From IMG/VR virus record IMGVR_UViG_3300010883_000001, positions 62,001 through 126,000 of that record: a DNA stretch of 64,000 nt; one strand, 5' to 3'. Positions 1 through 64,000 of the stretch are shown one piece after another (the stretch's first letter is position 1; each line of letters opens with the position of its first letter). This stretch comes from a virus. A program made the position numbers and the translations under genes. The notes below the pieces were generated by a model, which had not been told where the DNA came from, made no database searches, and saw only the letters and a program-made list of their open reading frames with translations.

Positions 1-1
1 T

Positions 2-1576
2 AGTTGTAGGTTAATGCTGATTAATTTAAAGTCATTTGTTACCGATCCCTTTACTGACAATGCAACATTTGATTTTGATAAATTTTCAACTATTGTAATG
101 AAGGCACAACGTCTTATGGACGATATGGTTGATATTGAGATTGAACAGATTGATAAGATAATATCAAAAATAAATAAAGATCCAGAGCCAAAAGCTGTAA
201 AAAATATTGAGTTAAATTTATGGAAAAACATAAGAGATCGCGCAAAACAAGGTCGTAGAACCGGCTTAGGTATAACTGCGGTAGGTGATACATTGGCTGC
301 GTTGGGAATTAAATACGGATCAGATCAAAGTATTGAAAGTATTGAGTCTATATATCGTTCTTTGGCAATTGCATCATATCGTTCATCATGCCAGTTAGCA
401 AAAGAGCGTGGTGCTTTTCCTATTCACGATCATGAGCGCGAAGCGAACCACGAGTTTTTAAGTAGGATATTCGCTGCAGACCATGAGATAGAAGTTTTGA
501 ATAAGACATACGGTAGACGAAACATTGCATTAACAACGACGGCCCCTGCTGGATCTGTATCAGTCTTAACACAGACGTCTTCCGGTATTGAGCCGGCATT
601 TTTATTAAAATATACGAGAAGAAAAAAGTTAACTGAGAATGATGTTGATCCTCGAGTGGACTTTATAGATGATTCCGGAGATAAATGGCAGGAGTTTGAT
701 GTTTATCACCATGGATTTAAGCAATGGATGGACGTAACTGGACTAAAGAAGATTACAGATTCTCCTTATTTTGAGGCATGTTCTAATGATATCAACTGGG
801 TTCAAAAAGTGAAAGTCCAAGCCGCGGCCCAACGGTGGGTTTGTCATGCAATTTCAAATACAACGAACCTCCCTTCTGACACAACCATTGAAACAGTTAA
901 AGATGTATATATGGCTGGGTGGATATTAGGTTGTAAGGGCGTGACGGTTTATAGGGACGGCTGTAGATCTGGTGTCTTGATAGGTACTAGTGATAAAAAT
1001 GATAACTCAAAAAACCCTGATTTAGTTGAGAATGCTAATAAAAGACCTGATGTATTAGACTGTGAAATCCATAGAGCGACTATTAAAGGTGAAGACTGGA
1101 CAATACTCGTTGGAATAATGAATGATAGACCTTATGAAATATTTGGTGGTCTATCTGAATATGTTGAAATCCCTAAAAAATATGGTCAAGGAAGAATTCG
1201 TAAACGACCAAGAAAAACAATGTTGTCTAAGTATGATTTAACGATAGGAAGAAATGGCGATGAGATAATTATAAAGGATATAGTAAAAGTTTTCGATAAT
1301 CCTAATCATAGTGCTTTTTCGCGAACGTTATCACTTACTTTAAGGCATGGTGTACCTATCCATTATTTAGTAGAACAATTGCAGAAAGATAAGGACGCTG
1401 ACTTGTTTTCACTTTCTAGGGTCATAGCTAGGTGCCTAAAGAAATATATAAAGGATGGAACAAGGGCTGGAAACGGTACTATCACCTGTAACTGTACAAG
1501 TATAGAGCAAAGTAACGTAATATACCAAGAAGGATGCGCGATATGTTTAACTTGCGGCGCATCTAAGTGTGGGTAA
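2..1576 (+). CDS. nrdJ: Adenosylcobalamin-dependent (class II) ribonucleotide reductase, C-terminal part
   Basis: Reduces ribonucleotides to deoxyribonucleotides with B12 as radical source, supplying dNTPs for phage replication. The frame is open through the window edge (codons before the first ATG read S-C-R-L), so the N-terminal part, including the early active-site cysteine, lies upstream. Visible class II signatures are GRRTGLGITAVGD near residue 80 of the visible part, TTTAPAGSVSVLTQTSSGIEP around 170-190, the NLPSDTT loop followed by GCKGVTVYRDG near 290-320, and a C-terminal cysteine cluster (C-N-C, G-C-x-x-C-x-x-C, ending SKCG) that probably binds zinc and rereduces the enzyme. It is followed 10 bases later by iscU. 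An oxygen-independent, subunit-free reductase suits a phage of varied hosts. Family assignment is firm. Confidence 0.93.
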   Translation, partial: SCRLMLINLKSFVTDPFTDNATFDFDKFSTIVMKAQRLMDDMVDIEIEQIDKIISKINKDPEPKAVKNIELNLWKNIRDRAKQGRRTGLGITAVGDTLAALGIKYGSDQSIESIESIYRSLAIASYRSSCQLAKERGAFPIHDHEREANHEFLSRIFAADHEIEVLNKTYGRRNIALTTTAPAGSVSVLTQTSSGIEPAFLLKYTRRKKLTENDVDPRVDFIDDSGDKWQEFDVYHHGFKQWMDVTGLKKITDSPYFEACSNDINWVQKVKVQAAAQRWVCHAISNTTNLPSDTTIETVKDVYMAGWILGCKGVTVYRDGCRSGVLIGTSDKNDNSKNPDLVENANKRPDVLDCEIHRATIKGEDWTILVGIMNDRPYEIFGGLSEYVEIPKKYGQGRIRKRPRKTMLSKYDLTIGRNGDEIIIKDIVKVFDNPNHSAFSRTLSLTLRHGVPIHYLVEQLQKDKDADLFSLSRVIARCLKKYIKDGTRAGNGTITCNCTSIEQSNVIYQEGCAICLTCGASKCG

Positions 1577-1586
1577 AGGATAAAAT

Positions 1587-1979
1587 ATGGCATATTCTAA
1601 AAAAGTTATAGATCACTATGAAAACCCTAGAAATGTTGGTGCATTAGACAAGGATGATTTGAGGGTTGGAACAGGATTAGTCGGTGCTCCCGCATGCGGA
1701 GATGTGATGCGCTTACAGATTAAAGTTGATGAAAATGAAAAAATAATAGATGCTAAATTCAAAACATATGGCTGCGGATCCGCAATTGCTGCATCTTCTT
1801 TGTTAACTGAGTGGATAAAAGGACGCACAATAAATGAAGCGCTTGAAATTAAAAATACTGAAATAGTAGAATATCTAAGCTTACCACCAGTAAAAATACA
1901 CTGTTCTGTTTTAGCTGAAGATTCAATACGGGCAGCTATAAAAGATTATAGGAGTAAAGTTAGTGAAGTGGACTACTGA
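1587..1979 (+). CDS. iscU: IscU/NifU-type Fe-S cluster scaffold protein
   Basis: A 130-residue scaffold on which [2Fe-2S] clusters are assembled from IscS sulfur and passed to client proteins. All ligand positions are intact and carry the same numbers as in bacterial IscU: C37 (with D39), C63 and C106. The HscA/DnaK recognition motif LPPVK is present at 99-103, immediately before the third cysteine. It is nearly full length compared with cellular IscU (about 128 residues). It sits between nrdJ and a ClpP-like gene and overlaps the latter by 17 bases. No IscS, HscB or ferredoxin is seen here, so it presumably plugs into the host ISC machinery, delivering clusters to phage or host enzymes; the client is unknown. 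Confidence 0.9.
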   Translation: MAYSKKVIDHYENPRNVGALDKDDLRVGTGLVGAPACGDVMRLQIKVDENEKIIDAKFKTYGCGSAIAASSLLTEWIKGRTINEALEIKNTEIVEYLSLPPVKIHCSVLAEDSIRAAIKDYRSKVSEVDY

Positions 1980-2565
1980 GATATCACCCCTCTTAAAAGA
2001 ATATGAATTAAAGAAAAGTCCTATTATAGTACGGGTGAATAAGTTTGATGAAGAAAATGCAAAAGCATTTCATAACCAGGTTGCTGCTGCTCATAATACG
2101 GGTCAAAAAATAATTCCAGTTGTTATTGATTCATATGGAGGCCAGGTATATAGTTTAATGGCAATGATTAGCGCAATACAATATTCTGAGATTCCTATCG
2201 CAACAATTATTGAAGGAAAGGCAATGAGTTGTGGTGCCATTCTTTTTACATTCGGTGAGCAGGGTTTAAGATTCATAGATCCGAACGCGACTGTCATGAT
2301 TCACGATGTTTCTTCTATGGACTTCGGAAAAGTAGAAGAATTAAAAGCTGGCGCCGAAGAAGCTGATCGTTTAAACACCAAGATTTATGGTATGATGGCA
2401 AGGAATTGTGGTAAGAAAGATGATTATTTTATGAAGATTGTTGATAAGAAAAAGCACGCCGACTGGTTTCTTGATGCAGCTGCGGCAAAAAAGCATGGCC
2501 TTGCAAATCACATTAGGGTGCCTAAGATGCATATATCAATAGGTGTAGATATCGATTTTGAGTAA
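1963..2565 (+). CDS. ClpP-like serine peptidase
   Basis: A 200-residue ClpP/crotonase-fold peptidase. The catalytic triad can be placed: Ser89 in the A-M-S-C-G-A nucleophile elbow, His114 in MIHDVSS, and Asp167 exactly 13 residues before the Leu of the KKHGL helix, as in ClpP. The oxyanion-type glycines SYGGQV are at 57-62. The GTG start at 1963 is chosen because AGGAG lies 9 bases upstream; it overlaps the end of iscU. In phages such proteins act as prohead maturation proteases, or as free ClpP homologues that redirect host proteolysis. No Clp ATPase or capsid gene is visible here, so the role is open. Confidence 0.82.
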   Translation: MKWTTEISPLLKEYELKKSPIIVRVNKFDEENAKAFHNQVAAAHNTGQKIIPVVIDSYGGQVYSLMAMISAIQYSEIPIATIIEGKAMSCGAILFTFGEQGLRFIDPNATVMIHDVSSMDFGKVEELKAGAEEADRLNTKIYGMMARNCGKKDDYFMKIVDKKKHADWFLDAAAAKKHGLANHIRVPKMHISIGVDIDFE

Positions 2566-2578
2566 TTGTGTTTTTTTA

Positions 2579-2607
2579 ATTTAATGTTTTTAGTGACGCG
2601 GTATAAT
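2579..2607 (+). promoter_or_regulatory. Possible promoter upstream of the first fibre gene
   Basis: A perfect TATAAT (2602-2607) lies in the 103-base gap before the 1231-residue fibre gene. The hexamer 17 bases upstream (ATTTAA) is not close to TTGACA, and the TCGTGYAA element of the three other promoters is absent. The transcript leader would be T-rich with GTTAG/TTTTCG repeats. Confidence 0.3.
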
Positions 2608-2668
2608 TAACTAGCGCATTATAGTTTTGTTAGTTTTCGTTTTCGTTTTTGTTAGTTGAGTTAAGTAA

Positions 2669-5600
2669 GTGACTGCAATCAGTGTTAGAACATTAACCGT
2701 CAGATCTGGATCTGATGTGGTAATTTCTGATCCTACAACTATCGGGGCCACCGATGGTATTATCATTAATAATCTTGGAGCAGGATTCGCGGCGTTGACG
2801 GCATCTATTGGTGTTCCGGAAGATGGCTCATATGCTGAGGGATTATTCACCGACTTTAAACCAACTACTAGATTAGGGATAGCAATTGATAGATTTAATG
2901 AAATCTTAAAATTACTCGTTCCTTCACCCGCCCCAGATTTAAGTGATATTGCTCCGGAGAATACTGGATCATTTGCTAAGTTATCATTTGGATCATCAAA
3001 CGTAATATTACACTACACTAACTCTTCCACAAATGCAGGTTTCGCAGCCGTTGATACAAGCGGTCAGTATAGTCATTTACTGAGTAATGGATCAAGCATT
3101 AGAAGGGGCACTTTTAATGGAGCCACTAATATCTTTGGCGATGTTAATGAGCTAATATCAGAAGACAGGTACTCAAACAGTGTATTAAATTTTCCTTCTC
3201 ACTCATTTGGAAATGCAGAGTTAGGAAATCTAAATCTTGAAGTAAATGGTTCAAATATACATACAGTAGATTTATCAAATGCAGGTACCGGGTTGGGTCT
3301 TCCTGCTAGTGGTACACAGAATAATATAAATGGAAATGGCTCTGGGTTTAAGACGCTATCTGCTAAATCAACTGGAACATTTGAGAATAGTACAAGTTTT
3401 GAAACTTTTAAGCATAGGACAACCAGATTTCATATAGCTGCAGCTGATCAGTGCGTGGGATGGAATTATGCAAGAATTACACATACCGACGGCTCGGTCA
3501 CAAGGTCAACAAATTACGTAGAGTGGGTTAATGATACAGATAATAACGCATTAAGCGCAGCGGGAAATGCATTCACAAAAGATACATTTACACCGGGAAC
3601 AAACTTAAGTGGCGTAAAATATTATGCATCGGGAACTGCTAACTATAAGGTGCGTGTTTCGAACGCTTATAGAAATATATTCACGACAAAAAGTATTTCA
3701 TTTTCCCCCCTAACGAATGTCACAATCGCTGATCAGGCTTTCCCCGATATCGGAGGGGGCGAAAACCACACAAAGATACTACACATAACTGGATCTGCGA
3801 CTGTAAGTGCTACAAAGTTATTGAATGAATCAGTCGCCTCGGCAATAAATGTTGATCACCCGCTTAAGGCAAACCTCAATGGTGCTGGTGGTGCAACACT
3901 ATCAGGTATATTATTATATCGCTTGAGTGATACATCAACATCAATATTGGAAACGTTTAGACAGGAGACACAGAGGTTACAGTCGGGCTCATTTAATGCT
4001 CAAGCAGATTTGTCTGGTGTTGGGTGGGATTCTACATCACATGTATCCGGAGCAAACCCACATGGTGATGGTCTTTTATTCTATAATGAAAAATTAGTAG
4101 CACCTAGAAATTCATTGCTTTCAGGTGATTTCAGAAATGCAGCCGAGGGAGGTTCTATAGCTATAGCTCCAAATAGTAACCCTAACTACTCTGGGATTAA
4201 TGCTGGAACAAGGACATTTTTTAGATCATTTACGAATGCCTTGGGCTCAGCTGCTGACTCGGTTTCGCTAACGATCCAAGGGTCTTCAAATATCATTAAT
4301 TATGATGCTGCATTCGGCGTAGGAAAATGTAGGATTTTCGTTAAGTTTCCAACCGGCTCTGGGGGGAAAGCGACAGGCTGGCTAGATGTATCAAAACAGT
4401 TTATATCGGGTACATATGCTAATGGCGCCGGTGTGGTATACGGGGCATTAGATAATACGCTGAACTCCACAATTGGTTGTACTTTTGGAAACAGAAGAAT
4501 TACTAATGGCGAGAAAGTCGCACTTAAAGTAGAGGCAGCTGCATCATGGACTGGAAATATAGGGCAGATAAGTGTTACATTTGGGGCCTCTAATGCCGTT
4601 GATGCTCCCAATCTTACGACTATTACCTCAACAACAAATGGCACTAGTGCAAAGCTAAGTTTTGGTTCATCGAATTCGATAGCAGGATATTCAAATGTTG
4701 CCGTCACACATGGGGTTACAGCATCAGTCGATGCTAATGGCTCATATGCAACTGGCAGTCCTATTAATAGGCATGCAGTATTCATTGCTGCAAATACCGG
4801 TGTAACAGCATCGGTCTCATCGGGTGTTGCCGCAAATTCACCAAATTATCCAGTAAGATCTTTTGGTGAGGGTGATACTGGGACATTACAATTAGAGCTA
4901 AATAGCGCCGTTGTGCATACGATGGATTTAGCAACATTTTCAGGTGCTGGTGCACCAGGATCGGGTACGGCACAGTCTTTGACGAGTGGTACTGGGTTTG
5001 TAAGCGTTAGTACATCTCAACCCGCGACGGGCTCAAATGGTATACCTGATTTCTTAAAGATGACAAGAACGGCAAACTTGGTCGTATCTGCCAGTACGAT
5101 GCGTAATGGGTGGAATTATGCCAGGGTTATTCATACTGCTCCCGCGGGTGATAGGGCAACAAACTATGTTGAATGGGTTATCGATGGTGACACAACATCG
5201 GTAACGATTGATCCAGTACTGGAAAATTTTACTGATGAAACAACATTCTATCAGAGTGGCGTAAAATACTTCGTAAATCCAAGAACGTTCTTTAAGGCAT
5301 CCGTGATCGGTTCCTATCTGAATGTATATTCAGATTCTGCTTCTGCAATATCATTCAATAATTTGTCAAACGTATCAGTGTCTGCGATTACGGGATCTGG
5401 TGATGGTGTTACAACAGCTATAGCTGCTGCTGCATCAATGGCCAAGCCGGCGATCAATACCACCATTGTTAACGCCGAACAAAAGGTACTAAATCTTACT
5501 GGGACCTTAGATTTTTCGCGTGCGTCAAGTCTCCCAGAGGATGCACACACCGCCGGCGCTCGACTCAATGTTATACATCCGTTTGAAGGTACAACAACAA

Positions 5601-6364
5601 CCACGACTCTTACAAAGTCAAATTTTCTAGTATATAGCAGTTCTGATTCATCAAATATAAATACTGTCGAAAATTTTTCACATGAAGCCTACAGGGTAAT
5701 ATCGGGTAGCTATACAACACAAGCCTCATTAACAAACTCGGGAAATAAGTGGAATCCACAAACTTCGCTGAATGGCGTTGATGGTGGCCATAATACGGGT
5801 CTTTTAGTTTATAATGGTCATATATATTCACTCAAAGCGAAAGGAAATTCCGGAGATTTTAGAAATATAGCAGATGGAGGGATCTATCAGGGCCCCTTAT
5901 CAAACGTAAATTATAGTGCACCATCAAATTCTACTAGAACATATATTAGGTATTTTAGGAATAATAATTCCGGAGACAGGCCTGAGATTACTATTACTAT
6001 AACCGGCGACGCCACGGCTGTAGCACAGCAGTCAAATATCGGGGGTGATACAGTGGGAACGCTGGGGGCTAGCAAAAATATTTTTATCGAAGCAAAAATT
6101 CCAGGTAAAACTGGGTGGCTTGACGTTATGCGTTCGACTGATGGCGCAGGTACGCTCTCTGACGGCGACGGCGCTCTTTCAGGAGATCAAGATACCGGCA
6201 TCGATGGATCGGGTGCAATTAATATATGCACCTTTAACGGCGTTACTCTGGATGGAGAAACTTCAGGTGGGGGAGCTGGAACGGGCGAGCTAGTTGCCAT
6301 AAGGATGCAAGCACATAAAGACTGGACAGGGTACATCTCACAGATCTCTGTCACGTATGTATAA
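2669..6364 (+). CDS. Giant tandem-duplicated tail-fibre/adhesin-like virion protein
   Basis: A 1231-residue beta-rich protein (Ser/Thr/Gly/Asn/Ala-rich, few Cys), start GTG. The first 100 residues hold a helix reading T-R-L-G-I-A-I-D-R-F-N-E-I-L-K-L-L, typical of the N-terminal attachment part of marine phage fibres. The rest is two copies of a roughly 550-residue module: each begins with AKLSFGSSN (about residues 108 and 660), passes through GWNYAR, TNYVEW, SGDFRN and TGWLDV, and ends W-T-G-x-I-x-Q-I-S-V-T. The copies are diverged, so the duplication is old. It is followed 10 bases later by a second structural gene. The likely role is a fibre or decoration protein contacting the host surface; no enzymatic motif was recognised. 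Confidence 0.7.
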   Translation: MTAISVRTLTVRSGSDVVISDPTTIGATDGIIINNLGAGFAALTASIGVPEDGSYAEGLFTDFKPTTRLGIAIDRFNEILKLLVPSPAPDLSDIAPENTGSFAKLSFGSSNVILHYTNSSTNAGFAAVDTSGQYSHLLSNGSSIRRGTFNGATNIFGDVNELISEDRYSNSVLNFPSHSFGNAELGNLNLEVNGSNIHTVDLSNAGTGLGLPASGTQNNINGNGSGFKTLSAKSTGTFENSTSFETFKHRTTRFHIAAADQCVGWNYARITHTDGSVTRSTNYVEWVNDTDNNALSAAGNAFTKDTFTPGTNLSGVKYYASGTANYKVRVSNAYRNIFTTKSISFSPLTNVTIADQAFPDIGGGENHTKILHITGSATVSATKLLNESVASAINVDHPLKANLNGAGGATLSGILLYRLSDTSTSILETFRQETQRLQSGSFNAQADLSGVGWDSTSHVSGANPHGDGLLFYNEKLVAPRNSLLSGDFRNAAEGGSIAIAPNSNPNYSGINAGTRTFFRSFTNALGSAADSVSLTIQGSSNIINYDAAFGVGKCRIFVKFPTGSGGKATGWLDVSKQFISGTYANGAGVVYGALDNTLNSTIGCTFGNRRITNGEKVALKVEAAASWTGNIGQISVTFGASNAVDAPNLTTITSTTNGTSAKLSFGSSNSIAGYSNVAVTHGVTASVDANGSYATGSPINRHAVFIAANTGVTASVSSGVAANSPNYPVRSFGEGDTGTLQLELNSAVVHTMDLATFSGAGAPGSGTAQSLTSGTGFVSVSTSQPATGSNGIPDFLKMTRTANLVVSASTMRNGWNYARVIHTAPAGDRATNYVEWVIDGDTTSVTIDPVLENFTDETTFYQSGVKYFVNPRTFFKASVIGSYLNVYSDSASAISFNNLSNVSVSAITGSGDGVTTAIAAAASMAKPAINTTIVNAEQKVLNLTGTLDFSRASSLPEDAHTAGARLNVIHPFEGTTTTTTLTKSNFLVYSSSDSSNINTVENFSHEAYRVISGSYTTQASLTNSGNKWNPQTSLNGVDGGHNTGLLVYNGHIYSLKAKGNSGDFRNIADGGIYQGPLSNVNYSAPSNSTRTYIRYFRNNNSGDRPEITITITGDATAVAQQSNIGGDTVGTLGASKNIFIEAKIPGKTGWLDVMRSTDGAGTLSDGDGALSGDQDTGIDGSGAINICTFNGVTLDGETSGGGAGTGELVAIRMQAHKDWTGYISQISVTYV

Positions 6365-6374
6365 GGAGTAAGTT

Positions 6375-7715
6375 ATGGCTGGAAAGACTAATCAGACTGC
6401 AACACTCTTCGCACAGAAAAAGCTTCTAGGTAAAGCTAATACCAGTAATTTAAAGTCAGATTCTCAAGAGCTAATAGGCTCAAGTATTCAGGCAGGTACA
6501 CAGGCATTATTTGGACAGCTTATACCTGCAGTTCCAGTACAGACATTAAGCATAATTCAATCTGCTAGCATGGGTGCCCCGGCAACAGTTGAGTATGTTG
6601 ATTTTACTGTCCATGTTGTAACCGGCACTACTTATGATGGAAATGATTCTGGTGCTGGTGGCGATGGCTCACAAGATCCGGGCCCGCACTGTTATAAGCT
6701 TAAGTTATCGCCAGGGTATCAGGCTGCTACCGCAAATCCGAGTGCTGGAACATACCCCTTTAATAATAGCGCAACTTTACATGAAACCTTGGGTACCCTA
6801 CAGATAATCCCCCCCAATTTCTCTCAGGCAGCGCCTAACCCATACATTCTTAATATATACGATGGTGATCCTGCCGGCGCGGGTAATAAATTAGCACTAT
6901 TAGATGAAATAGACTGGCAACTAGATCCATATAATGGCGTTTTATATATTCAAGATTACGACGCGTCGAAGATTCCTACACATGCAAGAGGCTTTATATA
7001 TGTAGGAAAGATGCTAGATGATGTGCTTGATTCCTTATCAGGTTCCTCAGGTAACTCAGCAACAGGATCAGCACCAAATAATATAAAAAATAGATCAAAA
7101 CAGACTTATTTTATAACATCATCAGTATCAGCTGGAGCACTTATTCAAGTTGCAAATACAAGTTTTTCAGTTGCAGGTTACCATCCAGAGCTGGTGGATG
7201 TTTCTTTGAATGGTGCTTTATTGGTTTCTGGTTCAACGGCTCAGGTCGCTGCCAAAGAAGTAGATTATCTTATCAAAGATGATAGTACCTTAAGGTTTTC
7301 TTTTGATCTTTCGCAGGATGATTTATTATCTGTTAATGTTTTTGCTAGTGGAACTATTTCTGATGAAACAATCTTGACATATACATCTAGTAGTATGTTA
7401 TCAATGAGCAGAAAACTTACACCTGGCTCTGGCATATTATTTTCGTCTGCTAGTGCTGGTATATTTGAGATATCCTCACAAAGAATTAAAACAAACTATA
7501 CACTTACTGCTCCTCTTTCTGCTGACGCAATACTTAATATTGCTGGGGCTTCCTTTGACAAGGGTGCCATTAACCAGGACAGGATTGATGTTTACGTCAA
7601 CGGAAGGATGATGATAACCGGTTCATCAAGTGATTATTTCATAACTGGACCGAATACATTATATTTTAAATTTGATTTAAGCATTGACGATAAGATAACA
7701 ACAGTGGTACAATGA
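6375..7715 (+). CDS. Structural protein with two C-terminal 'LNG' modules
   Basis: A 446-residue virion-type protein with a clear ribosome site (AAGGAG, 7 bases before ATG). The N-terminal region (1-70) contains Gln/Ser-rich helices, followed by a predicted beta domain (80-210) with Asp-rich loops (ILNIYDGDPAG, DYDASKIP) that could bind metal. The C-terminal half carries two copies of a module with the pattern V-D-V-x-L-N-G-x-L-L-V-S-G-S, D-Y, F-x-F-D-L-x-x-D-D (around 275-325 and 395-446). The same module ends the 724- and 1070-residue proteins downstream, so the three probably assemble or bind in the same way. No family name is assignable beyond fibre or tail-associated protein. Confidence 0.65.
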   Translation: MAGKTNQTATLFAQKKLLGKANTSNLKSDSQELIGSSIQAGTQALFGQLIPAVPVQTLSIIQSASMGAPATVEYVDFTVHVVTGTTYDGNDSGAGGDGSQDPGPHCYKLKLSPGYQAATANPSAGTYPFNNSATLHETLGTLQIIPPNFSQAAPNPYILNIYDGDPAGAGNKLALLDEIDWQLDPYNGVLYIQDYDASKIPTHARGFIYVGKMLDDVLDSLSGSSGNSATGSAPNNIKNRSKQTYFITSSVSAGALIQVANTSFSVAGYHPELVDVSLNGALLVSGSTAQVAAKEVDYLIKDDSTLRFSFDLSQDDLLSVNVFASGTISDETILTYTSSSMLSMSRKLTPGSGILFSSASAGIFEISSQRIKTNYTLTAPLSADAILNIAGASFDKGAINQDRIDVYVNGRMMITGSSSDYFITGPNTLYFKFDLSIDDKITTVVQ

Positions 7716-7850
7716 TCATAGAGATTAATATTTTCCACAATTCTCTTGCGGTTAACATTATTGTTAGAGATATAAGAACGTTTATAGCAAATTATTTGTT
7801 AAAAGAGTGATATTTAAAAGCGTAGACGTGGTAGAAATATAAGGAACAAT

Positions 7851-8078
7851 ATGACTGATGAAAAAAAGACATATGAAACATCGGATCTTGCTATAGCGGC
7901 ATACCTGATGTTGAAGGGACACACCCTTACACATGCCGGAAGACATGCAACCGGTCGTTTTAGTTTCATCTTTAATGACGATGATCAATTGTGCAAGGCT
8001 CATGCAGTAGAATTTTTAAGTTCAGAGTGCTGCAAATTTGATACACATGTAAAAAATTTAAAGAAATTAATTTATTAG
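7851..8078 (+). CDS. Small DUF5659-like protein
   Basis: A 75-residue protein preceded by AAGGA. The pattern ETSDLAIAAYLMLKGH, then a short beta stretch (GRFSFIF), then a C-terminal H-V-K-N-L-K-K-L-I-Y helix resembles DUF5659, small proteins found in phages and Gram-positive bacteria whose function is unknown. It sits alone between two fibre genes and is flanked by non-coding leaders of about 120-135 bases, so it may be transcribed with either. Confidence 0.55.
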   Translation: MTDEKKTYETSDLAIAAYLMLKGHTLTHAGRHATGRFSFIFNDDDQLCKAHAVEFLSSECCKFDTHVKNLKKLIY

Positions 8079-8197
8079 ATAGGATGTCTTCTTTCGTATA
8101 GTATAGTTAATATCAGTTATTGTTAGTTTCGTCAGTTTGTCAAGTTTCATATTTTATTTACCTTAGGGTTTAGTAAGTTTAGAAGGGTTATTAGTTT

Positions 8198-10372
8198 ATG
8201 TCAGTATCGAGAACACAATTGCGTTTCCAGCAAATCACGGGTTCAATACCCTCTGATGTCCTATCAAAAGTCGCAAATAAAGATTCAATAGCAATAACAT
8301 CAGTATCAGGAACGATTGATCATTTAGCATCAGCGATAAAGAGACTACACGGTTTTACGGCCTTTACCGGTAATGATCCAGGTAGTTTTAATACCAATGT
8401 ATATATATCGGGCAGTTTAATTGATTTAAATCAAGCGGCAACCGTTCAGACTGCGGCCGGTGACCTAACGATCAAATCTGCTGCTGCTAGTGTTAACATA
8501 CAAGGGGTTGAAGCTGCTGCAAATGCCATTTATTTAAATGCATCAAATGCCGCCGGCGGTGTTGATGTAGATGCCGGCACCGGTGGTGTTGCAATAGACA
8601 CAACGGGAGTGTTCTCAATTAATGGTGCCGATGACTCTGACATTACAGTCAGCACAGCGGCCAAAGATCTCGCACTCACTGTCTCTGGTGGCGGTGCACA
8701 GGTCCTCCAGTTGAACTCAGCCGGTACGGGTGCAGACGCAATTGATGTAAATGCAACGGCGGGGGGTATCGACGTTGATGCAGCTGGGGCAATTGCTATT
8801 GATTCAAGCGCGGGTACAATTACAGTTGGTGGAAACGACATAGATCAAAATATTAATGTTGGTACTGACGGTGTCAGGGCAATCGGCATCGGAACCATAA
8901 GCGGTACAGGCGGAGTTCCTTCAACTTCAGTAACCGCAGCTGCTGTTGTTATAGATATTGATGGTGGTGCAACGGGTGTTACGATTGATGCTCTTGATGC
9001 TGGTACAATCGGTATAGGAACCAGCGCAAATGCCGCATCAGATACATCGGCAATTAATATAGGTACGTCCGCAACCGCGAGAACAATAACGGTTGGTAAT
9101 GCTGCGTCGACAAAGGTTGATGTTAACGCGTTGATAATAGAACTTGATTCCGCAGGGACGTTTATCCTTGATGCTGTCTCGACGGCAACGATGGGAGCTA
9201 CGGCATTTGATATTGATGCAGATGGTGGCGCAGGCTCGGGTACAGTGGCTATAGATACAAATGACACAACAAATGGTGTGACAATCGGTACGGCAAACGC
9301 TAACGTACCGATATCAATTGGTAATGCTATATCAGAAGTTACTGTCAATGATAACCTAACTGTTACAGGCGATCTAACCGTTAACGGTGCAACGACGACT
9401 GTCGATACAACAAATTTATTAGTTGAAGATCCAGTCGTTGCGCTAGCAATGAATGCCGGTTCACAAAATCAGAATGGTGGAATAGCAATACTCTCTGGTT
9501 CAACAGATAGTGATTTGGTTTTAGGCCGGGTCGCTAATGATACTTGGGGCGTGGGTAAAAAGGCAACGCTTAAAGCTGAGGTAGTGACGTTAGCTGATAT
9601 GACATTAGTTAATATGCGAGCTAGCAGATTTGAGGTTGATACCGCATCAGATTACATTGACGTCTCAACAGATCTTACATTGGTCGCCGCAGCAGATATA
9701 CTATTAGATCCGGCCGGTGCGGAAGTGAAGGCAGACGCGAGTATCATACCAAATTCTGACAATGCCCGAGACCTAGGTATGGAGGACAATGGGGTAAGCA
9801 GGAGATGGAGAGATGGCTACTTCTCCAGGAACCTATTTGTCTCAGGTGCTTTGGCCTCCAGAGGTTCTACATTACATATAACAGCATCAACATCCGCCGG
9901 TGCCCAAATAACTTTTGGTGATGGTTATTCTGGTGTTGAAGGTATGGGCGGAGGAAATAACGGTAGGATTAAGCTGGCAGGGTCAGGTGAATATACTGAG
10001 TTTATAAGTGCCTTTACTAACACAACAACTATAATTGGTGCAATTAATTCTTTGGCTGCCGGAGTATCAGTGAAGTTTAGTGGGTCTGTCGGAAACGTAA
10101 ACATAATACCTCAAGGGTCTGACCCAGGTACTGCACCAGTTGTTAGAAATACCCAGGTTCACGTAAAGGATATGACACTTGACCAGGTAGATTTAGGAAA
10201 GGTATCAGATAGTAATACGCATGTTTACTTAAATGGCTCAATGTTGATGTCAGGCTCAGCCGCCCTAGTTACTGCCGGTGTACATGCAGACTATGTAGTA
10301 ATAGGGTCTGGTAGTATTAAGTTTGGTTTTCAACTAGAACAGGACGACGTTATCTCAGTTATAAAGTCATAA
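8198..10372 (+). CDS. Repetitive tail-fibre-like protein (724 aa)
   Basis: A Gly/Ala/Asp/Thr-rich protein built largely of short beta repeats of the form G-G-V-D-V-D-A-G-T-G-G-V-A-I-D, as in phage fibre shafts. N-terminal 50 residues: Q-L-R-F-Q-Q-I-T-G-S-I followed by a helix D-H-L-A-S-A-I-K-R-L-H-G, matching the start of the 1070-residue protein downstream. Middle: TTVDTTNLLVEDP (about residue 400), also shared with that protein. C-terminus: the common V-x-L-N-G-x-M-L-M-S-G-S, F-x-F-x-L-x-x-D-D module. It is probably a trimeric fibre; receptor specificity cannot be read. Confidence 0.7.
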   Translation: MSVSRTQLRFQQITGSIPSDVLSKVANKDSIAITSVSGTIDHLASAIKRLHGFTAFTGNDPGSFNTNVYISGSLIDLNQAATVQTAAGDLTIKSAAASVNIQGVEAAANAIYLNASNAAGGVDVDAGTGGVAIDTTGVFSINGADDSDITVSTAAKDLALTVSGGGAQVLQLNSAGTGADAIDVNATAGGIDVDAAGAIAIDSSAGTITVGGNDIDQNINVGTDGVRAIGIGTISGTGGVPSTSVTAAAVVIDIDGGATGVTIDALDAGTIGIGTSANAASDTSAINIGTSATARTITVGNAASTKVDVNALIIELDSAGTFILDAVSTATMGATAFDIDADGGAGSGTVAIDTNDTTNGVTIGTANANVPISIGNAISEVTVNDNLTVTGDLTVNGATTTVDTTNLLVEDPVVALAMNAGSQNQNGGIAILSGSTDSDLVLGRVANDTWGVGKKATLKAEVVTLADMTLVNMRASRFEVDTASDYIDVSTDLTLVAAADILLDPAGAEVKADASIIPNSDNARDLGMEDNGVSRRWRDGYFSRNLFVSGALASRGSTLHITASTSAGAQITFGDGYSGVEGMGGGNNGRIKLAGSGEYTEFISAFTNTTTIIGAINSLAAGVSVKFSGSVGNVNIIPQGSDPGTAPVVRNTQVHVKDMTLDQVDLGKVSDSNTHVYLNGSMLMSGSAALVTAGVHADYVVIGSGSIKFGFQLEQDDVISVIKS

Positions 10373-10510
10373 AATATGTCAAAAACAGTTTGGACTATAT
10401 ACTTACCCACGTTAATACACTTTTCAACAATGTAGGTTTCATACCTTTATTTCTTTTCAATATTTCTTTTCAATTAATTTCCAAGCAAATTTTATACTTA
10501 AATCGATGAT

Positions 10511-10537
10511 TTGTCATAAGTTTGACGTGTATATAAT
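10511..10537 (+). promoter_or_regulatory. Possible sigma-70-type promoter before the 1070-aa fibre gene
   Basis: TTGTCA (10511-10516) and TATAAT (10532-10537) are separated by 15 bases, shorter than the usual 17, so this is tentative. It would give a leader of about 165 bases containing the GTCGG/CCGAC hairpin and the ATTTC repeats. Confidence 0.35.
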
Positions 10538-10610
10538 ACGAGTGTAATATATTTAATATTGTCGGCGCAAACCGACTTTATTCCGACATTCGTTTGTTAA
10601 ATTTAGACAA

Positions 10611-10672
10611 CATTTCGATAATTTCATTTCATTTCAATAATTTCATTTCAATATAATTTCATTTCATTTCGT
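10611..10672 (+). repeat. ATTTC pentamer repeat tract
   Basis: Nine ATTTC pentamers occur within about 62 bases, in groups of two or three separated by AATA or ATA. An earlier TTTCTTTTCAATA-type stretch (10450-10485) is similar. The tract would be an unstructured U/C-rich mRNA leader; it might also be a protein binding site. No known element was matched. Confidence 0.7.
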
Positions 10673-10708
10673 TCTACATGTCTAAAAAAACGGAGGAATA
10701 AAAAAGAT

Positions 10709-13700
10709 ATGGGAGAATTAAGAAATCAATTAAGCCTAAAGCAACTTTCCGGATCATTCGGAAACGCTAGGGGTAAAATAAGATCAGATATATCAAAGGC
10801 ATCTGCTTCGGCAGCGACTATCGCATTGTCTGGATCTAATAATAAGGGAGATTTAGCTGGGCTCTTGAGTCACATGGCATCAGCTATTAAACGAATAAAT
10901 GGTGGCTCTGACTTTGCAACCGTCGGAGGTGGTGTCCTTTCAGGATCAACTTACGAGATAAACGCTTCTGGAGACATTACTTTTAATGCCGATGGGGGTG
11001 ATATTAAGTTTGAAGACGGTTCACAGGCAGCCATGACCATTAAGATGGACTCTACTGCTGGTGATGCTGCGTTCCTTGATGCTGGTGATACGGAAATATT
11101 CCGCATTGACGGTTCTGCTAATTCACTTTTAATGGCGAACAATCTTAAGATTGAGCTAGGACACTCTGATGAGTATGTATATGGTGACGGAACTGATATT
11201 CACTTCGGTGTTGGATCTGGTGGTGATATTAATGTCCCGTCCAGTATCGGTGTTACTTTCGGTAACGACGGTGAGAAGATCGAAGGTGATGGTTCTGGGA
11301 TAACTGTTGCTGGTGGAACAATCACACTCGATTCAGAGGGTGACATCAACCTCAACGCGGGTGGCGCAGACGTTGTGTATCAGAGTGATACCCGTGAGTT
11401 CTTGAAAATCACCAGTGGTTCTGGTGTTGTTGATGTAAGCCTTGCCGGCGCATCAAGCTCAGCAGACCTTGTTTTCAAGGATTACGGCGGAACTGAGATA
11501 TTCAGGGTTGATTCATCCGCTGACTCACTTTTGATGTCTTCTACTAAGAAGATTGAGTTTGGTTCGGCCAATGCTTATATTCAGCATGATGGTACTGACC
11601 TTAAAATCGCCGATGATGCTGATGTTAATATCGTTCCTTCAGTCGATTTCTTGGTCGACGCTGGTGGATCGATCATATTGGATGCTCATGATGGAGATAT
11701 TGCGCTTAGAGATAGTGGTACTAATTACCTCGTATTGTCGCAGTCTGGCGGAAGCGCAATCTTAAGCTCATCTGTTCACAGTGAGGATATTCAGTTTCAT
11801 GGTAATAATGCGGCTGAAGTATTCAGGGTTGATGGATCTGCTAACTCACTCCTGATGGCTTCTGGCAAAGAGCTTCAGTTTGCAGACGATGGTGAGCACA
11901 TTTCAGGTGATGGATCTACTTTGAGCATTGTCTCAGAGGCAGGTTCAATCGCAGTTGGTGCAGCACTAACTGATGGTCAGACATTAAAGCTTGGTAAAAA
12001 CAGCGCCGTTGAGGTAATTATTGCACCGCATGGTACAGCTGGTAGCGAAAAGTACTCTGTTACTAATACTGCTGGTACTGCTGTTGATGCTATTTTGATT
12101 GACTCAACTGCTGGTGGTGTCACGCTGAAATCAGCTAATACTACTCATGGTGTGGTTATTGCTACAGCTACTTCAGGTGTTCCAGTTTCGATTGGTCATA
12201 CAACATCTGAAACTACTGTTAATGATAACCTTAATGTCACCGGCGATCTTGAGGTTGACGGATCACTTTTGATTAAGGGTTCCACAACAACCGTTGATAC
12301 AACCAATATGCATGTTGAAGATCCCTTGATGCTTCTAGGTTCAGGATCTACATCAGCAGGTGATAGAGGTATTGTTCTGAAGACCGCTGCCGCTACTGGT
12401 AAGGTAATGTTCTGGGATAACTCAGCATCTACTTTTACGTTTGGTAGTACAACTACAGCAGGTGATCTATTAGGTACATCAACAACGATTACGACATCTT
12501 CATTGGATCAAGTTCGTGTTGGTAAGCTTTCATTTGAAGAAGGTAGATCATACCTAGATACTAATGCTGATGGTAATGCGGTCACCATGACTGCAGGATC
12601 AACTTTCACTGTTGATGCTGCTACTGACATTGTTCTTGACGCAGCTGGTGGTGATATTGATTTTAAGGTAGATGGAACTGCAATGTTGCAGTTTACTAGT
12701 GGATCTTCCGTCGTTGAGATTCAAACAGGTGCAACTTACCAAGACCTTGTCTTCAAGGAAGACGGCGGTACCGAAGTTTTCCGCATGGATGCTTCAGCTG
12801 AGTCACTTTTGATGGCTTCGGGTAAAGAGCTTCAGTTCGCCGACTCCGGTGAGCACATTTCTGGCGATGGATCTACTTTGAGCATTGTCTCAGAAGCTGG
12901 TTCAATCGCAGCTGGTGCAGCACTAGCTGATGGTCAGACATTAAAGCTTGGTAAAAACGGCGCCGTTGAGGTAATTATTGCACCTCACGGCACACCCGCT
13001 AGCGAAAAGTACTCTGTTACTAATACTGCTGGTACTGCGGTATCTGATACTGCTGCTGCTGTGCAGGTTACTGCTACTGTTGGTGCGGTTACGTTGGCTT
13101 CTGGTGTTGCTGATGCAGCTGCTATTCGTCTCAAGGCGACAAACGCTGCTGGTGGTATTGATATGGATGCAGGAACAGGAACGATCGCTCTTGATGCTGG
13201 TGGAATCTCCTTAGATTCAGCTGGTGTTGCTGCGAACTTTACTGTTGCTTCTGATGGTGCTGGTGAAGATCTCACGATCGAAGTGACTGGTGCTACAAAT
13301 TCGTCAGTGGTGATTAAGTCTTCTGGTACAAGTAATGATGCTATTAGTATCGCAACTTCTGCTGGTGGTATGGACCTTACTGTTGCTGGTGCAGCTGCAG
13401 GTGAAGATCTGGACATTTCATCTAATAGTTCGGTTAATGTAACCTCTACTGAAGATGCAACTGATTCAATTAAGTTTGAAGGGTTGGGATACTCATTTAA
13501 TTCAGGTGACTTGGATGATACATATGCATTTAATGATGCACCACTGACCCTGGCATCGATCGGCTCAGCTGATAGTATGGTATCCATGACAAACAAGCTT
13601 GGTAACATGGATCGTACAAAGGCTGCGTTTGATGGTTTAAACTGGAATGGTGGTAAGGTTATTACTACTAAGACGAGAACAAAGAAAACACACCGCATGG

Positions 13701-13921
13701 CGCATGCGGTTTCGTCTGGTGGAACCGTCACTGTCTCTGGTTCTGTACACGATCTTGGTGAACATGAAGGAAATGTTGACGTGTTTTTGAACGGTCAATT
13801 GATACTCACTGGATCCAGTGCGGTAAATGGTGATTATGCGTTGTCATTAACTAATACCGCTGTTGTCAAATTCTATTTTGCCTTGGAGAAGGAAGATACA
13901 GTTACAGTCATAACTGGCTAA
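10709..13921 (+). CDS. Repetitive tail-fibre-like protein (1070 aa)
   Basis: The longest Gly/Ala/Ser/Asp-rich shaft protein in the window. Residues 1-60 match the 724-residue protein (Q-L-S-L-K-Q-L-S-G-S-F; M-A-S-A-I-K-R-I-N-G). The body has repeats such as EVFRVDGSANSLLMASGKEL, and two near-identical stretches of about 75 residues (about 382-458 and 701-776) reading LQFAD-GEHISGDGSTL. The section TTVDTTNMHVEDP (about 528) is shared with the 724-residue protein. The C-terminus holds the V-D-V-F-L-N-G-Q-L-I-L-T-G-S module. Codon use is more regular and GC-richer than the neighbours. A strong terminator follows. It is probably a major host-recognition or shaft fibre. Confidence 0.72.
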   Translation: MGELRNQLSLKQLSGSFGNARGKIRSDISKASASAATIALSGSNNKGDLAGLLSHMASAIKRINGGSDFATVGGGVLSGSTYEINASGDITFNADGGDIKFEDGSQAAMTIKMDSTAGDAAFLDAGDTEIFRIDGSANSLLMANNLKIELGHSDEYVYGDGTDIHFGVGSGGDINVPSSIGVTFGNDGEKIEGDGSGITVAGGTITLDSEGDINLNAGGADVVYQSDTREFLKITSGSGVVDVSLAGASSSADLVFKDYGGTEIFRVDSSADSLLMSSTKKIEFGSANAYIQHDGTDLKIADDADVNIVPSVDFLVDAGGSIILDAHDGDIALRDSGTNYLVLSQSGGSAILSSSVHSEDIQFHGNNAAEVFRVDGSANSLLMASGKELQFADDGEHISGDGSTLSIVSEAGSIAVGAALTDGQTLKLGKNSAVEVIIAPHGTAGSEKYSVTNTAGTAVDAILIDSTAGGVTLKSANTTHGVVIATATSGVPVSIGHTTSETTVNDNLNVTGDLEVDGSLLIKGSTTTVDTTNMHVEDPLMLLGSGSTSAGDRGIVLKTAAATGKVMFWDNSASTFTFGSTTTAGDLLGTSTTITTSSLDQVRVGKLSFEEGRSYLDTNADGNAVTMTAGSTFTVDAATDIVLDAAGGDIDFKVDGTAMLQFTSGSSVVEIQTGATYQDLVFKEDGGTEVFRMDASAESLLMASGKELQFADSGEHISGDGSTLSIVSEAGSIAAGAALADGQTLKLGKNGAVEVIIAPHGTPASEKYSVTNTAGTAVSDTAAAVQVTATVGAVTLASGVADAAAIRLKATNAAGGIDMDAGTGTIALDAGGISLDSAGVAANFTVASDGAGEDLTIEVTGATNSSVVIKSSGTSNDAISIATSAGGMDLTVAGAAAGEDLDISSNSSVNVTSTEDATDSIKFEGLGYSFNSGDLDDTYAFNDAPLTLASIGSADSMVSMTNKLGNMDRTKAAFDGLNWNGGKVITTKTRTKKTHRMAHAVSSGGTVTVSGSVHDLGEHEGNVDVFLNGQLILTGSSAVNGDYALSLTNTAVVKFYFALEKEDTVTVITG
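11852..12083 (+). repeat. Internal coding repeat, copy 1
   Basis: About 230 bases within the 1070-residue fibre gene that recur with only a few changes at 12809-13038. The DNA-level identity, including synonymous sites, implies a recent duplication or gene conversion. Confidence 0.8.
12809..13038 (+). repeat. Internal coding repeat, copy 2
   Basis: Second copy of the 11852-12083 stretch. Differences include GTTGGTGCAGCACTAACT versus GCTGGTGCAGCACTAGCT. After it the two copies diverge completely. Confidence 0.8.
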
Positions 13922-13945
13922 TATTTTTTATTAGTCAACTTTTTG

Positions 13946-13978
13946 CCCCCCCGGCTTGCCGGGGGGGTTTCTTTTTTT
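13946..13978 (+). terminator. Strong intrinsic terminator after the fibre block
   Basis: A perfect 10-base-pair stem (CCCCCCCGGC / GCCGGGGGGG) with a TT apex is followed by TTTCTTTTTTT. It lies 25 bases after the stop of the 1070-residue fibre gene. It is by far the clearest rho-independent terminator in the window and separates the fibre block from the genes that follow. Confidence 0.93.
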
Positions 13979-14037
13979 ATATTCATTGATATTTTTATAT
14001 TATCTAGTGTTAGATTATCTTTGTTTTTGGAGAGATT

Positions 14038-14520
14038 ATGGATATTGAAAATTTAGTAAGTAATATTAATTCGCTTTGTGATTCCGAAGGTAAGAATTCA
14101 ATGCGCCGCGCAGCTGAGTTGAAGGAACAGGTTAAGGCTGCCGATTCAATCTGTGGCGCAATATCTACTCGCCTTCGTCAAATTTCTACTAATATAAACA
14201 AGGATGCAACACCAGAACAACAGTTGGGATTTGTTCTAGAACAAATGGGGACATTAGATCAGGCCTTACGCGCTGAACCAACAAATTTAAGGATGCAGTT
14301 TGCACGTTCTCAGGCTGATCATGATACATGGGCTAGGGCAAATAAACTAGTAACAGAACTAATAGAAACGTTACATAGAAAAGAAGAAAAAGTTGCACAG
14401 CTTGCCGAAAAGATAACGTCAGGTGAGCTTGATCCAAATGCTCGCCGTAAACCAGGCCAACGCCCTGAATCACTTAAGAATGTTAGGGCAGCGCAGAAAA
14501 TCTTAAAGGAAGAACCATAG
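14038..14520 (+). CDS. Hypothetical helical protein (160 aa)
   Basis: Preceded by GGAGAG 6 bases before ATG. Almost entirely helical and charged, with heptad-like stretches (QVKAADSICGAISTRLRQIS; LVTELIETLHRKEEKVAQLAEKI) suggesting a coiled coil, and a Pro/Arg-rich tail around 135-150. It starts a run of four overlapping genes. The position next to fibres suggests a small virion or assembly protein; I do not recognise the family. Confidence 0.6.
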   Translation: MDIENLVSNINSLCDSEGKNSMRRAAELKEQVKAADSICGAISTRLRQISTNINKDATPEQQLGFVLEQMGTLDQALRAEPTNLRMQFARSQADHDTWARANKLVTELIETLHRKEEKVAQLAEKITSGELDPNARRKPGQRPESLKNVRAAQKILKEEP

Positions 14521-14999
14521 TGGCTATAAAGCTTTTAAAAAATGTCAATTTTGGTAGTTCAAAAGGTGGTTTAGGCACGGTCGGTTTCACGCTAGTGGGG
14601 TATGGAGGCGAGACCGTCACAGGAAGATCAACTACCGGTGTGCATGAGGTTGGCACATCCACAGGAATATACGCAGCGCCAATAACATTTTCTTCATTAT
14701 TCAGTGGTTCAATACTCTGGGATACTGGTGAGGCAGCTTTACTCGCGGTATATGCGACTGAGGAATATAACCAAACCGAGGACAAGCTTAATTTTATAAA
14801 AGGCATTTCCGGAGGAAGATGGAAGCTTGATCAGACCACAAAACAAATGGTTTTTTACGATGATGATAATACGACCATTGTTGCGAGATTTAGTATGTAT
14901 AACTCATCTAAAAATTCATCAGTAGACTCTGTTCATCAAAGAGTAAGAAATGATGAGAATACTGATGGTGCAGTATTAATAGGAAACGTTGATCCATAA
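14520..14999 (+). CDS. Hypothetical, probably structural (159 aa)
   Basis: GTG start overlapping the previous stop (TAGTG). Beta-rich with Gly/Thr/Ser-rich N-terminus and a C-terminal charged part (FYDDDNTTIVARF, then VHQRVRNDENTDG). Some small phage tail or neck proteins end in a similar FxMYN/NxxR pattern, but I cannot name a family. It is coupled to the next gene by a TAATG overlap. Confidence 0.55.
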   Translation: MAIKLLKNVNFGSSKGGLGTVGFTLVGYGGETVTGRSTTGVHEVGTSTGIYAAPITFSSLFSGSILWDTGEAALLAVYATEEYNQTEDKLNFIKGISGGRWKLDQTTKQMVFYDDDNTTIVARFSMYNSSKNSSVDSVHQRVRNDENTDGAVLIGNVDP

Positions 15000-15379
15000 T
15001 GGCTATAACTTCTCCCATAGTAACTCAGGGTTTTGGCCCAAATGTCGACGGCGGAATGATCATTACTATGGGTTTTGGTGGTTTTATAGCTGCTGTTAAG
15101 GAAGTGGCTGAAGATATTATTCGTGCTGCTGGAAAAGCTGCAAGAAGAATAATACCGGATGTTTTATACTCAATAAAGGCATCTCTTATAGAGGTTAATG
15201 GAGAAGAATTATCATATCCAATAGTGGGCTCCGTTAGTAAAATGGCAAAGGTGGATGAATCACCCCTTAGGGGGATAATTACTTTTGTATCTTCTTCAGT
15301 AAGACAGGTGAGTAAACCAATACTTATTGAAGCGAGGCCTCTATTTATTAAGTATTTTAGACCCGGTACAAAAGATTAG
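14999..15379 (+). CDS. Hypothetical protein (126 aa)
   Basis: Starts with a Gly/Ile/Thr-rich hydrophobic stretch (about residues 1-30: V-T-Q-G-F-G-P and G-G-F-I-A-A-V), followed by basic helices (AAGKAARRIIPDVLYSIKAS) and a beta C-terminus. Start and stop overlap the gene before it. Hydrophobic glycine-rich N-termini of this sort occur in small phage tail proteins; the assignment is a guess. Confidence 0.5.
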   Translation: MAITSPIVTQGFGPNVDGGMIITMGFGGFIAAVKEVAEDIIRAAGKAARRIIPDVLYSIKASLIEVNGEELSYPIVGSVSKMAKVDESPLRGIITFVSSSVRQVSKPILIEARPLFIKYFRPGTKD

Positions 15380-15394
15380 TTTGGAGTTTATAAA

Positions 15395-15853
15395 TTGAGT
15401 GATTTTGATCTGATATTAGACGATGAAAATGAGTTGAAATTTGCCGTGACAATTGAAGGCGCAGAACAAGGAAGTCCAACGGCCAGGCTTCATATATCTA
15501 CCAATAAGGGATATGATCTTGTTTTTGAGGGTGAAAGATCTTCGGACGGTGAGTTATCAGTTGTTGTTCCCCCCCTCAAAGGCGTAATAGCTGAAGGAAG
15601 TTATTCTGCAGAGCTTGAAGTCATTATAGATGAACGGGTTTTTAAGCCACTCACAATGACGACTAATTTTAAGCGTGCCATCAAGGTGGAGGCTGCCGTA
15701 AAGACAATAATACAATCCAGACAGCCGAGTGTTTCTGCATCCTTATTGACGGAGGAGCCTAGGGAGGTGTCTTCGGTTAAGAAAAAAGTAGAAAAGAAAC
15801 CTGTCAAGAAATCAGCTAGTTTAGATGATATATTGAAGGAGCTGTCCAAATGA
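15395..15853 (+). CDS. Hypothetical Ig-like/beta protein with Lys-rich tail (152 aa)
   Basis: TTG start chosen because GGAG is about 8 bases upstream. Residues 1-100 alternate beta strands typical of a small sandwich domain (LKFAVTIEG, YSAELEVII, PLTMTTNFKRAI). Residues 115-152 are Lys-rich and end in a helix (SASLDDILKELSK), like a flexible linker plus docking helix. It overlaps the following membrane protein by 4 bases. Confidence 0.55.
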   Translation: MSDFDLILDDENELKFAVTIEGAEQGSPTARLHISTNKGYDLVFEGERSSDGELSVVVPPLKGVIAEGSYSAELEVIIDERVFKPLTMTTNFKRAIKVEAAVKTIIQSRQPSVSASLLTEEPREVSSVKKKVEKKPVKKSASLDDILKELSK

Positions 15854-16116
15854 TAGAAGCAATTATTTATAGTTTGGCTGGTTTTTATCTCTTAGGCTGT
15901 GCAACGACTGCTGGGTTAGCGTTGATTGGGCATTCTTTTTCTTGCTGGGTATTAAAGAACGTAGTTAGGGGGAGTAAGCAGTCTGAGGTTAAGATATTAT
16001 CGTGTAAGTTGAAGGTTAGATCAAGGGATTCTTTAAGACGATGTTATTTGTGGCCGCTATGGGTTATAGTTTCAATAAAAATATTGTTTGAAAAAGAAAA
16101 CTTAATTGATCAATGA
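15850..16116 (+). CDS. Small membrane protein (88 aa)
   Basis: Two hydrophobic segments: residues about 4-35 (I-I-Y-S-L-A-G-F-Y-L-L-G-C and following) and about 66-78 (LWPLWVIVSIKIL), with a basic connecting loop (KNVVRGSKQSEVK, SRDSLRRC). It overlaps both neighbours. No family is recognised; an inner-membrane protein made during infection is the simplest reading. Confidence 0.55.
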   Translation: MIEAIIYSLAGFYLLGCATTAGLALIGHSFSCWVLKNVVRGSKQSEVKILSCKLKVRSRDSLRRCYLWPLWVIVSIKILFEKENLIDQ

Positions 16117-16885
16117 AAGAAAAATACGTTCTGCATCACGCCTACTAAAATATTCCCTCTCAGAGCTCAGGGATACAAAAAATCAGTTTGATACATATAA
16201 TGAAGACTTTTTAAGTGCTGTTGACCATGCTCGTAGAAACTTAAAAAAAGAAACCCGCGATTACGAGAAATTTAAAGAGCAGTCTGGATCTAGTGGTTCT
16301 ACTGAGCCGGCGGACAAGAATAAAGTTAAAGAGGAGACTATCAAGAAGGACAAGGAAGATCCCATCACGGAGACTGTCAATGATATGGATAGCCTTAAGT
16401 CAACAGTTGATCCGGTATATAGAAAATTATATAAAAAAATAGCGATGAAGACACATCCTGATAGAATGAAAACAATGTCGTGGTTGGAAGATTATGAAAA
16501 AGATGCGTTGGTTTCAATATTCCAGGAGGCAAGATCTTCATTAGAGAATGCTGATAAAAATGGATTGCTATGTTCTGCATGTGAAGTTGATATTGATCTA
16601 ATGCAGGTAGGGTTTAATGAAGATGATCTTTTACGTAGATTACAGAAGCAGGCAAAAAAATCAAGTGAAAATTTAAATAGCATATCAAGAAACTATATCT
16701 GGTCATGGGGTGAGACAAAAGATATAGTTACAAAGACGAAAATATTACAGGCATATATGCAACATTTAGGGTACCCTCAAATACCCGAGAGTCTTCTACG
16801 CGATGTTATTGATACATATCGTGACTCCACAGGCCGATCACGAAGAAAAGTTGGAAAAAGACCAAAAAGATTAATTAGACGTTGA
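16106..16885 (+). CDS. J-domain-containing protein (259 aa)
   Basis: A J-domain sits in the middle (about 95-165): P-V-Y-R-K-L-Y-K-K-I-A-M-K-T-H-P-D-R, with the HPD tripeptide at 117-119 that stimulates DnaK ATPase, followed by a longer helix III than usual. Upstream is a charged coiled coil with an acidic/basic linker (50-95). Downstream a region ends in strongly basic SRRKVGKRPKRLIRR. There is no zinc finger or C-terminal substrate-binding domain, so it is a specialised co-chaperone, possibly recruiting host DnaK to a phage complex. The TTG start at 16106 overlaps the previous gene; no ATG is available further in without losing helix I of the N-terminus. Confidence 0.75.
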   Translation: MINERKIRSASRLLKYSLSELRDTKNQFDTYNEDFLSAVDHARRNLKKETRDYEKFKEQSGSSGSTEPADKNKVKEETIKKDKEDPITETVNDMDSLKSTVDPVYRKLYKKIAMKTHPDRMKTMSWLEDYEKDALVSIFQEARSSLENADKNGLLCSACEVDIDLMQVGFNEDDLLRRLQKQAKKSSENLNSISRNYIWSWGETKDIVTKTKILQAYMQHLGYPQIPESLLRDVIDTYRDSTGRSRRKVGKRPKRLIRR

Positions 16886-16917
16886 TCAATTTAATGTTTT
16901 ATTATATAATAAAACAT
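16882..16917 (+). promoter_or_regulatory. Promoter embedded in a perfect palindrome
   Basis: TTGATC (16882-16887), 17 bases, then TATAAT (16905-16910). The -10 lies inside a perfect 24-base palindrome (16894-16917; half-site ATGTTTTATTAT) whose right end covers the AT of the next start codon. Transcription would begin within a base or two of ATG 16916, giving a leaderless mRNA, and a dimeric repressor bound to the palindrome would block both. It drives the long replication/nucleotide operon. Confidence 0.6.
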
Positions 16918-17116
16918 GCAGACTTACACAACAAAACAAATAAAAGCAGCGATTGATGAAACCTTGCATAGGCATTCAACGCTACAGATTAATTTAGCAT
17001 CAAATAGAGCCAGGGAAGTTTTGGCATTAGAAATAATCCAAAAACTTAAACCTTATCTATCTCCTGCTGATCCAGCGGACGTTAGTAAGTTTTGGCCAAT
17101 GGATGAGGAGATATAG
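16916..17116 (+). CDS. Hypothetical small protein (66 aa)
   Basis: First gene of the replication/nucleotide operon. No Shine-Dalgarno is possible if transcription starts at the embedded promoter. Predicted mostly helical (TTKQIKAAIDETLHRHSTL; REVLALEIIQKLKPYL) with a Pro/Trp tail. Family unknown; leader position and the palindrome make an autoregulatory role possible but nothing in the sequence proves it. Confidence 0.55.
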   Translation: MQTYTTKQIKAAIDETLHRHSTLQINLASNRAREVLALEIIQKLKPYLSPADPADVSKFWPMDEEI

Positions 17117-17118
17117 GG

Positions 17119-17904
17119 ATGCCAGAAGGACCGGAAGTAAAGTTGTGTGGTGAGCGTTTAGCTTCAAATATTTCAGGTCAAACACTTAAATATATAGAGA
17201 TAATTTCAGGAAGATATTCTAAAAAGACACCTGGCGGAATTGAATTATTTGGAAAAGAATTGCCTACAACGGTTGTAGGTCCTGGTGTTCATGGGAAATT
17301 TATATATTGGATTATGAAAAATAATTATTTTCTATATAATACCCTGGGGTTAACCGGTGCATGGTCTTTGGAACAAGGTCCTTATTCTAGGGTTAAATTT
17401 TCATTTGAGAATCTAGATATTTTTTTTGATGATAAGAGAAATTTTGGCACTCTAAAGTTTGTTAAAGGAAAAGGGAATCTTTTATCAAAATTACAATCTT
17501 TAGGGCCAGATATGCTATCAGGGGACGTTGAAATATCTCTTTTTATTGATAGGCTAAGAGAGAAGAGCTCATGGGAAATTACAAAAGCATTAATGAACCA
17601 ATCCGTGGTTGCTGGGATTGGGAATTATATAAAATCGGAGTCACTATGGAAGACAAAAATTAATCCACACTCTAGGGTTTGTGATTTAGATAACGATACT
17701 TTAGCAGATCTATGCGTTAATATTAGAGATATAATGAGTGATAGCTATAAATCTCAAAAAGAAGGTGACAACTCGTTTAAATTATCGGTATATTCTAGGA
17801 AGAATGATCCTCATGATAATGAGATTATAAAGGAAAAAACAGAGGATGGTAGAACAACATACTGGTGTCCATCCGTACAACATAAAGGGACGATAAATGA
17901 ATAG
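17119..17904 (+). CDS. Fpg/Nei-family DNA glycosylase with zincless finger
   Basis: Base-excision repair glycosylase/AP lyase. Catalytic N-terminus PEGPE (Pro2 nucleophile, Glu3), a lysine in GVHGKF (about 59) for the beta hairpin, and a helix-two-turn-helix with GIGNYIKSESL (about 170-180). At the C-terminus the finger keeps the DGRTTYWCP hairpin with its DNA-binding Arg, but the cysteine pairs of the zinc finger are absent (K-N-D-P-H-D-N where C-x2-C is expected), so it is of the zincless type known from viral and plant enzymes. 261 residues matches the family. GGAG lies upstream. It overlaps the next gene by 8 bases. Oxidised purine versus pyrimidine preference cannot be decided. Confidence 0.87.
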   Translation: MPEGPEVKLCGERLASNISGQTLKYIEIISGRYSKKTPGGIELFGKELPTTVVGPGVHGKFIYWIMKNNYFLYNTLGLTGAWSLEQGPYSRVKFSFENLDIFFDDKRNFGTLKFVKGKGNLLSKLQSLGPDMLSGDVEISLFIDRLREKSSWEITKALMNQSVVAGIGNYIKSESLWKTKINPHSRVCDLDNDTLADLCVNIRDIMSDSYKSQKEGDNSFKLSVYSRKNDPHDNEIIKEKTEDGRTTYWCPSVQHKGTINE

Positions 17905-18112
17905 TTTAAAACTTTCTGATGATACGATCGCACAAATTGCAAAAATATTGCAGGTTGCAATTCTTACTGGAACTGACGTGGTGGATAACCTTCGCCAGTT
18001 AGAGCTAGTTACTAGTGAGGACGGCCGGCTAACGATGTCTGAGGATTATGCAAAAAATTTCGAAACTAATATCACCTCGATGTTGGAGGGGATAAGCGAA
18101 GAAAATGGGTGA
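17897..18112 (+). CDS. Conserved phage hypothetical protein (71 aa)
   Basis: Small acidic helical protein with LSDDTIAQIAKILQVAIL followed by TGTDVVDNLRQLEL, a pattern I associate with small conserved proteins of marine T4-like phages; function unknown. Overlaps its neighbours on both sides (ATGA-type coupling), so it is translated with the Fpg/Nei and MazG-like genes. Confidence 0.6.
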   Translation: MNSLKLSDDTIAQIAKILQVAILTGTDVVDNLRQLELVTSEDGRLTMSEDYAKNFETNITSMLEGISEENG

Positions 18113-18494
18113 TAAAAAAAAGGAGGATATGCTAATCAGCATATTCAGACTACGGGAAGAATTTATGCTAAGGATTAATGAGAAAATACCTGGTGTATAT
18201 CCCCCTTGGCCAGTCGTATTATCAGACAAGGCATCACAACAATCATTAAGAGAATCTGCACTTAAGGGTGTGGAGGAAATGTTTGAAGCATTACAACACT
18301 TAAAAAACTGGAAACCACATAGGGTAACAGAAATAAAAGAATTTAATAGAGAAGAGTTTCTTGAGGAGACTGTCGACGCATTTAATTATTTCTTTTCTTT
18401 GCTTGTTATGATGGGTGTTACACCTGAAGAGTTTTTTAATGCATATGTTAAGAAAGATACTACGATTCATAGAAGGCTAGAAGTAGGTTATTAA
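18105..18494 (+). CDS. MazG-like/dimeric dUTPase-type NTP pyrophosphatase
   Basis: All-alpha NTP pyrophosphatase superfamily. Metal-binding motifs: E57-E58-x-x-E61 (GVEEMFEAL) and, 26 residues on, E87-E88-x-x-D91 (LEETVDAF), followed by an FFSLLVMMGVTPEEFF helix and a K-K-D-T-T-I-H-R-R-L tail typical of dimeric dUTPases. It probably removes dUTP to prevent uracil incorporation; dCTP is an attractive alternative given the cytosine-modification genes downstream (T4 uses a dCTP/dUTPase). Starts inside the previous gene and abuts the UDP-glucuronate decarboxylase gene (shared base at 18494). Confidence 0.72.
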   Translation: MGDKKKEDMLISIFRLREEFMLRINEKIPGVYPPWPVVLSDKASQQSLRESALKGVEEMFEALQHLKNWKPHRVTEIKEFNREEFLEETVDAFNYFFSLLVMMGVTPEEFFNAYVKKDTTIHRRLEVGY

Positions 18495-19516
18495 TGAATA
18501 TTATCGTGACCGGTGCTGCAGGTTTTATAGGGCAAAACCTTACTAAGTGTCTATTAGATTCAGGACATAAGGTTATTGGGATCGATAATTTCTCTACAGG
18601 CGATAAAAACGTTTTTAAAGAATTCTCTTCAGAATATAAGAGCAGTTTTTTACCAATGCCTTTTGACGTAACACGAGAAGATAGTTGGAGAACCATGCTG
18701 ACTGTTGTACACAGGTTTTTTCGGGGCCAAAAGGACATATCAATATATCATCTTGCATGTCCAGCGTCTCCTCCAGCATATCAAAAATATCCTCTTCGTA
18801 CATTGGATACTTCATACTTGGGTACTAGAAACTGTTTAGAGTTTGCTGCATCTGTAAATGCAAAATTTTTATTTGCTTCTACATCGGAAGTTTACGGAAA
18901 CCCGTCTTGTAATCCGCAGTCGGAAGAATATTACGGTGATGTAAATACCGTTGGCCCCAGGGCTTGTTACGATGAAGGAAAAAGGGTCGCTGAGACTCTA
19001 TGTTATGAGTATAATAAGTGTATGGGAACTGATGTGACGATTGTTAGAATATTCAACACGTATGGTCCTGGAATGAAAGCTGATGACGGCAGAGTTGTTA
19101 GCAACTTTATAAATCAGGCAATCACAGGTAAGGAATTAACGATATATGGTGATGGCTCACAGACTCGAAGTTTTTGTTTTGTATCTGATATGGTTGATGG
19201 ATTGATTTTAGCTATGGGATCTGAGTATTTTGGGCCGATTAATTTAGGGAACCCAAATGAGATTACTGTTTCCAAGTTAACAAATATAGTATTAGAAAAA
19301 TGTAATGCACGAAATGCTATTAATTATTACCCATTACCTCAGGACGATCCATGCATCAGGAGACCCAACATAAATAAAGCTAAGTGGTTATTGGGGTGGG
19401 TACCCAAAGTTAGTCTAGATGAAGGTCTAGATAGGACGATACAATACTTTAGAGGTCTTTTACGTGTAGAACCTCAAGAACCATCATATAATTTAAAAAT
19501 TGGTTATGAAAAATGA
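18494..19516 (+). CDS. UDP-glucuronate decarboxylase-like (UDP-xylose synthase) SDR
   Basis: Extended short-chain dehydrogenase. NAD motif TGAAGFIG at 6-13. The stretch LACPASPPAYQKYP, then SEVYGNPSCNPQ, then V-G-P-R-A-C-Y-D-E-G-K-R-V-A-E-T is diagnostic of UDP-glucuronic acid decarboxylases, with catalytic Y and K in YDEGK (about 159-163) and the FNTYGP and DGRVVSNF stretches also kept. It converts UDP-glucuronate to UDP-xylose via a 4-keto intermediate. 340 residues fits the bacterial/short type. It lies between a nucleotide pyrophosphatase and DNA polymerase genes rather than in a polysaccharide cluster. A UDP-sugar epimerase and glycosyltransferase follow in the same operon. Confidence 0.87.
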   Translation: MNIIVTGAAGFIGQNLTKCLLDSGHKVIGIDNFSTGDKNVFKEFSSEYKSSFLPMPFDVTREDSWRTMLTVVHRFFRGQKDISIYHLACPASPPAYQKYPLRTLDTSYLGTRNCLEFAASVNAKFLFASTSEVYGNPSCNPQSEEYYGDVNTVGPRACYDEGKRVAETLCYEYNKCMGTDVTIVRIFNTYGPGMKADDGRVVSNFINQAITGKELTIYGDGSQTRSFCFVSDMVDGLILAMGSEYFGPINLGNPNEITVSKLTNIVLEKCNARNAINYYPLPQDDPCIRRPNINKAKWLLGWVPKVSLDEGLDRTIQYFRGLLRVEPQEPSYNLKIGYEK

Positions 19517-22500
19517 AAAAAACACCCTCAAGATTCGTAGGTCTTCATGCACATTCTGGATTTTCTACATTTGATGGATTAGGATACCCTCAAGAACATA
19601 TTGATTATGTAAAATCAAATGGAATGGACTGTTGGGCACTTACTGACCATGGTCACATGAATGGTTTTGCACATGCTTATTTACATGCTGAAAAATTAAA
19701 AAAGCTTGGTGAGAATTTTAAATTTATTCCCGGGTGTGAAATGTATGTTCATCCGGATTTAGATGTATGGAGTCTAGACTACAAGCTAGCCCGGGCGGCA
19801 AAGCGAGGTGATCATGAGTCGATCACAAAACTTAGACAGCAAAGGGAGTCCATAGTAACCCCTATTCTTGCAGTAACCGATCGCGATGATGAGATTATAG
19901 ATGTTGATATAAATGAAGGAGGTATGACTGTAGAGAATGAGGAGGAGACTAAGTCTGCAAAATTTTATGATCCCGTTAAACGCCGGCATCATTTAGTTGT
20001 ACTACCTAGAACTAGTGAGGGTTTAAAACGTTTATTTTCATTGGTCTCCAAAGGTTATCTTGAGGGATTTTATAGATTTCCGCGTGTAGATTATAAGATG
20101 TTAAAAGAGGCCGCTAAAGGTGGTCATTTAATGCTTAGTACGGCATGCCTAGGAGGCCCCGTCGCATATGAAGTATTCAGGCATTTACAAGAAGTTTCAT
20201 TTAATAATCTTAATGCTTCTCTTTTAGATGATAGATCATTAATGGAGAAGACAATCCTTGGTGTTGGAAATGCATATGGATCACTGTGTGACGCAGTAGG
20301 GCGTGAGAACGTTATGCTTGAGTTACAGTTCAATAAACTCCCAGCTCAACATTTGGTGAATAGAGCTATACTTGAGTATTCTAGAAGAAACAATTTATCA
20401 GATCAATTAATAGTAACTTGCGACTCGCACTATGCAAATCCAGAACATTGGAAAGAGAGAGAATTATATAAGAAGTTAGGATGGTTAAATTATCGTGATT
20501 ATGATCCTTCTTCGTTACCACAAAGTCGCGACGATTTAGAGTGTGAATTATATCCGAAAAACGAAACACAGGTCTGGGATTCATATACAAATACATCTTC
20601 TGGGTATGATTTTTATAATGATGAAGAGATATGTAGCGCTATTGAGAGAACGCATGATATAGCACACGAAATGATAGGCGATATCACAGCCGATAAAAAA
20701 ATGAAGCTGCCGTCATATATAGTACCTCAAGGCACTGATGAAAACACGGCACTTCTAGAAGCTTGTAAAAAAGGATTAATAGAGAAGGGCTTACATGCTA
20801 ACAATGAATATATAGACCGCTTAAAGCTAGAGCTCTCTGTAATACGCAGTAAGGATTTTTCTAGATATTTTTTGACGATGAAGTCAATTCTTGATATTGC
20901 AAGAGAACGCATGTTGATAGGACCGGGTCGAGGATCCGCAGCTGGTAGTCTGGTTGCATATGTACTTGGAATAACAAACGTTGATCCTATAGAATATGGA
21001 TTATTGTTTGAAAGATTTTTATCTGTCCATCGTGAGGGCGCACCAGACATTGATACTGACGTAGGCGATAGGGATCTTCTGATTGATCTACTCAAGGCAA
21101 ATTTTGGTGATCAGAATGTTGTTCCTATTTCAAATTATAACACTTTTAAATTGAAATCATTAGTAAAAGATATATCACGTTTTTATGGTATACCCTTTGA
21201 CGAAGTAAATAAGGCACTGGCACCGGTTGAGAATGACGTAAAAAAAGTAGTCTTTACAAAGGGTACCGACAAAAACCTTTTCGTGTTATTGTATGAAGAT
21301 GCCATTGCACACTCGGCATCATTTCGAAGTTTTATTGAAAAGTATCCTGAGGTAGCTGAACCAATCGAAATTTTATTTAAGCAAAATAAGTCCTTGGGTC
21401 GACATGCTGGCGGAGTAATAATCAGTGAAAATATTCCGGAGCAGATGCCCTTGATACTCGCAAGGGGTGAGCTACAGACCCCTTGGGTCGAAGGGATGCA
21501 TTATAAACATCTGGAAGAGTTTGGGTGGATTAAATTTGATCTTCTTGGATTAGAAACCCTACGAATAATCCAACGTTGTATAGAGCTAGTTTTGAAGAGG
21601 CATGAGGGAAATGAGAACCCGACTTTTGTTGATGTGAAGAAATGGTTTGACCAAAACATGGATCCGAAAGTCATAGATTTTAATGATGAAGAAGTGTTTC
21701 GAAACATATATCATCAAGGAAAATGGGCTGGAATATTTCAGGCTACGCAACGAGGCGCACAGGCATTTTTTAAGAAAGGAAAGCCTTTGAGTATTATTGA
21801 TGTTGCTACGCTTACATCAATTTATCGCCCAGGTCCGTTAAGTGCTAATGTGCATAAGATATATTTGGGATCAAAGGACAATCCAGAAGATATAGATTAT
21901 CAACATGATCTTATTAAACAGGTTCTGGAACCGACATATGGTGCGATAATCTTTCAAGAGCAAGTTATGGAGTTATGCAACGTTGTAGCCGGTTTCCCTC
22001 AGGAAGACTGTGATAAGGTTCGTAGAACAATCATGAAGAGATCTGCGTCTAAGGCAGATGCTATGAAAGCCGAGGCTGAAGCTTTAAAGAACAGATTTGT
22101 TGAGGGTGCTGTCACAAATGGCGTGGCACAGGATGTTGCTAGCGAATTATATGAGAAAATCTTATTTTTCTCCGGATATGGTTTTAATAAATCTCATGCC
22201 GTATCTTACGCAGTTGATTCTTACTATTGCGCATGGTTGATGCACTACTATGAGGAGGAATGGCTGTGTGCTTATCTTGAGGCTATGTCAAGTACTCCGG
22301 ATAAGTTGGCAAAAGCATCTAGCGAGATTAAAAAGCTGGGATATAAGACGGTACCTCTAGACATAAATTATGCTGAAAAGACCTGGACAATATTAGACGG
22401 GAAGAAATTTATGCCATCATTCTTATCATGCAAAGGTATAGGACTAGCCGCAATCGACGAGATTATGAAAAATAGACCGTATAGCTCAGTTGATGATTTA

Positions 22501-23112
22501 CTATGGGATGAATCAGGTAAGTGGCGACATTCAAAGTTTAATAAGCGTGCGTTAGGCTCACTTATTCGTGTTTGTGCATTTGGGTCCATGGGCTTAGTTG
22601 GCGAAAGGAAGGCATTTTCTTCATATAAGCAGATGCACGAAATACTAATAGATAAAAACCAAGATATAAAAAAGTCAACAAGGAAAGATCCATGGAGAGG
22701 TAAAAAAGCAATGACTGAATTGCTGGTTGAATCAGATACTTCAAGCGAATGGACATCTTATGAGCTAGCAAAGAATAGTATTGAGCTGTTGGGATCATTT
22801 AGTTCGAAATTACTAGTGGATGACGAGTTACAAAAAGAGCTACAAAAAAGAGGCATTCACACAATTGATGAATATCACTCAAAAGACCTATATTGGTTTA
22901 TTGTAAAGAAGGCAATCCCAAAGTTGACAAAGAATAAAAAGCCGTATCTACTATTGACAATATCTGGTACTGAAGGATCGGAAAGTCGGATGTTCTACTG
23001 GGGATGGAATGGAAACACAGATATATCAGAGTTTTCAGTTTGTGTGGCAGAAATTGACAGGAGCGATTTTGGATTTTCAACTAGATCCGGAAAGATAAAG
23101 GTAATTAGATAA
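19513..23112 (+). CDS. dnaE: DNA polymerase III alpha subunit (DnaE-type), C-family replicase
   Basis: The phage replicative polymerase, 1199 residues. PHP domain at the N-terminus (HAHSGFSTFDG, TDHGHMNGF, PGCEMYV, HHLVVLPRTSEG, LSTACLGGPV, CDSHYANP) keeps most metal ligands, so PHP exonuclease activity is possible. Palm: GPGRGSAAGSLVAYVLG (about 471) and P-D-I-D-T-D (about 515) with the catalytic aspartates; GRHAGGVIISE; YRPGPLS (about 771); GYGFNKSHAVSYA in the fingers; a helix-hairpin-helix KGIGLAAIDEIM near 975; a small C-terminal OB-like part. An acidic insertion of about 80 residues lies in the PHP domain (about 80-155). Overlaps the upstream stop (ATGA). No clamp loader or clamp is seen in the window. 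Confidence 0.95.
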   Translation: MKKTPSRFVGLHAHSGFSTFDGLGYPQEHIDYVKSNGMDCWALTDHGHMNGFAHAYLHAEKLKKLGENFKFIPGCEMYVHPDLDVWSLDYKLARAAKRGDHESITKLRQQRESIVTPILAVTDRDDEIIDVDINEGGMTVENEEETKSAKFYDPVKRRHHLVVLPRTSEGLKRLFSLVSKGYLEGFYRFPRVDYKMLKEAAKGGHLMLSTACLGGPVAYEVFRHLQEVSFNNLNASLLDDRSLMEKTILGVGNAYGSLCDAVGRENVMLELQFNKLPAQHLVNRAILEYSRRNNLSDQLIVTCDSHYANPEHWKERELYKKLGWLNYRDYDPSSLPQSRDDLECELYPKNETQVWDSYTNTSSGYDFYNDEEICSAIERTHDIAHEMIGDITADKKMKLPSYIVPQGTDENTALLEACKKGLIEKGLHANNEYIDRLKLELSVIRSKDFSRYFLTMKSILDIARERMLIGPGRGSAAGSLVAYVLGITNVDPIEYGLLFERFLSVHREGAPDIDTDVGDRDLLIDLLKANFGDQNVVPISNYNTFKLKSLVKDISRFYGIPFDEVNKALAPVENDVKKVVFTKGTDKNLFVLLYEDAIAHSASFRSFIEKYPEVAEPIEILFKQNKSLGRHAGGVIISENIPEQMPLILARGELQTPWVEGMHYKHLEEFGWIKFDLLGLETLRIIQRCIELVLKRHEGNENPTFVDVKKWFDQNMDPKVIDFNDEEVFRNIYHQGKWAGIFQATQRGAQAFFKKGKPLSIIDVATLTSIYRPGPLSANVHKIYLGSKDNPEDIDYQHDLIKQVLEPTYGAIIFQEQVMELCNVVAGFPQEDCDKVRRTIMKRSASKADAMKAEAEALKNRFVEGAVTNGVAQDVASELYEKILFFSGYGFNKSHAVSYAVDSYYCAWLMHYYEEEWLCAYLEAMSSTPDKLAKASSEIKKLGYKTVPLDINYAEKTWTILDGKKFMPSFLSCKGIGLAAIDEIMKNRPYSSVDDLLWDESGKWRHSKFNKRALGSLIRVCAFGSMGLVGERKAFSSYKQMHEILIDKNQDIKKSTRKDPWRGKKAMTELLVESDTSSEWTSYELAKNSIELLGSFSSKLLVDDELQKELQKRGIHTIDEYHSKDLYWFIVKKAIPKLTKNKKPYLLLTISGTEGSESRMFYWGWNGNTDISEFSVCVAEIDRSDFGFSTRSGKIKVIR

Positions 23113-24200
23113 TGCGGGTCTTAGTAGTCGGAGGAGGTATATTTGGTACCACGATAGCATCAGAACTATCAGAGCATGGAAATGATGTAACATTAATTGA
23201 AAAAGAAAATACCTTGATGACGGCAGCCAGCAGGGTAAATCATAATCGTGTTCATTTTGGCTATCACTATCCTCGTAGTCCAGAGACGGCAAGACAATGT
23301 CTAGACAGCATTCCCAGTTTTTTAATGCATTATGGTGATTCTGTAGTATCGGATTTCCCTAACTATTATACGATTGCTAATGAAGGTAGCTTCGTAACCC
23401 CGGAACAGTTTATTGATTTTTGTAAAGAGGTTAAAATTGATTTCTACGAACAATATCCACCTAAGCATCTTCTTAGAAGAGACAAGCTAGCAGCTAGCTT
23501 TAGGGTAAGAGAGCCTATTTTTAGTACCAGTCGATTAGCACAGCTAGTTAACGATCGATTAGATCGAGCAGGTGTGAACGTTCTTGTAAGGACACAAATT
23601 ACTAAGGCTAAGAAAAATCCTGGAGGTGGATACTCTGTAATGATAAATGGTGCTAGGTGTATATTTGATAAGGTTATTAATGCAACATACGCCGGCCTGA
23701 ATACTGTAAATAAGGTGTTTAATGTCCGGCCTCATGAACTACGGTTTGAGGAGACAGTAGTACCAGTATTCAAGTTCAGTCACACACCTGTTGGGCTGAC
23801 TATAATGGATGGTCCCTATTGTACTATAATGCCTCATGGAAATATTTCGGAAGAGTTTTTACTTTGGCATGTTGATGGCGGAGTTTTATCTCATGCTACT
23901 GACATTAAAAATATTCGTAGGGTTGTGTCATCTGATGAAGAGATCGCGGCTCGTATAATTGAGATGTCTGCTGAGTTTATGCCTTTTATGGAGGGCGTGG
24001 AATTTCTTTCATTGATGAAAACAGTAAAGACTGTCTATGAGAATAAGTATGATGCAAGAATGTCTGAGGTTCATACGTACGACGACAGTCCGGACTTTAT
24101 CTCAGTATTATCTGGGAAGATAATGTGTGCACCTCAGATTTCATATCAGGTTCGAGAATTAGTTAGGGGTAAGAAGTATCACAGGAGTATTTTGGTATGA
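23112..24200 (+). CDS. FAD-dependent oxidoreductase (DAO-like)
   Basis: N-terminal Rossmann FAD motif G-G-G-I-F-G at 7-12 with the acidic end LIEKE, then N-H-N-R-V-H-F-G-Y-H-Y-P-R-S around 43-56, a signature of a DAO-family branch common in bacterial surface-polysaccharide clusters. A middle substrate domain and the C-terminal SGKIM flavin segment are present. 362 residues, one shared base with dnaE. The substrate is unknown; it could oxidise a sugar or a modified base or nucleotide. Its place between dnaE and sugar/nucleotide genes favours a role in the same pathway, but that is inference. Confidence 0.72.
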   Translation: MRVLVVGGGIFGTTIASELSEHGNDVTLIEKENTLMTAASRVNHNRVHFGYHYPRSPETARQCLDSIPSFLMHYGDSVVSDFPNYYTIANEGSFVTPEQFIDFCKEVKIDFYEQYPPKHLLRRDKLAASFRVREPIFSTSRLAQLVNDRLDRAGVNVLVRTQITKAKKNPGGGYSVMINGARCIFDKVINATYAGLNTVNKVFNVRPHELRFEETVVPVFKFSHTPVGLTIMDGPYCTIMPHGNISEEFLLWHVDGGVLSHATDIKNIRRVVSSDEEIAARIIEMSAEFMPFMEGVEFLSLMKTVKTVYENKYDARMSEVHTYDDSPDFISVLSGKIMCAPQISYQVRELVRGKKYHRSILV

Positions 24201-24862
24201 TAAAGAATATACTAATTTTTGGTGCATCTGGTTATGTGGCACGTCATTTTAGCGAAAAATATTTTAATCATTATAATATTATTCACTTTGCTAGAGAAGA
24301 TTTTGATTTTTTGAGACCTGATTTTGAAAAATTGGTTGAAAATTTAATCGAGAAACTTCAACATTTACGGCAACCACGACATGGCGGCGTAGATGGGATT
24401 GTGTTTTTGCAAGGAATTAACCCCTCATTTGGAGTAAGTGACATAGATGATAATCAGTTTCATGATATGTTAAGTATAAATTTATCAGTACCACTTCAGG
24501 TTATTAGGCAAATTAAAGACTGGATTAATAAAAGTGCATCAATCACATTTATATCATCCATTGCAAGAAAGAAAGGGAGTTATGATCCGAGCTATGCTTC
24601 TGCAAAAGCGGGGCTGGTTGGACTTCAGCAGGCTTTGTCAAATCATTTTTCTGATATTCGTTTTAATACGATATCACTCGGGTTGGTTGGGGGATCCCCT
24701 GTTCACGAGGGAATGACAGATGATTTTGCCCTTAAACATCTAGATGCCATGGGAGGAAAATTGGTAAAAGTTGATGATGTTTGTAAAGCTATAGGTTTTT
24801 TGATAGAATGTGATAGTATTTCTCGCGCGATTATTCCAATTGATAGAGGGTTTAAGTTATGA
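24197..24862 (+). CDS. Short-chain dehydrogenase/reductase
   Basis: Classical SDR of 221 residues: cofactor motif G-A-S-G-Y-V-A at 9-15, the LQG-x-N segment corresponding to NNAG, catalytic Ser in ISSIARKKG and Y-x-x-x-K in S-Y-A-S-A-K (about 134-138), and a C-terminal segment I-I-P-I-D-R-G typical of SDRs. NAD(P)-dependent oxidation or reduction of a hydroxyl/keto group is expected; the substrate is unknown. Start and stop overlap neighbours by 4 bases, so it is translationally coupled to the FAD enzyme and the kinase. Confidence 0.78.
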   Translation: MIKNILIFGASGYVARHFSEKYFNHYNIIHFAREDFDFLRPDFEKLVENLIEKLQHLRQPRHGGVDGIVFLQGINPSFGVSDIDDNQFHDMLSINLSVPLQVIRQIKDWINKSASITFISSIARKKGSYDPSYASAKAGLVGLQQALSNHFSDIRFNTISLGLVGGSPVHEGMTDDFALKHLDAMGGKLVKVDDVCKAIGFLIECDSISRAIIPIDRGFKL

Positions 24863-25389
24863 GTGATCAAAAGATCATAATCTTTGATGGTCCGGACGGG
24901 TGTGGAAAGACAAATATCGCAGCTGCGTTGTCAAGACTTCTAGATATTCCCGTTTTTAAGAATGAATTTGAATGGGATCATTTTAATCTTGGCTCAAGTA
25001 ATGATTATTTTATTAAAGCAATAGAATATCAGCACCCCTACGTGTTATCTTTCTTAAAGCAAACCAGACATTCAGCAATATTTGATAGGGCTCATCCTTC
25101 TGAGTTTGCATACTCCCGCGTATTTGAGAGAACAACAAGTTGGAGGGCTTTAAAGATGTGTGATGATATGAGTGCTGAAATGTCTGTAAAAATAATTATT
25201 CCCTATCGCACAAATTATGAAAATGTCGATGATGAGTTTGGGGTAAATCCCATAAAGCTAGTAGAGATTGAATCCGAGTATAGAGCATTTGCTAAGTGGA
25301 CCAAGTGTGATGTAATGTGGTTAAATGTTGATGATGAAGATTTAGATAGGGAAATTAAGGAAATCGTTGATTTTTTGGAGATGGTATAA
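24859..25389 (+). CDS. P-loop deoxynucleoside monophosphate kinase-like protein
   Basis: Walker A G-P-D-G-C-G-K-T at 11-18, followed by a thymidylate-kinase-like D-R-A-H-P-S-E-F-A-Y-S motif (about 77-87) where the DR(Y/F)xxS segment of TMP kinases binds the monophosphate, and a C-terminal helix. 176 residues is short for TMP kinase (about 210), with the lid region reduced. It may phosphorylate dTMP, or a hydroxymethylated dCMP as T4 gp1 does. Overlaps SDR and glycosyltransferase genes. Confidence 0.75.
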   Translation: MSDQKIIIFDGPDGCGKTNIAAALSRLLDIPVFKNEFEWDHFNLGSSNDYFIKAIEYQHPYVLSFLKQTRHSAIFDRAHPSEFAYSRVFERTTSWRALKMCDDMSAEMSVKIIIPYRTNYENVDDEFGVNPIKLVEIESEYRAFAKWTKCDVMWLNVDDEDLDREIKEIVDFLEMV

Positions 25390-26420
25390 TGAGGGTACTG
25401 TTTAGTTATTGGGGATTTTGTGAGAGCTTTGAAGACTGTAACGAACCGAATACACCTGATGGATCTAGATTCACTAGACCGATGTTTGTTAATGCACTTA
25501 CGATTGCAGGGCACCAGGTAACATCTCTACAAAAAAGAAGAGAGAAAAATGAGTACCCCGGGATTACATATGATCCAGTTGGTTTACCTGATGGTGATAT
25601 TTTATTTATTGAGTGGCGCTGGAAGACGTGGAAAAATTTTGGTGATACTAAATTTGAGAATGATTATGACAGGCAAATCGAATTATTGCAACACTATCAT
25701 GGAGAGGTACCCGTCGTAATATGGGACTGTGATATGAAATTGACGTCTGAGGATGAGAATAGGTGGCCTGAGGCTATCATTGCTGACCCTACAATGGACC
25801 CTAAGCAACTTACCAGAAAGAGGGCTAGGTTACCATTTTCATCAGATCTGAAATTTTTAGTTGAGCCGTATGAAGACCCGGTTAGGTATGGGTATATCGG
25901 GAACAATTACGAGCGAGATGAGATGTTTGAAAAATATTATAATTGTCCCGCAAAATCTCTTAGGCCGGAAGGAATTCAAACATCAGTTTTTGGAAACTGG
26001 CTTCTGCGATCTCCGGAGAGAATGTCTCCTGAACATGTAACGAAGAAATTTCGTAATATTGCGTTTATTGATAGGGTTGGGTTTACTGAATCCATGCAGC
26101 AGTTGAGAAAATTCATATGTACTACACATATCACAAAGCCAGAGTATGCAAAGAGGGGATTTGTCTCGCCTAGGTATCTTGAGAATATAGCAACATGTAC
26201 TCCTTCATTGGTACCTTGTGAGTTTATGATGAATAATATTTTAGGAAATAATTGGATGGCATCAAGCTCAGGCAGTGTTGTCAAGGCTGTAAGATATTTG
26301 AGATGTCTTTTACCAGAAGATCGTGCTGCGGTTGTTGATGAGCAAAGGTATAATTTGAGAAATAACCTGAATGTTGATGTTAAGCAAACAGTTGAGTTTT
26401 TAGAGGGTTTGATAAAATGA
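25389..26420 (+). CDS. CgeB-like GT-B glycosyltransferase
   Basis: A 343-residue protein with two alpha/beta halves. N-terminal half: a Rossmann-like start (MRVLFSYWGF), LTIAGHQVTSL, and DGDILFIEW. C-terminal half: YIGNNYERDEMFEKYY, VFGNW, and a nucleotide-sugar segment R-G-F-V-S-P-R-Y-L-E-N-I-A-T-C (about 257-271), resembling the G-x-x-x-x-R-x-F-E-x-x-A-C pattern of CgeB-like glycosyltransferases. The acceptor cannot be read. In operon context (UDP-xylose synthase, UDP-sugar epimerase, ThyA-like enzyme), modified DNA is a candidate acceptor; host surface glycan is the alternative. Confidence 0.65.
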   Translation: MRVLFSYWGFCESFEDCNEPNTPDGSRFTRPMFVNALTIAGHQVTSLQKRREKNEYPGITYDPVGLPDGDILFIEWRWKTWKNFGDTKFENDYDRQIELLQHYHGEVPVVIWDCDMKLTSEDENRWPEAIIADPTMDPKQLTRKRARLPFSSDLKFLVEPYEDPVRYGYIGNNYERDEMFEKYYNCPAKSLRPEGIQTSVFGNWLLRSPERMSPEHVTKKFRNIAFIDRVGFTESMQQLRKFICTTHITKPEYAKRGFVSPRYLENIATCTPSLVPCEFMMNNILGNNWMASSSGSVVKAVRYLRCLLPEDRAAVVDEQRYNLRNNLNVDVKQTVEFLEGLIK

Positions 26421-27412
26421 AAAAATCAGTATTAATTACTGGAGGTTGTGGCTTTATAGGGGGCAATCTTGTAAAAGCACTATACAATAAGGGATGGGTT
26501 GTTGATGTTGTTGATCACAGTGTAGAGATAGATCCGGATATATTTTCCCATGATGGAAAAAATGTGACGAGAATTTGTCCGGCTGCGTTAATGCCAGCGT
26601 TACAAAAAAGGGATAGAGAAGACAAAATATTAGTAATAACGTCTGATTTTACTGACGAAAATATTTTGAAGAAAATTTCTAATAAAAAATATGATATAGT
26701 TTTTCATATGGCCGCTGAACCCCGAGTGGGGTTTAGTGTTAAAGATCCTGTCTTTACAACTGAAGAGAACTTGTTTAAGACAGTTGTGTTGTTTAAGGCC
26801 TGTGCTGATGCTGGTACAAAGGTTGTATTTTCCTCCTCATCAGCAGTTTACGGAAATGCTGATCAACTACCCACCAGCGAAGATTGCAAAAAGAAACCAG
26901 CATCCCCATATGCATTGCAGAAGTTACATGCGGAGGATTACGCAAGGTTATTTAGCGACTTGTATGACTTAGATGTTGTATGTCTGAGGTATTTTAACGT
27001 ATTTGGCCCCGGGGCTCTAGGCAGTTCTCCTTACGCAACGGCAGTTGCTGCATGGTGCCAGGCAATATATGATGGAAACACATTACGAAGTGATGGTGAC
27101 GGAGAGCAAACGCGGGATCTTGTTTATGTGGATGATATTGTAAGAATTAATATTGCCCTAGGGAAAAGTGCTAAAAACTTTAAAGGCGATTGTTATAATG
27201 TTTGTACCGGTAAGTCATATAGCAATAATTACGTATTATCTAGGTTTAGGGAAAAATTTTCTAATTTAGAGATCGTTTCTGCTCCTGCTCGTATTGGAGA
27301 CGTTAAACATACTTTAGGTGATACCAGTAAGGCAACAAATGATCTTGGATTTGAGGTTGTACATGATTTCGATGATGCTTTAAAGGCAACATGGGCATGG
27401 TGGGGATTTTAG
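26417..27412 (+). CDS. NAD-dependent UDP-sugar epimerase (GalE/WbpP-like)
   Basis: Extended SDR: T-G-G-C-G-F-I-G at 8-15, HMAAEPRVGFSVKDP, SSSSAVYGNAD, catalytic Y-A-L-Q-K (about 174-178), RYFNVFGP, and C-terminal D-V-K-H-T-L-G-D (about 294) that contacts the UDP-sugar. The family mostly epimerises C4 of UDP-hexoses or UDP-pentoses. With the UDP-xylose synthase eight kilobases upstream in the same operon, UDP-xylose/UDP-arabinose interconversion is plausible, but UDP-glucose/UDP-galactose and N-acetylated substrates cannot be excluded. Coupled to the glycosyltransferase by ATGA overlap. Confidence 0.82.
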   Translation: MKKSVLITGGCGFIGGNLVKALYNKGWVVDVVDHSVEIDPDIFSHDGKNVTRICPAALMPALQKRDREDKILVITSDFTDENILKKISNKKYDIVFHMAAEPRVGFSVKDPVFTTEENLFKTVVLFKACADAGTKVVFSSSSAVYGNADQLPTSEDCKKKPASPYALQKLHAEDYARLFSDLYDLDVVCLRYFNVFGPGALGSSPYATAVAAWCQAIYDGNTLRSDGDGEQTRDLVYVDDIVRINIALGKSAKNFKGDCYNVCTGKSYSNNYVLSRFREKFSNLEIVSAPARIGDVKHTLGDTSKATNDLGFEVVHDFDDALKATWAWWGF

Positions 27413-27422
27413 GGGAAAAAAA

Positions 27423-28412
27423 TTGCATATTGTCTCTCATTCGTTTAACGACTGCTATAATCAGTTGGCGAAATATTTGTTAACAAGCGGGGAATATGAT
27501 GTATCCCCTAGAGGCCAGAGGGTTAGAGAATCTTTATGCGTAAGTTTTAAGATTGAAAACCCTAGGGATAGACTAATCTATAATCCGGCGAGAAAATTTT
27601 CTTTCACATATGTTATAGCGGAGATGCTTTGGTATATTTCTGGAAATAATAAAACGTCGTGGATATCTCATTATTCTAAATTTTGGAATAAAATATCTGA
27701 TGATGGTAAGACGGCCAACTCTGCATATGGTGCTAGGATATTTGAGAAAAATGAAAGAATCGCAGGATCCCAATTTATTCAGTGGGATTTTATAAAGGAG
27801 GAGTTAAGAAAAGATCCGGATTCTAGAAGGGCAATAATTCATATCCGCGTTCCGGAGGATTCTATAAAGGCAAAGCTTGATGTCCCCTGTACAATATCAA
27901 TACAATACTTTATAAGATCTGAAAAATTACATTGCATAGTCAATATGAGATCTTCTGACTTAATTTTAGGGATAAGCTACGATATTCCTGCGTTCACATT
28001 TATGCAGGAGATGATGGCAAATGAATTGGGGGTTGATGTAGGCTCTTATATGCATGTCAGTAATTCATTGCATGTATACGAGAGACATTTTGATATGCTA
28101 GAAAAGATAGCATCAACAGAAAATATTAATAAGTCTTATTCATTAAGTTCAGGAGCTAGAAAACTTAAATTACCACAGGGTGATCTACCCATATATAGTT
28201 TAATGCAGTTTGAGGACGCTATGCGAAAAACCACCCATAATAAAACCGCATTAGATTTATTAGATTCATCGATTTGTTTATTCGATGATTATTGGAATGA
28301 TTGGCTACGAGCGCTAGCAGCGCATAGGGTTCTTAAAAATGGTGATAAACATCTTCACGATAATATATTATATAGGTGTGATCGCTTGAGGGGGTGTTAT
28401 GAGAGATCCTGA
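27423..28412 (+). CDS. ThyA-family enzyme with dCMP-type active site (probable dCMP hydroxymethylase)
   Basis: Thymidylate synthase fold, 329 residues, TTG start with GGGG upstream. Active-site spacing matches E. coli ThyA exactly: nucleophile Cys156 (V-P-C-T), Arg176, Ser177 and Asp179 at +20, +21 and +23, His217 and Tyr219 at +61 and +63, Glu67 as catalytic Glu. At +31, where thymidylate synthases have Asn (E. coli N177, binding the uracil ring), this protein has Asp187 (G-I-S-Y-D-I-P). The same Asn-to-Asp change defines T4 dCMP hydroxymethylase and converts TS to dCMP specificity. Since ThyX (58571) can make dTMP, this enzyme most likely forms 5-hydroxymethyl- or 5-methyl-dCMP. Confidence 0.82.
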   Translation: MHIVSHSFNDCYNQLAKYLLTSGEYDVSPRGQRVRESLCVSFKIENPRDRLIYNPARKFSFTYVIAEMLWYISGNNKTSWISHYSKFWNKISDDGKTANSAYGARIFEKNERIAGSQFIQWDFIKEELRKDPDSRRAIIHIRVPEDSIKAKLDVPCTISIQYFIRSEKLHCIVNMRSSDLILGISYDIPAFTFMQEMMANELGVDVGSYMHVSNSLHVYERHFDMLEKIASTENINKSYSLSSGARKLKLPQGDLPIYSLMQFEDAMRKTTHNKTALDLLDSSICLFDDYWNDWLRALAAHRVLKNGDKHLHDNILYRCDRLRGCYERS

Positions 28413-28992
28413 GTTTATAATTTTTACTGGACCAATGTTCGGTTCAAAAACTACTAGAATGCTAGCATGTGTAGACAGGTATAGATACCAGCATAAACTT
28501 ATTGCAGTATTTAAACCAAAGATAGATGATAGATACGAGACTGATAAAATTAAAACACATTCAGGTTTGTCTATACAGGCGCACTGCGTCGAGTCAGGTT
28601 ACGAGATTGCTGATATTATAACTAAAATTGAGCTAGCGTCACTTAAGAGAGTTGACGTGATTGCCGTTGATGAAGCTTTTATGATTGAAGGATGCTCGTC
28701 GACGCTAATTCAATTGTTTAAAACAGGATACACAATCGTAATTGCGTCGATACAATTATCGGCCACCGGCGAGCCATTTAATGAAATTAAAGATATTCTG
28801 CCATGGGGGACAAGAGTTGAGGTTTGTCCAGCAGTATGTTCTAGGACTGGCGAAGATGCATATTATACATTTAGAAAAGTTGAATGTTTGGATAGCATTA
28901 TGATTGGAGGTTCTGATATGTATGAGGCCAGGTGTTGGTCAAGTCATCCTGGACTGAATTCCTTGGAGAAATTAAATGATAGAGCCATCTAG
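28399..28992 (+). CDS. tdk: Thymidine kinase (type II, TK1-like)
   Basis: Salvages thymidine (or deoxyuridine) to the monophosphate. Walker A G-P-M-F-G-S-K-T-T at 11-19, Walker B-like VIAVDEAFM (about 88-96) with the catalytic Glu, ASIQLSATGEPF, and a lasso region CPAVCSRTGEDAYYTFRK with two of the usual four zinc cysteines followed by a C-terminal YEARCWSSH. 197 residues matches bacterial Tdk. Overlaps the ThyA-like gene by 14 bases and the DHH gene by 17. Confidence 0.92.
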   Translation: MRDPEFIIFTGPMFGSKTTRMLACVDRYRYQHKLIAVFKPKIDDRYETDKIKTHSGLSIQAHCVESGYEIADIITKIELASLKRVDVIAVDEAFMIEGCSSTLIQLFKTGYTIVIASIQLSATGEPFNEIKDILPWGTRVEVCPAVCSRTGEDAYYTFRKVECLDSIMIGGSDMYEARCWSSHPGLNSLEKLNDRAI

Positions 28993-29830
28993 CGTTGATT
29001 GCGTAATATATCATGCTGACTGTACTGACGGCTTTGGGGCAGCCTACGCAGCATGGAAACTTTTAGGAAACAAGGCAGATTATTATGCGTGTAAGCATGG
29101 CTCAGTCCCACCAGATGTATCGGGTAAAAGAGTTGTAATTCTAGATTTTTCTTTTAATAATGAGATTACAAAAGCAATGATTGACACAGCGGATGGTTTG
29201 ATAGTCATTGATCATCATAAGTCGGCCATGGTAGAATTGCATGATATTACGGATGCTATATTCAATATGAGTAAATCTGGAGCCATGCTAGCATGGGAAT
29301 TTTTTCATCCGGGAAAAGAGCCACCAAAGTTTATTTCGTACATAGAGGATCGTGATCTGTGGAAGTGGGAGTTACCATATTCAAAAGAGTTCGCTGCAGC
29401 TTTTGATATGGTTCCTTTCGAGTTTGAAGAGTTTGAGAAGTTTGAAGATGACTCTGTTTTTGATGATGCTGTAAAACGAGGAAGTTACATACTGGCGTAT
29501 TCAAAAACGGTAGTTAAAAAAGTCTCTGAGAAGGCATCACCAAGAAGATTAAACGGAAAGAGCATATTGGTCGTAAATGCTTCACATTGGATGTCGGAAA
29601 TAGGCGCCAGGCTTTCTCCCGATTGTGATGTTGCAATGATCTGGTATTATGATCATATTGATAAAATGATAAAGGTTAGCTTAAGATCTTTTCATGACAC
29701 CGTTGATGTCTCCGAGGTCGCAAAGAAATTTGGCGGAGGTGGGCATAAAAAGGCTGCTGGTTTTATACTTCCTGGAGATGCTGTCGTGGATGATATTTTT
29801 GACGATGAGGTTAAGAATGAAGAAGTTTAG
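28976..29830 (+). CDS. DHH/DHHA1 phosphoesterase
   Basis: Phosphodiesterase with Mn-binding motifs: D-C-T-D-G-F-G (14-20), L-D-F-S-F (about 57), D-H-H-K-S (about 80-84), then a C-terminal DHHA1 domain with the substrate motif G-G-G-G-H-K-K-A-A-G-F (about 256-266). Members degrade short oligoribonucleotides (nanoRNases) or cyclic dinucleotides, or dephosphorylate pAp. 284 residues; no RecJ-type OB domain, so not a RecJ exonuclease. In this nucleotide operon it may recycle oligonucleotides, or cut signalling dinucleotides used by anti-phage systems; the latter is speculation. Confidence 0.85.
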   Translation: MIEPSSVDCVIYHADCTDGFGAAYAAWKLLGNKADYYACKHGSVPPDVSGKRVVILDFSFNNEITKAMIDTADGLIVIDHHKSAMVELHDITDAIFNMSKSGAMLAWEFFHPGKEPPKFISYIEDRDLWKWELPYSKEFAAAFDMVPFEFEEFEKFEDDSVFDDAVKRGSYILAYSKTVVKKVSEKASPRRLNGKSILVVNASHWMSEIGARLSPDCDVAMIWYYDHIDKMIKVSLRSFHDTVDVSEVAKKFGGGGHKKAAGFILPGDAVVDDIFDDEVKNEEV

Positions 29831-30239
29831 GCCTGGATGGGATGCGATTTGGCTTAAGTTTGCGCATCTAATATCTGAGAGAAGTTATGATGATCGGTAC
29901 AAGGTAGGTGCCATTGTAGTTTCGATCGACAATACACAGGTTCTTGCAGTGGGATATAATGGAAATTATTCTGGTGGTCCAAATGAAGCAGACTCAGCTG
30001 AACCAGGCAAATCAGGATTTATTCATGCTGAGATTAATGCATTACTTAAGTGCGACTATAATTATCACAAAGTTAAAAAACTATATGTTACACTATCACC
30101 GTGCATGATGTGTGCTAAGGCCATTATTAATGCCGGAATCTCAGAGGTGATTTATGATGATGAGTATAGAGATACGGCCGGAATTCAGCTTATGAAGGAT
30201 ACAGGAATTGTCGTTAGGAGAGTAAACAATTATTCTTGA
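29817..30239 (+). CDS. Deoxycytidylate (dCMP) deaminase
   Basis: Zinc-dependent deaminase making dUMP from dCMP for thymidylate synthesis. Motifs H70-A-E72 and P95-C96-x-x-C99. The start at 29817 is chosen over upstream in-frame ATGs because GAGG lies 6 bases before it and the protein then begins MKKFRPGWDAIW, as in the family; it overlaps the DHH gene. 140 residues. It feeds ThyX and balances the dCMP pool also used by the ThyA-like enzyme. Last gene of the operon. Confidence 0.9.
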   Translation: MKKFRPGWDAIWLKFAHLISERSYDDRYKVGAIVVSIDNTQVLAVGYNGNYSGGPNEADSAEPGKSGFIHAEINALLKCDYNYHKVKKLYVTLSPCMMCAKAIINAGISEVIYDDEYRDTAGIQLMKDTGIVVRRVNNYS

Positions 30240-30265
30240 CATACTTCTGAATCAGTTTTTACTAT
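30236..30265 (+). promoter_or_regulatory. Possible sigma-70-type promoter before the 767-aa gene
   Basis: A perfect TTGACA (30236-30241) overlaps the stop codon of the deaminase gene; 18 bases on is TACTAT (30260-30265), a 4-of-6 match to the -10. Confidence 0.4.
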
Positions 30266-30311
30266 AAAAAAATAATTTCTATATTTTCTTTTAGTCCTCC
30301 TGTGAAATAAG

Positions 30312-30319
30312 TATAAATA
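30312..30319 (+). promoter_or_regulatory. T4-late-like TATAAATA element
   Basis: TATAAATA is the T4 late promoter -10 consensus and lies 24 bases before the start of a large probable virion gene. I see no second intergenic copy in the window, which weakens the case; a T4 gp55-type late factor is not seen here. Confidence 0.35.
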
Positions 30320-30342
30320 GCCCAGTATTTTATGGATGTTTT

Positions 30343-32646
30343 ATGAGTAGTATAAAAAACGGTTTATTTAGAGAGTTTGATTTAGAGTATATCATCGAGA
30401 CTAGCCTAAAGTTACGTAGGCTAAGTGATAGCTCAATTATTCTCGAGAACGCGCTAGCCAACAACGATATTAGTGCATTGTTAATGGAGGAGCTAGAAAG
30501 TAAAGACATAGAAAAGCTGAGAAAAACTACTAAGGAAACAAAAAAGGCAGTTGAGCAGATACAGGCTGCCATAGGTGATAAATTACCTAGCCTTAAAGAT
30601 CCACTAGATAGTCTACACGATGCAATAACTGATTCCCTAAAGTTCGTATCAGAGCTTGATTTAGAAAATCCTGAAGGTATGATGGCAAATATTGGGAGAT
30701 TTTTTGGATCTAAGGTTGATATTGCATCTTCATTTCAAGCAGTTTTACAAATACAGACAAAAACAAAACAGATAGCAGATTCTTTAGAGCAAGCAATTCC
30801 TTTAATATTGAAAAATATTGAAGACCTTATTGATGAGACTCAGCAGGATGTTCCTTTAAGTGAGTTAGCTGGAACAGGTGATATTCCGGATGCTAATAAA
30901 ATTAAAGGAGGTGTTCAAAAGGCGTTTAAGGCCGGCGGCGGCGGGTTCTTGGGGAAACTTACCGGGTTTTTGAGAAAAGCAGCAGGTAAATCAAAGCTCT
31001 TAGCCGGTGTAGTTGATCCGGATTTCGATGAGGTCGCTGATGATTTCATGTTACTTTCAATTATACAAATGAAAGAGTTAGAAACGGCCTTAGGTACAGC
31101 TGCAGATGTTGAGATGTTAGATAAGGCTACAACTGAAGATCTTGCCAAGGCAGAGCCTGAAGATTACCAAGCCGTAGCCGCTGATCAAAGCGGATCCGGC
31201 GCAGCACCTGAAAATCCTGATAAGGCTGAGCCTAGACCTGATTTTACGCTTGAAGACTTAATGGCACTATTACAAAAAATGAACCCGCCAGCAGCCAAGG
31301 AGCTGGAGGCGATGCCTGAAGAAGAGCAGGAGGCCGTCGCGGCAGATGACGTAGAGGAGATAGTTGCGGGTGAGGTCAGCCCGGAGGATGCTGCAGAAGA
31401 GGTGTCCGAAGAGGCTGAAGAAGCTGCAGATGCACCAAAGTGGTCAGAGATAGCTAATTCGTTCTTAGATGATCTTAAGTCTAAAGGATTATCCGACAAA
31501 GGCGAAGAGTTTATTAAGAGTTATATGACCGACATTATAAACCAACCTGATTTTGAAGAGGCCGTAGGTGCGTCCCTTAAGTTGAAAGAGTCATTATTTA
31601 TAGGCAGTATTTCTTCATTTTTATTTGAAGAAATAGAATATAAAGATTTAGAAAAGGCATCAAAGGACTCAGCTGAATTTTCATCAGATGAGCAGGCTGC
31701 AGCTGTTACTTCACATCTAGCCACCATGATGTCTGATGCCGGCGTAGCAGTTGCCGGCGACCCTGGTGTAGAATTAACTGATGATATCATTGCAGGAATT
31801 GGCATTGCCGAAGAAGAGATTCCAAAACCAGAAGTAGGCGAAATTTATAATTTCACTACAGGGAAAAACAAAAAGACTTTTGTAAAGATCAACAGCGAAC
31901 CAGATGGAGAATGGGTAAGTGCATCTACAGCTGATGGGAAAGGCTCTTTCAAAAAAGCAAAATTTAATGTAAAGATTACGAGACTTGGCGAAAAGACAAC
32001 CGCTGAAGAAGCGGGGATTAGTGAAAAAGAAGGAGGGGAAGACATGCCAGAAGATCCAGAAGTTGAAAGCTCACCAGAAGAAGAGATTAAAGCGGCGCCT
32101 CAGGATGTACCTCCGGGCGTAGCAATTGGCACGGCATTAGAAGATTGGGAACAGTCACTATCTAAGAGTAGCCAAGAGACCATTAACAGAAAAAATAGGT
32201 TTCAAGCATTAAAAGACGTTATTAACTCCAGTTTAGAGGGAGCAGCACAACGTACTGCCAAGCATGTTAAGACGGCTATTAAAAAGTGGCGTGCTGAACA
32301 TGAGGAGACGCTAATAACATCAAAGAGATTTGCGAAGAAGAATTTTGATACACTATCAGAATTAATTCCCCAGCTGGTCGCAGTGATAATGGCAAAAAAG
32401 ACAGAATCTGCAGGAAATCTAATGACTATAGGAAGCATCCATAGAACAGTTTATAAACATCTGAATAAGAGATTTTATGGAACGAGATATTTATTATCGG
32501 AGATATTGGTTTCTAACGATGCCAGATCTAGCAGTATCAAATCTAATGATGTTAGTAGTACTCGACCTACCGGTAATTTTGATCTTACAAATTCAGATAG
32601 TGATGATTCTACCATGGCTAGGTGGAGAGAATTAGCCGGATTATGA
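30343..32646 (+). CDS. Large acidic, probably virion or prohead-associated protein (767 aa)
   Basis: Highly charged, low-complexity protein. Residues 1-80: amphipathic helices (DLEYIIETSLKLRRL; ISALLMEELESK). 180-225: Gly/Lys-rich GGGGFLGKLTGFLRKAAGK. 280-370: Ala/Glu-rich acidic coil. 370-460: helical repeat related to the N-terminus (SSFLFEEIEYKDLEKA versus SALLMEELESKDIEKL, about residues 45 and 426), suggesting internal duplication. About 500-560: small beta domain (GEIYNFTTGKNKKTFVKI). C-terminus: basic helices and D-S-T-M-A-R-W-R-E-L-A-G-L, a tail shared with the 370-residue protein at 52735. No enzyme motif. First of a block of similar charged proteins. Confidence 0.6.
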   Translation: MSSIKNGLFREFDLEYIIETSLKLRRLSDSSIILENALANNDISALLMEELESKDIEKLRKTTKETKKAVEQIQAAIGDKLPSLKDPLDSLHDAITDSLKFVSELDLENPEGMMANIGRFFGSKVDIASSFQAVLQIQTKTKQIADSLEQAIPLILKNIEDLIDETQQDVPLSELAGTGDIPDANKIKGGVQKAFKAGGGGFLGKLTGFLRKAAGKSKLLAGVVDPDFDEVADDFMLLSIIQMKELETALGTAADVEMLDKATTEDLAKAEPEDYQAVAADQSGSGAAPENPDKAEPRPDFTLEDLMALLQKMNPPAAKELEAMPEEEQEAVAADDVEEIVAGEVSPEDAAEEVSEEAEEAADAPKWSEIANSFLDDLKSKGLSDKGEEFIKSYMTDIINQPDFEEAVGASLKLKESLFIGSISSFLFEEIEYKDLEKASKDSAEFSSDEQAAAVTSHLATMMSDAGVAVAGDPGVELTDDIIAGIGIAEEEIPKPEVGEIYNFTTGKNKKTFVKINSEPDGEWVSASTADGKGSFKKAKFNVKITRLGEKTTAEEAGISEKEGGEDMPEDPEVESSPEEEIKAAPQDVPPGVAIGTALEDWEQSLSKSSQETINRKNRFQALKDVINSSLEGAAQRTAKHVKTAIKKWRAEHEETLITSKRFAKKNFDTLSELIPQLVAVIMAKKTESAGNLMTIGSIHRTVYKHLNKRFYGTRYLLSEILVSNDARSSSIKSNDVSSTRPTGNFDLTNSDSDDSTMARWRELAGL

Positions 32647-32656
32647 GGTATAATAA

Positions 32657-32998
32657 ATGAAAATCTCAGAGATAGATCTTACTAGAAAAAACAAGGTAAT
32701 TCTGCGTAAAGGATTAAAGATCGTACATTCACCTACCGGGTTGGAATATACTGTACTTGATGTATTTAAAGATTCATCAGGAAAAGTAAAAATTAAGCTA
32801 GCTCCCCCAGAACAACCTAGGGTAGAGCCGATCACATCTACTACGGTGATGCAAGAAGTTGAGCTAGTAAATAATACCCAAGACGATCAGACAATACACA
32901 CCACGCCTGAAGATACTGCCGAAGAAGTCATAGATCTGGAGGACGAGGACGTCCTTGTTTTAGATCAAGGAGAATTGAAAGATTATGAGGTTAGATAA
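32657..32998 (+). CDS. Hypothetical protein with small beta domain and acidic tail (113 aa)
   Basis: Residues 1-60 look like a small SH3/KOW-type barrel (LRKGLKIVHSPTGLEYTVLDV, GKVKIKLAPP). Residues 70-113 are acidic and disordered-looking. It abuts the next gene through TAATG. An analogous barrel appears in the 163-residue protein at 41902 and the 65-residue protein at 54697, but similarity is weak. Confidence 0.5.
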   Translation: MKISEIDLTRKNKVILRKGLKIVHSPTGLEYTVLDVFKDSSGKVKIKLAPPEQPRVEPITSTTVMQEVELVNNTQDDQTIHTTPEDTAEEVIDLEDEDVLVLDQGELKDYEVR

Positions 32999-33690
32999 TG
33001 TCTGATGTTATAAAAAGAGAAGTTGTCGCAGCGATAAGGGCCGTTATTAATAAAGACGATGACGTAAGTCAAGTCTCTGAGTCATATGTAGTTCAACCTA
33101 GGAAATATGCTTTATCAACAGAGAAGATTGGCGAAAAAACAAAGGGTATGATGATAAAGAGATTTGAGGAAGCTGTTGCAAACCTAAACACAGTTTCAGC
33201 GAAGCTTGACACAGCTAATAAAGAAGCTGCTGGAGAGTTTCACTCTGATTTTCGCTCATTAAAATTTGATGAGTCATCGTTACTATCTAGATCTTTTTTG
33301 ACAGCTATGACCCTGGAGAACATAAGCGACTTAGATTCTAAAATAACGATGGATTCTCTTCCTTTTTTACGTTTAGATAGGGATTTTCAATCTTTTGACA
33401 ATTGGCAAAGAGATTTTATTGCGTGTGGGAAATGTATAACGGATGGGTTTGTTGCATGCGGATTAAACGTTTATTTAAAGAAATACACAAACATAATCTG
33501 CGCCGGCCCAACATTCTCAGTTCCAGTTGGGTTTATGCCTATACTGGTTTTGGCAATTGATCCAATAGTAATATCAAGAAATTTTTCTGCAGATAATTCG
33601 CAGTTTATTGCATCAATGATGAAAGAGATAGATTGGGATAAGGTCTCTGATAGAATTAAGAAGTCAGAAAAGTTTTTAAAGATTTTGTGA
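32998..33690 (+). CDS. Possible SOD-fold protein lacking metal ligands (230 aa)
   Basis: The order of segments resembles Fe/Mn superoxide dismutase: an N-terminal helix with L-S-T-E-K-I-G-E-K-T-K-G and V-A-N-L-N (about 39-65), F-Q-S-F-D-N-W-Q-R-D-F (130-140; SOD has F-G-S-F-x-x-F-K-x-x-F), then P-I-L-V-L-A-I-D-P (181-189) and M-M-K-E-I-D-W-D-K-V (207-216; SOD inNWdxV). The three metal histidines are not conserved; only the Asp (188) survives. The first 30 residues (VIKREVVAAIRAVI) resemble the basic helix found on other proteins here. Best guess: a structural protein with a dead SOD fold. Profile comparison would decide. Confidence 0.45.
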   Translation: MSDVIKREVVAAIRAVINKDDDVSQVSESYVVQPRKYALSTEKIGEKTKGMMIKRFEEAVANLNTVSAKLDTANKEAAGEFHSDFRSLKFDESSLLSRSFLTAMTLENISDLDSKITMDSLPFLRLDRDFQSFDNWQRDFIACGKCITDGFVACGLNVYLKKYTNIICAGPTFSVPVGFMPILVLAIDPIVISRNFSADNSQFIASMMKEIDWDKVSDRIKKSEKFLKIL

Positions 33691-33697
33691 GGAAACA

Positions 33698-34468
33698 ATG
33701 ATAAACATACAGTTCTTGAATTCTGTTAGGAATTTAATTAGAGAAGGATTATTGGGCAATGGTTCTCGTGATTTATTTCAAATTACTAGATTAATATCAG
33801 AGATTAAAGAAGGATCTTTGGGAGAACATTATATTTTAGAAGAGGCAAGTAATGACGTCTTAGCCATGCTTAAGGGTGCATCTTCAAACAGTAATATGAT
33901 TATCGTTTTAGAGGGTGAAGAAGAAGATATTTTTGGCGGCGGTGATGACGAAGAAGACGCTGGCGAAGAAGACGCTGACGAAGAAGACGCTGACGAAGAA
34001 GGTGCCGATGAGGAAGGTGCCGATGAGGAAGGTACCGATGAGGAAGAGAAAGAAGAAGAGCCGACCGGTCCCGTAGATACAATGTTCGATGCAGCAATAT
34101 CTGATTTGTATACAGAGTTTGAAGGAAGAGCCATTGATACTGCCTCTGAGGAGAAAGTTGCATATGAAAATAGAGATTATTCAATTTCTCGTATACTGAC
34201 AGAAGAGGAGCAATTGTTCGACGTTCGTGTTTTTGCTAGGGAGGTCGCAAATTTAATTAACAATTATGAACATTTATTAGACGTGGAGTATTTACTCTAT
34301 AAAAAAGCTGTAGATTTCATAGAGAAAAAATATGGCCAAATAGTTTCAAATGATTTTATAGATACCCTAAAGAGCGATTATAGTTTATCATTCAGCGACG
34401 AGCCGGCCGAAGTTGCAACTCCAGATGCGCAGCAAAAATATGCGATAGGAGCCATGGCCGCGGAGTAA
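33698..34468 (+). CDS. Acidic-repeat protein, possible prohead-core/scaffold protein (256 aa)
   Basis: Starts with the helix F-L-N-S-V-R-N-L-I-R-E-G-L-L (6-19), the motif recurring across this phage. Residues 70-125 are an extreme acidic tract with pentapeptide repeats (D-A-D-E-E, G-A-D-E-E), encoded by a 15-base DNA repeat. The C-terminal half (140-256) is helical with EVANLINNYEHLLDVEYLLYKKAVDFI. Acidic repetitive helical proteins are typical of phage prohead cores, but homology to a named scaffold is not visible. Good ribosome site (GAGGAA). Confidence 0.55.
   Translation: MINIQFLNSVRNLIREGLLGNGSRDLFQITRLISEIKEGSLGEHYILEEASNDVLAMLKGASSNSNMIIVLEGEEEDIFGGGDDEEDAGEEDADEEDADEEGADEEGADEEGTDEEEKEEEPTGPVDTMFDAAISDLYTEFEGRAIDTASEEKVAYENRDYSISRILTEEEQLFDVRVFAREVANLINNYEHLLDVEYLLYKKAVDFIEKKYGQIVSNDFIDTLKSDYSLSFSDEPAEVATPDAQQKYAIGAMAAE
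33949..34047 (+). repeat. 15-base coding repeat (acidic pentapeptides)
   Basis: About six tandem units of GAAGAAGACGCTGAC / GAGGAAGGTGCCGAT type inside the 256-residue gene. Two sub-classes with different synonymous codons (GAAGAAGACGCTGAC and GAGGAAGGTGCCGAT) show stepwise expansion. Confidence 0.8.
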
Positions 34469-34475
34469 TATCACG

Positions 34476-34745
34476 ATGAGCCTTTATGATTTCGAGACAA
34501 GAAAATCAATTCATATAAACTTAACAAAATCAACACATTCTGAGCTTAGGGTTATGCTGATAAAGCGAGGTCTTTCTATGCAAGAAGTCTTTGATTCTTT
34601 TGCTGGAAAACTATGCTCAGGTGACGATAGGTTATCTTTCATATTGGATGAAATAGAAAGAGAAAAAAGAGAGAAGGTAATAAAGAGAGTTTCAAAATCA
34701 GATGAAGAGTCAGTTTATAGATTAATAGAGGAGGATAATTCTTAA
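34476..34745 (+). CDS. Ribbon-helix-helix-like small protein (89 aa)
   Basis: Residues 8-45 read S-I-H-I-N-L-T-K-S-T-H-S-E-L-R-V-M-L-I-K-R-G-L-S-M-Q-E-V: a beta strand followed by two helices in the order expected of ribbon-helix-helix DNA-binding proteins, with the G-L-S turn. The C-terminal half is charged helix. Such proteins are frequent in phages and might bind operators (for example the palindrome at 16894) but no target can be assigned. Next gene begins at the last base of the stop codon. Confidence 0.55.
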   Translation: MSLYDFETRKSIHINLTKSTHSELRVMLIKRGLSMQEVFDSFAGKLCSGDDRLSFILDEIEREKREKVIKRVSKSDEESVYRLIEEDNS

Positions 34746-35017
34746 TGTGGCCTTTTAGTAAATCAGCGAAAAATAAGAAAATAAAGATTTTGACAAAAAG
34801 AATTGAAGAGCTTGAGCTTGAGCTTGATAGACTTTCAAAGTTATCTGACATTATTTCATTAGCACAGCATTCATTGGGCGAAGACATGCTTTCAATTATT
34901 GCCGTATTGAACGCCGCAGGTGTCCAAGCCGCGAGTGATTATTCAGATCCGGATGATGATGAAGAAGAGGATAAAATTGCAGTTTCGGCTGATGACGATG
35001 ATACTTATTTAAACTAG
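34745..35017 (+). CDS. Hypothetical coiled-coil protein with acidic tail (90 aa)
   Basis: Basic start (W-P-F-S-K-S-A-K-N-K-K), a heptad-like helix (ILTKRIEELELELDRLSKL), a second helix, then an acidic end (D-P-D-D-D-E-E-E-D-K and D-D-D-D). The start codon shares a base with the previous stop. Family unknown. Confidence 0.5.
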   Translation: MWPFSKSAKNKKIKILTKRIEELELELDRLSKLSDIISLAQHSLGEDMLSIIAVLNAAGVQAASDYSDPDDDEEEDKIAVSADDDDTYLN

Positions 35018-35057
35018 AGTAGAGTAGAGAATTAATTTTCTATATATGGAGAATATT

Positions 35058-35261
35058 ATGGTTGAGCAGATGAAAGCTTTCGCAGATAGACATGTTGAGA
35101 GATTTGTATCAAGAAAATTTTTAGCGTGGCTAACTGCAACTGGATTATGTGCATATGGGACCGTTACTAGTGATAATTGGACAGCAATAACATTAGCGTA
35201 TATTGGAACACAGGCGCTGGTTGATATGGCTGTACGTTGGAAGCATGGTCCAAGAGATTAA
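35058..35261 (+). CDS. Small membrane protein, holin-like (67 aa)
   Basis: Start placed at ATG 35058 because GGAG sits 6 bases upstream; an in-frame ATG at 35046 lacks one. Pattern: charged N-terminus (R-H-V-E-R-F-V-S-R-K), one hydrophobic segment F-L-A-W-L-T-A-T-G-L-C-A-Y-G, a short polar loop (SDNW) and a second hydrophobic segment I-T-L-A-Y-I-G-T-Q-A-L-V, then a basic end. Size and topology suit a phage holin, and the same type of sequence occurs in other phages next to lysis genes, but function is not shown. Confidence 0.5.
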   Translation: MVEQMKAFADRHVERFVSRKFLAWLTATGLCAYGTVTSDNWTAITLAYIGTQALVDMAVRWKHGPRD

Positions 35262-35263
35262 TA

Positions 35264-35665
35264 ATGTCGTGGTTAGCTATTAAATTATTTTTTATGAAGT
35301 CGTGGGCTATTTTTAAAAAATATTGGCAAATATTTTTTGGAGTTTCGATATCCGTGCTTTTTTATATTTTTACTAGGGATTCATCAAAGATGGGAACGGT
35401 ACTCGGGGATGCACATAATTCCCATAAAAAGCAAATGGCTAAAATAGACGAAATAAAGAGTAAAGAGCAAAAAAAAATAGATGTCGTCATTGATTTACAC
35501 AATGAAAATATTGAAAAAATAGAATTAGAGCACTCTAAAAAAGTCGATAAAATATCTGAAGACAAAGAAAAAAGAAAAGAAGAACTAGGCGAGTTGGGTG
35601 ATTCAACTGTTACGGATCTAATATCTGATGCTTTAGATATTTCGAATTTAGATGATGAGAAGTAG
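35264..35665 (+). CDS. Membrane-anchored coiled-coil protein (133 aa)
   Basis: Start at ATG 35264, three bases after the previous stop; an in-frame TTG at 35237 inside the preceding gene is less likely. One membrane segment (about 20-42: K-Y-W-Q-I-F-F-G-V-S-I-S-V-L-F-Y-I-F) followed by a long charged coiled coil (K/E-rich, about 50-115). Inner-membrane anchor plus periplasmic coil is the layout of i-spanins. The following gene has a signal peptide and overlaps it, as spanin pairs often do. Confidence 0.5.
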   Translation: MSWLAIKLFFMKSWAIFKKYWQIFFGVSISVLFYIFTRDSSKMGTVLGDAHNSHKKQMAKIDEIKSKEQKKIDVVIDLHNENIEKIELEHSKKVDKISEDKEKRKEELGELGDSTVTDLISDALDISNLDDEK

Positions 35666-36113
35666 GGTGAAGTTTTTATCTATTGTTATATCATTTTTAA
35701 TGATACTGAGTCCTGCATATGCACAGCTAGAGGGTGCAAAAACCGTAACGGCCGGTGATATATGCCCATATTCCGGAACGTTACTGACGTCAACTGCAGC
35801 AGCAAAGTTGATTATAACGTTAGAGACAAATAAAGAGCTTTGCAACGCCCGGGCAGAAAAAGAGCTGGACTTATTACAGGAAAGATTGACGCTTAAAATA
35901 GAAATATTAAGTGTGCGTTTAAATTCTTCAAAAGAACAATATGATAGTATAGTAAAGCTTAAGGACGAACAAATACAAGGTCTTCATTCACATATTAAAG
36001 ACATTGAAGGCCATGGCCTGGGAAAAACGTTTTGGTTTTCTATGGGTGTGGTTGGTGGCGTTATTATAGTTTTGGCGTCTGCATATGCTGTGGGTGAAGT
36101 TTCAAACAGATAA
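35652..36113 (+). CDS. Exported protein with signal peptide and C-terminal membrane anchor (153 aa)
   Basis: Signal peptide: basic start, hydrophobic core F-L-S-I-V-I-S-F-L-M-I-L, cleavage likely after A-Y-A (about 24-25). Mature part has A-G-D-I-C-P-Y-S-G-T-L-L-T-S (two cysteines, about 38 and 64), a coiled coil (ELDLLQERLTLKIEIL) and a C-terminal membrane segment (F-W-F-S-M-G-V-V-G-G-V-I-I-V-L-A). Overlaps the previous membrane protein gene by 14 bases. It has no lipobox, so it is not a standard outer-membrane spanin; periplasm-spanning lysis or virion-ejection role is possible. Confidence 0.55.
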   Translation: MMRSRVKFLSIVISFLMILSPAYAQLEGAKTVTAGDICPYSGTLLTSTAAAKLIITLETNKELCNARAEKELDLLQERLTLKIEILSVRLNSSKEQYDSIVKLKDEQIQGLHSHIKDIEGHGLGKTFWFSMGVVGGVIIVLASAYAVGEVSNR

Positions 36114-36127
36114 TTGGTGAGTAGATT

Positions 36128-37279
36128 ATGAAAAAAAGAAAAAAGAGATTATTGGAGATAGCGCCTGAACCAGGATACAATAGGCATGGTATATATGATC
36201 GCCCTGGTCCGAATGATAATATTGAAGATGAAGATATTTTACAAAATGGACCGATAGAACCGGTGCCACAAATGGCTACACAACTATCTGGTGAGAAACC
36301 TCCTATTGAAGATCCCGATTTTATTCCTTCAAATCCAGATGAATTATCTAGAGCTGCATCACTAATTGCAAAGAAGGTCCCAAAAGGAAAGATCAAGAAA
36401 TTTTATTCTTCACTTATGGATAGTCTGGATAGTGTACTTAATTTGGACGATGTTGGTGAAGAAGAAAAAGATGATCTAAGATTTGAAGAATCAAAGAATC
36501 CCTATATTGGAAATTTAGTTGATTTATTATTCGAGAATATTGATGATTTACCACACTCATACAGTCCATCGGGTAAAGGTGATCCGTCCGGATTAAAAAA
36601 TATTGCCCGTGAATTTGGGTTATCGGTTTCCGGTGCAAATATTCTTGTTAGAAGAATAGTCGAAAAACTTAAGACCGTGATGGGCGTTTCTGACGATGAA
36701 ATTTCTGATGCTGAAGAATTAGCCGCAAAAATGTTCAGAGATGTTATAGAACAAAAAATAATTCCAAGAGAAGAGAAGACTCCAGGGGTATTGTCTCATA
36801 CTTTTGATATTTCTGCTGATGAGTTTGCATTAATAGCAAAGAATCCACTAGATTCAGATATTTTTAATAGTTTCTTTGCTATTTCCTATATCGCTCCAGC
36901 ATATAAAAAGTTGATGAACAAGAGAACAAAAAATGCTAGAGAGCTTTATATTGAATTAGGATATCCAAGGGGCGCATTTAATATGATAGTTAGTCAACTC
37001 AGGGGCTTAACTGGCTCAGATCCTCGCGCGCTGAGAAGTAAATTTGAGAAAGCTGCTATAGATTCATTTGCTCAAACAAATCCAGAATTAAAAGGCATGG
37101 AAGAGAAGGAAGAGGCAGCGAGAAATATATATTCAAGATTAATATCTGATATGCCTGAGATAAGAGGAAAATTAATACCAGCGTCGGGCGAATTTTTATC
37201 GATGATAAACATAGTATCACCGGTGAGTCTTGAGGATGGTTTAAGATCTTTAATAGATTCTATAGAGGAGTCGCTATAG
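36128..37279 (+). CDS. Hypothetical protein (383 aa)
   Basis: Begins with seven basic residues among the first eight, then an acidic Pro-rich stretch to about 90 (probably disordered), and a helical body (about 90-383) containing an N-I-A-R-E-F-G-L-S-V-S-G-A-N-I-L-V-R-R segment that could be a helix-turn-helix. No catalytic signature. It lies in the charged virion-type block between a membrane cluster and small genes. Family unknown. Confidence 0.5.
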   Translation: MKKRKKRLLEIAPEPGYNRHGIYDRPGPNDNIEDEDILQNGPIEPVPQMATQLSGEKPPIEDPDFIPSNPDELSRAASLIAKKVPKGKIKKFYSSLMDSLDSVLNLDDVGEEEKDDLRFEESKNPYIGNLVDLLFENIDDLPHSYSPSGKGDPSGLKNIAREFGLSVSGANILVRRIVEKLKTVMGVSDDEISDAEELAAKMFRDVIEQKIIPREEKTPGVLSHTFDISADEFALIAKNPLDSDIFNSFFAISYIAPAYKKLMNKRTKNARELYIELGYPRGAFNMIVSQLRGLTGSDPRALRSKFEKAAIDSFAQTNPELKGMEEKEEAARNIYSRLISDMPEIRGKLIPASGEFLSMINIVSPVSLEDGLRSLIDSIEESL

Positions 37280-37292
37280 GCAGAGTCGTTTT

Positions 37293-37697
37293 ATGAAGAA
37301 AAATCAAAAATTATCATTATTGATGTCGGATTATCTAGATGAACAATTACCCTCGGCAACGAAAAAAGTTTCTGAATATGCGGAGTATATTGGGAGTCTA
37401 GTAACGGAGGCATCTTCCATGCCTATTTCACCAAAGAAGATACTGTGGTCTGTTGATGAAAATACCGGCGAGCTGACTAGGGTTTTTAAGTTTGGACAAC
37501 ACGAGCAATATATTACATTTGCATCTGATGTGTTAGAATTTGAGGCTGGATTTAAGCATTATGCTGATATTAGCATGAGATATCCAACTATAGAGATACG
37601 GTTAATAACACGTGAAAGAGTGACAATAACAGACATGGATATAGAATACTCTAGGGTTGTTTCATCTATTTTTGAAGAAGTAATGTCTAATGAATGA
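37293..37697 (+). CDS. Hypothetical protein (134 aa)
   Basis: Mixed alpha/beta: a helical first third (LMSDYLDEQLPSATKKVSEY), then strands (LWSVDENTGELTRVFKF, PTIEIRLITRERVTI). Overlaps the next gene by 8 bases and resembles it in general layout, so the two may be a coupled structural pair. Nothing more can be said. Confidence 0.5.
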   Translation: MKKNQKLSLLMSDYLDEQLPSATKKVSEYAEYIGSLVTEASSMPISPKKILWSVDENTGELTRVFKFGQHEQYITFASDVLEFEAGFKHYADISMRYPTIEIRLITRERVTITDMDIEYSRVVSSIFEEVMSNE

Positions 37698-38046
37698 TTT
37701 CGAAAAAGAGAGCATCATACTGAGTGATGGTCTTGAAGAAAGAATAAAGGACACGGTTCTTGTTGATGAGATAATATCTAATAATTCATCTAGAAAAATT
37801 ACGTTTGTATCAAAACAAGGCGATATATCTGGCGATATAACCCATTTTATGTATGATGATAAGATAGTTAAGATTGATGGTGTTTTTCGAAAACAACAGT
37901 TTAAGAATATCGTGACAAACATAGAAGAGGCGACGGTATCATTATTTAATAGATCTAGAACATTTAAAGTAGGAAATCCGTCAATAAGATACTCTGTTGC
38001 CGGTGAAGATATTAATATTAGCGTCGTTTTTATAGACGTTTCATAA
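37690..38046 (+). CDS. Hypothetical beta-rich protein (118 aa)
   Basis: Alternating strands (KITFVSKQGDISGDITHFMYDD; YSVAGEDINISVVFIDV). Translationally coupled to the preceding gene. Likely a small structural protein; no family recognised. Confidence 0.5.
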   Translation: MNDFEKESIILSDGLEERIKDTVLVDEIISNNSSRKITFVSKQGDISGDITHFMYDDKIVKIDGVFRKQQFKNIVTNIEEATVSLFNRSRTFKVGNPSIRYSVAGEDINISVVFIDVS

Positions 38047-38056
38047 AGGTTTTAAA

Positions 38057-38224
38057 ATGAAAAAATTTACTTTTGATAAATTTATAAAGGCTCTAGAGAG
38101 AGATAGGACAAAGAAGGTACAAAAAGATGAAGAGAAAAAAAGGGCTGATGATGAAAACCCAACGCGACGGTTGGTTAACAAGCAAAAAGAGCATATAAAG
38201 AATCGTTTTTTCTGGAGAAGATAA
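38057..38224 (+). CDS. Small basic protein (55 aa)
   Basis: A short gene with AAAGG upstream, fitting exactly between two coupled genes: its stop TAATG overlaps the next start. The product is very rich in Lys/Arg and Glu, one long helix (F-D-K-F-I-K-A-L-E-R-D-R-T-K-K) ending K-N-R-F-F-W-R-R. Unknown function; nucleic-acid or packaging-related basic peptide is a possibility. Confidence 0.6.
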   Translation: MKKFTFDKFIKALERDRTKKVQKDEEKKRADDENPTRRLVNKQKEHIKNRFFWRR

Positions 38225-38841
38225 TGTCATCGAATAATAGTAATAAGTTTGATGATCTGTATATTCTGACCGAGCAGATAGTAAAGTCTGTGATGTCTGA
38301 TATGTCGTTGCTGACTGAAGGTGAAAGAGAACAGCAAAAAGAGACAGAAAAACTATTGAAGGATGATTCTGCAATTGGCGAAAAAAAAGAAGAAGTAAAC
38401 GAAGACGAAGACGAAGATAAAGGGTCGGACAAAAAAGTTGTAGTGCCCCGGACAGGATCAACAGAGTCCGGGGAGGAAAAAGATCCAGCAGCTAATGCAG
38501 ATATACCTCAACCGTCCGTTTCCGAGTTTACTGATGCAAAACTATCAGATGTAATTGATCAGATTAATATGCTCCGGAGCGGAAAGTCTCTTAAAGATAA
38601 AGAAATACAAGGGCAATTGTCTACATACTATAATAGGCTCAAGGCTGGTGAGCGACAGGTATTTATGATTTTTATGTCTGCGTTAAGCCAGATATTGTCT
38701 GGTGATATTGGGGGTGGTTCCGCACCATCACCAAAGGGTCTGGACATAGAAATCGTTCCAAAGGAAAAGAAAGATAATCGTGAAGAAGAAAATGATCAGG
38801 AGAAAGCCCCTCAGGGGACTGTAATTGTAGGTGGTATATGA
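38224..38841 (+). CDS. Probable virion protein with acidic linker (205 aa)
   Basis: N-terminal helix (LYILTEQIVKSVMSDMSLLTE), an acidic low-complexity linker (about 35-95), then a compact helical domain S-V-S-E-F-T-D-A-K-L-S-D-V-I-D-Q-I-N-M-L-R-S-G-K-S (about 98-122) through LKAGERQVFMIFMSALSQIL, and a second charged tail. I recall this helical domain type from structural proteins of large marine phages, without a firm function. Coupled to both neighbours. Confidence 0.55.
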   Translation: MSSNNSNKFDDLYILTEQIVKSVMSDMSLLTEGEREQQKETEKLLKDDSAIGEKKEEVNEDEDEDKGSDKKVVVPRTGSTESGEEKDPAANADIPQPSVSEFTDAKLSDVIDQINMLRSGKSLKDKEIQGQLSTYYNRLKAGERQVFMIFMSALSQILSGDIGGGSAPSPKGLDIEIVPKEKKDNREEENDQEKAPQGTVIVGGI

Positions 38842-39107
38842 AACCTAGGTCTGCATATAAAAGTGCAGGACACCTCATTTCTGAATTAAAGAATGATGGA
38901 TATGGCCCCGATCACCTATGTCGGTCTGGTTCGGTTATTAAGTTTGGTTCATCTAGATGTATAAGTGATATAGAATTAAGAATTAAGGATGCAACCCATC
39001 ATAGAAATAGTTGTGGTTCTAGAACGGCTGCTCGCCAGAGCTATAATGGGCTTTTACATGAACTGAGAAGAATGTTGAGGTTTGCTATTAGGATTAGTGG
39101 TATATAA
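38838..39107 (+). CDS. Hypothetical basic protein (89 aa)
   Basis: His/Arg/Ser-rich with three cysteines (C-R-S-G, S-R-C-I and N-S-C-G-S) and a basic C-terminal helix (LHELRRMLRFAIRI). Overlaps the previous gene by 4 bases. Could be a small virion protein; family unknown. Confidence 0.5.
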   Translation: MKPRSAYKSAGHLISELKNDGYGPDHLCRSGSVIKFGSSRCISDIELRIKDATHHRNSCGSRTAARQSYNGLLHELRRMLRFAIRISGI

Positions 39108-39108
39108 T

Positions 39109-40353
39109 ATGTCTATTAGAAGATATGTACGTAGGAATATTAGGGATACATTATATCACGATGATATAGTTGAGACCTCACTTTATGATGTTTTCGTAGG
39201 TCCATTTGAAGATGTATTGCATGCACTCCCGCTGACGATCGCCACGATTACATCTGTCGCTAGGTTAAATTTAACAGTATTATTCGCAATAGATCCTGGA
39301 AAAATTGCCGCGGCACATGGTGAGTTTGATAAACGTCAGGGAGAAATTAGTAAAAAGTGGGAGCCTATAATGAAAAACAACCAAATAGCAGCAGCTCAGG
39401 GTGATCTGGGTGCAGTTGCTTTTGCGTTGGCGCCGGCGGCATTTCTAGGCGGCGCAGCAATGAAGGGTCTATATAATAATGCCGGTAATATAGGCGGCTG
39501 GGCGAGAGATGCAGGTCTAGACAAGGGTCTTTTAAGCATGCTTCCAGGATTTTCGGCGGGAAAGTCAAAATACCCTGAAACTCCCGGCGGCGCCGCCAAT
39601 GATAGCAAAAAAAAGGGGACAGTCCGAAACGTTTTAGAGAAATTGGCATCTATATTTTTTATTTATACACCTACTGAATCACAATTTAGAGATGATCTTC
39701 CGCTAATTGTGGAGAAGATACAGAAGCCGGCCCCATTTGAGCAGGCATTAGCACAGTGGTTAGATGATACCGGTCTTTCTAATGAGTTTGAAGAAATGAA
39801 AAAAGAGACAGCCGAAATTCAGATCGGCAAAGCCAAAGCCTCCCACAAGATATTTGCTGATAAGCTGATAAAGTTTGCTGGACTGTTCCAGGCAACAGAT
39901 CTTGAACAAATAGTTGCAGCTATTAAAGAAATTTCACCTGAGCAGGCATCTAAGGTAGAATCAATTGATCAGAATTTAAAAAAGGCTGAGGACGAGCTAG
40001 CTAAAAACGAGAAATTTATTCAACAGCTTAAGGATGAGAAAAAGACAAACCCTAAAGAAGAAATAGAGATGTCAGAGGATGAAATAAGGTCTTCCGCGAA
40101 AAAAGTAGCATTTGCTCAAGCAAAGGTTGATCTACAAAAACAACTTGAAGATATGCTGAAGGATAAAAAGTCTATGGATGACTTAATAATGCAAGCGACT
40201 GATGCAATATTTTCTGACTTTCCTATTAAGAATGAGAAAGCAATGACGGCCCTTAGGAAAGATTCGTTTGCTGCTAGTGTAGTAAAAGAGCTGCAGATCC
40301 TAGTAGATGATATCAAATCTCAAATTCAAAAGTTACAAAGCATGAGTTTCTAA
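39109..40353 (+). CDS. Probable virion protein with membrane-active and coiled-coil segments (414 aa)
   Basis: Start at ATG 39109 (an upstream in-frame start at 39082 lies in the preceding gene). N-terminal basic helix S-I-R-R-Y-V-R-R-N-I-R-D-T-L, hydrophobic helices (about 40-70), an Ala/Gly-rich segment Q-G-D-L-G-A-V-A-F-A-L-A-P-A-A-F-L-G-G-A (about 100-120), then Glu/Lys-rich coiled coils to the end. This mix is found in ejected or internal virion proteins of phages. No enzymatic motif was seen. Confidence 0.55.
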   Translation: MSIRRYVRRNIRDTLYHDDIVETSLYDVFVGPFEDVLHALPLTIATITSVARLNLTVLFAIDPGKIAAAHGEFDKRQGEISKKWEPIMKNNQIAAAQGDLGAVAFALAPAAFLGGAAMKGLYNNAGNIGGWARDAGLDKGLLSMLPGFSAGKSKYPETPGGAANDSKKKGTVRNVLEKLASIFFIYTPTESQFRDDLPLIVEKIQKPAPFEQALAQWLDDTGLSNEFEEMKKETAEIQIGKAKASHKIFADKLIKFAGLFQATDLEQIVAAIKEISPEQASKVESIDQNLKKAEDELAKNEKFIQQLKDEKKTNPKEEIEMSEDEIRSSAKKVAFAQAKVDLQKQLEDMLKDKKSMDDLIMQATDAIFSDFPIKNEKAMTALRKDSFAASVVKELQILVDDIKSQIQKLQSMSF

Positions 40354-40383
40354 TATTATTTTTCATTATTAAGGAGTTTTAAT

Positions 40384-40740
40384 ATGAGTCAAGATTCTGG
40401 CAAGGGTTGGGTACCGGAAATTTGTTATGAGGAGCTTGAAGGAGGGTTAACCAGCAAAATACCCTTTATCAATGTCCCAGAAGACAAGGCAATGCCTGGT
40501 GTTATTTTTATATTTGAGTCAAGGGAGACCGGTGAGCTTGAACCCGGGTCTGAGGGAGAAGATCTTCCCGTTATTGAACTGAACCTTCATCAATATGCCG
40601 ATATGAGTATGCTGAAAGAAAACCTGACAACCCTAGAATATAATCGGGTTAGAGAAGTGCTGGGTTTAGATCCTTTGGTTATAGCGGTTGATAAAGGCAG
40701 GGAGATAACAAGTAATATTAGGGGTACTATAGGATCCTAG
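40384..40740 (+). CDS. Hypothetical acidic protein (118 aa)
   Basis: Strong ribosome site (AAGGAG) 9 bases before ATG. Glu/Pro/Gly-rich, with VIFIFESRETGELEPG and VIELNLHQYADMSMLKENL segments suggesting a small alpha/beta protein. It ends the + strand block; a minus-strand gene follows tail to tail 32 bases on. Family unknown. Confidence 0.5.
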   Translation: MSQDSGKGWVPEICYEELEGGLTSKIPFINVPEDKAMPGVIFIFESRETGELEPGSEGEDLPVIELNLHQYADMSMLKENLTTLEYNRVREVLGLDPLVIAVDKGREITSNIRGTIGS

Positions 40741-40772
40741 GTAGCCGCCTTATCGATCCAAGGTTCTGATAA

Positions 40773-41189
40773 TTAGCGCATAAACTTAGACAGATCATAA
40801 CAGCTATTATTAATTATCTCACCTCTTACATTATATGTTTTTGACTTTTTCTCTGTTTTGTGTATGTGCGCATTCTGAGTCGTTGTGTTGTCTTCAGATA
40901 TTATTGTGACTACTGGTTGACTTTTTAGCTGAATTGCCGTCGCAATATTTAAGAATACCTCGGCCGGACACTTCGCGGTTTTTCCACTATCCATCCTATA
41001 TTCAACTAACACCGGTGTGGTTCCCACCCACGTGATATTTGTGACCGTCACCTTACCTAAACTTTGTACATTCCACCTCTGGCCTGGTAATATTGTAATG
41101 AATGTATTTTTATTAGTTTTTTCTGCTAGAAAGAATATTGCAATTGACGTGATTACTGATCCTATTAATATTCCAAGGAAAAGATACAT
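40773..41189 (-). CDS. Membrane-anchored hypothetical protein (138 aa), minus strand
   Basis: Accepted as real because nothing is encoded opposite and the start is preceded (on its strand) by AGGGAG with 9 bases spacing. N-terminal membrane anchor (about 3-22: L-F-L-G-I-L-I-G-S-V-I-T-S-I-A-I-F-F-L), then an SH3-like beta stretch with PGQRWNVQSLGKVTV and a Cys/Thr-rich part. Topology predicts the C-terminal domain outside the inner membrane or in cytosol depending on charge. One of only two minus-strand genes in the window, so under separate promoter control. Function unknown. Confidence 0.6.
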   Translation of the reverse strand: MYLFLGILIGSVITSIAIFFLAEKTNKNTFITILPGQRWNVQSLGKVTVTNITWVGTTPVLVEYRMDSGKTAKCPAEVFLNIATAIQLKSQPVVTIISEDNTTTQNAHIHKTEKKSKTYNVRGEIINNSCYDLSKFMR

Positions 41190-41244
41190 TATTTGAAACT
41201 CCCTGTCATTAATTTAATCATAACAAAACATTGGAGCTAATAAA

Positions 41245-41901
41245 ATGTGCTATATTTTGCCCAAAGACGTAAAAAATACGTTGAAAAAAATGTCTGGTTT
41301 TTATAATGATATGACGACGGTTTTTGATTCATATGGTTTTAAGTTTGATGAAAATGCCGGCCGCCGAAATATTGTAATGTCACATGCTCAAGAAAAAATG
41401 CTAGCAAGTGAAATTAGGGATTCATTTGACTCGGTGATATCAGATGGGCGAACGGGACAACCTGATATTGTCATAACGGATAATGATATCACTCGCGAAC
41501 TTGAATGTAAGATTACAACCCCAAGAAAGAGCCTATCATTACAGACGGATTACGAGACCCTACAAAGAAAAGGTTCACTAGATTACATTTACTTTATTAC
41601 AGATGAGAGTTTTAAAGAATTTGCCGTACTTTTCTTTGAGGGTTTAACGGCGGATGATTTTCGTCCCCCGAGCCCTGGATCACGTGGAAAGTCGAGCATG
41701 ATAAAGTATAAGGCATTTTCGAAGTGCACACCCCTACACGGATCATACAATGACTTACGCGAGCTAAATATTAAGAAATGTCAAAATAAATTAGGGAAAT
41801 TGAAGAGTTCTCAACAATATGAGAAAAAAAAGATTGAAAAATCCCTGAATTTTTGGTTAAATTCCAATAAGCGATTTACTGTTAACTTAGAGAGGATTTA
41901 A
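41245..41901 (+). CDS. PD-(D/E)XK-type endonuclease (218 aa)
   Basis: A restriction-enzyme-like core is visible: Q-P-D73-D... written in order, P73-D74 I V I T D N, then E87-C-K89, giving P-D, 12 residues, E-x-K; preceding helix HAQEKMLASEIRDSF and following helix with LQTDYETLQRK fit the fold. The C-terminus is Lys-rich and likely binds DNA. It could be a phage endonuclease degrading host DNA or processing recombination intermediates. It heads a + strand run of DNA/chaperone/sigma genes. Ribosome site TTGGAG. Confidence 0.65.
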   Translation: MCYILPKDVKNTLKKMSGFYNDMTTVFDSYGFKFDENAGRRNIVMSHAQEKMLASEIRDSFDSVISDGRTGQPDIVITDNDITRELECKITTPRKSLSLQTDYETLQRKGSLDYIYFITDESFKEFAVLFFEGLTADDFRPPSPGSRGKSSMIKYKAFSKCTPLHGSYNDLRELNIKKCQNKLGKLKSSQQYEKKKIEKSLNFWLNSNKRFTVNLERI

Positions 41902-42393
41902 ATGAGTACTAGAGCGTATACCGTAGGATCGGTATTATTCATATTGTCACCGGGTAATAGGGAAGTACTACCCGTACGGGTTGTAGAGGAAGTATATAGA
42001 AAAAACTTATCCGGACAATCAACGTCATATATTGTTCAAACCACGGAGGGGACATCACATTCGCTAGAAGATTTGGAGGGTACCATTTTTTCTTCGACGG
42101 AGGAAGTTAGGGCAACAATGTATGATTTATTGAGACGAAAGGTAGATGAAGTTGTTGATGTAACTCACCAATTGGCAAAAGATACATTCATGAATTCGGA
42201 TAATGATGTATACGAAGATCAACATGTCCCCGTGGTACCAACTATAGAAGAAGGTCAGGAGATAGTAGGTCAGCGAGATAATCTTGTCGTTGAAGAAGTG
42301 AAGGGATTGAGTGAGACTGTTTCTCATGTTACGTTGCCTGATGGATCAGTGGCAAAAGTTTCTGTTAACCTACCTGAGGGTTTTGAGTATTAA
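41902..42393 (+). CDS. Hypothetical protein with N-terminal beta barrel (163 aa)
   Basis: Residues 1-60 form a likely SH3/KOW-type barrel (YTVGSVLFILSPGNREVLPVRVVEEV, TSYIVQTTEG). The middle is helical and acidic; the last 25 residues are beta (SHVTLPDGSVAKVSVNLP). Immediately follows the nuclease stop and precedes the exonuclease gene by 13 bases. Barrels of this kind occur in small nucleic-acid-associated proteins, but no function can be assigned. Confidence 0.5.
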   Translation: MSTRAYTVGSVLFILSPGNREVLPVRVVEEVYRKNLSGQSTSYIVQTTEGTSHSLEDLEGTIFSSTEEVRATMYDLLRRKVDEVVDVTHQLAKDTFMNSDNDVYEDQHVPVVPTIEEGQEIVGQRDNLVVEEVKGLSETVSHVTLPDGSVAKVSVNLPEGFEY

Positions 42394-42406
42394 GAAGAAG
42401 ATTATT

Positions 42407-43213
42407 ATGAAAAAAAAGAGAGTTTTACTTGTTGATGCCTATAATATGCTATATAGATCTAGGTGTGGATGGAAAGATGGTGAGAACCCTATCGTATATA
42501 CGTTTTTTAGATGTTTGAGATCTGTTTTAAACCAGTTTTCTCCAGATGTCGCTTATTTTGTTCTAGAAGGTTATCCTGAAATGAAGATGAATTTTGATTC
42601 ATCTTATAAGGCGCAGAGGAAACGTGAGCATGATCCTGAATGGTTTAGACAGAAGCAAATTTGTATTAATGCAGTCTCTGATTTAACCCCAGTAATATCA
42701 GTTAAGCATGAAAAACGTGAGGCTGATGATGTGATTGCTCATCTGGCGTTAAATGATCACGCAGAAGATGAGTGTATTGTAATTTCATCGGATAAAGATT
42801 TTATATTGTTAGCACAACGCCATGAAAGTTTAAAGTTATATAATCCTATTAGCAAAAAGATGCAAGAAATTCCAGACTTTGATTATTTGACTTATAAATC
42901 ATTACGAGGAGATCCATCTGATAATATTCCGGGATTTAGGGGTATCGGAGATAAGCGCGCAACAGCAATGTCTGAAGACGCTGAGTTATTTTCTAGTTTT
43001 ATGAGTGATATAGAAAAAGAAAAATTATTTGAAAAAAATAAGCAGATGATAGAATTTGTAAAGATTAATTCGTCATCAGAATTAGATTTCTTAGGTGCGC
43101 CTAACAATCCGTCTCTTTTAAGAGAACTATTTAACGATTTGGGATTCGAGTCATTATCAACTGAGGGTTCATGGGAAAAATATAGCGCACCATTCTACAA
43201 GTTGATCTGCTAG
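42407..43213 (+). CDS. FEN/5'-3' exonuclease (T4 RNase H / Pol I exonuclease type)
   Basis: Removes RNA primers and flaps during lagging-strand synthesis. Conserved acidic cluster: D10 (V-D-A-Y-N), E105-A-D107-D108 (R-E-A-D-D-V-I-A), D129 and D131 (S-S-D-K-D-F), D169 and D172 (R-G-D-P-S-D-N-I-P-G), followed by the helix-hairpin-helix G-F-R-G-I-G-D-K-R-A. YKAQRKREHDP (67-77) is the basic arch. Start at ATG 42407 is chosen since upstream in-frame ATGs lie in the previous gene. 268 residues. It serves the DnaE replicase, which lacks a Pol I-type 5' nuclease. Confidence 0.9.
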   Translation: MKKKRVLLVDAYNMLYRSRCGWKDGENPIVYTFFRCLRSVLNQFSPDVAYFVLEGYPEMKMNFDSSYKAQRKREHDPEWFRQKQICINAVSDLTPVISVKHEKREADDVIAHLALNDHAEDECIVISSDKDFILLAQRHESLKLYNPISKKMQEIPDFDYLTYKSLRGDPSDNIPGFRGIGDKRATAMSEDAELFSSFMSDIEKEKLFEKNKQMIEFVKINSSSELDFLGAPNNPSLLRELFNDLGFESLSTEGSWEKYSAPFYKLIC

Positions 43214-43241
43214 TTGGCTAAATTATATATGAGGTATTTAA

Positions 43242-45108
<1,867 letters not shown>

Positions 45109-45126
45109 TGTATTGTCAGAAGATGT

Positions 45127-45141
45127 TAGCACATAGTGCTA
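45127..45141 (+). promoter_or_regulatory. Small hairpin in the leader of the sigma operon
   Basis: TAGCAC / GTGCTA form a 6-base-pair stem with a 3-base loop, about 12 bases after the expected transcription start and 10 bases before the AGGAGG ribosome site. No U-run follows, so it is not an intrinsic terminator; mRNA stability or translational control are options. Confidence 0.45.
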
Positions 45142-45163
45142 TTAACTAGAATAGGAGGGCTTT

Positions 45164-45415
45164 ATGCCTGCCACGATCGAAGCAACTGAAGAAGAAAGCC
45201 ATTTGACTAGGGAAACCCTATCGACAATGTCAGATAGGGAGTTGAATGATTCATTGTCAGACATAACCAGAAAAATTAGAATGTTTAGAAAAAACGGAAA
45301 GGATACGAAGGTATTTGAGGTAGAGTACTGTTACCTAGAAGACGAAAGTCAGCGGCGCGCTACATATGGTCGAAATTTTGTGTCGAGAAACTTGTATAAG
45401 AAGAGAACTCGATAA
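45164..45415 (+). CDS. Hypothetical protein, first gene of sigma operon (83 aa)
   Basis: Preceded by AGGAGGG. Charged helical protein with T-M-S-D-R-E-L-N-D-S-L-S-D-I-T-R-K-I-R-M-F (about 27-47) and a basic C-terminus (R-N-L-Y-K-K-R-T-R). It is co-transcribed with the sigma factor 26 bases downstream, so an anti-sigma or RNA-polymerase-binding role is possible, but no family supports it. Confidence 0.5.
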   Translation: MPATIEATEEESHLTRETLSTMSDRELNDSLSDITRKIRMFRKNGKDTKVFEVEYCYLEDESQRRATYGRNFVSRNLYKKRTR

Positions 45416-45441
45416 ACCTAAATTAATTCCCGGAGAGTTTA

Positions 45442-46215
45442 ATGTCTGATATGTTACAACATTTTTTTAAAGAAGTGGGAAAATCGCCGCTTCTAACCAG
45501 AGAAGAAGAAGTTGAATTATCAAAAAGAATAGAAAAGGGTGACGCCAAGGCAAGGGATAGGATGATTAGATCTAATCTTCGCCTTGCAATTAGCATTGCA
45601 AAAAAATATCAAAACAAAGGCTGTTCATTGGAGGATTTAATTCAAGAATCCAGTATTGGTCTTATGAAAGCAGTAGAAAGATTTGACTGGAGGAAGGGTT
45701 TTAAATTTTCTACTTATGCGTGTTGGTGGATTCGACAATCTGTTAGGCGTCATATTGCCAGTCATTCAAGCTCTATTAAGCTTCCTACATACGCAAAGAA
45801 TATGTTATGGAAATCGAGGCAGATGTCGCTTGAGTATGAAAAAGAGTTTGGTGTAAAACCTACAAAAAAAGAGGTTGCTGATCTATTAGGGGTATCCGTC
45901 TCTACAATTGACTCCATATTTGCGTGTTCCGGCCCTACAGATTCACTTGATAGAAATCTGAGCTATCGTTCTAGGCAAACATCAAGAACATTAGCTGAAG
46001 TTCTAGTTGACGAAAATGCCTCTGGTGTTGATGATAAACTTGACAGTGCAACGCTTTTATCGTCAATTCGTGATGCTTTAGACAGTCTTTCGGATCGCGA
46101 ACAAAAAATTGTACGAATGAGATTTGGAATATCTGAGGATGATAATAATATTAAAAATTATCCTTTAAAAAAATCAGAGTTTGATAAAATTAAGTCTGCA
46201 TCAGGAGTTAGTTGA
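45442..46215 (+). CDS. RNA polymerase sigma-70-family factor lacking region 4.2
   Basis: Redirects host RNA polymerase to phage promoters. Region 1.2-like start (M-L-Q-H-F-F-K-E-V-G-K-S-P-L-L-T), region 2 with K-Y-Q-N-K-G, L-E-D-L-I-Q-E-S-S-I-G-L, F-D-W-R-K-G-F-K-F-S-T-Y-A-C-W-W-I-R-Q-S (core binding and -10 melting, about 75-110), region 3 (about 120-190), and region 4.1 S-L-S-D-R-E-Q-K-I-V-R-M-R-F-G-I (about 213-228). It then ends within 30 residues that show no helix-turn-helix, exactly where 4.2 should begin. The next gene carries a 4.2-like motif. Upstream GGAGAG. 257 residues. Confidence 0.93.
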   Translation: MSDMLQHFFKEVGKSPLLTREEEVELSKRIEKGDAKARDRMIRSNLRLAISIAKKYQNKGCSLEDLIQESSIGLMKAVERFDWRKGFKFSTYACWWIRQSVRRHIASHSSSIKLPTYAKNMLWKSRQMSLEYEKEFGVKPTKKEVADLLGVSVSTIDSIFACSGPTDSLDRNLSYRSRQTSRTLAEVLVDENASGVDDKLDSATLLSSIRDALDSLSDREQKIVRMRFGISEDDNNIKNYPLKKSEFDKIKSASGVS

Positions 46216-46217
46216 AA

Positions 46218-46538
46218 ATGACAATGCCAAAAGGTTTCAAGAGTGAGCACGGATATGCGACGGTTACATCTGTAGAGGGGGCCCTAGATTATCGTAGGAT
46301 TGCGGAAAAGATGACTAGCGAGGGTTACAAAATGAACCACTCCACAGCTAGGAATATCTTTTTGTCTGCAATGAGAAAACTTGCGTCTCACGTGGTAGAT
46401 ACTTATAGAATAGATAGCTCATCTGAGATAGTTGACAGGACTGCAAAAGATCCAAGGTTTCAAGAAGGTATTTTTGAGATTATGGATGAAATTGAAGCTG
46501 ATAAAAAGACGTCGACACAAGGTGAGTGTGGTATTTAA
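46218..46538 (+). CDS. Sigma region 4.2-like helix-turn-helix protein (106 aa)
   Basis: Start at ATG 46218 with AGGAG 10 bases upstream, inside the end of the sigma gene; an in-frame TTG at 46212 is the alternative. Residues about 24-56 read D-Y-R-R-I-A-E-K-M then G-Y-K-M-N-H-S-T-A-R-N-I-F and M-R-K-L-A. This matches sigma 4.2 in spacing (T-L-E-E-I-G, G-V-T-R-E-R-V-R-Q-I, A-L-R-K-L). An acidic helical tail follows. It probably supplies -35 recognition in trans for the truncated sigma; direct DNA binding as a separate activator is the alternative. Confidence 0.7.
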   Translation: MTMPKGFKSEHGYATVTSVEGALDYRRIAEKMTSEGYKMNHSTARNIFLSAMRKLASHVVDTYRIDSSSEIVDRTAKDPRFQEGIFEIMDEIEADKKTSTQGECGI

Positions 46539-46563
46539 TCTTTTAATTTTAAGGAGTAGTTAA

Positions 46564-46932
46564 ATGGGAGCTGGTATACCTTTTGAGTTTTTTTTGGCTC
46601 GAAGAAAATATTCTGTTGAAGATGTCGTAAGAATTGCTGGGGCATTTTCTTATGAAGAGCTTGTAACATTTTGTAGGGAGTCGCAAATCCGTCCCCCTGG
46701 TCGGACTGACAAAGTTTTGAGTGCAATAAGCGCCTTCGCTACGTCTGAGAATGCCTTATCCGCAGGAAACACCCCGGTGCCAAAGGTAAGAAAGTTGAAA
46801 GTGAACAATAATCATGAAAAAGTAACTAATGAACCAACCACGGTTGAGCCGGCGGTTACTATCGAGAAAGAGGCTCCACCAAAGTCGTCAACGCCTCGTG
46901 TTCCTCGTCACCGGCGCACAAAGAAATCATAA
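46564..46932 (+). CDS. Hypothetical protein with basic C-terminus (122 aa)
   Basis: AAGGAG 9 bases before ATG. Residues 14-65 hold three helices, including S-Y-E-E-L-V-T-F-C-R-E-S-Q-I-R-P-P-G-R-T-D-K-V-L, which looks like a SAP-like or similar nucleic-acid-binding helical fold. Residues 75-122 are Pro/Thr/Lys/Arg-rich and end P-R-H-R-R-T-K-K-S. A DNA- or RNA-associated function is suggested by composition only. Confidence 0.5.
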   Translation: MGAGIPFEFFLARRKYSVEDVVRIAGAFSYEELVTFCRESQIRPPGRTDKVLSAISAFATSENALSAGNTPVPKVRKLKVNNNHEKVTNEPTTVEPAVTIEKEAPPKSSTPRVPRHRRTKKS

Positions 46933-46935
46933 CAT

Positions 46936-47109
46936 ATGTTATTTCCACGCTGGCTTTGGGGTACATGTGTATTTCTTAATGTTCTTTTGACTTCATTCAA
47001 TTTATACATTGGAAATAGGGGATATGCTGTTATGGCAACATTAACTGCATTTGTTTGTTTATTTAATTTTATTTCCGTGGGGAAGAGAGAAGAAGAGAAT
47101 GGCACTTAG
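46936..47109 (+). CDS. Small two-helix membrane protein (57 aa)
   Basis: An unannotated-size gene filling the gap before def and overlapping its start by 11 bases. Two hydrophobic stretches (W-L-W-G-T-C-V-F-L-N-V-L-L-T-S-F-N-L-Y and M-A-T-L-T-A-F-V-C-L-F-N-F-I) with a short basic loop (GNRG). No clear ribosome site. Small membrane proteins of this type are common in T4-like phages; function unknown. Confidence 0.5.
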   Translation: MLFPRWLWGTCVFLNVLLTSFNLYIGNRGYAVMATLTAFVCLFNFISVGKREEENGT

Positions 47110-47767
47110 AGATATTCGTCAATATCCGGATAAGGTTTTAAGAGAGAGATCTGAGGATTTAGATCTGAGTTCTGATTTAGCATGTCAGATTAGAGATGAC
47201 CTGATAGATACATTATCACTTGTTTCCGGGGCCGGCTTAGCCGCGCCCCAGATTGGGTTTTCGTATAATGCGGTGATTATAAGACCTTCAATTATGAAAA
47301 TTCATAATCCTGATCCTAGTGAGAAAAATCCGGATTTTTGGTTTCTTGGAAACCCAGTAATAACGGTCTTATCTGATTCTGAGAAGATTGTATGGAAAGA
47401 AGCATGTTTATCCGTACCCGTCGTTTCGGGTCCGGTCGCAAGAGAGTCATATATTAAGATTAATTACGAAAATATAAAGGGTGAAAAGAAAGAGGTTACG
47501 CTTGGGCCACCTATGTCAATGGTTATGCAACATGAGGTGGATCATCTAGAAGGCAAGCTTTATATTGATAGAGTTCAAGGTGTTTCCAAGTACATGATAA
47601 ATAAAAAATTAAAGAAAGCATTTCGAAAGGAAAAGAAGAATCACGAGCAACTAGTTGAAACAATGGCCTCAATTTCCAGACCTCAATTAACTAAGTTACA
47701 TAATGAAAAAAGAAAGAGCCTTCGGGAAAAGAGAAAGAATAAAAAGAAGTCGAGAAGTAAGGGATAA
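47099..47767 (+). CDS. def: Peptide deformylase with basic C-terminal extension
   Basis: Removes the N-formyl group of nascent proteins. Motif 1 G-A-G-L-A-A-P-Q-I-G (44-53), motif 2 E-A-C-L-S (101-105; Ala replaces the usual Gly), motif 3 Q-H-E-V-D-H-L-E-G (144-152): metal ligands Cys103, His145, His149 and catalytic Glu146 are all present. Start at ATG 47099, because the protein then begins MALRDIRQYPD as in the family. Residues 165-222 are a Lys/Arg-rich helix not found in cellular deformylases, possibly for ribosome docking. The dnaJ gene follows after 2 bases. Confidence 0.93.
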   Translation: MALRDIRQYPDKVLRERSEDLDLSSDLACQIRDDLIDTLSLVSGAGLAAPQIGFSYNAVIIRPSIMKIHNPDPSEKNPDFWFLGNPVITVLSDSEKIVWKEACLSVPVVSGPVARESYIKINYENIKGEKKEVTLGPPMSMVMQHEVDHLEGKLYIDRVQGVSKYMINKKLKKAFRKEKKNHEQLVETMASISRPQLTKLHNEKRKSLREKRKNKKKSRSKG

Positions 47768-47769
47768 AA

Positions 47770-48801
47770 ATGTCACATGATCCTTACTATAGAGAGTTAG
47801 GTTTAAAATCCTCAGCATCAGACTCTGATATTAAAAAAGCTTATCGCAAGCTTGCAATGAAATATCATCCTGATAAGAATGAAGGCAATAAAGCGGCTGT
47901 AGAAAAATTTAAGAAAATTTCTCATGCATATGCAGTCCTAACTGGAAAAGAATCACCTGAAAATGATGCATCAAACTTTAATCCATTTGCTCATGGCACT
48001 GGATTAGATGATATATTTAAAGAGTTTTTTGGTGGTTTCAGCACCGGTTTTGCAAGAGACTTTTCAGATTTTGAGAGGCCCCAGACCAGACCACGCCGCG
48101 ATCTAGATATTCATAGCAACATAAATATTGATTTTCTAGATGCAGTTAGAGGTTATGACAGCGTAATAAGTGTAAATACAAATAAAACATGTAACCCATG
48201 CCAAGGTACTGGTTCTGATGGCGGTCATTTAGTTTCATGTGAAACGTGTGACGGAACAGGGTCTAGCGTAATACGTAGGGGTCTTATGGTGATTCGGCAG
48301 GCATGTCCGTCCTGCGCTGGTAGTGGTCGTCAACCGGCATCATTATGTAGAATATGCTCTGGCCGTGGTTTTGGTACCGGCCTAACAGAGGTTCGTGTTA
48401 CGATTCCTCCAGGAGTAGACTCAGGAAATATTTTAAGAATGGTTGGGCTTGGAAACGAATTCTTAGGATCTGTTGGAGATCTTTTTCTTCAAATTGGTGT
48501 TGGAGATTCATCGGAGTTTTCTAGGGATGGATATAATATTTCTTCAACATATGATTTGAAGTATACTGATTTTATCCTGGGCGCAAGAGAGAATATAAAA
48601 ACAATATACGGTAATATCTCAGTAACAATCCCCCCAAATACTAGGCCTGACAGTAAATTAAAAATCTCAGGTAAAGGTATCACAAACCCATCTACGGGTG
48701 CAAGAGGGGATCATTTTTTAAGGTTAAAAGTATCCGTACCTTCGCACATAACAGATAAGCAACGAAGCGCTATCATGGTGTTAAGAGGTTTAGGGTTGTA
48801 A
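47770..48801 (+). CDS. dnaJ: DnaJ co-chaperone
   Basis: Full-architecture type I DnaJ, 343 residues. J-domain 4-70 with H33-P34-D35; Gly/Phe-rich linker (NPFAHGTGLDDIFKEFFGGF); zinc finger with four C-x-x-C-x-G-x-G units (C-N-P-C-Q-G-T-G, C-E-T-C-D-G-T-G, C-P-S-C-A-G-S-G, C-R-I-C-S-G-R-G), and two C-terminal beta domains with V-R-V-T-I-P-P-G-V-D-S-G and V-T-I-P-P-N-T-R-P. No DnaK or GrpE is encoded here, so it must work with host DnaK. It ends just before a phage-type promoter. Confidence 0.94.
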   Translation: MSHDPYYRELGLKSSASDSDIKKAYRKLAMKYHPDKNEGNKAAVEKFKKISHAYAVLTGKESPENDASNFNPFAHGTGLDDIFKEFFGGFSTGFARDFSDFERPQTRPRRDLDIHSNINIDFLDAVRGYDSVISVNTNKTCNPCQGTGSDGGHLVSCETCDGTGSSVIRRGLMVIRQACPSCAGSGRQPASLCRICSGRGFGTGLTEVRVTIPPGVDSGNILRMVGLGNEFLGSVGDLFLQIGVGDSSEFSRDGYNISSTYDLKYTDFILGARENIKTIYGNISVTIPPNTRPDSKLKISGKGITNPSTGARGDHFLRLKVSVPSHITDKQRSAIMVLRGLGL

Positions 48802-48807
48802 TTATAT

Positions 48808-48838
48808 TCGTGCAATTTAGTTTTTTCTGTGGTATAAT
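48808..48838 (+). promoter_or_regulatory. Phage-type promoter after dnaJ
   Basis: TCGTGCAA (48808-48815), 14 bases, TGGTATAAT (48830-48838). Located in the 63-base gap before a small membrane protein gene, whose AGGGAGG ribosome site follows at 48851-48857. The 14-base spacer differs from those of the two sister promoters. Confidence 0.8.
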
Positions 48839-48864
48839 ATTACTATAAACAGGGAGGATTTAAT

Positions 48865-49122
48865 ATGTTCTTGACCACCTTAATTTTTCTACTAATCTTA
48901 TTTGGTGGAATTCCTGCATTAAAATATTTTACGGCATCATTTATAATTAGTTTTGCAGTGGGAATAGGTGCTTGTGCTCTCTTATTTGCAGGATCTACTA
49001 TCGGTTATTATGTGGGTGGGGTTACTGGCTTGTGGACATCAATATTTCTATCCTCAGGTGTTGTCCTAGGTACCCTGGTTCTTATTATTGTTTTTAGCTG
49101 GACAAAGTGTTCCTGTGAGTAA
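48865..49122 (+). CDS. Small membrane protein with three hydrophobic segments (85 aa)
   Basis: Almost wholly hydrophobic: about 3-20, 25-50 and 58-80, separated by Gly-rich turns (Y-Y-V-G-G-V-T-G-L-W), ending W-T-K-C-S-C-E. It is first under a phage-type promoter. Holin-like or superinfection-exclusion-type membrane protein are possible; nothing identifies it. Confidence 0.55.
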   Translation: MFLTTLIFLLILFGGIPALKYFTASFIISFAVGIGACALLFAGSTIGYYVGGVTGLWTSIFLSSGVVLGTLVLIIVFSWTKCSCE

Positions 49123-49411
49123 GGATTCAATCGCTACTTTAGTAGAGCTTTTGATGCTAGAGTCAGGTATTGTACCTTTATCTGCCGGTGATATATACCC
49201 TAAGATAGTTGATGCTAGTTGGTCAATTGATAAAAGATTCAGTTCTATCTCTAAAGAAGAGAAGAGAAAGATGAAAAGAAAATTTCGAAAACTTTGGAGA
49301 AAAAAAGCAAAATCATCCGGGAGAGATTTTTCAAAACTGTCTCGTACTACAAAAAGACAATTAGTAAGATCTTTATTTTTAGACATGGCCAAAGAAAGTT
49401 TTTTTGATTGA
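49115..49411 (+). CDS. Hypothetical basic protein (98 aa)
   Basis: GTG at 49115 overlaps the previous stop and is preferred over TTG 49088, though neither has a good ribosome site. Helical start (DSIATLVELLMLESGIVPLSAGDI) and a strongly basic middle (K-R-K-M-K-R-K-F-R-K-L-W-R-K-K-A-K), ending in a hydrophobic helix. Nucleic-acid binding is suggested by composition; family unknown. Confidence 0.5.
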   Translation: MSKDSIATLVELLMLESGIVPLSAGDIYPKIVDASWSIDKRFSSISKEEKRKMKRKFRKLWRKKAKSSGRDFSKLSRTTKRQLVRSLFLDMAKESFFD

Positions 49412-49479
49412 TTGTTTAAGTGTGGAAAAATAGCGTATATTTATGTATGTTATTTTCTCAATAAACGAGGTCATACTTT

Positions 49480-49779
49480 ATGAAAGAAATAGAAATACCA
49501 CTATCTGTCCTTAAGGCCATGTCACGACTCCCAATGTCAAGAGAAGAGATTGATGAGGTTGTTGACATGAAACATACAGATCTAATAATTGAATATGGGC
49601 TAGATTCTCTTCAGGCTCATATGGCATGTACATGGACTTATACCGAGGCCCAACGCCAGCATTCCCAAGATATGTCTATGTCACTTGCGGACGCACCAGA
49701 AAGAAAACCATATGGTGCGCATACAAAAACATACCCCCTCAAGGAATCGTTAAGAAGATTAATCAAAAAGTACAGGTAA
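49480..49779 (+). CDS. Hypothetical helical protein (99 aa)
   Basis: Begins with IPLSVLKAMSRLPMSREEIDEVVDM, which could be a helix-turn-helix, and ends with a basic helix (ESLRRLIKKYR). A 68-base gap upstream with ACGAGGTC ribosome site suggests its own transcript start, but no convincing promoter is seen. Family unknown. Confidence 0.5.
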   Translation: MKEIEIPLSVLKAMSRLPMSREEIDEVVDMKHTDLIIEYGLDSLQAHMACTWTYTEAQRQHSQDMSMSLADAPERKPYGAHTKTYPLKESLRRLIKKYR

Positions 49780-49814
49780 GCTGTACATATTATATTTGTT
49801 TTATAAAATTTTCT

Positions 49815-50423
49815 ATGATTAAGCTTCATGTAAAGCTACCGCACAGATTTAATCTAGCGCTTAGTGGTGGCCCTGATTCTATGTCTGCACTTGATTTTTT
49901 TTGTAGAGGCCACCGCGACTTTAAGTGTATATACTTCAACCATAAAACAAAGCATTCAGTAGAGGCAGTTCAGCACGTTGTAAAAGAGTGTAAGAATAGG
50001 GGTGTTGAATTAATTATAAGTGATATTGATACAACATTAATAGACAAGGCAAAAAGCCTGGAGGCTGAGTGGAGAAAGCAGAGAATAGCATTTTTTAATT
50101 CTTTTAATGAAGATATAATAACCGCACATAATTTAAACGATGTTGTTGAGTGGTGGATGTTTACTTCGCTGCACGGAAACCCTAGACTAATACCTACTAG
50201 AAACAAAAATATATTGAGACCCTTTTTGACAACTTCAAAAGATGATTTTCTTAAGTGGAATAAAAAAAATGATGTTAAGACAGTTTTAGATCCGGGGAAT
50301 ACAAATAGAGACTTTATGCGTACAATAATAAGGCATGATATGATGCCACATGTATTAAAAATTAACCCGGGTATCGGAAAGGTTTTGAGGAAGAAAATCA
50401 TGAGAATTAAAAATGAAGCTTAG
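49815..50423 (+). CDS. tilS: tRNA(Ile)-lysidine synthetase-like PP-loop ATPase
   Basis: Converts C34 of tRNA-Ile(CAU) to lysidine so that it reads AUA. PP-loop S-G-G-P-D-S at 17-22; TilS features follow in order: A-E-W-R-K-Q-R (about 75-81), T-A-H-N-L-N-D-V-V-E (about 95-104), L-R-P-F-L (about 134), D-P-G-N-T-N-R-D-F-M-R-T-I-I-R-H (about 156-171), and K-I-N-P-G. 202 residues corresponds to the catalytic N-terminal domain only; the C-terminal tRNA-binding domains of bacterial TilS are absent. The ATG at 49815 has no good ribosome site. It overlaps the next gene by 11 bases. Phage AUA codon use makes the function sensible. Confidence 0.83.
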   Translation: MIKLHVKLPHRFNLALSGGPDSMSALDFFCRGHRDFKCIYFNHKTKHSVEAVQHVVKECKNRGVELIISDIDTTLIDKAKSLEAEWRKQRIAFFNSFNEDIITAHNLNDVVEWWMFTSLHGNPRLIPTRNKNILRPFLTTSKDDFLKWNKKNDVKTVLDPGNTNRDFMRTIIRHDMMPHVLKINPGIGKVLRKKIMRIKNEA

Positions 50424-51441
50424 ACAAGCGTTATGTTTTGATGATGTTCTTTTAGAACCTAGGTTTTCAAGTATTTGTTCAAGATCAGATATATCTTTAG
50501 AGTTTAAGCTAAGAAATTTATCTCATACTTTCTCTCTTCCTGTATTTTCTAGCCCAATGGATACAGTTACGGAAGACAAGATGGCTTATGGGATGTATAG
50601 GGCTGGTGGGCTAGGTATTATCCACAGATATAATACTATAGATGAACAGGTGGTGCATGTGAATTCAGTGTGTGCCTCAAAGACAGCACACGTTGGCGCG
50701 GCCATAGGGGTTTCAGGTGACTTTGAAGAAAGGGCATGTGCTGTATACGATGCCGGTGCCCGCATAATTTGTATAGATGTTGCTCATGGCCACCATATGC
50801 TAGTAAAAGAAGCACTCAGTTGCCTGCGGACTACGTTCGGCAACAACATTCATATAATGGCTGGCAATGTTGCTACTATAGATGGGTTTAATGACTTGGC
50901 TGATTGGGGCGCTGATAGTATTCGAGTTGGTATAGGCGGAGGATCAATATGTTCAACTAGAATACAAACAGGTCATGGTATACCCACTTTACAAAGCGTG
51001 TTTGACTGTGCTAGATCTGATAGGCATGTTTCTATTATTGCTGATGGAGGGATTCGGAGTAGTGGTGATATCGTAAAGTGTCTGGCCGCCGGCGCCGATG
51101 CTGTTATATGTGGTTCACTATTAGGTAGGACGTCCGCTGCCCCGGGTGCACGATTTGTCGACGCTTCGGGAAATGAATATAAACAATACAGAGGAATGGC
51201 CTCTATAGAGGCCCAGATTGACTGGAGGGGTCATTCATCATCGGTTGAAGGGGTAACATCAAACGTTATGATACAAGGCACGTTAGATGATGTCTTGGCA
51301 GCACTTGAGAGAGGCATAAGATCAGGTTTATCATATAGCGGGTGTACAACGTTAGATAAATTTAGGGCTAGCGCAAGGTTTATAAACTCATCGACACTTT
51401 CGTCTGCTGAAAACGATACTCATATTTTTACACGTAAATGA
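50413..51441 (+). CDS. IMP dehydrogenase/GMP reductase-family enzyme without CBS domains
   Basis: TIM-barrel oxidoreductase of purine nucleotide metabolism, 342 residues. [10 protein letters not shown] (7-16), S-S-P-M-D-T-V-T-E (46-54), D-V-A-H-G-H (122-127), M-A-G-N-V-A-T (149-155), catalytic loop G-I-G-G-G-S-I-C180-[14 protein letters not shown] (about 212), Y-R-G-M-A-S (about 256) and E-G-V. Short length and lack of the CBS pair are like GMP reductase; Y-R-G-M is more like IMPDH. It thus either makes XMP for GTP synthesis or reduces GMP to IMP. Follows tilS with overlap. Confidence 0.85.
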
Positions 51442-51473
51442 TTTACTGACGAATATAGAGACTTAGTATTTTC

Positions 51474-51800
51474 ATGAGTAGGGATGAGAATACTATGATT
51501 GATGATGAGTTTTTGACCAATACAATCGTCGAATTTGCTATATTAAGCTTGTTAGGGTTTCATTTAATAAAGATACCACCATCATCCTCATATTTTTCAG
51601 ATATAAAATATCGTCCTGTTTGGACATTGGCTCAAGACAAAAAAACAAAAACGCCTGTTCGTTTAGAGTTGATATGTCCGGCAAAACGGGAAACTAGGGT
51701 CGCATGGCCTCAAGATTTAAATGAGTTTGGTGTGACTTTAGTAGATATTATTGAATATTTACGATCAATAGGTGCAAAAAAGTTACCTGCTGTCTTGTGA
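51474..51800 (+). CDS. Hypothetical protein (108 aa)
   Basis: Helical N-terminus (FLTNTIVEFAILSLLGFHLI) followed by a mixed domain with C-P-A-K-R-E-T-R-V-A-W-P. The stretch before it holds a weak CACGTAA, 16 bases, TATAGA promoter-like arrangement. No good ribosome site. Family unknown. Confidence 0.45.
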   Translation: MSRDENTMIDDEFLTNTIVEFAILSLLGFHLIKIPPSSSYFSDIKYRPVWTLAQDKKTKTPVRLELICPAKRETRVAWPQDLNEFGVTLVDIIEYLRSIGAKKLPAVL

Positions 51801-51843
51801 TCACATATATATTAATGCCAGCTGAATTTTGGTGGGAGACTTT

Positions 51844-52356
51844 ATGGGTAATCGAAAATTTGAATTTGACGTAAGAACATGGATAAGAGAAGCAGCGCAA
51901 GAAAAACAAGATAAAGCTGTTGAAGAGATGTCAAAAGAAATAGAGAAACTAAGTCATGAGTGGGCGGGTGGAGATAACCTAGAACACTCAATTGATCATA
52001 CTAAATCATCAACGGGCCTTGAGTCTATAAAACACCCGGAGGTTGATGGTCTAGAAATTTCTGAATCACATTTTGAACTTGGTGGTGATGAAGGTATTTC
52101 TGTATGTGATTTAGGAAATTCAGATTTGGCAGCCCAGTATGAAAGAAAGGCTAGCAGATCGATGATAGCAGTACCATGCCCGGAGTCATATGCCACAGCT
52201 GCTCAGGCCCTTGTTGGATCACCGTATGATGCAGAGGGATTACTCAGGCCCCTCATGGAGGCTACTGGCGCCACGTGCCCAGCATCGGTTGCGCGTGCAT
52301 TAGCTGATCTGATTGACGTAGCTCAGGCACTTGGGATTATTGGGAGTCTCAAATAA
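51844..52356 (+). CDS. Hypothetical protein with helical C-terminal domain (170 aa)
   Basis: Start at ATG 51844, with GGGAG 6 bases upstream. N-terminal part K-F-E-F-D-V-R-T-W-I-R-E-A-A-Q-E resembles the basic-amphipathic helix found on other proteins here; the middle is acidic and disordered-looking; residues 120-170 form a compact helical domain (ATAAQALVGSPYDAEGLLRPL, ARALADLIDVAQALGII). Possibly a virion component. Coupled to the cupin gene. Confidence 0.5.
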   Translation: MGNRKFEFDVRTWIREAAQEKQDKAVEEMSKEIEKLSHEWAGGDNLEHSIDHTKSSTGLESIKHPEVDGLEISESHFELGGDEGISVCDLGNSDLAAQYERKASRSMIAVPCPESYATAAQALVGSPYDAEGLLRPLMEATGATCPASVARALADLIDVAQALGIIGSLK

Positions 52357-52748
52357 TGTCATTTACCAGCCAGACATTGGTAGAGAAGCCATGGGGTCAT
52401 GAAAAAATATGGGCAAATTGCTCTAATTATATTGGCAAAATTTTATATATTAAAAAAGGTCATAGGTTATCACTTCAGTTTCACAAGGAAAAAGAAGAAT
52501 CTATTATGGTACTTGAGGGAACGATGATATTACATCATAGATTACCCACTAGCAACTTACATGGCCCAGGATCTATGCAGAGGACTGAAATGAGTGAAGG
52601 AGATTGTTTTCACATAAAACCAGGGCTTACACATAGATTTGAGGCGGTAGACTCAGACGTAACGATATTAGAGGTATCAACAACACAACTTGACGACGTA
52701 GTTCGTCTAGACGATGATTATGGGAGAGATAAACGTGAAAACGCTTAA
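52356..52748 (+). CDS. Mannose-6-phosphate isomerase-like cupin
   Basis: Single-domain cupin, 130 residues: E-K-P-W-G-H-E (10-16), L-S-L-Q-F-H-K-E-K-E-E (about 40-49) with metal His and Glu, M-V-L-E-G-T, G-D-C-F-H-I-K-P-G-L-T-H-R-F-E-A (about 86-101), and D-D-V-V-R-L-D-D-D-Y-G-R at the end. This is the C-terminal isomerase domain of bifunctional GDP-mannose pyrophosphorylase/M6P isomerases. Together with the phosphomannomutase at 60087 it would take fructose-6-P to mannose-1-P. Overlaps the next gene by 14 bases. Confidence 0.8.
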   Translation: MSFTSQTLVEKPWGHEKIWANCSNYIGKILYIKKGHRLSLQFHKEKEESIMVLEGTMILHHRLPTSNLHGPGSMQRTEMSEGDCFHIKPGLTHRFEAVDSDVTILEVSTTQLDDVVRLDDDYGRDKRENA

Positions 52749-53847
52749 AGAAGTTTACGGATACTCAAAGAAAAAAAGACTTTCAAATAAAAGTTTAAAA
52801 AAGATAATTTTAGATGAAACGATTAAGGTCTTGATCGAGCAAGGTGAAACCGCAGAAGAAAAATCAGCAGATGCAGGTGGTTTTGCTAGCGTTACTACTT
52901 CGACCAACATCGCAGACTTAGACGGTAGTGATGCCTATAGGCAACTGGTATCTGGAGATGAAAGCGCTCCGCTAGTACAAGCCATGATCAACGCTGAACC
53001 TTGGGCTTCTGGGGCCGTATCAAAAGCCGGCGGCGTTGAAGCCATTAAAAAATGGGCTGAAGGAGTAGGCGAAGCCGACCTGTCTGCACGAATTTCTAAA
53101 ATTGGGTCATCATTACCTGGTTCTGCTCCGGCCAAGGTTGACATGCCTGCTTTGGAAGGCGAAGATGCAGCAAATGTTGCCGATGCCCTTTCTCCTGGTG
53201 GGAAGTATAATATAGACCTCGCAGCCGTGTATGCTGGAGATTCAGAGGATTTTGATGCTTGGTATGACGGCCTCTCTGATGAAGATAAGGCGTCTTATGA
53301 CGCAGGCAAAGTTCCAAGTGCCGATAAAAATGAATCTTTTATTAGAGAAGATAAGTACCCTCGCCAAGGCAAATCTCCAATGCCGGGAGGGGGTGCGGAT
53401 GCAGTTGGAAAAGCTCTGGCGTTTCTAACCAAGGGAATGGCAGATGGAAACCCTACAGATGATAACATCAGTGTAACACAGGGTGGATCTATAGCTAATT
53501 CAAAGATGGTTCCAACACAATCCAATATTCTAGCCGGAAAATCTATGCTGTTTGCATTTCTGCAGGGTACAGGAAATACTGACCTATCTGATATGGGCGG
53601 GGCTTTCGTGACGTCTGCCGGAGAAATATTAGACGGACATCACCGGTGGTCAGGTGCCTATATTGGAACAGGTGGTGGATTAACCCACAGCAATGTCCAT
53701 GTCGTTGACGGAGATAAGGATACGCTTATTCCGATGTTAGTATCTGTTGGTAATGCACTCGGTCGTTCACAAAAAGAATCTCGTACTAGAAATAACAAAG
53801 ACCAGCTTATCATGGAGCGATGGAAAACGATCGCAGGCATCGTATAA
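52735..53847 (+). CDS. Protein with ParB/Srx-like DGHHR motif and helical targeting-type N-terminus (370 aa)
   Basis: GTG start 52735, GGGAG 8 bases upstream. N-terminus: V-K-T-L-K-E-V-Y-G-Y then S-L-K-K-I-I-L-D-E-T-I-K-V-L (about 18-31), like the helix motif recurring in this phage. Middle (40-200): Ala/Asp-rich helical. C-terminal domain: G-G-A-F-V-T-S-A-G-E-I-L-D-G-H-H-R-W (about 291-308), the nucleotide/phosphate-binding signature of ParB/sulfiredoxin-like proteins. Final residues M-E-R-W-K-T-I-A-G-I-V match the tail of the 767-residue protein. Possibly an internal virion or ejected enzyme. Confidence 0.6.
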   Translation: MKTLKEVYGYSKKKRLSNKSLKKIILDETIKVLIEQGETAEEKSADAGGFASVTTSTNIADLDGSDAYRQLVSGDESAPLVQAMINAEPWASGAVSKAGGVEAIKKWAEGVGEADLSARISKIGSSLPGSAPAKVDMPALEGEDAANVADALSPGGKYNIDLAAVYAGDSEDFDAWYDGLSDEDKASYDAGKVPSADKNESFIREDKYPRQGKSPMPGGGADAVGKALAFLTKGMADGNPTDDNISVTQGGSIANSKMVPTQSNILAGKSMLFAFLQGTGNTDLSDMGGAFVTSAGEILDGHHRWSGAYIGTGGGLTHSNVHVVDGDKDTLIPMLVSVGNALGRSQKESRTRNNKDQLIMERWKTIAGIV

Positions 53848-53866
53848 ACTAGTTTAGGAGAGTTAG

Positions 53867-54697
53867 GTGCCTTGGAAAGCTATAAAAAGAGATTGTGTTC
53901 AAAAAACTACCGGTAAAAAAGGCACCCACGCAGTTGTAAAGAAAAAACGTGGCGGAAAGACGGAGCAGGAGTCATGTCATGATAATGAAAAATCTGCAAA
54001 TTCAGCCATCAGGGCCCGGCATGCGAATGAGTCGCGAGTATACGCATTAACAGAATTAGAGTTAAGAAACCTCATTAGAAAATCAATAATTTCGGAAAAG
54101 AAATGGGCTGATTTTAACGCACCTAAGGGTGAGACTATTTCATTAAGCGTATCGGATTTTGATGATAATACTCCTAGTGTTAGAGATTTAGATGATGAAA
54201 TATTTGATTTAATTCAAAATGCGTATAATGATGTACCGTTAGGTAATGATGAGTTTGGGCATGCAAAAGTTAGAAGTCCTGAAAGTTTACCGGCGGGATA
54301 TACAGTTTTGCAGGCTGCTGATTTAGATTCAGATCCAGATCCGGATTATTTTCGTGGATCAAAAATGAAATCAGGTAGGGTTAAGCTTGGAATAGTTGGT
54401 CATGACGGATCCGATATAGCAATTCAAAAATATCTAGATGAGACCGCTGAACAACTTAAGTCTGGTGGGATGGCTGAGATGTCTGGGGCAATTGCACATG
54501 TCATGATAACTCGTCATGGTGTAAGTGCAGTAACAGATCAGGCGACTGTAGAGTCTTTATTAGGAAAAAGAGTAGAGTGGGTAGGCCTGCATCCGGATGA
54601 GAAATATGCTAGTAGATACGGCCCTGCTTATAAGGGATGGTATAATAGGACAATAGGTGGTGGAAAACATATGAAAATTTTATTAGGAGCAGTATAG
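53867..54697 (+). CDS. Probable virion-associated protein with helix motif (276 aa)
   Basis: GTG start, AGGAGAG upstream. N-terminal basic module (K-R-D-C-V-Q-K-T-T-G-K-K-G and S-C-H-D-N-E-K-S-A-N-S-A-I-R-A-R) precedes the recurrent helix L-T-E-L-E-L-R-N-L-I-R-K-S-I-I (61-75). The rest (80-276) is a globular alpha/beta domain with G-M-A-E-M-S-G-A-I-A-H-V-M-I-T-R-H-G and G-W-Y-N-R-T-I-G-G-G-K-H-M; it is not recognised. It overlaps the following gene's GTG. The layout (module, helix, domain) suggests a packaged protein. Confidence 0.55.
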   Translation: MPWKAIKRDCVQKTTGKKGTHAVVKKKRGGKTEQESCHDNEKSANSAIRARHANESRVYALTELELRNLIRKSIISEKKWADFNAPKGETISLSVSDFDDNTPSVRDLDDEIFDLIQNAYNDVPLGNDEFGHAKVRSPESLPAGYTVLQAADLDSDPDPDYFRGSKMKSGRVKLGIVGHDGSDIAIQKYLDETAEQLKSGGMAEMSGAIAHVMITRHGVSAVTDQATVESLLGKRVEWVGLHPDEKYASRYGPAYKGWYNRTIGGGKHMKILLGAV

Positions 54698-54894
54698 TGT
54701 TATTAAGAAAAGGCGACAGGGTTCAGATGATATTTCAGATGAATAAAGTAGGGACAGTTTTGGAGGTAAGATCCAAAGCAAGCCATCAATGGCTGATGGG
54801 TGGCGCGCTAAGTTCTAAATTATTTGTTGATATTAAGCTCGATACCGGTGATGTCGTGACTGTGGCGCATGATGATTTGATGAGGGAAGACTAA
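54697..54894 (+). CDS. Small KOW/SH3-like protein (65 aa)
   Basis: GTG start overlapping the previous stop. Pattern L-L-R-K-G-D-R-V-Q-M-I-F, G-T-V-L-E-V-R, F-V-D-I-K-L-D-T-G-D-V-V-T-V looks like a small beta barrel. Its last 62 bases overlap the tail of a minus-strand gene. Function unknown. Confidence 0.5.
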   Translation: MLLRKGDRVQMIFQMNKVGTVLEVRSKASHQWLMGGALSSKLFVDIKLDTGDVVTVAHDDLMRED

Positions 54895-55228
54895 CATCAA
54901 CTTCATCATCATTAAACTGGCGCATCTGTTCAATTTCTTCAGGTCGATACCCCTTAACTAGGTCGAATACTTCGGGTCTGGGATCTTGATCATCTTCAAT
55001 TTCGTCAACCTCTGCACCTTCATCGTCAGCTTCGCCGTAGAATGCTCCATCACCCCATCCGGTATCTTCTCCCCAACCGGCTGTATGTGATGTTCTTATC
55101 GTATCAAGCATTCCAAGCGTGGCACTTCCATTTTTGCCACCCCCACCTTTTAATGCTTCTGGTGGTTGCCAGAGTTCGCTGATTGCGCTTCTTATTAACT
55201 GGCGTAACGTAGTTTCTGTTAATCTCAT
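54833..55228 (-). CDS. Minus-strand protein with LRQLIR-type N-terminal helix (131 aa)
   Basis: On the minus strand, with AGGAA 8 bases before its ATG. The first 19 residues, M-R-L-T-E-T-T-L-R-Q-L-I-R-S-A-I-S-E-L, are the clearest copy of the helix motif seen in several + strand proteins. The rest is Gly/Asp/Glu-rich and probably disordered (G-W-G-E-D-T-G-W-G-D-G-A-F-Y-G-E), ending His/Arg-rich. Converges on and overlaps the 65-residue gene by 62 bases. The shared motif supports it as a real gene. Likely a virion or assembly protein. Confidence 0.65.
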   Translation of the reverse strand: MRLTETTLRQLIRSAISELWQPPEALKGGGGKNGSATLGMLDTIRTSHTAGWGEDTGWGDGAFYGEADDEGAEVDEIEDDQDPRPEVFDLVKGYRPEEIEQMRQFNDDEVDVSLPSSNHHAPQSRHHRYRA

Positions 55229-55421
55229 TTTTAATTCCTAGCTTTTAATTATATTCTTATAATTGGAGACAATAAAAAATACCTAATATCAATCACCAGT
55301 TTAATATGGATTCACTTTAAAGCATATTTGTAAGTATTGTAAGCGTGAGTAGCTTATATGTTGAATAATTAAACAATAGGTATTTTGATAATACTTCTAA
55401 TTCATTATGATAGGAATTTTT

Positions 55422-55583
55422 ATGAAGAAAAATAAGTCAATTGCTGTAAGAAAAGTTGATAGAATAATTGAGGTTCTTAATAAAAAAGATGAGCCCTTAT
55501 ATAAGATGACGTTTATGACCGTCGGTGATTTCAGAAAAATAATTAGGGAAGAGATTGAGGGATTATTAAACGTTAAAAAATAG
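55422..55583 (+). CDS. Small protein with FRKIIREEI helix (53 aa)
   Basis: A short gene (ATAGGA 7 bases before ATG) in what otherwise looks like a non-coding gap. The C-terminal half, V-G-D-F-R-K-I-I-R-E-E-I-E-G-L-L, is another copy of the recurrent helix motif; the N-terminal half is basic (K-K-N-K-S-I-A-V-R-K-V-D-R-I-I). It consists of little else, so it may be the motif in its minimal form. Confidence 0.65.
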   Translation: MKKNKSIAVRKVDRIIEVLNKKDEPLYKMTFMTVGDFRKIIREEIEGLLNVKK

Positions 55584-55663
55584 TATGCTCACCGCTCTGT
55601 ATTACGATTGGGGTTACGCTTGTATATTATATTAAGAGAAAAATTTCTGGTGACTAATCAATT

Positions 55664-55918
55664 ATGGATGATAAAGATGCTCATGATCTTTTTAAAGATC
55701 TGAATTATAAGCTTAAGCTTAATTGGACAAATCATGAGCGCCGATATGGCAAATTTGTCAAGCTAAAGAAGCATGAAATAAGATATGCTGCCTTCATTAA
55801 AGATAAGTACAATGAGGTTGGCTGGGCAGTTAAGGTTATTATGGGCTTAAGCCCGGGTTTAAAACGTGAGGCCTGGCTAAATTTTAAAGTACCCGGGTGG
55901 TCAAAGAAAGAATCTTAA
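55664..55918 (+). CDS. Hypothetical small protein (84 aa)
   Basis: Basic, aromatic-rich (N-W-T-N-H-E-R-R-Y-G, G-W-A-V-K-V, P-G-W-S-K-K-E-S). Only 3 bases before the fibre gene at 55922, with which it is co-translated. Possible fibre chaperone by position; no family evidence. Confidence 0.5.
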   Translation: MDDKDAHDLFKDLNYKLKLNWTNHERRYGKFVKLKKHEIRYAAFIKDKYNEVGWAVKVIMGLSPGLKREAWLNFKVPGWSKKES

Positions 55919-55921
55919 AAA

Positions 55922-57178
55922 ATGGCAAGAACAAAAAATTTTGGCGCTAGCGCCGTAAGGTTCAATCAGGGAATTTCATTATCAGGATCTGTAGGTGCAA
56001 ACGCCGGCCACTCATTGGTCGTGACAGGATCAGCTGTTATTAGCGGACTATCTTATCCAATGTCTGATGGTACTGCAAATTATGTTCTTAAGACTGATGG
56101 GAATGGAAGTTTAAGCTGGACTTCAAATTCAGGTGGAGGGTCTGGATCACCTGGTGGATCTAATACTCAATTACAATATAACAATAATAGTTCGTTCGGC
56201 GGGGTCTCTGGTGTCACTACTGATGGTACTAATGTAACTTTTGGGGATACTGCCTTACTAGTTGGATCAGATATTATTCATTCTGGCGATGCAGATACTT
56301 TTGTTCGGTTTGAAACCAACAATATCAGTTTGTCAGCCGGTGGTGCCGTGATGACTTATGATGGAACAGACTTAACAGTTCCGGGTGTCAGCAGCATTTA
56401 CGTGGACAAAATAAGGCGAGCATCAGATAGCAGCACTACTACAAAAATACTTCTCAATGATGAAGCATTAAAGTTATATGCTGGCCACTCATCAGATAAC
56501 ATATGCACGATAGATTCTACTGGTCTAACAATAGATAACGGCAGCTTAGAAACAGCAACCATCGATTACACTGACGGCGATCTGTCTATGACCATTGCCG
56601 ATGGGGGCAAGGTTACGTTTGCAGCAGGTTTTGGCGTTGGATCCGATGCGGCTGGTGACATATTGTACCATAACGGTACCAGCTATATTAGGCTGGCTAA
56701 GGGCACCGCAGACCAAGTGCTTACCATGAACGACGCAGCTACTGCACCCGGCTGGGAAGCTGCTAGTGGAGGAGGGGGTTCAAGTGAATCGACTGTTTCA
56801 TACACATTAGGATATGCGACATTGAATACAGCTGCAGGAGGTAGCGTATCTGATGCACTTACAATTCCGGCTGGAAAGACTCTTAAAATAATAACAATTG
56901 ATATAACGACCGGCTTTACAGATTCATACGGAAGCGGGACTTATGCAACGATATATTTTAAATCTGGTTCAACATCACTAAGACCCCGGGGTACATATAC
57001 ATCTTACGGATCTGTTAGTGAAGGTAGTAGTTTTTGGGGCGCATCTGATGCTTATGGTTCTACATCATGCCGACTGACGATTGGCGGCGGCGGCAGTGAA
57101 GATTTTGCACTTTATTGGTCAAATCAGAGTTCAACTCTCACAGCTGGATCTGCAATAATAAAAGCTTGGTATGTATGA
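55922..57178 (+). CDS. Tail-fibre-like protein (418 aa)
   Basis: Gly/Ser/Thr-rich: N-terminal attachment-like segment, then D-G-T-A-N-Y-V-L-K-T-D-G-N-G-S-L-S-W-T (about 50-68) and N-T-Q-L-Q-Y-N-N-N-S-S-F-G-G-V-S-G (about 80-96), both typical of phage fibre shafts, further beta repeats, and a C-terminal globular beta domain (about 290-418) rich in aromatic residues that probably binds the receptor. It lacks the LNG module of the four fibres near the window start, so it is a separate fibre type. Confidence 0.75.
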   Translation: MARTKNFGASAVRFNQGISLSGSVGANAGHSLVVTGSAVISGLSYPMSDGTANYVLKTDGNGSLSWTSNSGGGSGSPGGSNTQLQYNNNSSFGGVSGVTTDGTNVTFGDTALLVGSDIIHSGDADTFVRFETNNISLSAGGAVMTYDGTDLTVPGVSSIYVDKIRRASDSSTTTKILLNDEALKLYAGHSSDNICTIDSTGLTIDNGSLETATIDYTDGDLSMTIADGGKVTFAAGFGVGSDAAGDILYHNGTSYIRLAKGTADQVLTMNDAATAPGWEAASGGGGSSESTVSYTLGYATLNTAAGGSVSDALTIPAGKTLKIITIDITTGFTDSYGSGTYATIYFKSGSTSLRPRGTYTSYGSVSEGSSFWGASDAYGSTSCRLTIGGGGSEDFALYWSNQSSTLTAGSAIIKAWYV

Positions 57179-57224
57179 GCTAATTATCCACCCCTGAAAT
57201 ATTTATAAAAAACAGGGTTAAAGC

Positions 57225-57950
57225 TTGCAAGAACACGAGAAATTACAAATAATTGAAGATCTTATGCTAGAGTTTCCGGAAGGCCCGGGACCGAACTCAC
57301 TACAGTATGACAAAATAATTATAAAAGAAACAACAGCAAGACCTGGCTCTATAAGGTATATACCCAAAGAAAGTAATTACGGATACGATCCAACAATTAT
57401 TTTTTCATTGGGTATAAGAGCATATACCGAATGTAGAGATATCATTACCAGGATCGTATGTGGCGACTATTGTGATATTTATGACAGGGAAAAAGTCTCT
57501 GATAAACAAAAACGCTTTATCCAAAATAGGGCTCCAGATGTATGGTCTAGGTTGTGTAGGGCTATGAGTAAGATACAAAAAGAAGGAGGAAGAGGAATAT
57601 ATAAAGTTTATAATCAGAGTTCATTTTTCAATCCTCCCCTTGGGTTTGTCTATGCAAAAAATAAGCAGGACGCGATTGATTGCTGTGACATATTATTTTC
57701 AGGATTATGCGATGATAAAAAGAGATTGATAATAGAGTTTTATGGATATGAAGATGTTAATGCTGCGATATCACATAATCGTGAGATACTACAGAAGATG
57801 TCATCAAGCATAGAGACATCACGGGTAAATGTAGATAATCTTAATAGGAGGATTTTAAAGTATGAAACAGCATTACAGAGATTGTCAACAATTTTAGACG
57901 TTCAATTATCATTAGTAGAAAAGCAATGTGAACAAAAAGATGATGATTGA
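57225..57950 (+). CDS. Hypothetical protein (241 aa)
   Basis: TTG start; upstream GGGTTAAAG is a weak site. Mixed alpha/beta body with several cysteines and a C-terminal coiled coil (E-T-S-R-V-N-V-D-N-L-N-R-R-I-L-K-Y-E-T-A, about 200-225). Follows a fibre gene; fibre assembly, hinge or chaperone function is possible but not supported by a named family. Confidence 0.5.
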   Translation: MQEHEKLQIIEDLMLEFPEGPGPNSLQYDKIIIKETTARPGSIRYIPKESNYGYDPTIIFSLGIRAYTECRDIITRIVCGDYCDIYDREKVSDKQKRFIQNRAPDVWSRLCRAMSKIQKEGGRGIYKVYNQSSFFNPPLGFVYAKNKQDAIDCCDILFSGLCDDKKRLIIEFYGYEDVNAAISHNREILQKMSSSIETSRVNVDNLNRRILKYETALQRLSTILDVQLSLVEKQCEQKDDD

Positions 57951-57971
57951 TATTTTTATGATATGATATAA

Positions 57972-58061
57972 ATGATTGATATTAGCGATATTTTATCAGT
58001 AGCTTTATTGGCAAATATTTCTTCTATAGTCACGTATATTATTGAGAGTAAAATTAGGTGA
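57972..58061 (+). CDS. Possible 29-aa membrane peptide
   Basis: Short open frame with hydrophobic composition (I-L-S-V-A-L-L-A-N-I-S-S-I-V-T-Y-I-I) between two genes. No ribosome site is visible, so it may be chance. Confidence 0.25.
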   Translation: MIDISDILSVALLANISSIVTYIIESKIR

Positions 58062-58074
58062 GGTGCTATAGGAA

Positions 58075-58566
58075 ATGACTAAGAAAGAAGATGGGACGGT
58101 TGTTGGTTTTACGTGTGGATCTTTTGATTTGATGCATGCAGGGCATGTTCTTATGTTCGAAGAGTGTAAAAAATATTGTGATAAGCTCGTAGTTGGTGTA
58201 CAATCAGATCCATCAGCTGACAGGCCTGAGTCAAAGAATACACCCATCCAGACTTTTGTCGAGAGAATTTTGCTAGTAAAGTCAGTGAGATGGATTGATG
58301 ACGTTATACTTTATCATACCGAGGAAGATCTTTATAGAATATTAGAGGAATTGAAACCCAGCGTTAGGATAATTGGCGAAGACTGGAGGGATAAAGAGTA
58401 TACAGGTCATAATTTACCTATTGATGTTATTTTTAATTCTAGATCCCATACATACTCAACTAGCGAATTGAGGGAAAGGGTTTATGATAGAGAAAAAAAG
58501 AAAAAAGATAAAGAGAAAAATGTAGGTCTATCTCATGGTACCGGTTTACCTACAGGAAGCGATTAG
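58075..58566 (+). CDS. Cytidylyltransferase-family nucleotidyltransferase
   Basis: Alpha/beta nucleotidyltransferase: G-S-F-D-L-M-H-A-G-H at 14-23 (HxGH motif) and S-H-T-Y-S-T-S-E-L-R-E-R-V (about 127-139; ISTSxxxxR-like motif). 163 residues, about the size of glycerol-3-phosphate cytidylyltransferase; RfaE-type ADP-heptose and FAD synthetases are alternatives. The Lys-rich tail (about 143-153) is unusual. It transfers a CMP or AMP group to a phosphorylated alcohol or sugar, fitting the sugar-nucleotide theme of the phage. Confidence 0.8.
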   Translation: MTKKEDGTVVGFTCGSFDLMHAGHVLMFEECKKYCDKLVVGVQSDPSADRPESKNTPIQTFVERILLVKSVRWIDDVILYHTEEDLYRILEELKPSVRIIGEDWRDKEYTGHNLPIDVIFNSRSHTYSTSELRERVYDREKKKKDKEKNVGLSHGTGLPTGSD

Positions 58567-58570
58567 TTTT

Positions 58571-59296
58571 ATGAAAATAGATGATGCCGCCGAAGTGAAC
58601 CGGCAATACTTATATCACGATAATGATGGATTTGTTGAATATGTCCAACACATGGGTGATGATGCCACAATCGTTAATGCAGCCAGGGTTTCTTTTGGTA
58701 AACAGGTGGCTGAGTTATCTAATAAAGACAAAAAATTGATTAAATACCTTGTAGCGCATAAGCATACGTCTACTTTAGAACATAATGTTTTAACAATGCG
58801 GTTTAGGGTACCCTTGTTTGTTGCGCGGCAACATATGAGGCATCGTACTTGGAGTTTTAATGAAATTTCTCGTAGATATACAAGCATTGATATGTCAATG
58901 TACGAGCCAGACATGTTCAGGGTTCAACATTCTCAGAATAGACAGGCATCCGAAGATGATGGGTTGATTAATCCCTTATGCGTGTCGACAACAGCATATG
59001 ATATTGGGATATCCGGCTCAGCGTCAAGTCTAGTAAAGAGACACCACAAATCATCAATGTTACTGTATGAGTCTTTAATGCAAGCCGGTGTTTGTAGGGA
59101 ACAGGCCCGCGGAGTTCTACCTCAAAATATGTATACAGAATATTTGGGAACAGTCAATCTAAATAATCTGATCAAATTTATACATTTGCGTATCCATGAG
59201 GGTGCACAGTGGGAGATAAGAAGGGTTGCTGAGTCTTGTTACCATATAGCTAGCTCTTTGTGGCCGGATGTTATGAAATGTGCGGTGAAAAATTAA
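58571..59296 (+). CDS. thyX: Flavin-dependent thymidylate synthase
   Basis: Methylates dUMP to dTMP with FAD and NADPH. The ThyX signature R-H-R-T-W-S-F-N-E-I-S-R-R-Y spans 90-103 (RHRxxSxNExSxRY). Also present: N-A-A-R-V-S-F-G-K (36-44), H-T-S-T-L-E-H (65-71), R-E-Q-A-R-G-V-L-P (about 178) and R-I-H-E-G-A-Q-W-E-I-R (about 210). Start placed at ATG 58571 since the upstream in-frame ATG lies in the preceding gene. 241 residues. Its presence shows that the ThyA-family protein at 27423 is not needed for dTMP. Confidence 0.94.
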   Translation: MKIDDAAEVNRQYLYHDNDGFVEYVQHMGDDATIVNAARVSFGKQVAELSNKDKKLIKYLVAHKHTSTLEHNVLTMRFRVPLFVARQHMRHRTWSFNEISRRYTSIDMSMYEPDMFRVQHSQNRQASEDDGLINPLCVSTTAYDIGISGSASSLVKRHHKSSMLLYESLMQAGVCREQARGVLPQNMYTEYLGTVNLNNLIKFIHLRIHEGAQWEIRRVAESCYHIASSLWPDVMKCAVKN

Positions 59297-59303
59297 TCTT
59301 AAT

Positions 59304-59334
59304 TCGTGCAAATTTTATTAAGTTATGGTATAAT
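59304..59334 (+). promoter_or_regulatory. Phage-type promoter after thyX
   Basis: TCGTGCAA (59304-59311), 14 bases, TGGTATAAT (59326-59334), identical spacing to the promoters at 45078 and 48808. It drives the three small genes 59359-60115 and probably those beyond. Confidence 0.8.
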
Positions 59335-59358
59335 TGAATTATAATGTAGAGTGAAAAT

Positions 59359-59631
59359 ATGAATGACTTGCAGTTAGGATCTGAGGTTTGGTTTGTTTCT
59401 CTTTCTGAGAAGCAACCTAGGCAAGGTATAGTTCTTTCTATATATGAAAATGATGCGATCACCCCCTCAGCTCAGCTCCAATGTATCCACTCGGGTGCAT
59501 ATTATGTAGTCCCAAAGTCTTGGATTGGGGATACTCGAAAATCAGCAAAGTGCCTTCGCATAGATAATGATATTGATTTTCGAAAACGCGTTAATAAAAT
59601 AATAACTTCAAAGGGAGAAAAAGATGAATAA
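59359..59631 (+). CDS. Hypothetical protein (90 aa)
   Basis: Small beta-rich protein (L-G-S-E-V-W-F-V-S-L, Q-G-I-V-L-S-I-Y, G-A-Y-Y-V-V-P-K-S-W) resembling an SH3-type fold, with a basic C-terminal helix. First gene after a phage-type promoter; overlaps the next gene by 8 bases. Function unknown. Confidence 0.5.
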   Translation: MNDLQLGSEVWFVSLSEKQPRQGIVLSIYENDAITPSAQLQCIHSGAYYVVPKSWIGDTRKSAKCLRIDNDIDFRKRVNKIITSKGEKDE

Positions 59632-59863
59632 ATTTAGTAGTATCGATATTCTTGATTTAATCTTTATCAAGAATTATGAGCAAAATCTTGCAAGAAAGAA
59701 TGAGGATACAAGACCAGTATTATATTTGAGTCCCCCCAGTGCTCAGTTTGAGACTAAAAATCTCCCAAAAACTCAATCAATTAGCACTGTAATAGAGATT
59801 GATCTCACAAAAGATGAAGAAGAATCAAATTGTTCAAGGGTGATTATTATTAATAACGTCTGA
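59624..59863 (+). CDS. Hypothetical protein (79 aa)
   Basis: Short, mixed composition, Ser/Pro/Lys-rich middle and a C-terminal beta stretch (STVIEIDLTK, SRVIIINNV). Overlaps the gene before it. Nothing further can be said. Confidence 0.45.
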   Translation: MNKFSSIDILDLIFIKNYEQNLARKNEDTRPVLYLSPPSAQFETKNLPKTQSISTVIEIDLTKDEEESNCSRVIIINNV

Positions 59864-59881
59864 GATCTGAGGGGAAATTAC

Positions 59882-60115
59882 ATGAATCCTATTATAAAGA
59901 CTGCTATATTTGAGTATGAAAACAGGGATAAAACATGGAGATCTAATATTGGAGCTCCGGTCAAAGCTTTAAAAGTACTTTCAGGAGTTCTGAGTAAATT
60001 AACACCCGAGACTATCATCGCATTAGAGGATGCAGGCTGGCCCAATCGGGATGATGTTCTTAAGATATTTTTAAAGGCGATAAGATTTGAATGTAGTAAA
60101 AAAGAAGTTAAGTAA
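59882..60115 (+). CDS. Hypothetical protein (77 aa)
   Basis: GAGGGG 9 bases before ATG. Helical, with A-P-V-K-A-L-K-V-L-S-G-V-L-S-K-L-T-P-E-T and A-L-E-D-A-G-W-P-N-R-D-D-V-L-K. The second half (I-I-A-L-E-D-A-G-W-P) could be a small helix-turn-helix. Overlaps the phosphomannomutase gene by 29 bases. Confidence 0.45.
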   Translation: MNPIIKTAIFEYENRDKTWRSNIGAPVKALKVLSGVLSKLTPETIIALEDAGWPNRDDVLKIFLKAIRFECSKKEVK

Positions 60116-60926
60116 TACCATTGCACTTTTTGACATGGATGGCACGCTAACACCGGCTAGAAAGAAAATTGATGATAGTATGATTGGTCCTATGATCGAT
60201 CTATTAAGTGTCACACGCGTTGGAATCGTGTCTGGTAGTGGTATCGACTATATTACGCAACAGTGTAATGGATTGTTTAAAGAGTTGCTGGCGCGCCATA
60301 GTCTTCGTGAAAATCTAGATATCTTGCCATGTAACGGTACTCAGGTATATAAGCTTGATCCAATGTCACATGAAAATCCTCTCGTAAAAAAATATGCAGT
60401 TGATATGATCCAAAAGGTAGGAGAAGAAAAGTATAAATCTCTTATTTCAAAGATTATATCATTAACACATGAGTGCCAGGCGAATAATAATATTCCTTGC
60501 ACTGGTACTTTTATGTCGTACAGAGGTAGCATGCTGAATTGGGCTCCCTCGGGTCGCGATTGTAATTTTGATAAAAGGCAGGCGTTCATGGATTTTGATA
60601 AAGATGCGGGTCTTCGTGTCGATTTAGTTGAGAGGTTGGCATCATTTGTTGAGGATGAGCTACATGCTAATATAGACATGGCCATTGGTGGTGAGATTTC
60701 AATTGATATATTTCCGACCGGATGGGATAAGACCTACGCTCTGCGTCATTATCCGGATTTTATCTATTCTTTTGTCGGAGATAGGTGCACTCCACCGGGA
60801 AATGATTATCCCATATATTCTAATGTGGAGAACCTGGGATACCCCGTATATAATGTTTCAGACCCTTCAGACACTATAGATATAATTAACAATAGACTTA
60901 TTCCTTATTTTTCTAAAGGACAATAA
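60087..60926 (+). CDS. Eukaryotic-type phosphomannomutase (HAD IIB)
   Basis: Interconverts mannose-6-P and mannose-1-P. HAD motif 1 D-M-D-G-T-L-T at 16-22 followed by P-A-R-K-K-I; substrate loop R-G-S-M-L-N-W-A-P-S-G-R (about 149-160), as in eukaryotic PMM (RNGMLNVSPIGR); motif 3 G-G-E-I-S-I-D-I-F-P-T-G-W-D-K (about 203-217); motif 4 F-V-G-D-R-C-T-P-P-G-N-D (about 233-244). 279 residues. TTG start inside the previous gene; the catalytic Asp is too near the next ATG for a later start. With the M6P isomerase-like cupin it forms a mannose-1-P route. Confidence 0.88.
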   Translation: MNVVKKKLSNTIALFDMDGTLTPARKKIDDSMIGPMIDLLSVTRVGIVSGSGIDYITQQCNGLFKELLARHSLRENLDILPCNGTQVYKLDPMSHENPLVKKYAVDMIQKVGEEKYKSLISKIISLTHECQANNNIPCTGTFMSYRGSMLNWAPSGRDCNFDKRQAFMDFDKDAGLRVDLVERLASFVEDELHANIDMAIGGEISIDIFPTGWDKTYALRHYPDFIYSFVGDRCTPPGNDYPIYSNVENLGYPVYNVSDPSDTIDIINNRLIPYFSKGQ

Positions 60927-60928
60927 CA

Positions 60929-62194
60929 ATGGGATTAATTCACCTCAGTCACTTACACGAAAATATGTCTTTGACGTTTGGCGAGATAAAGGCCGTATTT
61001 AGCGGTATAACTACAGGAGAAATTCAACCGATTGAAAAGTTTGATGGGCAGAGTATATTCTTTAAGTGGAATGCGCCAGATAGTACAGTCCGGGTTGCAT
61101 ACAGCGCATCAGAGATCAGAGCTGGGGGCAAGACAATCGAGGAGTTTTCTCAACGGTGGATTGGCCACCCCGCCGAGAATGCGTTTGTTGGGGGTGCCGA
61201 GGCAATTCAACTAGGGGTTCAGTCACTTGATGACGCTACCTTGCTGACAATCTTTGGGGATAGTGGGAATAGCTTTATTGCAGCGGAGATAATATATCCA
61301 GACAACCCGAATATGATAAATTATAATGGCAATTATATTGCGATGCATAACCTGCAGAAGTTTGATGATGCCGGGAAACCGGCAGACGCGCAGCTAGCAG
61401 GCGGAGAGTTTGGGCAGCTAATATCTGCGATAGAGGAGGCAGAAGAGGCTGCCGATCAGAGTGAGTGGTCAGTAATAGGCCCCCAAATTACCAACATTCA
61501 AGATTTAGTATCAGGTGATACTGTAGCAGAGTATATCTCCCAATTAGACGTTGTTTCTGGGATGAGTGATAATGCAACAATTGGTGATTATGTTGAAGAG
61601 CAGCTTCGGGCCGGCCCAATTTTTGATTTACCAATTCCCATTACTAAACAAGAGGGTTTAATTAAGCTTATTTTGAAAAAAGATGGCGCTCCACGGTTAA
61701 TTGACTTAAAGAAAGGATTACCAAGAGATGTCGCAGCGCAAGTTTCGGCACTAGGCCAGGCTAAAAATAGGAATAAGGTTGTTGGAAATGCTGTTAGCAA
61801 GATCGAGGGAGTGATTAGTGATTTTGCTATAGAAATTTTATCCGGAGTTGAATCAGTAATTGTAGGTTCTCACAGTGAAGAGATTTCTAGACTAAAGACA
61901 ATGTTGAATGATGCCGTCACGCAGATCGAGGCTGCGGAGGGATCAGATGATTTAATGCCTATGGTTGAAAAGCAGCTTGAAAAGTTAGGCGGAATTGATA
62001 AGATAACATCTACCGTAGAAGGGATAGTATTTGAGTATCCAGCTGGCAGTAAGCAGTTATACAAATTGACCGGCGCTTTCGCAATGTTGAATCAGATTGT
62101 TGGCCGGGCCCGAAGGTTGCCTGCTCCCACGAAAGAAAGCGAGCAAAACGAGGCTCTCTTGCGTAATTATGTAAGGGCATTTATAACGGGATGA
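60929..62194 (+). CDS. KxDG nucleotidyltransferase (RNA/DNA ligase-like), 421 aa
   Basis: Covalent nucleotidyltransferase superfamily. Motif I K37-F-D-G40 in I-E-K-F-D-G-Q, then F-F-K-W and A-Y-S-A-S-E-I-R (about 57-64), motif IV-like V-E-G-I-V-F-E-Y (about 362-369) and motif V Y-K-L-T-G (about 377-381). These are the ligase/capping-enzyme hallmarks, where the Lys forms an AMP or GMP adduct. The insert between motifs (about 150-350) is helical and has no known counterpart for me. It ends with a helical, basic part (R-N-Y-V-R-A-F-I). Its neighbour carries the packaging-like helix, so a virion-borne ligase-like enzyme is possible. Ligase versus other nucleotidyl transfer is not resolvable. Confidence 0.65.
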   Translation: MGLIHLSHLHENMSLTFGEIKAVFSGITTGEIQPIEKFDGQSIFFKWNAPDSTVRVAYSASEIRAGGKTIEEFSQRWIGHPAENAFVGGAEAIQLGVQSLDDATLLTIFGDSGNSFIAAEIIYPDNPNMINYNGNYIAMHNLQKFDDAGKPADAQLAGGEFGQLISAIEEAEEAADQSEWSVIGPQITNIQDLVSGDTVAEYISQLDVVSGMSDNATIGDYVEEQLRAGPIFDLPIPITKQEGLIKLILKKDGAPRLIDLKKGLPRDVAAQVSALGQAKNRNKVVGNAVSKIEGVISDFAIEILSGVESVIVGSHSEEISRLKTMLNDAVTQIEAAEGSDDLMPMVEKQLEKLGGIDKITSTVEGIVFEYPAGSKQLYKLTGAFAMLNQIVGRARRLPAPTKESEQNEALLRNYVRAFITG

Positions 62195-62201
62195 TGATAG
62201 A

Positions 62202-63887
62202 ATGAATCAAGAATTAGTTAGACAACTTGTGCGTGAGTGGTTGAATGAATTATTCGATGAGCCGAAAACAGCAGGTTATTATAAGCCTCGTCACGGGGGT
62301 TACACTGGCCCAGGATTGAACCAGGCCAGCGATAATCATTCTTATGTAGAAGATGGTTCTTGGAACCCTACTGGCCTATCCAGCTTAAGCGTTTTCGGTA
62401 ATGTTTCGAGGGCAAGAGACGGTAAAACCGGCTACAAAGTTCAACCAACAGACTCTGTTGCAGCGGAGCTTAAGCAGTTTTTTGAAGAGTCAGGTGCAAC
62501 AAAAGACGAAATCGTCGAGCTTGGCCAAAAAGTAAAGACTAAAATTGACGCTATTTTTACGTCTGCGCTTAAAGCGATTCCGGATCTTGATCCTGCAAAG
62601 TGGGATGGCCCTAAAATTCGTGGAAAAGACGAGATTACGGGTGCAGTAGGCTATAGGTACGATCACCCAGGCTTATCTGCTCCATTTATGGTTAGCTTAC
62701 ACGGTATCACTAGCGCAAGAGGTAATACAACTGAAAGAACTCAAAACGTCGCAGGTTACTGCATGAACATAGCGTTGACAGCTCCACCACCACAAGGGCC
62801 CGGCCTAAAAGTAAAGGACTTTACTCAAATAGCCAAAAAGGGCTCAACTGTTCCAGATGTCAAATTTAATTTTGAGAACTCTGAGCCTATCATCGTTGAA
62901 GTGAAACAAGACAACGCTTATCTTTTTGATAAAACAATGAGTCGAGACGGTGTAACAAGCAAAAAAGCAGCTAGAGCTGGTTCAATGATCGACAAAATGG
63001 CGGTGGCACTGGCAAAATCTGTTGCAGGGGTTTCAAGTAGTTTTCCTCGCGGATCAATTGCATCATTAGCAGACTACGTTGATGCTCTGAGGGCTGATCC
63101 GGTGGTGAAGAAGGCCGTGTCAAAAGGCGCGCCCATGCCGGGTTATGCAGGCGATGGCGGAGGCACTGCAGCGAAAGGAAGTCTTCCAGCAGCATATTTT
63201 TCGCTGCCTGACTCAAGTAAGGGTTTCTTAGTGCAAGTGCTTCAGGAACACTGGGTAGAGGGCGGGGACAATTATTTGGCAGTAGTTTCCGGTAATCAGT
63301 CTTATGTGTGGTTTACTGGAAACGGTAAAAACCTTTTAGAAAGCATGGGTGTCAAATCCTTCGGTCCGGAATCGTTCACTAGCGCAAGATTAAGAAATGG
63401 ATCAGCGGGAGAAGGAAAGATAAGGGTCATGGTCGATGTTAAGTTTAACCTGACAGATGGCTTTGAGGTGTGTGCCGGCAAAGGTGCATTCATGAATGAA
63501 GCGCTAGTACGAGAATCCAGGGATATTCAGAGACTGCGTAGTGTAATCAGGGAATCTCTTTTGATGGAAGAACTAACTCGCTCAGACAAGGTTGAGGTTG
63601 GTAGAATAATCCGAAAAGAGATTGACAAAGATCGAGCAAAGCAAAAGAAGGTCGCGAGGACCGAGGCAGAAGAAGAGATCAAGAAGGCTTTAGGAGTCTC
63701 ATTCTTTGGGAGCAAAGGAAAGATAAATAAGTTTGTTGTGGACGCTATTCATAGTGAAGTTACCAAGCTTATCAACAAAGGCCAGACCCGTGATGATATT
63801 GCCAAGATAACAAAGGACGTTATCAAGAAGCTCTACAAAGAGCTAGCGGTTGCGCAGGCCCCAGTCATAGACAGGATCAAGGTCTAA
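62202..63887 (+). CDS. Large protein with PD-(D/E)XK-like motif and recurrent helix (561 aa)
   Basis: N-terminal helix N-Q-E-L-V-R-Q-L-V-R-E-W-L-N-E-L-F (2-18) is a copy of the motif shared with other proteins here. Residues 214-240: V-P-D219-V-K-F, then I-V-E233-V-K235, a possible nuclease active site (P-D, 13 residues, E-x-K). About 430-455: M-N-E-A-L-V-R-E, then L-R-S-V-I-R-E-S-L-L, a second copy, so the protein may contain two joined units. The last 100 residues (L-T-R-S-D-K-V-E-V-G-R-I-I-R-K-E to K-K-L-Y-K-E-L-A) form a charged helical domain. Codon use is GC-richer than the surroundings. Probably virion-associated. Confidence 0.6.
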   Translation: MNQELVRQLVREWLNELFDEPKTAGYYKPRHGGYTGPGLNQASDNHSYVEDGSWNPTGLSSLSVFGNVSRARDGKTGYKVQPTDSVAAELKQFFEESGATKDEIVELGQKVKTKIDAIFTSALKAIPDLDPAKWDGPKIRGKDEITGAVGYRYDHPGLSAPFMVSLHGITSARGNTTERTQNVAGYCMNIALTAPPPQGPGLKVKDFTQIAKKGSTVPDVKFNFENSEPIIVEVKQDNAYLFDKTMSRDGVTSKKAARAGSMIDKMAVALAKSVAGVSSSFPRGSIASLADYVDALRADPVVKKAVSKGAPMPGYAGDGGGTAAKGSLPAAYFSLPDSSKGFLVQVLQEHWVEGGDNYLAVVSGNQSYVWFTGNGKNLLESMGVKSFGPESFTSARLRNGSAGEGKIRVMVDVKFNLTDGFEVCAGKGAFMNEALVRESRDIQRLRSVIRESLLMEELTRSDKVEVGRIIRKEIDKDRAKQKKVARTEAEEEIKKALGVSFFGSKGKINKFVVDAIHSEVTKLINKGQTRDDIAKITKDVIKKLYKELAVAQAPVIDRIKV

Positions 63888-63969
63888 TTAGAGACCCCAA
63901 TTAACAAACATTCATTAGAATACTATTTTTATAATATTGCTATAGCTTTATTTGGAGACAGTACCATCA

Positions 63970-64000
63970 ATGAAAAACGTAATTTTATTTCTTGTTACTC
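63970..64000 (+). CDS. Start of a gene running off the window
   Basis: ATG 63970 opens a frame with a hydrophobic start (K-N-V-I-L-F-L-V-T), with GGAG 13 bases upstream. It may be a membrane protein or signal peptide; too short to classify. Confidence 0.35.
   Translation, partial: MKNVILFLVT

Follow-up and report, generated by a model that had tools for sequence, protein, structure and literature searches.

A putative leaderless promoter within a perfect 24-bp palindrome of an uncultured phage, and a promoter class of its phage group

In the record of an uncultured phage (145,181 bases), a perfect 24-bp palindrome, ATGTTTTATTATATAATAAAACAT (16894-16917), overlaps a promoter-like sequence and the ATG of a small gene in a region where nearly all genes run rightwards. 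Positions are those of the window, the whole stretch of 64,000 nucleotides that was analyzed. This arrangement raises the question of whether a promoter begins its transcript at or next to the start codon, what the palindrome contributes, and how many of the genes that follow depend on this site.

Predicted promoter elements, palindrome and start codon at 16882-16918

The upstream gene (16106-16885, + strand) carries a J-domain-like HPD motif, below Pfam's cut-off, and has distant homologues in ten relatives. Its stop codon TGA (16883-16885) is overlapped by the forward -35 element TTGATC (16882-16887, + strand), which matches TTGACA in 4/6 positions and is followed after a 17-nt spacer by the forward -10 element TATAAT (16905-16910, + strand). 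The two elements together form a 10/12 match of the sigma-70 type, with a spacing inside the 16-18 nt range. The ATG (16916-16918) of a 66-aa gene of unknown function (16916-17116, + strand) starts five bases after the -10, and the whole gap between the two genes amounts to 30 bases. The promoter elements were found exactly where the initial annotation had placed them, and its perfect 24-base palindrome, which takes in the -10 and the first two bases (AT) of the start codon, was likewise confirmed; its axis falls between 16905 and 16906, just after the first base of the forward -10.

Promoter-type matches numbered 63 in the region vs 57 in shuffles, so that the promoter match taken alone is weaker evidence than the palindrome. 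With the E. coli sigma-70 matrix, TTGATC/TATAAT was the top + strand intergenic match in the record and ranked 19 among 290,302 positions on both strands, and among 228 TATAAT sites the 16882 site alone had TTGA at 17 nt. Most genes of the record have a Shine-Dalgarno (SD) sequence; the 66-aa gene is without one, its predicted SD pairing being +1.7 kcal/mol vs a genome median of -7.1 kcal/mol. The usual rule of seven bases after the -10 would place +1 at T16917, and a start exactly at A16916, the sixth base after the -10, needs a distance of six bases, which is allowed but short.

In first-order Markov simulations of the window, palindromes with 11-bp arms occurred about 0.07 times per window, and none with 12-bp arms occurred in 30 simulated windows. 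The 145-kb record holds one other perfect palindrome with 12-bp arms, which is GC-rich and terminator-like, and a few occur in other loci of the phage group. No second copy within 3 mismatches was found in the whole record, a half-site search for a second operator returned the 16894-16917 site alone, and an exact 22-mer of the palindrome was absent from the viral collection. On the basis of the rarity of the palindrome, the sigma-70 rank and the missing SD, the 16882 site is probably a sigma-70-type promoter whose product is leaderless or nearly so.

The palindrome could act in three ways, through mirrored -10 elements, through an RNA hairpin that covers the AUG and through a site for a dimeric protein; its 10-bp core suffices for the first, and a hairpin or a dimer site would require the outer arms too. 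Folding predicts a 10-bp hairpin for the RNA of the palindrome (-8.6 kcal/mol, z -2.7); the first two bases of the AUG, A and U, are paired in its stem, which consists almost entirely of A-U pairs. When 60-base segments were folded, the AUG showed no unusual sequestration (rank 42/153).

Relatives of the locus and a promoter class of the phage group

Megablast of 15000-24000 against phages gave no match. Homologues of Fpg (formamidopyrimidine-DNA glycosylase, Fpg/Nei) were found in 64 viral loci, and the polymerases of the relatives were found within these loci. Only L018 among them has the order J-domain-like gene, gene of about 61 aa and fpg, and a search of viral contigs with the 66-aa and the J-domain-like proteins returned nothing beyond L018; a match of P0001 in G003 (L089) was dropped, its genomic context being unrelated. 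The 61-aa homologue in L018, the one weak homologue of the short 66-aa gene, has an SD leader, and the predicted leaderlessness is thus not conserved. At the corresponding site L018 has an imperfect dyad only, with no perfect palindrome, and the palindrome was also absent from the regions upstream of fpg in the other loci; as judged from these sequences, it is not conserved in relatives.

The position of the promoter is shared more widely. In L020 and L033, the arrangement GTGTAA-17-TATAAT-6 nt-ATG (L020:2988-3025, L033:2153-2190) stands directly after the homologous J-domain-like gene, beginning 5 nt past it, and the gene behind it is HhH-GPD-like and also without an SD. In both relatives the ATG starts at the seventh position past the -10, so that its A is the predicted +1, one base further than in the present record. 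A promoter position after the J-domain-like gene appears common to this record, L020 and L033, and homologues of that gene mark the position in L018, L020 and L033. In several further relatives, fpg itself is immediately preceded by a TATAAT promoter. The absence of an SD, the position in L020/L033 and the promoters before fpg make the leaderless start that had been proposed likely, with the exact 5' end being a prediction.

A promoter class, NTGTAAA-16-TATAAT, was found across the phage group, whose members usually encode a sigma factor too. A count over the record and 51 dereplicated loci placed NTGTAA 17 nt before TATAAT on the coding strand 32 times vs 0.64 expected and on the other strand once vs 0.62 expected; in 27 whole viral records (G000-G030), exact class matches numbered 118 vs 10 for the reversed pattern. 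Class sites lie mostly 18-40 nt before genes, a gene follows in 26/30 of the sites read in detail, and those with no following gene are about as many as chance predicts. The predicted +1 base is an A in 26/34 sites. The window contains class promoters at 45080-45108, 48810-48838, 59306-59334 and 19464-19492. We also observed in L037 (4383-4430) a class promoter whose -10 belongs to the 5' side of an inverted repeat that covers the SD with its other arm; this repeat is possibly a read-through lock like that of T4 gene e.

The phage encodes a sigma-70 family factor (45442-46215, + strand) with regions 1.2, 2 and 4. Of the records examined, 11 encode a strong (over 70 bits) sigma-70 region 2, and all 11 have the motif; none of the four motif-less records above 150 kb (G021, G025, G028 and G029) has a strong region 2. 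In several records the motif stands closely upstream of the sigma gene itself, and in this record the best class match, 45080-45108, sits one small gene upstream of it. We infer that the phage sigma factor is a candidate reader of the class; shared ancestry could be an alternative cause of the link between factor and motif. Around the sigma gene, a Cpn60-type chaperonin with hits in two stretches (43433-45085), a peptide deformylase (47051-47767) and a full DnaJ (47770-48801) are also phage-encoded. Two unrelated thymidylate synthase families occur in this one phage, a ThyA-type enzyme at 27423-28412, possibly a pyrimidine-modifying relative, and a Thy1/ThyX enzyme at 58535-59296.

The forward 16882 site has TTGATC in place of the NTGTAA of this class, and with a class model trained on relatives only it scored 3.2 and ranked 261 of about 290,000. 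This poor fit of its -35 to the phage group's own promoter model counts against the explanation proposed below.

Probable reach of the proposed promoter and alternative readings

Considering the above results, we have proposed a plausible model, which as a whole is given about an even chance of being correct. A sigma-70-type promoter would be packed into the 30 bases between the J-domain-like gene and the 66-aa gene, with RNA polymerase starting on A16916 or no more than one or two bases from it. The resulting mRNA, leaderless or nearly so, would carry the 66-aa gene, then fpg (17119-17904, + strand) and the next small genes. On a longer message initiated upstream, the palindrome would fold as a hairpin over the AUG; because of this hairpin and the missing SD, the 66-aa gene would not be translated from the read-through message and its own promoter would be its only route. 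Owing to its strong SD, fpg would be translated from both messages. A dimer bound with its centre at the -10 would keep the promoter shut, and for this reason a regulator site is the favoured further role of the palindrome.

That regulator, which could be encoded elsewhere, is the least certain part of the model, and its binding is put forward tentatively, at rather less than an even chance. An inverted repeat overlapping the promoter, as in an operator of the acuR type, is present at 16894-16917, and it is possible that the palindrome is a repressor operator. A cognate DNA-binding first gene of the acuR type was not found, the first product being the 66-aa protein. The initial annotation had suggested this first product and an RHH-like protein (34476) for a gel shift, and neither gained support as a regulator. 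For the 66-aa protein, no Pfam, PHROG or PDB relative was found; its model is a helical hairpin (mean pLDDT 73) with which a fold search gave nothing significant, and no DNA-binding fold is recognizable in this prediction. Protein 34476 had no RHH or other convincing Pfam match, with two chance-level hits below the cut-off, no match in PHROGs and no PDB relative by sequence, and its model is a low-confidence beta-alpha-alpha arrangement that is at most compatible with RHH.

The domain of the 16882 promoter probably comprises the 66-aa gene, fpg, mazG and the next small genes; directly before fpg there is no obvious promoter in this record. On the left, a strong, GC-rich, terminator-like hairpin at 13946-13967 (CCCCCCCGGCTTGCCGGGGGGG followed by a T-rich stretch) closes the preceding unit. 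The palindrome had earlier been read as an operator switching the whole 13-kb replication operon, in keeping with genes that run in one direction with little space between them from 16916 to about 29830. However, the DNA polymerase gene (19513) has a separate promoter, GTGTAG-17-TATAAT (19464-19492, + strand), 20 nt before it, which scored 12.9 and was fourth on the + strand in the model trained on relatives. Promoters before the polymerase are strong in L007, L008, L009, L011, L014, L016, L019, L020, L029 and L038 and weaker in other relatives; such a promoter is present in the majority of the relatives with a polymerase start that could be examined. With 19464-19492 as a separate promoter for the polymerase gene, the replication genes are unlikely to depend on the 16882 promoter alone. 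Many genes of the 13-kb operon are moreover sugar or redox enzymes, and no candidate repressor with support was found, so a switch of the whole operon is highly improbable.

The palindrome also offers a reading in which its mirrored -10s let polymerase bind in either direction, rightwards via TTGATC into the 66-aa gene and leftwards via GTGTAA, where the RNA would be antisense to the upstream genes. The candidate minus-strand promoter consists of the mirrored TATAAT (16901-16906, - strand) and, 17 nt from it, GTGTAA (16924-16929, - strand), an exact match to the class -35; it scored 13.5 and ranked 5 of about 290,000 in the model trained on relatives only, a high score owed to the mirrored copy of TATAAT in the palindrome and to the GTGTAA 17 nt from it. 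A -35 block as good as this is expected at 0.16% of positions, and the predicted divergent starts, 23 bp apart, show one common bidirectional-promoter distance (PMC12825309). The site is nevertheless the sole antisense exact match in the analyzed loci, as many as chance would give, in a class whose sites mostly precede genes, and no minus-strand gene lies to its left, where no start codon of a 50-codon frame occurs within 90 nt. Two-way binding would moreover need the 10-bp core alone, leaving the outer 7 bp of each arm unexplained, and we regard it as doubtful. A likeness between the reverse promoter and a site in G002 (13/17 spacer bases) was set aside, as other site pairs reach the same value. 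It is very unlikely that the mirrored -10 is common to a host-type TTGATC promoter and an outward GTGTAA promoter of the phage sigma class as a direction switch; if it were so, the build-up of sigma would turn polymerase round, so that the leaderless gene would fall silent and antisense RNA would be produced.

Two further readings do without a bound protein or without any function. The palindrome may be kept only for hiding the AUG on read-through messages, as the predicted pairing of its A and U would allow and as T4 genes e, soc and 49 do with such locks (PMC3014915). Across class promoters, pairing of the bases ahead of the transcript start with the SD or start region was slightly raised, at 0.267 vs 0.217 in a swapped control (sd 0.021), a weak effect for the group, from which no general link between promoters and hairpins is claimed. 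With the stem almost all A-U, the start no accessibility outlier and no SD, so that extra locking of the 66-aa gene may be unnecessary, a lock alone is unlikely. Alternatively, an AT-rich -10 region could have been perfected by chance or by a template-switch mutation, and the promoter may still work. The palindrome occurs in one record only, neither in L018 nor elsewhere in viral contigs, and perfect 12-bp-arm palindromes do appear now and then in the phage group, which makes this a possibility of limited weight; the simulated windows, however, yielded none, and the palindrome coincides with both promoter and start codon.

Significance and comparison with known systems

The promoter class is of more use than the palindrome, as it is readable off uncultured phage genomes, sits before phage sigma and polymerase genes and tracks with the presence of the sigma factor, and it makes the transcription programme of an uncultured phage group testable. 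The proposed leaderless promoter within its palindrome appears a fairly ordinary design. Only a small number of operator-controlled leaderless genes have been described, several of them coding for repressors. One from a phage, at the head of a group of DNA-repair genes, would extend this set, with L020 and L033 available for comparison.

In the acuR-acuI-dddL operon of Rhodobacter sphaeroides, acuR is leaderless and an operator over its promoter has been proven by mutation (PMC3017554). The likeness extends to a first gene without an SD, a TTGATT/TATTAT promoter close to the ATG, an inverted repeat overlapping the promoter and lower translation of the first gene than of those behind it, which for the present locus is predicted. 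In contrast, acuR encodes a TetR-type repressor and its repeat has a 6-bp spacer, whereas the first product here has no recognizable DNA-binding fold and the 24-bp palindrome is perfect. Lambda cI from PRM and Tn1721 tetR, as cited in PMC3017554, are leaderless repressor genes that likewise start at or next to the AUG with operator sites at the promoter, but here a gene of unknown function heads a group of repair and nucleotide genes.

T4 gene e resembles the predicted hairpin in that the transcript of its own promoter is without the 5' arm of the start-region hairpin, making the long message locked and the short one open (PMC3014915); it differs in having an SD and late promoters, while the 16916 site has no SD and an A-U-rich stem. 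Bidirectional promoters with a shared -10 have overlapping mirrored -10s (PMC10268837, PMC12825309), and the predicted divergent starts at this locus, 23 bp apart, fall within the 7-25 bp range of a shared -10, a likeness of geometry only. In those known promoters the -10 is pseudo-symmetric, whereas here the symmetry spans 24 bp.
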